A DNA stretch of 26,354 nt, taken from positions 1 to 26,354 of the IMG/VR virus record IMGVR_UViG_3300035670_001108; one strand, written 5' to 3'. A program made the translations under genes and the position numbers. The notes beneath the pieces were generated by a model. That model was not told the origin of the DNA and did not search any database. It saw only the letters and a list, made by a program, of their open reading frames with translations. Each line of letters opens with the position of its first letter. The first letter of the stretch is position 1. Below are positions 1-26,354 of this stretch, piece after piece. Source of the DNA: a virus.

Positions 1-1
1 T

Positions 2-70
2 GTTGATTTGCAGGACATCATTGGCTTCTACAAGGGGATTGAAACCAAGCTGCGTGAGAAAAACACATGA
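2..70 (+). CDS. C-terminal end of an unidentified protein (partial)
   Basis: An open frame enters from the left edge and ends at TGA (68-70). The visible 22 residues read VDLQDIIGFYKGIETKLREK followed by NT; this is a charged, probably helical tail. The TGA overlaps the ATG of the next gene as ATGA, the pattern used throughout this cluster, which supports it as the real end of a translated gene. The fragment is too short to identify a family. Confidence 0.55.
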   Translation, partial: VDLQDIIGFYKGIETKLREKNT

Positions 71-240
71 GCGATGGTTTTTTACATCTGTTAAGCACTT
101 TCATATTGCTTGCTGTTGCAGGCTTGACTTGGGTTGTATCCGCAACAACCATTGCAAATGAATGCGAAAAGATGGGGATGTTTTACGTTGGTGACAGAGT
201 GTTTGAATGCAAACGCATGGAGAAAAATCATCATGAATAA
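67..240 (+). CDS. Small single-pass membrane protein, unknown function
   Basis: This 57-residue protein starts at an ATG inside an ATGA overlap with the upstream gene and ends in HHE-TAA, where the stop overlaps the next start (ATGAATAA). Residues about 6-30 form one hydrophobic segment (LLSTFILLAVAGLTWVVSAT), followed by a short charged tail with two cysteines (C33 and C48). That fits a small inner-membrane protein with one transmembrane helix. No family is recognised. The overlaps on both sides and the lack of a competing frame are the main support; the Shine-Dalgarno sequence is weak, so translation probably depends on coupling. Confidence 0.6.
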   Translation: MSDGFLHLLSTFILLAVAGLTWVVSATTIANECEKMGMFYVGDRVFECKRMEKNHHE

Positions 241-243
241 GCA
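229..243 (+). repeat. 15-bp gene-junction repeat, copy 1
   Basis: CATCATGAATAAGCA occurs here and again at 551-565. In both places the upstream gene reads it as His-Glu-stop (GAATAA) and the downstream gene reads ATG AAT AAG (Met-Asn-Lys). The same stop/start junction is therefore used twice, about 320 bp apart. Confidence 0.85.
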
Positions 244-562
244 CACACCGGGGCCGTGGACATACAGCCGCAGCCAGCAATATGGAGACTGGCGCTTTTA
301 TGTCGCCCAAGCAGACGGAGCGCCGTACACCCCGCATTACTCGGATGTCGCCACGCTGATTGCAGAGACAGTTAGCGATGAGCGCCGATCTATCCAAGAA
401 GCCAACGCCCGCCTGATCGCCGCAGCGCCCGATCTGCTGGAGGCGTTGCAAAAGTTAATTTCAACCGGCCTTGATGAGCGCACCCATCATGAAATTATGA
501 GCGACCCAGCGCACTACGCCCGCGTCGCCATCGCCAACGCCACAGGAGAACATCATGAATAA
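233..562 (+). CDS. HTPGPW-type small phage protein (copy A)
   Basis: This 109-residue protein begins MNKHTPGPW and carries the block EANARLIAAAPDLLEAL in the middle (residues about 60-77). These two blocks define a very common family of small proteins in phages of Proteobacteria; no biochemical role is established. The start at 233 is chosen over an upstream in-frame ATG at 134 because HTPGPW is always N-terminal in this family, GGAG lies about 9 nt upstream, and the start overlaps the previous stop. A paralogue with the same two blocks lies on the minus strand at 2123-2383. The function is unknown; the family call is firm. Confidence 0.88.
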   Translation: MNKHTPGPWTYSRSQQYGDWRFYVAQADGAPYTPHYSDVATLIAETVSDERRSIQEANARLIAAAPDLLEALQKLISTGLDERTHHEIMSDPAHYARVAIANATGEHHE

Positions 563-565
563 GCA
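551..565 (+). repeat. 15-bp gene-junction repeat, copy 2
   Basis: This is the second copy of CATCATGAATAAGCA (first at 229-243). It covers the stop of the HTPGPW gene and the start of the next gene, with AGGAGAA just upstream as ribosome binding site. Confidence 0.85.
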
Positions 566-881
566 AGACATCATCCGCATGGCGCGGGAGGCAAACATCC
601 TTGAGCTAATGGGGTACGACAACCCTCACATGAAGCAATGGCAATCGGATGTTGTCCGGGAACTTGAACGTTTCGCCGCCCTTGTCGCCGCAGCAGCAGT
701 TGAGCAAGAGCGCAAAGAGTTCGCCGTTCATGCTATTGACATTGCACGTAAAGCCATTGAAGAGGAACGAGAGGCGTGTGCTAAGGTGTGTGAGGGCATT
801 GAGCGACTATCTGAAGGGAATGATGATCCGCCGCCCTACCGGTACTACGAAGCCATCCTATCAAGAGGAGAAATGAAATGA
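555..881 (+). CDS. Helical, charged phage accessory protein
   Basis: The 108-residue product begins MNKQDIIRMAREANI and is rich in Ala, Glu and Arg, with long predicted helices (residues about 30-85, including ELERFAALVAAAAVEQER and EEREACAKVCEG). Small proteins with this MAREAN... ELERFAALVAAA... REACAKVCE layout are common beside HTPGPW genes in Burkholderiales phages, but no function has been assigned. The ribosome binding site AGGAGAA lies 6-7 nt before the ATG. The gene overlaps the preceding one by 8 nt and the following one by 4 nt (ATGA), so it is translated as part of the same operon. Confidence 0.82.
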   Translation: MNKQDIIRMAREANILELMGYDNPHMKQWQSDVVRELERFAALVAAAAVEQERKEFAVHAIDIARKAIEEEREACAKVCEGIERLSEGNDDPPPYRYYEAILSRGEMK

Positions 882-1096
882 AGTGCTACGAGTGCCAGAC
901 ACGGGTGCACTGCCTTGAGGTACGCGAGCGCGACTCGGGCGGCTCACGTCGCCGATACGAGTGCAAAGTCTGCGGTCTACGGTTTACCACGCTGGAGACT
1001 GTGCAGGAAGTGATCCACGGGGGAGACCGCAGGTCCTCTCGCTTTGATTCTCAGCGAGCCACAGCAGTGGATTCCGCAAAAACTGTGTTGCAATAA
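878..1096 (+). CDS. NrdR-like zinc-ribbon protein, stand-alone
   Basis: This 72-residue protein has C3-x2-C6 and, at about residues 29-32, C-x2-C in YECKVCGLRFTTLE, with a basic stretch (GGSRRRYEC) between them. The pattern closely matches the N-terminal zinc ribbon of the ribonucleotide-reductase repressor NrdR. The ATP-cone domain that follows in cellular NrdR is absent; a short polar tail replaces it. In phages such stand-alone ribbons are usually annotated as NrdR-like regulators, but regulation of nrd genes has not been shown for this form. It is the last gene of the plus-strand cluster before the terminator and overlaps the preceding gene by ATGA. Zinc binding is likely; the DNA target is unknown. 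Confidence 0.8.
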   Translation: MKCYECQTRVHCLEVRERDSGGSRRRYECKVCGLRFTTLETVQEVIHGGDRRSSRFDSQRATAVDSAKTVLQ

Positions 1097-1136
1097 AACA
1101 ACAGTTCGTACCAAAATCACCGAACAGAAAATCAAA

Positions 1137-1173
1137 ACCCCCACGTCTCGCAAGAGGGTGGGGGTCTCTTTTT
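1137..1173. terminator. Bidirectional intrinsic terminator between convergent operons
   Basis: The 8-bp arms ACCCCCAC (1137-1144) and GTGGGGGT (1158-1165) are perfect complements. The loop contains CTC-GCAA-GAG, which can extend the stem and close with a GNRA-type tetraloop. On the plus strand the hairpin is followed by CTCTTTTT, ending the 1-1096 gene cluster. On the minus strand it is followed by TTTGATTTT, so it can also stop transcription leaving the regulator gene at 1265-1579. Confidence 0.9.
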
Positions 1174-1264
1174 GCCTGGCTCAAATTTTCGGATTTCGAA
1201 ATCGCCAGGAAATTTTGATAAAGGGTACAGGGTTTCCCCTATAGGGCCGTGGTGGCCCAAAAAC
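1174..1264. other. Short intergenic segment with palindromes
   Basis: No gene is visible in this 91-bp gap between the convergent operons. It contains a perfect 12-bp palindrome GATTTCGAAATC (1192-1203), two copies of AAATTTT, a 10-bp palindrome CCCTATAGGG (1237-1246) and a 5-bp-stem hairpin GGGCC-GTGGT-GGCCC (1244-1258). The hairpin has no T-tract in the minus direction. These could be protein-binding sites; no function can be assigned. Confidence 0.5.
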
Positions 1265-1579
1265 TCACTCAGCCCGGGCGGCAGGGCGCGGGCCTCGCGG
1301 GCGGCCAGCGCGTCGGCGGCTGGGCATCAGCGCAGCGTGCACCGCGGGGGCCAGGGCTTCAACCAGGCCCAGGACCTCCACCAGGCGGGCCACGGCGGCG
1401 GGGGGCGTGCGGGTGCCGTTCATCCACTTGCGCAGCGTCGGGTCGGGTGCGCCCAGGTATGCGGCCAGGCCGGGGACAGACAGGCCCAGGCGGGCCCGTA
1501 GCGATTCCAGGTCGGCGGGGCTAGGGGTAGGGCAGGGGGTGGTGGTTTCGTGGCCGTGGTGGCTGGTTTCGTTGGTCAT
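1265..1579 (-). CDS. XRE-type helix-turn-helix regulator
   Basis: This 104-residue protein has a helix-turn-helix domain at about residues 24-72: LRARLGLSVPGLAAYLGAPDPTLRKWMNGTRTPP, then AVARLVEVLG. LAAYLGAP-DPTLRKW is the expected helix-turn-recognition helix. The N-terminus is His/Thr/Pro-rich and the C-terminus is Arg/Pro-rich (SRRRAGRPRGPRP), possibly giving extra DNA affinity. A single-domain protein of this size fits a phage repressor, a Cro-like protein or an antitoxin-type regulator. It is the last gene of the minus operon but is separated from it by an intrinsic terminator (1601-1625), so its expression may depend on read-through or an unseen promoter. GGAG lies upstream of the ATG in a leader shared with other genes of this operon. 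Confidence 0.8.
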   Translation of the reverse strand: MTNETSHHGHETTTPCPTPSPADLESLRARLGLSVPGLAAYLGAPDPTLRKWMNGTRTPPAAVARLVEVLGLVEALAPAVHAALMPSRRRAGRPRGPRPAARAE

Positions 1580-1600
1580 GGTTTCAATCTCCAGGGGGTT

Positions 1601-1625
1601 AAAAAGCCCGGCGCGGTGGCCGGGC
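1601..1625 (-). terminator. Intrinsic terminator or attenuator upstream of the regulator gene
   Basis: Read on the minus strand, GCCCGGC (1625-1619) pairs with GCCGGGC (1612-1606) around a 6-nt loop and is followed at once by TTTTT (1605-1601). It lies between the stop of the 1645-1866 gene and the start of the regulator gene. The same 7-bp stem occurs at 3978-3995 in the leader of another gene, there without a T-tract. Confidence 0.75.
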
Positions 1626-1644
1626 GGGTTAAGGGTGGCCGGGG

Positions 1645-1866
1645 TCAGTCCCTGGCCACTATTGCAGCGATGCTCTCCAGGCGGTCCAGGCAGTCGTCAC
1701 CAGTCGGGGGTAGATCCGGGCTCACGTCGGCCAGGGCCTGGACCTCGCGCAGCTGGTCGGCCCGGGTGGCCAGGCGGCCAGATAGAAACCGGGTAAATGG
1801 GTTTTCCATGCTCTCAGCGGCGCGGATCAGCTCCCGGTCGGTCATGCTCGAATGATAGAAAGTCAT
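1645..1866 (-). CDS. Small conserved phage protein, unknown function
   Basis: The 73-residue product begins MTFYHSSMTDRELIRAAESMENPFTRFLSGRLA. The start at 1866 is favoured over the internal ATG seven codons later because a very strong GGAGGAGGTGA sequence precedes it and the ATG overlaps the upstream stop (ATGA). The sequence is helical and charged, without membrane segment or metal motif. The MTDRELIRAAE... core is of a type seen in small phage early proteins, without known role. It is the last coupled member of the operon before the terminator at 1601-1625. Confidence 0.78.
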   Translation of the reverse strand: MTFYHSSMTDRELIRAAESMENPFTRFLSGRLATRADQLREVQALADVSPDLPPTGDDCLDRLESIAAIVARD

Positions 1867-2126
1867 GGGTTCACCTCCTCCAGGCAGAGCGGGGTTACGG
1901 GGTCATAAAACGCAGCTTCGCGGGCCAGGGTGTCGGGGTCGTAGTCCCGGAAAATCAGCCCTTGTTGCTCGGCCTGGGGGTTCATGCCACGAAAGCGGCG
2001 GATGTATTCGCCCGTGGTCATGCCCGGGATAAATTTGGGATAGAACCGGGTCGGGGGCGTGCGCTTCTCGCGGCGCAGCGCGGCCATATAAGCGGCGATT
2101 TTCTTTTTTTGGTCGGGGGTGTTCAT
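1863..2126 (-). CDS. Small basic phage protein, unknown function
   Basis: This 87-residue protein (MNTPDQKKKIAAYMAALR...) has a basic N-terminal helix (KKKIAAYMAALRREKR) and a more acidic C-terminus with DYDPDTLAREAAFYDP. The middle contains YPKFIPGMTTGEYIRRF. No family is recognised with confidence. The N-terminus could bind nucleic acid, but this rests on charge alone. It overlaps its neighbours on both sides by ATGA, so it is co-translated with them. Confidence 0.75.
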   Translation of the reverse strand: MNTPDQKKKIAAYMAALRREKRTPPTRFYPKFIPGMTTGEYIRRFRGMNPQAEQQGLIFRDYDPDTLAREAAFYDPVTPLCLEEVNP

Positions 2127-2383
2127 GGTTTCAGGCTTTCAATGAGTTGCAGGGCGTTTTGTAAATCGGTGTCATCAGCGGCGGGGTGTGTGAGTCGCTG
2201 CAGCGCTTTTAACAGGTCGGGCGCGGCAGCAATTAGGCGAGCGTTAGATTGCATCTCGGGGTTTTTTTCGCCCAGCACATATGCGATTGCACTGTCGTCG
2301 TATGGGATTCGAATTGACCAACCGCAACTAATGATTCTTTGATGCGGGCCAATATTCCATGGGCCCGGTGTGTGTTGTGTCAT
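2123..2383 (-). CDS. HTPGPW-type small phage protein (copy B)
   Basis: This 86-residue protein begins MTQHTPGPW and contains SNARLIAAAPDLLKALQRL at about residues 46-64, so it belongs to the same family as the plus-strand gene at 233-562. The N-terminal and central blocks are shared; the linker between them and the C-terminus differ. Having one copy in each of two opposed operons suggests old duplication or separate acquisition. Function is unknown. The gene starts 4 nt after the stop of the Cys-rich gene and overlaps the next gene by ATGA. Confidence 0.85.
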   Translation of the reverse strand: MTQHTPGPWNIGPHQRIISCGWSIRIPYDDSAIAYVLGEKNPEMQSNARLIAAAPDLLKALQRLTHPAADDTDLQNALQLIESLKP

Positions 2384-2387
2384 GGTG

Positions 2388-3068
2388 TCAGGCTTTCACG
2401 ATAGGGATTACTCGGCGGGCTTTGGCATCGGTCACCCTGGCGCGGGTGCCATGGGCGCGGAATCCGATAATCACCCCGCGGTCGGGGCGCGCGCACAGTT
2501 GGCACGTAACGCAGCTCACGCCCTCGCGGGTTTGCGCGGGGCATACGATAACGGTGCGCCCGGCTGGGGTGTAGGTTTTCTCGGGTGTATCGCTGGGGAC
2601 AATGGCGCAGACTGGCCCGGCTTCGGTGTCGGCCAGGGCGTCGGCTTCGCCCACGTCATCGGCGCTCAGGTTAACGGTAAACCCCCAGGCGTTGGCGTGG
2701 TGGATCCACTCCAGGGCTTCGGGGGTTTTCTTGTGGGTGTAAGTAAACCCCCGGCGGCCAGCGTTGGCGGCCACTATTTGACCCAGGGCCGCGGGGTCCA
2801 GTTCTTCCCCCTGGCCGGGCAGGTCTCCGGCGATATTCATGCGCCATAGTTGGCCAGCAGGCAGAGCGGCAATGCTCGCGCAAAGCTCGCCCAGGGATCC
2901 CCCGCGGGCGGGGACCTTATCCCATGCCAAGCGGGTAAGAAAATCCTCGGCATAGCAATCGGCCCGGTAGTGCGGGCAGCTCGGGGGGCAGGTCTCGCGC
3001 TGGGAATAGGTCACGGGGATCGGCCCGGTTTTCCGGTTTGCGCTCGAATGGATAAAGTGGTATTTCAT
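2388..3068 (-). CDS. Cys-rich DUF7227/Gp88-like phage protein
   Basis: This 226-residue protein is the largest in the minus operon. Cysteines fall in two groups: C27-x3-C31-x6-C38 (TCPPSCPHYRADCYA) and C176-x9-C186-x2-C189-x2-C192 (VICPAQTREGVSCVTCQLC), with further C63 and C154. Other conserved-looking blocks are QLWRMNIAGDLPG (73-85), RRGFTYTHKK (105-114), GFTVNLSADD (129-138) and GVIIGFRAHG (198-207). I recognise this layout as the phage gene-88/DUF7227 type, widespread in phages and plasmids and uncharacterised. Two clusters of this kind suggest a bound metal or Fe-S centre; that is inference. A GAGGAAAA ribosome binding site precedes the ATG, which overlaps the upstream gene by 4 nt. Confidence 0.82.
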   Translation of the reverse strand: MKYHFIHSSANRKTGPIPVTYSQRETCPPSCPHYRADCYAEDFLTRLAWDKVPARGGSLGELCASIAALPAGQLWRMNIAGDLPGQGEELDPAALGQIVAANAGRRGFTYTHKKTPEALEWIHHANAWGFTVNLSADDVGEADALADTEAGPVCAIVPSDTPEKTYTPAGRTVIVCPAQTREGVSCVTCQLCARPDRGVIIGFRAHGTRARVTDAKARRVIPIVKA

Positions 3069-3325
3069 AGTTGGTTTTCCTCGTGGTTATCCCATGCAAT
3101 CGTCAATTCATCAGCGGCCCAGGTTTTGGCCCACTGGTCGGCGGCTGGGTCTCTTAATGTCTTGATGGCCCAGGCGATGGCGTCGCCCAGGGGCAGCGGC
3201 TCGCGGTAATTGTCAGCATCGGGGTGCGGGGTGGCCGGGTTTTGGGTAAACGGGCGGCGCGGCGCCTGGCCCACATGCACGATTGTGAAGTGCTCGCGCA
3301 TGAATTTAGCGTCAATGGGGTTCAT
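3065..3325 (-). CDS. Small phage protein, unknown function
   Basis: The 86-residue product begins MNPIDAKFMREHFTIVHVGQAPRRPF and ends DELTIAWDNHEENQL. The centre is Pro/Asp-rich (NPATPHPDADNYREPLPLG) and the C-terminal third looks helical (GDAIAWAIKTLRD...WAADELTIAW). No domain, membrane segment or metal motif is seen. It is embedded in the operon by ATGA overlaps on both sides, the main support that it is expressed. Confidence 0.75.
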   Translation of the reverse strand: MNPIDAKFMREHFTIVHVGQAPRRPFTQNPATPHPDADNYREPLPLGDAIAWAIKTLRDPAADQWAKTWAADELTIAWDNHEENQL

Positions 3326-3537
3326 AGTGCGCCCCGCTGCAGCAGGTTTGCCAGATCCTGGCCGCCATGCTTACCGATCCAACCGGTACCGATCCACCCC
3401 CACTGGGTCTTTTCAATAAGGATCCGGTTCTCGCCCCACTGAAGAGATAAGAACGTTACCCCGTCGGCGTTGGCTTTTTTAATCGCGGCCTTGATGGTCA
3501 CGATGCTGGGTTTGCGGGTGTAGTCAATCTCGCGCAT
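3322..3537 (-). CDS. Small phage protein, unknown function
   Basis: This 71-residue protein (MREIDYTRKPSIVTIKAAIKKANADG...) has a basic helical N-terminal half and a Trp-rich C-terminal part with SLQWGEN, TQWGWIGTGWIGKHGG and DLANLLQRG. The ATG at 3537 is chosen; a TTG two codons upstream (3543) would overlap the previous stop and is a possible alternative start. The run of G residues 8 nt upstream is a poor ribosome binding site, so coupling to the preceding gene is likely. No family is recognised. Confidence 0.7.
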   Translation of the reverse strand: MREIDYTRKPSIVTIKAAIKKANADGVTFLSLQWGENRILIEKTQWGWIGTGWIGKHGGQDLANLLQRGAL

Positions 3538-3539
3538 GA

Positions 3540-3845
3540 TCAAACCCCCCGGCGAGCGCTCACGCGCACGGTGGAAAAGGGTGTACCGGTTTCGGTGAAT
3601 TCCTCCACCAGGGCAGGCGTGGCGCCCAGGTGCTCGGCCAGTGCTCGCCAGTTGATGATCACGCGGCCAGGGCAGTGTGAAACGGCAGCGCGGTACTTGT
3701 CGCCTTCCACGGCTTCGGCGCCGGACAGGATCAGCGCTCCCTTGAAAATCTCGGCTTCGGTTTCCAGGTCGGCAATTTTGGCCTTGATCGCGCCCAGGCG
3801 GTCGGCAGCAAATCGAAGATCGATAGCGGGATTTGGGGTTTTCAT
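3540..3845 (-). CDS. Coiled-coil phage protein of a common early-gene family
   Basis: The 101-residue product has an N-terminal coiled coil (residues about 10-38: FAADRLGAIKAKIADLETEAEIFKGALI), then EAVEGDKYRAAVSHCPGRVIINWRALAEHL and FSTVRVSAR. Many phages encode proteins of this plan (an AxIAxLE helix, a G-D-x-Y-x-A-x-x-S strand, a W/Y-x-A-L-x-E helix) in their early or recombination region, without proven role. GGAGATGATGAC precedes the ATG, giving a good ribosome binding site within the leader element shared by several genes of this operon. Confidence 0.78.
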   Translation of the reverse strand: MKTPNPAIDLRFAADRLGAIKAKIADLETEAEIFKGALILSGAEAVEGDKYRAAVSHCPGRVIINWRALAEHLGATPALVEEFTETGTPFSTVRVSARRGV

Positions 3846-3862
3846 GTCATCATCTCCAGGGG

Positions 3863-3958
3863 TTAAAAAGTCAGAATGTCGAAATAGGCCAGCGCTAGGG
3901 GCAGCAGGATCAGGGCGGCCGCGGTGGCCTGGGTCAGTTCGATTAAAAAGCGTTTCAT
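3863..3958 (-). CDS. 31-residue membrane microprotein
   Basis: A short frame reads MKRFLIELTQATAAALILLP, then LALAYFDILTF. After a basic start, residues about 9-27 form one continuous hydrophobic stretch, fitting a single transmembrane helix. TGGAGATGAGACC before the ATG supplies a ribosome binding site, and the gene fits exactly between its operon neighbours, its TAA lying in the TTTTTAACCCC element that leads into the next gene. Function is unknown. The call rests on the ribosome binding site, position and hydrophobicity because the protein is so short. Confidence 0.6.
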   Translation of the reverse strand: MKRFLIELTQATAAALILLPLALAYFDILTF

Positions 3959-3977
3959 GGTCTCATCTCCAGGTGGT

Positions 3978-3995
3978 GCCCGGCTCTCGCCGGGC
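3978..3995 (-). promoter_or_regulatory. Leader hairpin with GAGA tetraloop
   Basis: Read on the minus strand, GCCCGGC pairs perfectly with GCCGGGC around the loop GAGA (a GNRA-type tetraloop). It lies between the stop of the 4004-4189 gene and the ribosome binding site (TGGAGAT) of the microprotein gene. There is no T-tract, so it is probably not a terminator. It could stabilise or mark an mRNA processing point. The same 7-bp stem is used at 1606-1625. Confidence 0.6.
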
Positions 3996-4003
3996 GGGGT
4001 TAA

Positions 4004-4189
4004 TCAAACGATAAAGTCGGGCAGGTGCACCAGGTCCAGGCTCACGGCTCGCTGCATTAGCTCGAATGAGGTAGCGCGGCTACGGGTGGCGCGGATCAGG
4101 GCAGACAGCGAGCGGGCGGCGGTGTCGCGCATGCCCAGGGTCATCAGGGTTTCGATTTTTTGCAGCTCGCGGGCTTCGCTTTTGGTCAT
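4004..4189 (-). CDS. First gene of the minus operon; small helical phage protein
   Basis: The 61-residue product is MTKSEARELQKIETLMTLGM, then RDTAARSLSALIRATRSRATSFELMQRAVSLDLVHLPDFIV. The start at 4189 is chosen over an upstream ATG at 4237 because AGGAG lies 8 nt before it and the extra 16 residues would run into the promoter-like sequence. The protein is basic and helical; similar KSEAR... AARxLSALIRA proteins occur in phage early operons with no assigned role. It is the promoter-proximal gene, so it would be the first made from the leftward promoter. Confidence 0.75.
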   Translation of the reverse strand: MTKSEARELQKIETLMTLGMRDTAARSLSALIRATRSRATSFELMQRAVSLDLVHLPDFIV

Positions 4190-4227
4190 GTCATCAGCTC
4201 CTAGGTTAACGGCTCGATTTTGTGGCC

Positions 4228-4240
4228 GTGGGTGCATTGT
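4228..4240 (+). repeat. 13-bp direct repeat (copies 4228-4240 and 4329-4341)
   Basis: GTGGGTGCATTGT occurs at 4228-4240 and 4329-4341, in each case followed by TCCAATGGGTC. The gap to the second motif is 14 nt in the first copy and 2 nt in the second; the first has an additional 12 nt containing part of the promoter. This looks like a duplicated operator-promoter unit. Confidence 0.85.
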
Positions 4241-4266
4241 AACATAACTCTAGTCCAATGGGTCAA
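4236..4266 (-). promoter_or_regulatory. Candidate sigma70-type promoter for the minus operon
   Basis: On the minus strand a -35 box TTGACC (4266-4261) and a -10 box TACAAT (4241-4236) are separated by 19 nt. The -10 is preceded by TGT, making an extended -10 (TGnTACAAT) that would tolerate the long spacer. The -35 lies within a copy of the repeated motif (CCAATGGGTCA on the plus strand, 4255-4265), so a protein bound there would affect this promoter directly. The predicted transcript starts just upstream of the 4004-4189 gene. Confidence 0.6.
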
Positions 4267-4308
4267 CAATTATTTACTAGGTGCTTTCCCTTATGGTTTC
4301 CCGGGTTC

Positions 4309-4328
4309 TGGGTGGCCATGGGTGGCCA
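4309..4328 (+). repeat. Tandem 10-bp repeat
   Basis: TGGGTGGCCA is repeated exactly, head to tail, at 4309-4318 and 4319-4328, and is followed by GTGGGTGC. GGTTCTGG words also recur just outside it (near 4303, 4358 and 4365). Confidence 0.8.
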
Positions 4329-4379
4329 GTGGGTGCATTGTGTCCAATGGGTCCAGGGTTCTGGGGTTCTGGATTTGTT

Positions 4380-4485
4380 GCAGTGACAAACTGTCTCAAA
4401 ACGTACATATGCAAAAAGATTTCTAGTGCTTTTAAAAAAGTCGTTTAGAAAATCGCTCGCCGGCGCGGAGACAGTTTGTCACTGC
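4380..4485. repeat. 18-bp perfect inverted repeat around an AT-rich core
   Basis: GCAGTGACAAACTGTCTC (4380-4397) and GAGACAGTTTGTCACTGC (4468-4485) are exact reverse complements, 70 bp apart. The spacer is AT-rich, with CAAAAAG, TTTTAAAAAAG and TTTAGAAAATC. The inner ten bases CAGTTTGTCA appear a third time at 4553-4562, next to a CCATTGGGTCA site. The layout fits two binding sites flanking a melting region or promoter; the long spacer makes a terminator unlikely. Confidence 0.85.
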
Positions 4486-4588
4486 TTCCGGCGTTTTCGC
4501 AGCTCCCGTGTTCCAGTGGGTCATCAATTACAGAAACCCCCGGCCATTGGGTCAGTTTGTCAATAGTCCAATGGGAAAGCCGGTCCGC

Positions 4589-4604
4589 TGGGTCAGTTGA
4601 CCCA
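4589..4604. promoter_or_regulatory. 16-bp operator-like palindrome
   Basis: TGGGTCA-GT-TGACCCA is a perfect palindrome with 7-bp arms and a 2-nt centre. It is formed by two head-to-head copies of the repeated TGGGTCA core, as expected for a site bound by a symmetric dimer. The repressor-like protein at 1265-1579 is one possible ligand; no direct evidence links them. Confidence 0.65.
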
Positions 4605-4958
4605 ATGGCCCCCGGTTTCCGGTCAATCAATGCCTGGCCATTGGGTCAGATCCCTTTACATAATGGTCATCGGTTAAAGTCGCCTCGGCCACTGGGTCAC
4701 CGGTGGCCATGCCGTGGCCCTGGGTGGCCAGGCTTCCCCCGGCGCCCTGGCCCCCGCGGTGCGCTTCCCCTAGCCCCGGCCTGGCCCGGTGGCCAGCGGC
4801 AGGGGGGCGTGGGGCCCCAAGTCCGGCGGCGGATATTGACAGGGGAGGTATCCCAGACACCGGGATTCAAAAATCAAAATGAAAACCCAATGGACAACCT
4901 AGACACTCAGCCCCAAAAAATTCCAAAAAATTTTGAAATTCCAATTTCCAACTCGAAC

Positions 4959-4967
4959 TGATACACT
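4959..4967 (+). promoter_or_regulatory. Possible extended -10 element before the terminase genes
   Basis: TGATACACT fits the extended -10 pattern TGn followed by a hexamer matching TATAAT at four of six positions. It ends only 6 nt before the ATG at 4974, so any transcript starting from it would be nearly leaderless. No convincing -35 box is seen at the usual distance. Weak candidate. Confidence 0.25.
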
Positions 4968-4973
4968 GCCCCC

Positions 4974-5549
4974 ATGAACCAAGACACTCCCCTTCAGACG
5001 GAGGTCATGCCATCGTGGCTGATCCCCGAAGACAAGGATGTCGATCCCGACAATCCTGATACCCGTGCTCAACAATCGCACGCACAACTCGTCGCTGAGG
5101 GAAAACGGGCGAGGTTGCACCTCGACTCGATTGCCTACGAGGCGATCTTCGAGCGTGCCCTGCTTGACATTGCCGCAGGTCAGCCCCTGAGCGCAACCCT
5201 CGAAGCCGATCACCGCTCCATCGACTACCACCGGTTTCTGGCGTGGGTCCACAAAGACGAGAACCGTAAAGCCCAGTACTACCAGGCCCAGGAGATCGGC
5301 GCCGAGGTCGTGGCCGCGCAGATGCTGGAGATCGCGGACGCCGATGACACGCTTGAAGATGTCCAACGCTCGACCCTGCGCATCAACACCAGGAAGTGGT
5401 TGCTGGGTGTGTGGAACAGGAAACGGTTTGGCGAGGTCAAGCAGATCGAGCAGAACGTCACCATTGACCTGGGCGAGGCCATGGCCCAGGCCCAGGCTCG
5501 GGTGGACAACAGGCGCACCGTCGACGTGACCGCCAGAGAGATCCCATGA
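4974..5549 (+). CDS. terS: Terminase small subunit
   Basis: This DNA-recognition component of the packaging motor has 191 residues. Residues about 59-105 (FERALLDIAAGQPLSATLEADH... RFLAWVHKDENRKAQYYQA) form the helix-turn-helix part; 116-125 (MLEIADADD) and 131-154 (RSTLRINTRKWLLGVWNRKRFGE) match the oligomerisation region of Sf6-type small terminases. An in-frame TGA at 4959-4961 excludes any earlier start. There is no Shine-Dalgarno sequence before ATG 4974; the next ATG (5007) has GGAGGT only 1 nt away, too close to work well. The gene overlaps the large subunit by ATGA, the usual arrangement. Family call firm, start less so. Confidence 0.88.
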   Translation: MNQDTPLQTEVMPSWLIPEDKDVDPDNPDTRAQQSHAQLVAEGKRARLHLDSIAYEAIFERALLDIAAGQPLSATLEADHRSIDYHRFLAWVHKDENRKAQYYQAQEIGAEVVAAQMLEIADADDTLEDVQRSTLRINTRKWLLGVWNRKRFGEVKQIEQNVTIDLGEAMAQAQARVDNRRTVDVTAREIP

Positions 5550-7081
5550 AGCAAGGACCCAGTAAGAACGAGCAGTCGCTGATCACACAGCTGCTGCAGT
5601 ACAAGTACGACCCGCTGGGCTTTGCCCTGTATGCGTTCCCCTGGGGCGTCAAGGGCACACCGCTGGAGAAGCTCGACGGCCCACGCTCGTGGCAGCGGGA
5701 CGAGTTCCAGCGCATCGGGGACCACCTGATGCTCGACCTGGAGAAGCAGCGCATCGGGCTACCCCCGACGCCCGTGTACCTGTCCATCTCGTCTGGCCGG
5801 GGGATCGGTAAGAGCGCGTGGCTCTCGATGCTCGACGTCTGGGTCATGAGCTGCTGGCTCGGGGCCACGACGATCGTGACCGCCAACACCGAAAAGCAGC
5901 TGGTCAGTCGTACCATGGCCGAGCTGGGTAAGTGGCACACCATGTCCATCAACTCCCACTGGTTCGACAAGAGCAGCACCGCGCTGCGCCCGACCAAGTG
6001 GTTCTCCGAGCTCGTGCAGCAGCAGCTCAAGATCGACACCCAGTACTACTACGTCGACGCACAGTCGTGGTCCGAAGAGAACCCGGACGCGTTCGCCGGT
6101 GCCCACAGCCAGATCGGCATGATGGTCCAGTTCGACGAAGCCTCCGGTATCCCTGACCCGATCTGGCAGGTGACCGAGGGGTTCTTTACGGACCTGGCCC
6201 CCTTGAGGCTGTGGCTGGCGATCTCGAACCCGCGACGCAACACCGGGCGGTTCTTCGAGTGTTTCCACAAAGACCGGGCGTTCTGGGAGAACCGGTACGT
6301 AGACTCGCGCACCGTCGAAGGCGTGGACGGTGGGGTCTATCAACGCATCGCCGACAAGTACGGCGAAGACCACGACGTCACCCGAGTCGAAGTCAAGGGT
6401 CAGTTCCCCAGGACCGGCTCGAACCAGTTCATCGGACGCGACACCGCGGACACAGCCGCAGCCCGTGAGCTGGTCGAAGACAGCGGAGCGCCCCTGCTCA
6501 TGGCCGTGGACGTGGCCCGGTTCGGCGACGACGAGAGCGTGATCCGCTGGCGCCGGGGACGCGACGCCCGCACAATGCCCGCCACGAAGATGCGCGGCGT
6601 GGACACCATGGAGCTGTCCTCCCGCGTAGCAGCGCTCATCGATAAGCACAACCCGGACGCCGTGTTCGTGGACGGCGGCGGCGTCGGCGGCGGGGTGGTC
6701 GACCGTCTCAAGCAGCTGGGCTACCGGGTGATCGAGGTGCAGTCCGGCGAGAAGGCCGAGGACGCCGACAAGTACCTGAACAAGCGAGCCGAGATGTGGG
6801 GCGAGATGCGCGAGTGGTTGTCCATCGGGTGCATCGACAACGATCAGGCCCTGATTGACGACCTGACCGGACCGGAGTACAGTATCCACCTCAAGGGGCA
6901 GATCAAGCTGGAGACCAAGGACTCCATGAAGAAGCGAGGTCTGGCCTCCCCAGACGATGCCGATGCACTGGCCCTGACGTTCGCCCAGCGTATTGCACGC
7001 CTGGACGGGGGGATCAACAAGCGCATGGCTCGTATGGCTGGCAGGGTCGCAGACAGCGACTATGATATATTTTCCACGTGA
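5546..7081 (+). CDS. terL: Terminase large subunit (packaging ATPase and nuclease)
   Basis: This 511-residue motor protein drives DNA into the prohead and cuts the concatemer. The N-terminal ATPase has Walker A SGRGIGKSA (83-91) and Walker B MMVQFDEAS (192-200; D197, E198). LAISNPRRNTGRF (224-236) fits the coupling region after Walker B. The C-terminal RNase H-like nuclease shows three acidic sites: D322 in AVDVARFGDDES, D376 in AVFVDGGGVGGG and D471/D472 in SPDDADALAL. All key residues are present, and the length is normal for a podovirus TerL. The start overlaps terS by 4 nt. Family alone does not settle headful versus cohesive-end packaging. Confidence 0.97.
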   Translation: MKQGPSKNEQSLITQLLQYKYDPLGFALYAFPWGVKGTPLEKLDGPRSWQRDEFQRIGDHLMLDLEKQRIGLPPTPVYLSISSGRGIGKSAWLSMLDVWVMSCWLGATTIVTANTEKQLVSRTMAELGKWHTMSINSHWFDKSSTALRPTKWFSELVQQQLKIDTQYYYVDAQSWSEENPDAFAGAHSQIGMMVQFDEASGIPDPIWQVTEGFFTDLAPLRLWLAISNPRRNTGRFFECFHKDRAFWENRYVDSRTVEGVDGGVYQRIADKYGEDHDVTRVEVKGQFPRTGSNQFIGRDTADTAAARELVEDSGAPLLMAVDVARFGDDESVIRWRRGRDARTMPATKMRGVDTMELSSRVAALIDKHNPDAVFVDGGGVGGGVVDRLKQLGYRVIEVQSGEKAEDADKYLNKRAEMWGEMREWLSIGCIDNDQALIDDLTGPEYSIHLKGQIKLETKDSMKKRGLASPDDADALALTFAQRIARLDGGINKRMARMAGRVADSDYDIFST

Positions 7082-7098
7082 TCTAATGGAGAACACCC

Positions 7099-7413
7099 AT
7101 GTCCTTTGTCGGTAAAGCCGTCCAGTCCGTAGGTAACGCGGTAGGCAGTCTGCTGGGCGCCAAGCCCGCGTCGGCCTCTGCTCCTGCTGCCGTCTCTGCA
7201 CCTACCCCCACTCCGTCTGTGGCCACCCCCGCGGTGCAGGCAGCCGCCGACTCGGCCCGTATGCGTGAGCGTGCGGCCTCCGGTCGTGCCTCCACAATGC
7301 TCACCTCCCAGTCAGACTTGGGCTCGCTGACCCCCACTGTCGGCAGAGCCACGCTGGGCGGCAAGCTCACCGATGACCAGCGCATGGGCACCGCCAAGCT
7401 CCTGGGCCGCTGA
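7099..7413 (+). CDS. Small conserved protein between terminase and portal genes
   Basis: This 104-residue protein starts MSFVGKAVQSVGNAVGSLLGAK, continues through an Ala/Pro/Ser/Thr-rich low-complexity stretch (residues about 22-50) and ends in a conserved-looking part (MRERAASGRASTMLTS... GRATLGG). The RASTMLTS and LGG blocks are typical of small proteins beside portal genes in many podoviruses; the role is unknown, possibly in head assembly or in the virion. The amphipathic Gly/Val-rich N-terminus could associate with membrane. GGAGA precedes the ATG at good spacing. Confidence 0.85.
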   Translation: MSFVGKAVQSVGNAVGSLLGAKPASASAPAAVSAPTPTPSVATPAVQAAADSARMRERAASGRASTMLTSQSDLGSLTPTVGRATLGGKLTDDQRMGTAKLLGR

Positions 7414-7415
7414 TC

Positions 7416-8186
7416 GTGACGCTCGACCACCACTGGCAGCAGCAGTACCTCAAAACCGGCTCGTATGAGCAGGAGATCTCTCGCGGTAATGTGCGCGGGG
7501 CCTACCCGTTCACCAGCTACGGCAAGGTCGTATTGGGTGGGGCTACGACTCGCGCCCTGGTGCGTGACCAAGACGGTACGACACTGAACGTGCCCCAGTC
7601 GGTGCAGATGTCGATTGTCAGCACCAGTGCCAATGACACGGTCGCTGGCAGCGGCGCCCGTACAGTGGTCATCGAGTACCTGAACGGTACACTTGATATG
7701 TCCGTGGAGATTGTGACCCTTAACGGCACAACGCCGGTGAACACCGTGGCGACCGACATCCGTTGGGTGCAGGCCATGTACGTGGCCACCGCAGGCAATG
7801 GCGGCGTGACCGCAGGAGACGTGAGTCTCAGCCACAGTGGTATCGTCTACTCCCGTTTGATGACCGGAGCTCGGTCTACGAACAACTCATTCAAGCGTGT
7901 GCCCCGCGGCAAGCGTCTGTACGTCAGCTCCATTTACGCTGGCTGCTCTAGCGGCACAGCTGCAACGACCGCTGTTATCGAGCTGGTGACAACCCAGATT
8001 GACGGGCTCGATCAGCAGGAGACGGGCTTGTTTTATCGACAGGCGGGTGTATCACTGCAGGACAGTTCCCAAGCAGTGACCTTTGCCATGCCGTTCCCTG
8101 TGACCGCTGGTCACATCGTTGGGTATATTGCAACTGTGGACAAAGGTGCGACAATCACGGCAGGATTCACAGGATGGGTGGAATAA
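7416..8186 (+). CDS. Beta-rich probable virion protein of head region
   Basis: This 256-residue protein begins with GTG 2 nt after the previous stop; no suitable ATG lies nearby. The block ANDTVAGSGARTVVIEYLNGTLDMSVEIVTLNGTTPVNT (residues about 71-111), followed by AMYVATAGNGGVTAGDVSLSHSG and later VPRGKRLYVSSIYAGCSSG, identifies a beta-rich family recurring in podovirus and myovirus structural regions. Its exact place in the particle is not established; decoration, neck or fibre roles are conceivable. It shares one reading frame with the portal gene and is separated from it by a single TAA. The ribosome binding site is weak, suggesting coupling to the preceding gene. Confidence 0.8.
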   Translation: MTLDHHWQQQYLKTGSYEQEISRGNVRGAYPFTSYGKVVLGGATTRALVRDQDGTTLNVPQSVQMSIVSTSANDTVAGSGARTVVIEYLNGTLDMSVEIVTLNGTTPVNTVATDIRWVQAMYVATAGNGGVTAGDVSLSHSGIVYSRLMTGARSTNNSFKRVPRGKRLYVSSIYAGCSSGTAATTAVIELVTTQIDGLDQQETGLFYRQAGVSLQDSSQAVTFAMPFPVTAGHIVGYIATVDKGATITAGFTGWVE

Positions 8187-9824
8187 ATGAGCAAAGTCGA
8201 AATCATTCTGCAGCGATACAAGTCGCTTAAAGGTAACCGCAGCAATTGGGAAACCCATTGGGAAGAGATTGCCGAACGCGTGCTGCCGCGTCAAATGGGC
8301 TTCCTGGGTGCCCGCACCGACGGTGAAAAACGCACCCAGAAGATTTTTGACTCCAAGCCACTGGTTGCACTTGAGCGCTTTGCATCGGTCATGGACTCGA
8401 TGCTGACACCCCGCCAGCAGAAGTGGCACAACCTGCGCACCACCGACGAAGCACTCAACCGCGACTTCGAAGTGCAGGACTGGTTCTACAAGGTCAACAA
8501 CATCCTGTACCAGGCCCGGTACAGTCCTAAGGCGAACTTCGCTGGCCAGAACCATGAGCGCTGGACATCCGTGGGCGCGTTCGGCACTGGCGCCCTGTTC
8601 ACCGATTACGAGCCAGGTGTTGGTCTGCGCTATCGCTGCATCAACCTGCGCGACATCTATCTTCTCGAGAATCACCAAGGCATGGTGGACACCGTCTACC
8701 GATGCTTCAAATACACTGCGCGTCAGGCCGCGCAGCGTTTCGGTGAGAAGAACCTGCCTGAGCGCATCATGAAGGCGCTTGAGAACCCGACTCGTCAGAA
8801 CGAGACCTTCGAGTTCCTTCATGTGGTTGCACCCCGCGAAGACTATGATCCGACGCGAGCCGATGCCCGTGGCAAACCCTTTGCCTCGTACTACATCGCC
8901 GTGGACGACAAAGTCATGGTGGCCCCGGAAGGCGGCTACACCAGCTTCCCGTACTCCGTCAGCCGATACGTGACTGCTCCTGACGAAATCTACGGACGCT
9001 CCCCCGCCATGATGGCGTTGCCCGACATCAAGATGCTCAATGAAATGAGCAAGACCGACATGCGGGCTGTTCACAAACTGGTTGACCCACCAATCCTGCT
9101 GCACGATGACGGCATCCTGGGTGGTGGGGCAATGACTGTCAACATGAAGCCAGGTGGCTTGAACGTGGGTGGCGTGAACCGTAACGGTCAGGCCATGATG
9201 CAACCGTTCAATACGGGCGCTCGCGTCGACATCGCCGAGTCCAAGATGGAACAGCGACGCATGGCCATCGATGACGCATTCCTGGTGACCCTCTTCCAGA
9301 TTCTGGTCGAGACCCCTCGCATGACGGCCACCGAAGCTCTGATCCGTGCTCAGGAAAAAGGCATGCTGCTCACGCCCACCATGGGCCGCCAGCAATCTGA
9401 AGCCCTTGGCCCACTGATCGAACGTGAGCTTGACTTGTTGTCTTTCCACAACGTGCTGCCCCCGATGCCGGACATTCTGCGTGAAGCCGATGGTGAGTTC
9501 GAGATCGTGTACGACTCGCCAATGAGCCGCATGCAGCGTGCTGAAGAGCTGGTCGGTGTGCAGCGCACAATGGAGCTGTTGGCGCCGTTTGCCCAGATGG
9601 ATCCGACCGTGCTGGACGTGTTCGACAAGGACGAGCTGGCCCGACTGACTGCCGAGGTCTCTGGCGTACCAACCCCGATTCTGCGCAGCCCGGACGCGGT
9701 CAACGCGATCCGCCAGCAACGCGCACAGCAAGAGCAGGACATGATGGCCATGCAGGCAGCCCAACCACTTGCAGGCGCCATGAAGGACGCTGCTCAGGCC
9801 CAGGCTCTACTCCAAGGACAGTAA
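8187..9824 (+). CDS. Portal / head-tail connector protein (T7 gp8-like)
   Basis: This 545-residue protein would form the dodecameric ring through which DNA enters and leaves the head. The N-terminus (RYKSLKGNRSNWETHWEEIAERVLPRQ, residues about 10-36), FASVMDSMLTPRQQKWHNL (65-83) and the later region FLVTLFQILVETPRMTATEALIRAQEKG match the bacteriophage head-to-tail connecting protein family that includes T7 gp8. The C-terminus is Gln/Ala-rich (QQRAQQEQDMMAMQAAQ). The length is near the family norm. The ATG follows the upstream TAA without a gap, and its own TAA is followed at once by the next gene in the same frame. Confidence 0.95.
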   Translation: MSKVEIILQRYKSLKGNRSNWETHWEEIAERVLPRQMGFLGARTDGEKRTQKIFDSKPLVALERFASVMDSMLTPRQQKWHNLRTTDEALNRDFEVQDWFYKVNNILYQARYSPKANFAGQNHERWTSVGAFGTGALFTDYEPGVGLRYRCINLRDIYLLENHQGMVDTVYRCFKYTARQAAQRFGEKNLPERIMKALENPTRQNETFEFLHVVAPREDYDPTRADARGKPFASYYIAVDDKVMVAPEGGYTSFPYSVSRYVTAPDEIYGRSPAMMALPDIKMLNEMSKTDMRAVHKLVDPPILLHDDGILGGGAMTVNMKPGGLNVGGVNRNGQAMMQPFNTGARVDIAESKMEQRRMAIDDAFLVTLFQILVETPRMTATEALIRAQEKGMLLTPTMGRQQSEALGPLIERELDLLSFHNVLPPMPDILREADGEFEIVYDSPMSRMQRAEELVGVQRTMELLAPFAQMDPTVLDVFDKDELARLTAEVSGVPTPILRSPDAVNAIRQQRAQQEQDMMAMQAAQPLAGAMKDAAQAQALLQGQ

Positions 9825-10079
9825 TTGTTCAAACTGCCACCACTCTTTTTCCGCCGCAAGACGGCGTACCAGAAGACGTTCAATAATCCCGAAGGTCGAA
9901 AAGTCCTGGCCGACCTGCGGCGATTCTGCCGGGCTACCCAGCCCACAGCAGACGTCAACAATGTCCAGGCGACGTATCTCCTTGAAGGTCGACGCGAGGT
10001 GTGGTGCCGAATCCAGGCTCACCTTCAGTTGACCGACGAGGAGGTTTACAACTTGATTGAGGAAAATTCAAATGAGTGA
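9825..10079 (+). CDS. Bbp19-like phage protein (TTG start)
   Basis: The 84-residue product contains TAYQKTFNNPEGRKVLADLRRFC and LLEGRREVWCRIQAHLQLTDEEVYNLIEE. The TF-x-x-PEG-x-x-VL-x-DL core is the hallmark of the Bbp19-like domain, named from Bordetella phage BPP-1, found between portal and scaffold genes; its role is unknown. The only reasonable start is TTG directly after the portal stop; AAGGA lies 6 nt before it. The C-terminus overlaps the scaffold gene by 8 nt. Read-through of the portal TAA would fuse the two in frame, but nothing shows that it happens. Confidence 0.85.
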   Translation: MFKLPPLFFRRKTAYQKTFNNPEGRKVLADLRRFCRATQPTADVNNVQATYLLEGRREVWCRIQAHLQLTDEEVYNLIEENSNE

Positions 10080-10902
10080 AGCTACTGCCGCCCTCGCGGG
10101 CGATAACGGTGGCACCGCTGGCGGTGCTGCTGGAGCCGCTGGTACTGCTGGCGCCCCTACGGCGTGGAACGCTGGGTTCGATGAGGACACCAACGCCTAC
10201 GTGACCAACAAAGGATGGCAAAACCCAAGCGACATCCTGAACAGCTACCGCAACCTGGAGAAATTCGCAGGCGGCAGTAAAAACCTGATCGAGTTGCCTG
10301 GCGAAGGTGCGGACCAAGCTGCACTGGACGCCTTCTTTGGCAAACTGGGTCGCCCCGACTCGGCTGACAAGTACGACCTCAAGATGCCCGATGGTGCAGA
10401 CAAGGATCTGGCCGACTGGTTCAAACAGAACGCCCACAAGGCTGGTCTGAACGGCAAGCAAGCAGCATCGCTGTTTGACGCATGGAACGAGATGAGTGGT
10501 GCCAGACTGCAGGCTATGCAGCAGCAGGCCCAGGCTGACTCTGAGCGTGCCATTGCCGAGCTCAAGCGTGAGTGGGGTCAGGGTTACGACGGTCAGATCG
10601 ACGCTGGCAAGCGTGCAGTGGCCGCCCTTGGTTACAACGCCGAGCAGCTCGACGCCATTGAAAGTAAACTGGGCACGGCTGACATGCTCAAACTCTTTGC
10701 CGCGGTTGGCTCCAAGATGGGCGAGCCGAGCTTCGAGGGTGGTGAGCGTAGCGGTACGACCTTTGGTCTGACCCCTGCCTCCGCCAAACAGCAAATCGCT
10801 GACCTCAAGATGGACAAGGGCTTCATGGGTGAATACCTCAACGGTAACCCTGACGCTGTGTCCAAGATGAAGCGCCTCATGGAGTTCGCTCATGGAGCGT
10901 GA
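10072..10902 (+). CDS. Probable capsid scaffolding protein
   Basis: The 276-residue product has a Gly/Ala-rich N-terminus, then WQNPSDILNSYRNLEKFAGG (residues about 47-66), GRPDSADKYDL and a long helical, Gln/Ala-rich centre (LFDAWNEMSGARLQAMQQQAQADSER...AELKREWGQGYD). The C-terminus (ISKSKM-type basic helix: DAVSKMKRLMEFAHGA) is where scaffolds usually contact capsid protein. Composition, position just before the capsid gene and equivalence to the BPP-1 gene order support a scaffold role. GAGG lies upstream of ATG 10072; an ATG 15 nt earlier in the same frame is less well placed. No protease motif is seen. Confidence 0.78.
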   Translation: MSEATAALAGDNGGTAGGAAGAAGTAGAPTAWNAGFDEDTNAYVTNKGWQNPSDILNSYRNLEKFAGGSKNLIELPGEGADQAALDAFFGKLGRPDSADKYDLKMPDGADKDLADWFKQNAHKAGLNGKQAASLFDAWNEMSGARLQAMQQQAQADSERAIAELKREWGQGYDGQIDAGKRAVAALGYNAEQLDAIESKLGTADMLKLFAAVGSKMGEPSFEGGERSGTTFGLTPASAKQQIADLKMDKGFMGEYLNGNPDAVSKMKRLMEFAHGA

Positions 10903-11131
10903 AGTTCTTCGGCTTGAGTTGCTCAAGCTGGTTGTGCCACAGGCTACGAGAGTCAGTCTCTCGGAGCCTCACTACATCACTGCCGCCTGTACACATTTGG
11001 AAAAATATGTGCTAGACTGCAATGAAGGTGAGAAATTACCGGACTCACCACCCAAGCGCGTAACGCTCCGGCCCAAACGGACAACCGACAGCACCGCACC
11101 TGGAAATCCTGACCCCACTCTTGGTGGATAA
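10892..11131 (+). CDS. Small protein between scaffold and capsid genes, unknown
   Basis: The 79-residue product begins MEREVLRLELLKLVVPQATR and has a Pro/Thr/Arg-rich C-terminus (PPKRVTLRPKRTTDSTAPGNP). The N-terminal two-thirds look helical (...HYITAACTHLEKYVLDCNEG). The start overlaps the scaffold gene by 11 nt with GGAG 8 nt upstream. Position suggests a head-assembly role, but no family is recognised. The overlap, ribosome binding site and lack of alternatives support expression. Confidence 0.7.
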   Translation: MEREVLRLELLKLVVPQATRVSLSEPHYITAACTHLEKYVLDCNEGEKLPDSPPKRVTLRPKRTTDSTAPGNPDPTLGG

Positions 11132-11132
11132 G

Positions 11133-11161
11133 TCAAATCATCCGTCGGTTCTTTGATTTGA
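11133..11161 (+). promoter_or_regulatory. Hairpin in the leader of the capsid gene
   Basis: TCAAATCA (11133-11140) and TGATTTGA (11154-11161) are exact complements around a 13-nt loop. A TTTTT run follows about 7 nt later, just before the ribosome binding site TTGGAGT. The AT-rich stem is too weak and the T-run too far away for a strong terminator; it could protect or process the capsid mRNA. Confidence 0.4.
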
Positions 11162-11185
11162 TCATCAACTTTTTGGAGTATCACC

Positions 11186-12064
11186 ATGAGTGACCAAATT
11201 TCCACTGCGTTTGTACAGCAGTACACGACTAACGTCGGTCTGCTGCTTCAGCAGCGTGGCTCGAAGCTGCGTGATGCTGTTACCGTCGGTTCCTACACCG
11301 GCAAAGCCGCCAAGGCCGTCGAGCAAATCGGCTCGGTGACCGCCCAGGCTCGTACCAGCCGTCACAGCGACACCCCGCTGATCTCTACCCCGCACGATGC
11401 ACGTTGGGTCTTCCCGACGGACTACGAGTGGGCCGACCTGATCGACGATCAGGACAAACTGCGCATGCTGATCGACCCGACCAGCCCCTACGCAATCAAC
11501 GGCGCCTACGCTCTGGGCCGTGCCATGGATCAGCTGATCATCTCCGCTGCTCTGGGCACTTCCAAGACCGGTGAAAACGGCACGACCAGCACTGCTTTCG
11601 CTACTGCTACCCAGCAAGTTGGCGTTGGCGGCACCCCCGCTGGCCTGACCGTCGCCAAGCTGCGTTCTGCCAAGAAGATCCTCTTGTCGAACGAAGTTGA
11701 CGTCGAAATGGACCCCCTGTACATCGCCGTGACTGCCAAGCAGTTGGACGATCTGCTGGGCACCACCGAAGTCACCTCCGCCGACTACAACAGCGTGAAA
11801 GCGCTGGTGCAGGGTCAGGTTGACACGTTCATGGGCTTCAAGTTCATCCACACCGAACTGTTGGGCACTGACGCTTCCAGCTACCGTCGTGTTGTGGCCT
11901 GGGCCAAGTCCGGCATGCACCTCGGCATGTGGAACGATATCAACAGCCGCATCGACCAGCGCGCCGACAAGTCCTACTCGACTCAGGTGTACGTCAAGGG
12001 TACCTTTGGTGCCACCCGTACCGAAGAGAAGAAGGTTGTCGAGATCCTGTGCTCGGAAGCCTAA
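11186..12064 (+). CDS. Major capsid protein
   Basis: This 292-residue shell protein begins MSDQISTAFVQQYTTNVGLLLQQRGSKLRDAV. Recognisable blocks are TPLISTPHDARWVFPTDYEWADLIDDQDKLRMLIDP (residues about 63-98), GRAMDQLIISAALG (111-124), IAVTAKQLDDLLG and FMGFKFIHTELLG. This is the capsid type found in BPP-1-like podoviruses, presumed to have the HK97 fold. It is followed by a cement-type protein and a strong terminator, the usual way to obtain high capsid expression. TTGGAGTATCACC supplies the ribosome binding site. Confidence 0.92.
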   Translation: MSDQISTAFVQQYTTNVGLLLQQRGSKLRDAVTVGSYTGKAAKAVEQIGSVTAQARTSRHSDTPLISTPHDARWVFPTDYEWADLIDDQDKLRMLIDPTSPYAINGAYALGRAMDQLIISAALGTSKTGENGTTSTAFATATQQVGVGGTPAGLTVAKLRSAKKILLSNEVDVEMDPLYIAVTAKQLDDLLGTTEVTSADYNSVKALVQGQVDTFMGFKFIHTELLGTDASSYRRVVAWAKSGMHLGMWNDINSRIDQRADKSYSTQVYVKGTFGATRTEEKKVVEILCSEA

Positions 12065-12083
12065 TTTGAAGGAGTGAAAAATC

Positions 12084-12509
12084 ATGGCTCAAACTTACGC
12101 TTCTGAAGTCTCTGGTCTGTCGACCACCCCCACCACTATGGCCAACGGTGCCGTGGTCGGTGGCCGTCTGCGCCGTTTCCGCGCCACCATCACCCTGGCT
12201 TCCCAGGCTGATGGTGATACCGTGGTTCTGGCCAGCGTGCCCGCCGGTTACGCGTTTGCTTATGGCGTGATCAACGCCTCTGCAACCCTTGGTTCTACCG
12301 CCACTGTGGCAATTGGTATTTCCGGCACTGCTGGTAAATATCGTGCAGCTGCTGTGTTCACCGCCGCCGCCCCGACTTTGTTCGGTGTGTCGACTGCTGT
12401 GGATGACGCTCCGCTGTCCGCTGCTGAAACCGTGATCCTGACTGTTGGCGCCGCCGCTCTCCCGAGCTCCGGCACCTGCATCGTGGACCTGTATTTCTCG
12501 GCTCCCTAA
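12084..12509 (+). CDS. Probable capsid decoration (cement) protein
   Basis: The 141-residue product is rich in Ala, Thr, Val and Gly with alternating hydrophobic strands (RATITLASQADGDTVVLASVPAGYAFAYGVINASATLG), has no long charged helices, and ends in CIVDLYFSAP. Such small beta proteins directly after the capsid gene usually decorate the head; in BPP-1 the stabilising protein occupies this place. Assignment rests on position and predicted fold, not a signature. AAGGAGTG gives a strong ribosome binding site, and the gene shares the capsid transcript up to the terminator at 12523-12556. Confidence 0.75.
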   Translation: MAQTYASEVSGLSTTPTTMANGAVVGGRLRRFRATITLASQADGDTVVLASVPAGYAFAYGVINASATLGSTATVAIGISGTAGKYRAAAVFTAAAPTLFGVSTAVDDAPLSAAETVILTVGAAALPSSGTCIVDLYFSAP

Positions 12510-12522
12510 TCTTTAGGGTTCA

Positions 12523-12556
12523 AGCAGGGGGCTTCGGCTCCCTGCTTTTGGTTTTT
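12523..12556 (+). terminator. Intrinsic terminator after the capsid genes
   Basis: AGCAGGGGGC and GCTCCCTGCT form a 10-bp stem (one G-T pair) closed by the very stable TTCG tetraloop, followed by TTTTGGTTTTT. It separates the head module from the tail genes and would lower tail-gene expression relative to capsid. Confidence 0.93.
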
Positions 12557-12569
12557 CTGAGGTGACACC

Positions 12570-13133
12570 ATGCCATCAGTCGTCGACATCTGCAACAAGG
12601 CTCTCGACAAGTTGGGCCATGGTCCTATCACCAGTTTGGAAGACGGAACCAAATCTGCCAATCTGTGCAATCGCAACTGGTCGCTGATTCGAGACGAAGT
12701 TCTGCGTGAGCACCCTTGGAACTTTGCCGTCAAGCGTGCGGCTCTTGCCGCATCAACCGAGACCCCAGCGTGGGGCTTCGCTTACAAATTCCCCATCCCT
12801 GCTGACAGCCTGCGCATTCTTGAAGTGCGAGATTTGTCAACGGGCGAATACCAGGTTGAATCTGGTCACATTCTTGCCAATGACAGCGTCCTGTACGTGC
12901 GCTACATCCGCAAAGCCACAGACCCCAACGAATACGACATCCATTTCGTCGAGGCTGCCGCGGCTCGGTTGGCCCATGAGTTGTGCGAGCCGCTGACCCA
13001 GAAGTCTGCAAACGACCGCAAGCTCTACTGGACCATCTACCAAGAGGCGCTGATCGCCGCCAAACGTACAGACGGTCAAGAAAACCCACCGCAGGTCTTT
13101 GAAGAAGACGAGTGGATTGAAGTGAGGTACTGA
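12570..13133 (+). CDS. Tail tubular protein A-like adaptor (T7 gp11-like)
   Basis: The 187-residue product starts MPSVVDICNKALDKLGHGPITSLEDGTKSANLCNRNWSLIRDEVLREHPWNFA. NKAL-x-x-LG, the Asp/Gly-rich turn, Ala-x-x-C-x-x-x-W/Y and HPWNFA are hallmarks of the gatekeeper/adaptor ring of short-tailed phages. It would sit below the portal and connect to the nozzle. The next gene begins 1 nt after its stop and encodes the expected nozzle partner. GAGGTGACACC supplies the ribosome binding site. Confidence 0.92.
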   Translation: MPSVVDICNKALDKLGHGPITSLEDGTKSANLCNRNWSLIRDEVLREHPWNFAVKRAALAASTETPAWGFAYKFPIPADSLRILEVRDLSTGEYQVESGHILANDSVLYVRYIRKATDPNEYDIHFVEAAAARLAHELCEPLTQKSANDRKLYWTIYQEALIAAKRTDGQENPPQVFEEDEWIEVRY

Positions 13134-13134
13134 G

Positions 13135-15294
13135 ATGCCAAAAGCCTCTCCGATGCAAAACTCGTTCAACGCGGGCGAGTTGTCTCCGCAGCTCAAGGGG
13201 CGTGCTGACCTTGAGAAGTACCGCAATGGTTGCGACACTCTGATCAATTTCCTCCCCCAGATCCATGGCCCTGCTCGCAAACGCCCCGGCACGCGCTTTG
13301 TCAATGAGGTCAAGGACTCCAGCAAGCAGGTACGCTTGATCCCGTTTGAGTACAGCACCGAGCAAGCCTACGTGCTGGAGTTCGGACACAACTACATCCG
13401 GTTCTACGCCAACGGTGGCGTGGTACTCAGTGGTGGCAGTGCGTATGAAATTGTCAGTCCGTACAGCAGCACTGAGCTGGCTGACCTGGACTACGCCCAG
13501 TCGGCAGACGTCATCTACATCTCTCACCCCAATCACCCGCCCTACAAGTTGGCACGCTACGCCGCGACCAACTGGACAATGACCGCCGTCACGTTTGACT
13601 GGCCTCCGTTCAGTGATGAGAATCTGAGCGCCACCACGCTGACAGCTTCCGGCGTCAGCGGTAGCATCACAATCACCGCTTCGGCGTCTACCTTTGTGTC
13701 GGCAGATGTTGGTTCGTATTTCAAGTTCTCCGAAATCGTGGAATCAAAGTACGACCAGTGGCTGACCAACACTGCAGTTACGTCTGGTAACGTCCGTCAC
13801 TACGACGGGAATGTATACCAAGCCACCAGCACTGGCACAACCGGCACGCGTCCCCCGATCCACACCGAAGGTACTGAGAGTGACGGCGTGGTGACCTGGA
13901 CGTTCCTGTACGACGGTGCGGGCTACGCCCAAGTGACAGCCTACACCAGCGCCACCCAGGTCAGCGCCACAGTTGTTTCTCGGCTGCCAAACTCGGCCAC
14001 CTCGGCAACCAAAAAGTGGGCTGAAGGTGCATGGTCTGCCCGTCGCGGGTATCCTCGCTCTGTCACGTTCTACGAAGACCGGCTATGGTTCGGCGGCTCC
14101 GCTTGGAAACCCCAGACTCTTTGGGCATCCACCAGTGGAGACTACGAGAACCATCAATACGGTACCAATGACGACGACGCGCTGAACTACACGATCAACA
14201 CTCAGGACATGAACACCATCCAGTGGTTGTCCCCGACAAAGGTGTTGGCTATCGGTACGTCTGCTGGTGAGTTCACGTTGAGCGCCTCGTCCATCTCTGA
14301 CCCCGTGACGCCGACCAACGTCAAGATCACACCTCAAACAACCTACGGCAACGCGGCCAACATTCGCCCTCTGCGTGTGGCCAGCTCAATCCTGTTTGTG
14401 CAGCGTGCCGGGCGCAAGTTGCGCGAGTACGTGTACAACTTTGAAACCGATTCGTTTGTGGCTCCCAACATGAACGTATTGGCGGAGCACATCAGCGAAA
14501 CCGGTTTCATTGACCTGTCGTACCAACAGGAGCCTGGTCAGATTGTCTGGGCGCCCCGTGCTGACGGTGCGCTGGTGGGTATGACCTATGAACGAGCTGA
14601 GGATGTTGTCGGCTGGCACCAGCACGAGCTTGGCGGAGACGTTGAGTCCGTTGTATCGATCCCCCACTGGGATGGTGACCAGGACGTGATGTTCATGGTA
14701 ATCAAGCGCACAGTTGACGGTGCCACGGTTCGGTATGTTGAGTACATCGAGAAATACCTCACCGGTTCCCAATCGTTCTACGTTGACAGTGGGTTGACCT
14801 ATGACGGGACACCGATCGACACGGTAACGGGTCTTGACCACCTAGAAGGTGAAGAAGTTGCCGTACTGGTTGATGGGTCTGTGCACCCCAACCGCACGGT
14901 GACGTCTGGTGAGATCACCCTCAACCGTACAGGCTCTGTGATCGTTGTCGGGTTGCCTTACACCGCCACTCTGAAGACTATGCCTCTGGAGGCGGGTGCT
15001 GCGGATGGTGTGGCCCAGGGTAAGACAATGCGAATCCACGAAATCGTGCTGCGATTGTTTGAAACTGGGGCTGGTCTCTGGTACGGTCCGAACACCACGA
15101 CAATGGACGAGTATCACCCCCGCCGGACCGGCGATTTGATGGACGAGGGTGTTCCGCTGTTCACGGGTGACACATCGATTTTGCCTTGGCCAGGAGAGTA
15201 CCAAAACTCACCCCAGATCACCATCCAGCACCGTCTGCCGCTGCCTTGCACGATTGTGGCGTTGATGCCCCAGGTGACCACCTATGATCGTTAG
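13135..15294 (+). CDS. Tail nozzle / tail tubular protein B-like (T7 gp12-like)
   Basis: The 719-residue protein begins with the diagnostic N-terminus of this family: QNSFNAGELSPQLKGRADLEKY, then CDTLINFLPQIHGPARKRPGTRFV. Later regions are beta-rich, including RGYPRSVTFYEDRLWFGGSAWKPQTLWAS and YVEYIEKYL, as expected for a propeller-and-fibre-dock fold. The length is close to T7 gp12. It forms the distal tube and carries the tail fibres. It overlaps the following GNAT-like gene by 11 nt. Confidence 0.92.
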   Translation: MPKASPMQNSFNAGELSPQLKGRADLEKYRNGCDTLINFLPQIHGPARKRPGTRFVNEVKDSSKQVRLIPFEYSTEQAYVLEFGHNYIRFYANGGVVLSGGSAYEIVSPYSSTELADLDYAQSADVIYISHPNHPPYKLARYAATNWTMTAVTFDWPPFSDENLSATTLTASGVSGSITITASASTFVSADVGSYFKFSEIVESKYDQWLTNTAVTSGNVRHYDGNVYQATSTGTTGTRPPIHTEGTESDGVVTWTFLYDGAGYAQVTAYTSATQVSATVVSRLPNSATSATKKWAEGAWSARRGYPRSVTFYEDRLWFGGSAWKPQTLWASTSGDYENHQYGTNDDDALNYTINTQDMNTIQWLSPTKVLAIGTSAGEFTLSASSISDPVTPTNVKITPQTTYGNAANIRPLRVASSILFVQRAGRKLREYVYNFETDSFVAPNMNVLAEHISETGFIDLSYQQEPGQIVWAPRADGALVGMTYERAEDVVGWHQHELGGDVESVVSIPHWDGDQDVMFMVIKRTVDGATVRYVEYIEKYLTGSQSFYVDSGLTYDGTPIDTVTGLDHLEGEEVAVLVDGSVHPNRTVTSGEITLNRTGSVIVVGLPYTATLKTMPLEAGAADGVAQGKTMRIHEIVLRLFETGAGLWYGPNTTTMDEYHPRRTGDLMDEGVPLFTGDTSILPWPGEYQNSPQITIQHRLPLPCTIVALMPQVTTYDR

Positions 15295-15709
15295 ACCTTG
15301 GGTCTTGGGTGACACCGCCAAGGTGAGCATTCAACAGGCCCAGGCTTACATGGGTGGGGCGCCTGAGATCACCGCGGACCTGACATCGTTGTCGGAATCG
15401 GGCTTGGCGTGGACATTTGACCAAGACGGTGAAATACTGGGGATTGCTGTTATTGCGCCGCAGTGGGACAATCGGGCATTGGCGCTTGTTCTGCTGGCAC
15501 AATCGGCAGGCTCGCATTTTCATAAAATCCACAGAGCTGTCCACAGGTTTTTGGTAACCTGTGGTATTCGCCGAGTCGAAGCAACGGTCGACGTTGGCTT
15601 TGAGGCGGGTGACAGGTGGATGAAAATGTTAGGATTTGAATTTGAGGGGTTGATGAGGGCGTACCGACCAGACGGCGCCGACATGAAGCTCTACGCGAGG
15701 ATCACATAA
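15284..15709 (+). CDS. GNAT-like virion-region protein
   Basis: The 141-residue product begins MIVRPWVLGDTAKVSIQQAQAYMGG and has ILGIAVIAPQW and LLAQSAGSHFHKIHRAVHRFLVTCGIRRVEATVDVGFEAGDRWMKMLGFEFEGLMRAY. The FEAGDRWMKMLGFEFEG end resembles the C-terminal part of GNAT acetyltransferases, and proteins of this kind sit after the nozzle gene in many podoviruses (T7 gp13-like place). The usual acetyl-CoA P-loop (Q/R-x-x-G-x-G/A) is not clear: the nearest match is the imperfect AQSAGSH. Enzyme activity is therefore uncertain; a structural or assembly role is equally possible. It overlaps both neighbours. Confidence 0.75.
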   Translation: MIVRPWVLGDTAKVSIQQAQAYMGGAPEITADLTSLSESGLAWTFDQDGEILGIAVIAPQWDNRALALVLLAQSAGSHFHKIHRAVHRFLVTCGIRRVEATVDVGFEAGDRWMKMLGFEFEGLMRAYRPDGADMKLYARIT

Positions 15710-16083
15710 TGTCTTTCATTTTTGAAGCCATCGGTTACGCGAAGGCGGGTGAATCGGAATACGAGGCAGCCAAATACAACGCCGAAACCGCGAGGGCTGA
15801 GTCCCTGGCCAAATCGAATGCTCAAAGAGAGCAGGCGAAAGCACAGATTGGTTCAATCCGTGCTGGGATCTCGAAATCCGGGGCGTCGTTTGAAGGCACC
15901 CCTTTGACCGTCCTTGCCGAGTCTGCAGCCAACGCTGAGATTGACGCACTCAACACACTGTACAGTGGTGAGCGTGAATCGACGTTGGCAATGATGCAGG
16001 GCCGAGCCGCAAGAACTGCGGGCTACTTCAAAGCCGGAACGTCCTTACTCAAGGCAGCTGAAAAATCGTCATACGGGGGCTAA
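15709..16083 (+). CDS. Internal virion / ejection protein (T7 gp14-like position)
   Basis: The 124-residue product is Ala-rich and helical: EYEAAKYNAETARAESLAKSNAQREQAKAQIGSIRAGISKSGASFEGTPLTVLAESAANAEIDALNTLYSGE. The GISKSGASFEGTPL-x-VL-x-E-x-A block recurs in small virion proteins of T7-like and related phages, placed among ejection proteins. It could form the outer-membrane part of the DNA ejection channel, by analogy with T7 gp14. The start overlaps the previous stop as TAATG; the next gene starts 2 nt after its stop. Confidence 0.82.
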   Translation: MSFIFEAIGYAKAGESEYEAAKYNAETARAESLAKSNAQREQAKAQIGSIRAGISKSGASFEGTPLTVLAESAANAEIDALNTLYSGERESTLAMMQGRAARTAGYFKAGTSLLKAAEKSSYGG

Positions 16084-16085
16084 TA

Positions 16086-17933
16086 ATGCCGAAACTGAAT
16101 CTATACACCCAACAAACAGTCGCATCCTCCCAACGCGCAAGCGGCGAAGCATTCGGCGCATCCATCGGCAGAGCTGTTGCTGATTTTGGCAATACCCTTG
16201 GCCAAATTGAAGACAACCGTCAGCGCCGCGAAGAGGTGATTGGTCGGGTGCAGCTCATGAACTCGTTTGACCAGGCGGCGATCACCGATCTGGAAGCAGT
16301 GCAGGCTGACGGCAGTATCGCCAGCAAAGAGACCGTGGACAATTACACGGGTGCCCTGCGCCAGCGCATGGATCAGGCGATCCAACAGCACCGTGGCAGC
16401 TCTGCCAGCCGGGCCGAGCTTCGCGCCCACCTCGAGAATCAGCTGGGTCAATACACCAAGTCGGCCATGGGTGCCCAAATCAAGGCGCAGTACGCTTTGA
16501 TTGGCGATACCGCTGACAAACTTGCCAACAAGAACGCGATCACTGCGACTCTGGCTCCTGACCAGATGACCAACGCATTCGCTCAGTTCGACAGCGAATT
16601 GAGCAAGTTGCAAGGCAGTATCAGCCAAGACCAGTACGACAAGTTCCGCAATGTAGGTCGCGCCCGCATCGCCAATGGTGCAATCAAAGGTCTGCTGCAG
16701 CGCGGCAACTTCACCGAGGCGCAAAAGCTCCTCCAAGACCCCAATGTTGGGGGCATGTTAGACGCCGACACCTCTCGTGCGCTGACCATGGACATCGCCG
16801 TCGACTCTGCCAAAAAAGAGGTAGAGGTCGCTACGCAAAACCAAAACATCGCTCAGTGGACCTCGATCCTCAAGCGTAATTTGACGCCCGAAGAGCAGCT
16901 GCGTGTGCGCATGCTTCCTGCCAAAAAGTCCGAGTACACCGCCGCCGACAAGATCGTGGAACTGGAGCTGGTTCAGGGTAAACCCGCATCTCCTTCCCAA
17001 GTCACCCAAATCATGGGCATGCCTGGCATGTTCGGCAACTCGATGCAAGGCATGGCTCTGGACTACGTCACCACCAACGCCGTGGCGTATGCCAACGGGA
17101 TGTTGTCCCCCGATGAAGCCCGTCGCTATGAGGCATCGGTTACCGAGGCGTACAAGCCAATCGAAAAACAAGACCCGAACACCGGACAATGGACTCGCAT
17201 CGCACCGCAGGTACCTAGCTTCGTGCAGCAAGCCATGAGCCGGGGTGGTCGCATCTATGCTGGTGGCATGTCCGGCGCACCTGCCGCGTCTATGAGTCAA
17301 CCTACCCCGATCCGTGGGTCTGTCACCAGTGAAGCTCCTGCTGCGACTCCTGCCGGGCAACCTGCTGCGGCCCCTGCTGCGCCAGCTGCTACCCCGACAT
17401 CTGCGCCCCCTGCCCCTGGCGCCCAGACAATCTGGAGCCGCCGTAGCAATGTGACGGGTGTGGTACCTACGGCTATGGAGGTTGCAGGTCGCGTCCCGGT
17501 TCTCGGTGAAGCAATTGGCGGCGGCGGGCAATACGCCACAGATCGTCAGTACGTCGAGACCCAAAGTCGTGACCTGATCCGCGCTCTAAGTCAGTCTGGT
17601 CGCTATCTGGCCAGCGAGATGCAGTCCATTGAGAAGGAAGTGTCGCTGTCGGGCCAAGCCTTTGACAACCCTGTGGCCTATGGTCAACGTCTGATCGGTA
17701 TTGATGAGGCCCTTGCCAAACGTGCCGAGGATGCCAAAAAAGACCTGACAAACCCTGAAATCACTCTTGACAAGCGCAAGGCTGCGATGGACGTGATTGC
17801 CACGATCACCAACTTCCGAGCATCGATGGGTGTACCACCCCGTGTCAAATCCGTCGAAGAAGCGCGTAAACTCGCACCTGGTAGTGAGTTCATCGATCCG
17901 AACGGTGTGGTACGTGTGGTGCCCGGGAGATAA
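16086..17933 (+). CDS. Internal virion / ejection protein (T7 gp15-like position)
   Basis: The 615-residue product starts MPKLNLYTQQTVASSQRASGEAFGASIGRAVADFG. Residues about 30-330 are strongly helical with many Gln and Ala. Around 400-450 lies a Pro/Ala/Thr linker (APAATPAGQPAAAPAAPAATPTSAPPAPG), followed by a helical domain and an ending EARKLAPGSEFIDPNGVVRVVPG, a motif frequent at the C-termini of phage ejection proteins. The middle position among three probable ejection genes matches T7 gp15. No lytic enzyme motif is seen. Confidence 0.8.
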   Translation: MPKLNLYTQQTVASSQRASGEAFGASIGRAVADFGNTLGQIEDNRQRREEVIGRVQLMNSFDQAAITDLEAVQADGSIASKETVDNYTGALRQRMDQAIQQHRGSSASRAELRAHLENQLGQYTKSAMGAQIKAQYALIGDTADKLANKNAITATLAPDQMTNAFAQFDSELSKLQGSISQDQYDKFRNVGRARIANGAIKGLLQRGNFTEAQKLLQDPNVGGMLDADTSRALTMDIAVDSAKKEVEVATQNQNIAQWTSILKRNLTPEEQLRVRMLPAKKSEYTAADKIVELELVQGKPASPSQVTQIMGMPGMFGNSMQGMALDYVTTNAVAYANGMLSPDEARRYEASVTEAYKPIEKQDPNTGQWTRIAPQVPSFVQQAMSRGGRIYAGGMSGAPAASMSQPTPIRGSVTSEAPAATPAGQPAAAPAAPAATPTSAPPAPGAQTIWSRRSNVTGVVPTAMEVAGRVPVLGEAIGGGGQYATDRQYVETQSRDLIRALSQSGRYLASEMQSIEKEVSLSGQAFDNPVAYGQRLIGIDEALAKRAEDAKKDLTNPEITLDKRKAAMDVIATITNFRASMGVPPRVKSVEEARKLAPGSEFIDPNGVVRVVPGR

Positions 17934-17935
17934 GC

Positions 17936-20767
17936 ATGTCAGATCCAAAAAACGACTTCAGCGCGTTTCCTGAAGCCGGGGTGCAATCCCCAAACGCCAA
18001 CACGTTTGACGAGTTTCCGACGGCAGACAAAACCCCGTCCCTTGGTACTCAAGCTGGTGTTGTCGCTGAAACCGGCGCCCGGGGTGCTTTGGAGTCTGTC
18101 GGGGTCATCGGCGGCGCGATGGCAGGCACCCAGCTCGGTGCCATGGCCGCCCCATTCGCTGGCCCATTGGCGCCAGCGATGCCTGTCCTTGGCGGTCTGG
18201 GTGGCGCAGCCTACGGTCTGTGGGCTGGCGGTGAAGCGGCGTCTGGGTTGGGTCTGCGTACTCCTGAACAACTTCCCCCTGAGCAGCGTCCTGCTGGCTA
18301 CTTCGGTCAGTCTTTGGGCGGCTCTGCTGCTTTTGCTGCTGCCCCTTATGCCGCGGCGACAAGTGGCTTCCGCTTTGGTGGTGTCGGCATGCAAGAGGGT
18401 AAGTCGATGGTGGGGAACTTCCTCAACCAGATTATCGACACTGCCAAGACTCACCCCATCGTGACGGCAGTGTCTGAGGCCTCTGCTGCACTCTCGAGTG
18501 CAACTGGTGCGTATCTGTCTGAAACGTTCCTGCCTGGCAATGAAGCAGCCCGAGTCAATGTTGAGATGACCGCAGGCGTACTCAACCCTACCCGTTTGGC
18601 CGTGAGTGCTGCGGGTTACGGTCTCAAGCTCGGCAAGCAAGCCATCATGTCGCTGTCTCCCGCTGGTCAAGAAACAGCCGCTGCCAAAGCGCTGCAGGAA
18701 ATGTTCCGTGCCACAGGTGAAGACCCGACAATCGTTGCCCGGGTGCTGCGTGCTCAAGGTGTCGTGGGTACCGATCAGACCGCTGCCCAGAAGTCGGGGT
18801 CCATGGCTTTGTCAGCAATGGAGGACTTCCTGACCAAGCACAGCCAGAAGTTTGGCGCCGAAGCTGCTCAAAAAGCCCGCGACGGTATGGACTCTCTGCG
18901 CGGCATGATCACTCTTTTGAGCAGCACCGGTGACCCGGCTGCCCTGCAGGCTGCGGCCCAGGCCAAATCGGTTTACTTCCGCACACTGATCCAGGGCCGT
19001 GTGGATGCCGCCACCGACCTGGCTCAGGTGTTTGCCCGTGGTATGACCATCGACACCCCAGACGCCCGGGTCAAGATCAGCCTGCAAGCTCGCAATGCGC
19101 TGGACGAGGCAATCTCGTCTTCCCGCAAGGCCGAAAAGGGCATGTGGGATAAGGTTGACGGCACCCGCCGAGTCGGTTTCGACAACCTGCAGCAAACACT
19201 GGATGAGGAAATCGCCAAGCTGCTACCCGAGGTGCGTGACCAGAAGACCCCGGACATCGTTCGCAAGTTCTTGGCCCGTGTTGGCGCACCTCGTGAAGGC
19301 GAACAGTCGCTGATCATCCTGCCGGAGCACTTGAACATGGTTAGGGGTAAACCCGAGCCAGTTGGTACGAATGTTGGGGAAATGCGACAGTTGCGCACTG
19401 AGTTGTTGGATCTTGCACGCACCTCGACGAACAATGGCGAGTACGGTCAAGCCCGGATTTACAGTGACCTGGCCGAGTCTGTGCTGGACGACATGGATGC
19501 GGCATTCCGCGAGTCGGGTGATGTGGCCTACGACGAAGCCCGTGCGTTCTCGCGGGAGTTCAATGACGTGTTCACCCGTAGCTTCGCCGGTCGCGCTACC
19601 GCCACCGGTCGTTTTGGTGATCGCATGGCTCCTGAGCTTATGCTGCGCAAGGCATTAGCCACCGGCAAGGAAGCAGGGTTCATCCAGATGCAGGAGCTGG
19701 AGGAAGCCACCCGGTTCATGCAAATCCGTGGTCTGGCTGACGACACTGCAGCCAAAGAGATGATGGACGCCCAGGAACGCATGTTCCGACTGGCCGCCGC
19801 CGATACCGTGGACCCACTGACCGGCAAGGCTGACCCTGCCAAAATCGCCAAGTTCATGCGGGACAATGCCGCACTGATGAAGCGGTTCCCGGAGGTCAAG
19901 CGCGATCTGCAGTCGGCCTCCATGTCCGAGGCTGCTCGCCAGCGTCTGGAGACCTTGGCCAAGGGTCAAATCAACATCATCGAGAAGCAAAAAGCATTCG
20001 GTAAGATGCTGGCGTCCGACCCTGTGACCATGGCCAGCCGGGCACTGCTGTCGAACACCCAGGAAAAGGACTTGGTCGATCTGATCAACATCGCCAAGCC
20101 GGGCTACAAGCCTCGTGGTGGTGTCATCGGCGTCGAGCCTCAGCAAGCCATCGACGGTCTGCGTGCGTCGGTCTTCGATGCCGCAATCCGCCGGTCTACC
20201 GACAAGAATGGTGTTTTGAATCTGGAGCAGTTCCGCAGTCTGCTGTTTACCCCGAGCGTGCCTGGCCAGAAGTCCCCGATCCAAGTGCTCCAAGAGAACA
20301 AGGTTATCGACGCCAAGCAGGTCAAAAACATCAGCAAGCTGATGGACGCCGCAGACTCGATTTCGCGCTCCCAAACGTCGGGCACCGCTGTCGACGTCAA
20401 TCTCGGCTTGGGTGACGCCGCTTTGAGTACCCTCAGTCGCATGATCGGCTCCACAGTGGCAGGCGCTGGTGCCAAAGCCATGGGCTCGAAGACCCCGTCT
20501 CTGGTGATTCATGGTGCCGGTGCCCGATTCGCTGAGACCGTGCTGACCAAACTACCCGCCAAAAGCGCCCGTGCTTTCCTCATGGACGCGCTCAATGATC
20601 CTGAGAAAACGGCGATGCTGCTTGAAAAAGTCACCGACCCGGCCAAGGCCGCAATGCAGGCTCGCCAAATCCACGGTTGGCTTGTACAATCCGGCCTATC
20701 AGGCACCCGTGAGGCTTTGGGGGTGGAAGAGCAGCCCCAAGAACCCGTGACCTTCTTCAGCCGATAA
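17936..20767 (+). CDS. Large internal virion / ejection protein (T7 gp16-like position)
   Basis: The 943-residue product is the longest in the window. Residues about 55-105 are Gly/Ala-rich and hydrophobic (VIGGAMAGTQLGAMAAPFAGPLAPAMPVLGGLGGAAYGLWAGG), fitting membrane insertion during ejection. Most of the rest is helical and charged, e.g. LDEAISSSRKAEKGMWDKVDG and EMRQLRTELLDLARTS. No transglycosylase signature like that of T7 gp16 was recognised, so cell-wall cutting is not supported. It starts 2 nt after the previous stop, and GAGATAAGC gives a modest ribosome binding site. Confidence 0.8.
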   Translation: MSDPKNDFSAFPEAGVQSPNANTFDEFPTADKTPSLGTQAGVVAETGARGALESVGVIGGAMAGTQLGAMAAPFAGPLAPAMPVLGGLGGAAYGLWAGGEAASGLGLRTPEQLPPEQRPAGYFGQSLGGSAAFAAAPYAAATSGFRFGGVGMQEGKSMVGNFLNQIIDTAKTHPIVTAVSEASAALSSATGAYLSETFLPGNEAARVNVEMTAGVLNPTRLAVSAAGYGLKLGKQAIMSLSPAGQETAAAKALQEMFRATGEDPTIVARVLRAQGVVGTDQTAAQKSGSMALSAMEDFLTKHSQKFGAEAAQKARDGMDSLRGMITLLSSTGDPAALQAAAQAKSVYFRTLIQGRVDAATDLAQVFARGMTIDTPDARVKISLQARNALDEAISSSRKAEKGMWDKVDGTRRVGFDNLQQTLDEEIAKLLPEVRDQKTPDIVRKFLARVGAPREGEQSLIILPEHLNMVRGKPEPVGTNVGEMRQLRTELLDLARTSTNNGEYGQARIYSDLAESVLDDMDAAFRESGDVAYDEARAFSREFNDVFTRSFAGRATATGRFGDRMAPELMLRKALATGKEAGFIQMQELEEATRFMQIRGLADDTAAKEMMDAQERMFRLAAADTVDPLTGKADPAKIAKFMRDNAALMKRFPEVKRDLQSASMSEAARQRLETLAKGQINIIEKQKAFGKMLASDPVTMASRALLSNTQEKDLVDLINIAKPGYKPRGGVIGVEPQQAIDGLRASVFDAAIRRSTDKNGVLNLEQFRSLLFTPSVPGQKSPIQVLQENKVIDAKQVKNISKLMDAADSISRSQTSGTAVDVNLGLGDAALSTLSRMIGSTVAGAGAKAMGSKTPSLVIHGAGARFAETVLTKLPAKSARAFLMDALNDPEKTAMLLEKVTDPAKAAMQARQIHGWLVQSGLSGTREALGVEEQPQEPVTFFSR

Positions 20768-20777
20768 GGACTGACCA

Positions 20778-22640
20778 ATGACCATCAGCACCACCGCCTC
20801 GCGGATCTCCTACAACGGCAACGGCGTGACCGTTGCTTTCAGCTTCCCTTATCGTTTCCTGCAAAACGCCGACCTAGTGGTCATTCGCGTGGCTGCTGAC
20901 GGCACCGAGACAACCTTGGTGTTGGGTACAGACTACACCGTTGCTGGTGCTGACGATGACGCCGGTGGCACAGTTACGTGCACTGTCGCACCTGTCACTG
21001 GCTCTCGCCTAGTGATCTATCGCTCAGTTGAAATCACCCAAGAGGTGGACTACATCACTGGCGACTCGTTCCCCGCCGAAACCCATGAGCGTGCGCTGGA
21101 TCGACTGACGATGGTGGCCCAGCAGCTACAGGATGCCGTGGACCGATCGGCTAAGTTGCCAGAGACCAGCACCGCGGATGCGGACGCCCTGGTAGCCGAT
21201 TTGATCCGTTTGGCGGACAGTGCGGACAACATTGACACCGTGGCGACTTCGATCGCAGATGTGAATACTGTGGCCGACAATATCGTCGACATTCAAAACG
21301 CTGAAGAGAATGCGGACGCTGCGGCGCTGTCAGCAGCCGCAGCCGCAACATCGGCCGCCAACGCTGCCAGCTCGGCCTCGAGTGCCAGCACCTCGGCGTC
21401 TGCGGCTTCCACGAGCGCAAGTGCTGCCGACACCTCTGCGACCAACGCCTCGGCGTCTGAGACGAATGCTGCCACCTCGGCAACAGCTGCCGCGTCCTCT
21501 GCGACTGCTGCCGCCAGCTCTGCTTCGAGTGCCAGCACTTCTGCAACCAATGCGGCCAGTTCTGCCAGTGCAGCCAGCACCAGCGCCACAAACGCAGCAA
21601 ACAGTGCAACCGCAGCAGCCGCCAGCGAGACAAACGCCGCAGGTTCTGCCACGGATGCTGCGACTTCTGCTACAGCTTCTGCCAGCTCTGCCAGTGCAGC
21701 TGCTGCTTCTGCTGCTTCTGCTGCTGCCCTACTAGACAACTTTGACGACCGCTATCTGGGAAGCAAGAGCACAGCTCCTACGTTGGACAACGATGGGAAT
21801 GCTCTTATTGCTGGTGCGCTCTATTTCAATGACGGGACAGTTGTCGAAGACGACAAGGGCATGTGGGCATACGATGGAAGCTCTTGGATTAAGGCTTCTT
21901 CAGCCTCTCAAGCCATCCTTGTCACCTACGAGTACGTAGCCACTGCCGGTCAAACAACCTTCTCTGGCAACGATGCTAACGGTGTGTCTTTGTCATATAC
22001 AGTTGGCTCCATCATCGTCACATTGAACGGTGTCCGTCTTCGTCCCGGTGATGACTACACTGCCTCTACGGGCACAAGTGTTGTGCTGTCCGTTGCTGCT
22101 GCTTTAAATGACGAAGTGGTCATTGATGCCTTCACTACGTTCGATGTTGCTAACACTTACACACAAGCTCAGGTGGATGCTGCGCTGGCTACTAAGATGA
22201 CAGCTAGTGGGCCTGCGTTTAGTGCTTATTCAGCATCATCGCAAAATCTTTCAAACGCTACAACAACAAAAATTCAACTTGACGCTGAATTATTTGATAC
22301 TTCAAACTGTTTTGATTCAACCACAAGTTATCGCTTTACACCAAATGTATCTGGGTACTACCAAATTAATGCCAACATTACATTGGGAAGTTCTGGCTGG
22401 TCGTCCAGTTATGCAAACGCATATATATACAAAAATGGGTCACTGTTTGCCGCTTCAGGAATACAGCCAAACAACGGGAACTGGGTTCTAGCTAATATCT
22501 CATGCTTGGTTTACATGAACGGATCAACAGATTTCATTGAATTGTATAGCGATCATAACGGAGCTACAACAAATCCTTTGGGAACTATCACAGGGTACAT
22601 TTGGACATATATGAACGCATCTCTTGTGAGGGCAGCATGA
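20778..22640 (+). CDS. Tail fibre with T7-type base and C1q-like tip
   Basis: This 620-residue protein has three parts. Residues 1-130 (SYNGNGVTVAFSFPYRFL... ALDRLTMVAQQLQDAVDRS) match the T7 gp17 N-terminal domain that attaches to the tail nozzle. Residues about 178-318 are an Ala/Ser/Thr-rich repeat shaft. After LLDNFDDRYLGSK come RPGDDYTASTGTSVVLSVAAAL-type beta repeats, and residues about 475-620 resemble a C1q/TNF-like jelly roll (QLDAELFDTSNCF, YRFTPNVSGYYQINA, YIYKNGSLFAASG), a common receptor-binding tip. From about 22200 the DNA is clearly AT-richer than the first two-thirds, a sign that the tip was exchanged. The stop overlaps the next start. Confidence 0.92.
   Translation: MTISTTASRISYNGNGVTVAFSFPYRFLQNADLVVIRVAADGTETTLVLGTDYTVAGADDDAGGTVTCTVAPVTGSRLVIYRSVEITQEVDYITGDSFPAETHERALDRLTMVAQQLQDAVDRSAKLPETSTADADALVADLIRLADSADNIDTVATSIADVNTVADNIVDIQNAEENADAAALSAAAAATSAANAASSASSASTSASAASTSASAADTSATNASASETNAATSATAAASSATAAASSASSASTSATNAASSASAASTSATNAANSATAAAASETNAAGSATDAATSATASASSASAAAASAASAAALLDNFDDRYLGSKSTAPTLDNDGNALIAGALYFNDGTVVEDDKGMWAYDGSSWIKASSASQAILVTYEYVATAGQTTFSGNDANGVSLSYTVGSIIVTLNGVRLRPGDDYTASTGTSVVLSVAAALNDEVVIDAFTTFDVANTYTQAQVDAALATKMTASGPAFSAYSASSQNLSNATTTKIQLDAELFDTSNCFDSTTSYRFTPNVSGYYQINANITLGSSGWSSSYANAYIYKNGSLFAASGIQPNNGNWVLANISCLVYMNGSTDFIELYSDHNGATTNPLGTITGYIWTYMNASLVRAA
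21310..21735 (+). repeat. Low-complexity Ala/Ser/Thr shaft repeats within the tail fibre gene
   Basis: About 140 codons read degenerate units such as SATNAASSASAASTSATNAA and ASETNAAGSATDAA, with GCC AGC TCT GCC AGT-like DNA words. The repeat makes long open frames on other strands and could allow length changes by slippage or recombination. Confidence 0.85.
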
Positions 22641-22813
22641 TGACACTCTACGACAAAATCAAAGCCATTTACCCTGAACTCACAGACAGTGACTTCATGG
22701 CCATCATCCGTCTGCAAAACGACAGCGATGGCAAAGGTGACTACATCAAAGAGTGGAACCACCCAACACTGGTACGACCAACTGATGCACAATTAGAAGG
22801 AATCACACAATGA
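22637..22813 (+). CDS. Small tail-fibre-linked protein
   Basis: This 58-residue protein (MMTLYDKIKAIYPELTDSDF, then [38 protein letters not shown]) belongs to a frequent type of small gene placed right after tail fibre genes; the IRLQNDSDGKGDYI-x-W block is typical. It may help fibre assembly or be a minor fibre component. The ATG overlaps the fibre stop (ATGATGA), and a second ATG one codon later is an equal alternative. The gene overlaps the next by ATGA, so the three genes are coupled. Confidence 0.8.
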   Translation: MMTLYDKIKAIYPELTDSDFMAIIRLQNDSDGKGDYIKEWNHPTLVRPTDAQLEGITQ

Positions 22814-23910
22814 CACGCTCAAGAGAATTAGCAGAGCTGGCCTCTGCATATGACAGCGGTGGCTCTATGGGCTTCCGCAACCGCATCATCAACGGTGACA
22901 TGCGGATTGACCAGCGTAATGCTGGGGCGGGTGTGACTCCTACGGCCAATGCTTATACGCTGGACAGATGGTTGGCGAACGTATCGACAGCCTCTAAATT
23001 TAGCGTTCAACAATCAACCATCGCTCCTGCTGGTTTTACAAACTCAACGCTCATTACATCCACTTCTGCGTACACAGTTTCGTCAGGCGATTACCAGACG
23101 TTTCAGCAACGTATTGAAGCGTTTAATATGTCTGACATGGGCTGGGGCACATCATCTGCACAAGCAGTTACGTTGTCCTTTTGGGTTCGCAGTTCTTTGA
23201 CGGGCACGTTCGGCGGTTCGTTTTACTTTCCAGCCAGTACAGGGCGCACTTACCCGTTCAGTTATTCCATCAGCGCAGCAAATACGTGGGAACAAAAAAC
23301 CATCACGGTTTCTGGCGACACGTTTTCCAACACAGCCCCTACTGGCAACAGCTTGTACGTTATTGTCCAGTTTGCTTTGGGTGTCGGGTCTACTTTCAGC
23401 GGTACAGCAAACGCTTGGGTAACAGGTAACTTTGCGTCCGTAACTGGGGCAACAAACCTGATTGCTACCAATGGCGCAACAATGAACATCACAGGCGTAC
23501 AGCTTGAAGCTGGCAGCGTAGCAACCCCGTTTGAGCGCAGGGACTACGGGCGTGAGCTGATTATGTGTCAGCGGTATTACTACCGTCAGGTTAACTATAT
23601 GGGCCAATCCGCGCCGTACAACAGTGAGTCAACAGGGGCTAAAGGAACATCAAACACAGGGGCCACCGTGTATCGGGTATCGCGTCCGCACCCCGTTCAG
23701 ATGAGGGCAACGCCGACTGTCAGCTACGCAAACATTGACGTTTGGGACGGTGTTGTGCAGAGAGCTGTTTCATCGATTGCCAACAACAATTCTTCTATTT
23801 ATGTCCGCAGCTTGGACTACAACATGTCAGCGGCAATGGGCGGCAACGGCTTGACGGCTTCAGAATTTGTGCAACCCTCTGGATTTGTTGATTGTTCTGC
23901 TGAACTATAA
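22810..23910 (+). CDS. Second receptor-binding-type tail protein
   Basis: The 366-residue product has the layout of many phage tip proteins: [20 protein letters not shown] (residues about 21-40), [65 protein letters not shown] and [31 protein letters not shown]. These fit a carbohydrate-binding beta-sandwich, and the GVQLE... ERR-x-Y-x-x-E-L-x-x-CQRYY end is a known signature. The remaining ~110 C-terminal residues are variable-looking, probably the contact region. The DNA is less GC-rich than that of the head genes, as for the fibre tip. It probably works with the fibre in host recognition; a separate particle position is not shown. Confidence 0.88.
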
Positions 23911-23920
23911 GGGGCCAAGA

Positions 23921-24088
23921 ATGTACAAGATTAACAAAACAGACACACCTTGGGGCTTGGTTGAAAGTCTTGAGCGAGTTGCGGATGGCGCAGCAATCCC
24001 CTTCGACCCTGCCAACACAGACTACCAAGAGTACCTGAAATGGCTGGCCGAGGGCAACACGCCTGAGCCTGCTGACACACCGGAGTGA
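23921..24088 (+). CDS. Small protein after the tail tip gene, unknown
   Basis: The 55-residue product is [20 protein letters not shown], then [35 protein letters not shown]. The FDPANTDY[16 protein letters not shown] part is a widely found motif in small phage proteins next to tail fibre genes, with unknown role. It begins 10 nt after the previous stop with AAGGGGCC upstream and ends 3 nt before the next gene. Acidic and soluble-looking. Confidence 0.78.
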
Positions 24089-24091
24089 TAA

Positions 24092-24301
24092 ATGGAGCCG
24101 ACTGAAATTGACCCCGTGAAGTACGGCGTGCTCTGGGAGCGCGTGCAGAACATGGACAAGAAGATCGACAAGATGGAGTCGCAGATCGCCGAGCTCCTGG
24201 AGCTGGCCAACAAGTCCAAGGGCGGGTTCTGGATGGGCATGACGATTGCCTCATTCGCCGGGGCTGCTGTGTCTTGGGTCGCTGGCCATCTGAAGGGCTG
24301 A
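24092..24301 (+). CDS. Small coiled-coil/membrane protein, XhlA-like (holin-region candidate)
   Basis: The 69-residue product has an N-terminal coiled coil (VLWERVQNMDKKIDKMESQIAELLELANKS, residues about 13-42) and a C-terminal transmembrane helix (GFWMGMTIASFAGAAVSWVAGHL, about 45-67). This plan matches XhlA/hemolysin-type small phage proteins that cooperate with lysis functions. Holin activity is not proven; a tail or envelope role is possible. GGAG lies 6 nt before the ATG. A secreted protein gene follows after 1 nt. Confidence 0.75.
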   Translation: MEPTEIDPVKYGVLWERVQNMDKKIDKMESQIAELLELANKSKGGFWMGMTIASFAGAAVSWVAGHLKG

Positions 24302-24302
24302 C

Positions 24303-24749
24303 ATGAAACGCCTGCTCATCGCACTGCTCATCCCTGCTGCCGTGTATGCGCAGGACACCACGATCAACTACAAGGGCCAGCCGCCACCAACGGCCATGGC
24401 CCCTGCAGTCACAGCGATGGGAAACGACATCTGCGCGGTGCCAGTGTCTGGCGCTGTCAGCTCCACAGTGATCGGTGTGGCCGGTGGCACGACCATCACA
24501 GACAGCAACTGCGAGCGCATCAAGCTGGCCAGGGAGCTGTCCAACCAGGGTCTGAAGGTCGGTGCCGTGGCCATCCTGTGCGCAGACATTCGCGTCTGGG
24601 AGGCCATGGAAATGTCTGGCTCGCCATGCCCAATCGGTGGCTCAATTGGAGACGCTGCCCGCGCAGCATGGGTGCAGTTGTACCCTGAACGGTTCAAGAA
24701 GCTCTATGGCAAAGTTCCTGCTGCTACTGCTGACGCTGGGGGCTGGTAA
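24303..24749 (+). CDS. Secreted periplasmic-type protein with four cysteines
   Basis: The 148-residue product starts MKRLLIALLIPAAVYAQ, a typical Sec signal peptide with likely cleavage after VYA. The mature part has cysteines at 44, 70, 93 and 109, which could form two disulphides, and a helical segment NCERIKLARELSNQGLKVGAVAILCADIRVWEAM. Family not recognised with certainty. An exported protein in this position, after a small membrane protein and before a second secreted protein, fits an envelope or lysis module. Its last 44 nt overlap the next gene in another frame. Confidence 0.8.
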   Translation: MKRLLIALLIPAAVYAQDTTINYKGQPPPTAMAPAVTAMGNDICAVPVSGAVSSTVIGVAGGTTITDSNCERIKLARELSNQGLKVGAVAILCADIRVWEAMEMSGSPCPIGGSIGDAARAAWVQLYPERFKKLYGKVPAATADAGGW

Positions 24750-25710
24750 TGCGCTGGCTCAAGGATGCTATTGCACGACTGGTTGGTTCACTACGACAAC
24801 AGGGCAAAGCTACTGTGTCGCAAACACCAGCTGCTGGGCATGTCAGCCTGGTGCGTACAGCATTGAATGGCAACGACTATTCTGTTCAGGTGTTCCAGCA
24901 CAAACTTGCCAAGCAAGCAGCGAAACGCGCCAAGAAGCCTGCCTCGAAAACCAAACCGGCAGCAAAACCTACACGCGCACCAGCACCTGCCCGGACCCCT
25001 ACGGCCAGCCAGTCTGGGGGCAATGGACGCTAACACAGGACACTTGCCGATGGAACCCACCAACCTGCCAGGTCAGCACGCAAAGCCAGACCCTGTCGTG
25101 CCAAGCAGGGTACACTGGCAGCATCACGCAAACAATGACGAGCACATGCCCAAATCCGTATGGGCAGCCTGTGTGGGGCTCGTGGGTGACGTCGTCCGAC
25201 ACCTGCGTGAAGTCGGTAACCAACCCGACAAACGTGCTCTCGCCGGTCAGCCCGATAAGTCCTGTGAATCCTGCCTCTCCTGTATCGGCCACTACTGTCC
25301 CCGTCATGCCGAGCGTCACTGTAAATGTGCCGGTAGTGACTGTGCCGACGACGACTGCGGAGACGCCATCGGAAACACCATCGCCCAGCAGCACCGGGTC
25401 CTCGTCCCAGAGCCAAACAAGCTCGGAAACTTCCGCTGCCCCATCACCGGCCAGCTCTGCTCCAGCTCCGTCTGCAAAGAATGGTGCGAAGCAGGCGTTG
25501 ACTATACGAAGACTTGAGCTGATCGGCGCGATGCCAAAACAGCCGACAATTGTCGAGACCCTTACATTCAAACAGGAGCTTCCAGATGACATCCGAAGAC
25601 AGCAAAACTTTCTCCTTGACCTTATCACCACAGATGATTCTTGGATTGATCCTGACCGCACTGCCTGTGATTGGCGGGTCAGCCTATGCGGGGATCACAT
25701 TTTTCAATAA
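24706..25710 (+). CDS. Secreted Cys-repeat protein, overlapping both neighbours
   Basis: The 334-residue product starts MAKFLLLLLTLGAGNALAQG, a clear signal peptide; the start is set by this, 44 nt inside the previous gene. After a Cys-rich part (C21 to C68) come two matching repeats, at about 70-114 and 122-167. Each has cysteines spaced C-x15-C-x18-C and the block STCPxPYGQPVWGxW, with DTC at its end, like small thrombospondin-type modules of phage adsorption and surface proteins. A Pro/Thr/Ser-rich linker (170-258) leads to a charged C-terminal domain (RRLELIGAMPK...CDWRVSLCGDH). The last 125 nt overlap the next gene. The lipobox is imperfect (AQGC), so it is probably secreted rather than lipidated. 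Function unknown; an adhesion or superinfection role is possible. Confidence 0.75.
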   Translation: MAKFLLLLLTLGAGNALAQGCYCTTGWFTTTTGQSYCVANTSCWACQPGAYSIEWQRLFCSGVPAQTCQASSETRQEACLENQTGSKTYTRTSTCPDPYGQPVWGQWTLTQDTCRWNPPTCQVSTQSQTLSCQAGYTGSITQTMTSTCPNPYGQPVWGSWVTSSDTCVKSVTNPTNVLSPVSPISPVNPASPVSATTVPVMPSVTVNVPVVTVPTTTAETPSETPSPSSTGSSSQSQTSSETSAAPSPASSAPAPSAKNGAKQALTIRRLELIGAMPKQPTIVETLTFKQELPDDIRRQQNFLLDLITTDDSWIDPDRTACDWRVSLCGDHIFQ

Positions 25711-26068
25711 GATGCAGGCAACCATTGACGCCGTGGAGTCCGCCGTTCCGTACGACGACACGGAGTTGCGCGAGCTGGCCAAGCGCCTTGAGATTGAGAT
25801 GAAGTCAGTCAAAGAGCGACAGCTGGCCACTGCTGAGCAGGCCGTGCGTATTGCCGAGAAGGCATCTGATGCTATCGCCCTGGCCCGTGAAACCAGTGCG
25901 GTATCCAGAGGTTCCGCTGCTGAGACCAAGGCCGTGCTGGACGCCCAGGGGCGCGAAGTAAACGCCAAACTCTCGCAGCTGAAAAACGAAATCGACAGTG
26001 CAGTGTCAAACCTGCGCACAGAAATGAACGCCCTCAAGCGTGCAACCACCAACCCAATGGCAAAGTAA
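25586..26068 (+). CDS. N-anchored membrane protein with long coiled coil
   Basis: This 160-residue protein starts MTSEDSKTFSLTLSPQMILG. Residues about 15-39 form a transmembrane segment (QMILGLILTALPVIGGSAYAGITFF), and most of the rest is charged helix with heptad character (ELRELAKRLEIEMKSVKERQLATAEQAVRIAEKA ... LKNEIDSAVSNLRTEMNALKR). AGGAG upstream of ATG 25586 selects this start over an earlier in-frame ATG at 25550. The plan (short N-terminus, one helix, coiled coil) resembles inner-membrane spanins but also several structural phage proteins. It overlaps the Cys-repeat gene by 125 nt. Confidence 0.72.
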   Translation: MTSEDSKTFSLTLSPQMILGLILTALPVIGGSAYAGITFFNKMQATIDAVESAVPYDDTELRELAKRLEIEMKSVKERQLATAEQAVRIAEKASDAIALARETSAVSRGSAAETKAVLDAQGREVNAKLSQLKNEIDSAVSNLRTEMNALKRATTNPMAK

Positions 26069-26077
26069 GGAGCTGAC

Positions 26078-26354
26078 ATGCTATCTCTGATTTCAACCCT
26101 AGGCGGCTTGCTGATTTCCGGCTTGCCCAAACTGCTGGATTTTTTCCAAGCCAAGCAAGACCAAAAACACGAGCAGGAGCTGGCACGTCTGGCCAATGAG
26201 CGTGATCTAGCCATGGCCAAAGAAGGTTTCCTCGCCCAGCAGAAAGTCGAAGAGTTCCGCACCGAGCAAGTTGCTATGCAGACCCAAGCTCAAATGGCCG
26301 AAGCCGAAGCAGGCATGGTCAAAGGCGCTCAAGACCACGACAAGGCAATCCTTG
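26078..26354 (+). CDS. Membrane/coiled-coil phage protein (partial at right edge)
   Basis: The visible 92 residues start MLSLISTLGGLLISGLPKLL and continue DFFQAKQDQKHEQELARLANERDLAMAKEG..., running off the right edge. The N-terminal hydrophobic stretch could be a membrane or amphipathic anchor, followed by a Gln/Glu/Ala-rich coiled coil. Small phage proteins beginning MLSLIST-x-GGxxISxLPKLLDFFQ are familiar near lysis regions and are sometimes called holin-like; the role is not proven. AAGGAG lies 5-6 nt before the ATG. Confidence 0.75.
   Translation, partial: MLSLISTLGGLLISGLPKLLDFFQAKQDQKHEQELARLANERDLAMAKEGFLAQQKVEEFRTEQVAMQTQAQMAEAEAGMVKGAQDHDKAIL

Follow-up and report, generated by a model that had tools for sequence, protein, structure and literature searches.

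What is the function of the repeated TGGGTCA motif that lies between two divergent gene blocks of an uncultured bacterial virus? The window analyzed here, 26,354 bp long, is a complete IMG/VR virus record in which the gene blocks run leftward from about 4.2 kb and rightward from 4974. An earlier note on this DNA read the motif as an iteron-like array of protein-binding sites at 4255-4699 and proposed a master switch or a replication origin. Our analysis indicates that the array is probably a group of operators for an MqsA/Aca-like XRE regulator encoded by the phage itself, forming an early/middle-to-late transcription switch that acts through host RNA polymerase. We found no description of such an array in the literature, in a search that covered open-access papers and was not exhaustive. 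The genes and predicted promoters surrounding the array are the following.

1265 to 4189, minus strand: leftward operon of small genes, with a DUF7227 gene (2388-3068) and the XRE gene at its end
1265 to 1579, minus strand: XRE/HTH regulator, the proposed ligand and last gene of the leftward operon (PF13560, phrog_2104; AlphaFold pLDDT 85.5)
4236 to 4266, minus strand: leftward promoter predicted from sequence, with -35 TTGACC (4266-4261), a 19-bp spacer and -10 TACAAT (4241-4236)
4959 to 4967, plus strand: predicted late promoter with the extended -10 TGATACACT (TGnTAnnnT in relatives), 6 nt ahead of the terS start codon
4974 to 5549, plus strand: Sf6-like terminase small subunit gene terS, first gene of the late operon (PF20901, 64.2 bits)
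5546 to 7081, plus strand: terminase large subunit gene

The rightward late operon has the order terS, large terminase, portal, capsid and tail. The leftward operon probably starts at the ATG at 4189 instead of the listed 4237, because the promoter -10 overlaps the 4237 ATG (listed open reading frame 4004-4237); the ATG at 4189 is preceded by AGGAG. A DUF7227 gene was also present in the leftward operon of a number of relatives, among them the group without the XRE, and a short open reading frame at 878-1096 of the window encodes an NrdR-like zinc ribbon slightly under the Pfam cut-off. Fuller relatives showed the general plan, which comprises leftward replication genes (exonuclease, SSB, DNA polymerase and SNF2 helicase), a rightward Prim-Pol, the XRE operon in leftward orientation, then the array, and finally the late operon in rightward orientation. 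A near-identical phage was not found in the phage collection, and phage DSL-LC05 (OR003940, Dishui Lake metagenome) is the one named record with the same layout. No tyrosine integrase (PF00589) was detected in 12 records, and no XRE relative was confirmed across 84,980 bacterial and archaeal species genomes scanned; these phages therefore look lytic, with no prophage sign.

TGGGTCA occurred 7 times at 4259-4699 (445 bp) and 7 times across the rest of the record (26 kb). Dinucleotide shuffles gave an expectation of 4.75 for the whole window, and the Poisson p of the cluster was 6.5e-11. Six copies in the array lie on the plus strand and one, at 4598, on the minus strand. With the shorter TGGGTC, eight copies were counted in the array region, in agreement with the original count of at least eight, one of them inverted. 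The exact sequence CCANTGGGTCA was present in 6 copies in the record, every one inside the array region. The motif proved to be half of a dyad, ACCCANTGGGT, with the extended form TRACCCANTGGGTYA, i.e., a 15-bp dyad TRACCCA-N-TGGGTYA. Since relatives carry full palindromes in the same region, including perfect dyads such as TGACCCAATGGGTCA in G003 and L009, the "free fourth base" described for the motif can be identified as the dyad axis. Nine dyads with a core match of at least 8/10 were located between 4251 and 4897, all of them worn forms with one strong half each and two mismatches from the core (8/10). The clustering reported earlier was thus confirmed, whereas its end at 4699 was not: the array continues for about 200 bp, up to 4897, adjoining terS. 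The sites and a second conserved element within the array are listed below, the dyads and the element without strand.

4251 to 4265: dyad 1, TAGTCCAATGGGTCA, core 8/10, full 11/14; over the leftward -35, with the same placement in relatives
4322 to 4336: worn dyad GTGGCCAGTGGGTGC, core 8/10
4340 to 4354: dyad GTGTCCAATGGGTCC, core 8/10
4380 to 4485: second conserved element, a perfect 18-bp inverted repeat whose arms (4380-4397 and 4468-4485) flank an AT-rich and a GC-rich stretch
4509 to 4523: dyad TGTTCCAGTGGGTCA, full 12/14
4540 to 4554: dyad CCGGCCATTGGGTCA, core 8/10
4585 to 4595, plus strand: half-site CCGCTGGGTCA, beside the inverted copy
4598 to 4612: dyad TGACCCAATGGCCCC, the inverted copy, full 11/14
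4634 to 4648: dyad CTGGCCATTGGGTCA, core 8/10
4685 to 4699: dyad TCGGCCACTGGGTCA, full 11/14
4883 to 4897: last, terS-proximal dyad AAACCCAATGGACAA, past the end first reported; the corresponding dyad of relatives is helically phased with the late -10

We drew relatives from IMG/VR in three ways, using the terminase, the motif alone (111 contigs) and the XRE sequence alone (165 confirmed). An unbiased palindrome scan of 121 terS leaders, covering all 5-base half-sites with gaps of 0-4, returned ACCCAnTGGGT as the top palindrome in most of them. Many of the 111 contigs retrieved with the motif were members of the same phage group and had terS, XRE and Prim-Pol close by; many others contained just two or three sites, apparently chance matches. 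In the motif-blind retrieval with XRE, the array was located 1.5-4 kb upstream of XRE and beside terS in nearly all contigs that were long enough upstream to include the leader. Enrichment in the leader had a p of 2e-8 or less in six of the eight genomes tested (1e-5 and 5.5e-4 in the weakest two), and in most genomes the dyad density outside the leader was near that of shuffled sequence. The position of the array was conserved across relatives. Thus, the motif was neither equally frequent in coding DNA nor displaced in related phages, the two results named at the outset as counting against its significance, and the conserved dyads support its interpretation as a predicted protein-binding site. 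It is common to two deep TerL clades, the L219-type and the window-type (about 45-50% TerL identity to the window). MW202898 has no array. Close relatives L011, L012 and L014 share GCTAACA repeats and contain few canonical dyads, though their known XREs have Lys at the recognition position considered below.

The XRE protein is predicted to be the best candidate ligand of the dyads, given its linkage to the array, the covariation of a lysine residue with the motif, its MqsA-like fold and site geometry, and the placement of sites at both promoters; the earlier suggestion that the 1265-1579 product is the cognate protein therefore appears likely. The window XRE passed HTH_31 (PF13560) with 33.1 bits against a cut-off of 27. 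The PDB neighbors of its model or profile were HigA2, Aca10, Aca2 and the DNA-binding domain of MqsA, with weak Foldseek E-values for the model (0.008 at best). Against the MqsA family TIGR03830, whose model combines a CxxCG zinc part with an HTH, it scored 16.4 bits, below the cut-off of 61.8, and the match spanned the HTH part only (model positions 66-116). MqsA binds ACCT(N)3AGGT, extended to TAACCT(N)3AGGTTA, via Asn97 and Arg101 (PMC4901048). The extended MqsA operator and the phage site TAACCCANTGGGTTA share one geometry and a frame of 15 bp. Lys51 of the window XRE presumably aligns with the DNA-contacting Arg101 of MqsA; TIGR03830 and the PDB matches independently back the relation of the two proteins, not this exact residue alignment.

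The residue at the Lys51 position was Lys in 89, Asn in 19 and Gly in 1 of 109 leaders. Among 93 leaders chosen without reference to the motif, at least four near-perfect dyads were present in 64 of the 74 Lys-type leaders and in none of the 19 non-Lys leaders (Fisher p 7e-13), and nine or ten of the 74 Lys-type leaders showed weak arrays. Leaders of the Asn-type XREs had other motifs or none, and the same was true for the RNW/RNY or RGW lineages, e.g., CCCCAnTGGGG in L015. If XRE is the ligand, the L015 protein is expected to prefer CCCCANTGGGG. On the TerL tree, the Lys position changed at least four separate times, and by the stricter count the motif followed and never opposed the change, four changes being too few for a significant sign test after correction for descent. 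The 30 XREs, when pooled, were too diverse for one scanning profile. Separately, in the clade of L219 and L326-L338, whose XRE recognition helix reads VSTWRNW, the leader repeat differs (CATTGnnnCAATG / GTCAATGG).

As noted earlier for this locus, one copy covers the -35 box of the predicted leftward promoter: the dyad at 4251-4265 overlaps TTGACC. This arrangement, TTGACCCA..N19..TAnAAT, recurred in 11 of 80 leaders, and in 27 of the 80 a dyad lay between TTGACA and the -10, inside the spacer. Neither arrangement was found in any leader of the shuffled-flank control. A simple sigma-70 scan did not pick up the leftward promoter with its 19-bp spacer. The position of the outermost dyad in the promoter of the XRE operon suggests that XRE represses its own operon.

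At the other end of the array, the terS promoter of relatives combined a weak -35 with an extended -10 (TGnTAnnnT) that precedes the ATG by a few bases. The center of the last dyad lay 32-36, 42-45 or 51-54 bp (about 33, 43 and 53) upstream of this late -10; the dyad, at 28-58 bp, was clear of the -35 and -10 boxes. Across 39 sequence clusters, these distances were phased at 10.5 bp (R=0.75; Rayleigh p 3e-10), and with stricter clustering (21 clusters) the p was 4e-5. The controls were flat, with R=0.22 for the next dyad upstream and R=0.16 for jittered distances. On the TerL tree, at least 22 interchanges among the three spacing classes were counted. The window fits the series imperfectly, since its last dyad lies 72 bp from the -10 and is out of phase by about 2 bp. 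We also observed that the late -10 ends 6-10 nt before the terS ATG (4962-4974 in the window; terS starts of relatives), and thus, judging from the sequence, the late mRNA may be nearly leaderless.

A site on one helical face, at varying distance and clear of the promoter boxes, is what an activator requires, and we therefore read XRE as a dual regulator. The phasing is what points to activation of the late genes, and a looping repressor could need phase too. Host polymerase would start at the 4266-4236 promoter and transcribe the leftward operon first, with XRE as the last product of this operon. XRE dimers would then bind the dyads TRACCCANTGGGTYA. Since the outermost dyad lies in the leftward core promoter, binding there would shut the operon off in a negative feedback, and XRE on the last dyad would recruit polymerase from one fixed helix face, thereby switching on the genes for the terminase and the structural proteins. 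The inner dyads may add cooperativity or looping. With sites at both predicted promoters and dyads that follow promoter geometry, the idea of a master switch between the two operons is supported.

The same sites could be bound by XRE for repression of both operons only, as an Aca- or Cro-like damping with no late activation. An HTH gene at the end of its operon with an inverted repeat in the core promoter is the arrangement of Aca systems (PMC9410906), Aca2 and Aca10 are among the structural neighbors, and the outer dyad covers the leftward promoter. However, the last dyad is off the boxes of the late promoter and moves in a 10-bp series, which is odd for blocking, and the late -35 is weak. 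We consider repression by itself doubtful.

A replication origin was the other function suggested by the earlier note, with the sites as iterons for an initiator such as the Prim-Pol or helicase and the AT-rich element at 4380-4485 as the unwinding region. The element is conserved within the array: most relatives have a version of about 105-115 bp, with inverted arms GTGACAA.../...TTGTCAC around AT-rich and CGCGC-rich stretches. These phages also encode Prim-Pol, DNA polymerase and SSB, and there is a precedent in NrS-1 Prim-Pol, which requires an 8-nt template motif (PMC7102993). However, the sites are dyads found in both orientations in relatives and not asymmetric direct repeats, at odds with the iteron-like label. 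They track promoter geometry, and the motif changes along with the XRE recognition residue. Furthermore, the GC skew did not invert consistently at the array in four circular genomes; the detrended skew had an extremum near terS in G009 and G012 (maximum) and G008 (minimum) but not in G011. An origin formed by the array is improbable. The 4380-4485 element itself is possibly an origin or the site of a second regulator. Its arms matched their own partners better than those of other elements (0/5000 permutations), a result confounded by descent that could equally reflect two inverted protein sites. Rfam returned nothing that reached the gathering score. An RNA hairpin was rejected; the fold is strong (z about -6.5) on both strands, and the consensus fold of 29 elements retained just 7 pairs. 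Arm units TTGTCACA recurred outside the element in L013, L023, L034 and L036.

The array adjoins an Sf6-like terS, and several contigs end near it, as would be expected of a packaging site (pac/cosB) whose dyads are bound by the neighboring small terminase. However, TerS diverges to 35-45% identity between the clades and the motif stays unchanged; the presence of the motif in two deep TerL clades likewise speaks against TerS as the recognizing protein. The outer dyad lies in a promoter, and array repeats by themselves can break assemblies. The breakpoints of several near-complete contigs lie away from the array, and 123-bp repeats were found at the ends of G009, G012 and G016, which means that the array does not mark fixed ends; a cos site was rejected on the same disagreement of contig ends. 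Packaging is thus a quite improbable function. It is highly improbable that the sites serve a host regulator, since the motif varies with the recognition residue of the phage XRE, although TGGGTCA repeats also occur in a more distant group without the window-type XRE (G015/G017, TerL about 50% identical), where they form no dyad. In G015 (L081; 21392-21786) and G017 (L119; 16598-16999), 7-10 such repeats (TTTGGGTCATTT/GC) are located in the same leader.

The operator switch of XRE remains the preferred reading. More tentatively, a large group of Prim-Pol podovirus-like phages, nearly all of them uncultured, might share this early-late switch, with a phase-locked dyad, a co-evolving residue and operator, and a looped complex that is possibly coupled to replication. 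Here, an MqsA/Aca-like HTH protein would repress its own operon and activate the late promoter, and the inner sites and the inverted-repeat element would form the loop. The proposed switch offers a testable transcription program for a common phage group known almost only from metagenomes. The natural variants, Lys or Asn at one recognition position and three spacing classes, are material for the study of regulator and operator co-evolution. Should XRE prove to be Aca-like, the small genes in the same operon would be candidates for anti-defense functions. With the array as a marker, members of the group can also be detected and their orientation assigned.

We compared the array with known regulatory systems. 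Phage DSL-LC05 shares the gene order and the inverted-repeat element and has dyads in each of the two promoters, and its XRE is annotated as "repressor protein C"; its TerL is 46% identical, and the words "operator", "promoter" and "repeat" are all absent from the text of its paper. Mycobacteriophage cluster A stoperators also consist of many copies of a phage repressor site. Stoperators are asymmetric and scattered genome-wide (PMC9283540), in contrast to the symmetric dyads here, which are limited to one leader and show no such scatter. MqsA/TIGR03830 is similar in its HTH and in the operator geometry ACCT(N)3AGGT (PMC4901048), whereas XRE lacks the zinc-binding domain, falls below the family cut-off and has other bases inside the dyad. 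Anti-CRISPR-associated (Aca) autorepressors such as Aca2 and Aca10 are likewise small HTH proteins from operons of small genes with an inverted repeat in their own core promoter (PMC9410906), and the window has an HTH gene in such an operon with an inverted repeat inside its predicted core promoter. However, Aca promoters have one or two sites, as opposed to far more sites and a second, late-gene promoter here, and the likeness concerns the gene arrangement and the inverted repeat, no acr gene having been identified. The p4 protein of phi29 represses the early promoters A2b and A2c and activates the late promoter A3, which has a poor -35, from sites between them and with host RNA polymerase (PMC3100819). 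It has its own fold and CTTTTT-15-AAAATG sites, neither of which was found here, where an XRE HTH fold, the dyad ACCCANTGGGT, 5-15 sites and a presumed activity take their place. Nevertheless, p4 is the closest system in logic, with one protein and several inverted-repeat sites between early and late promoters, an arrangement that the window reproduces with its predicted promoters.
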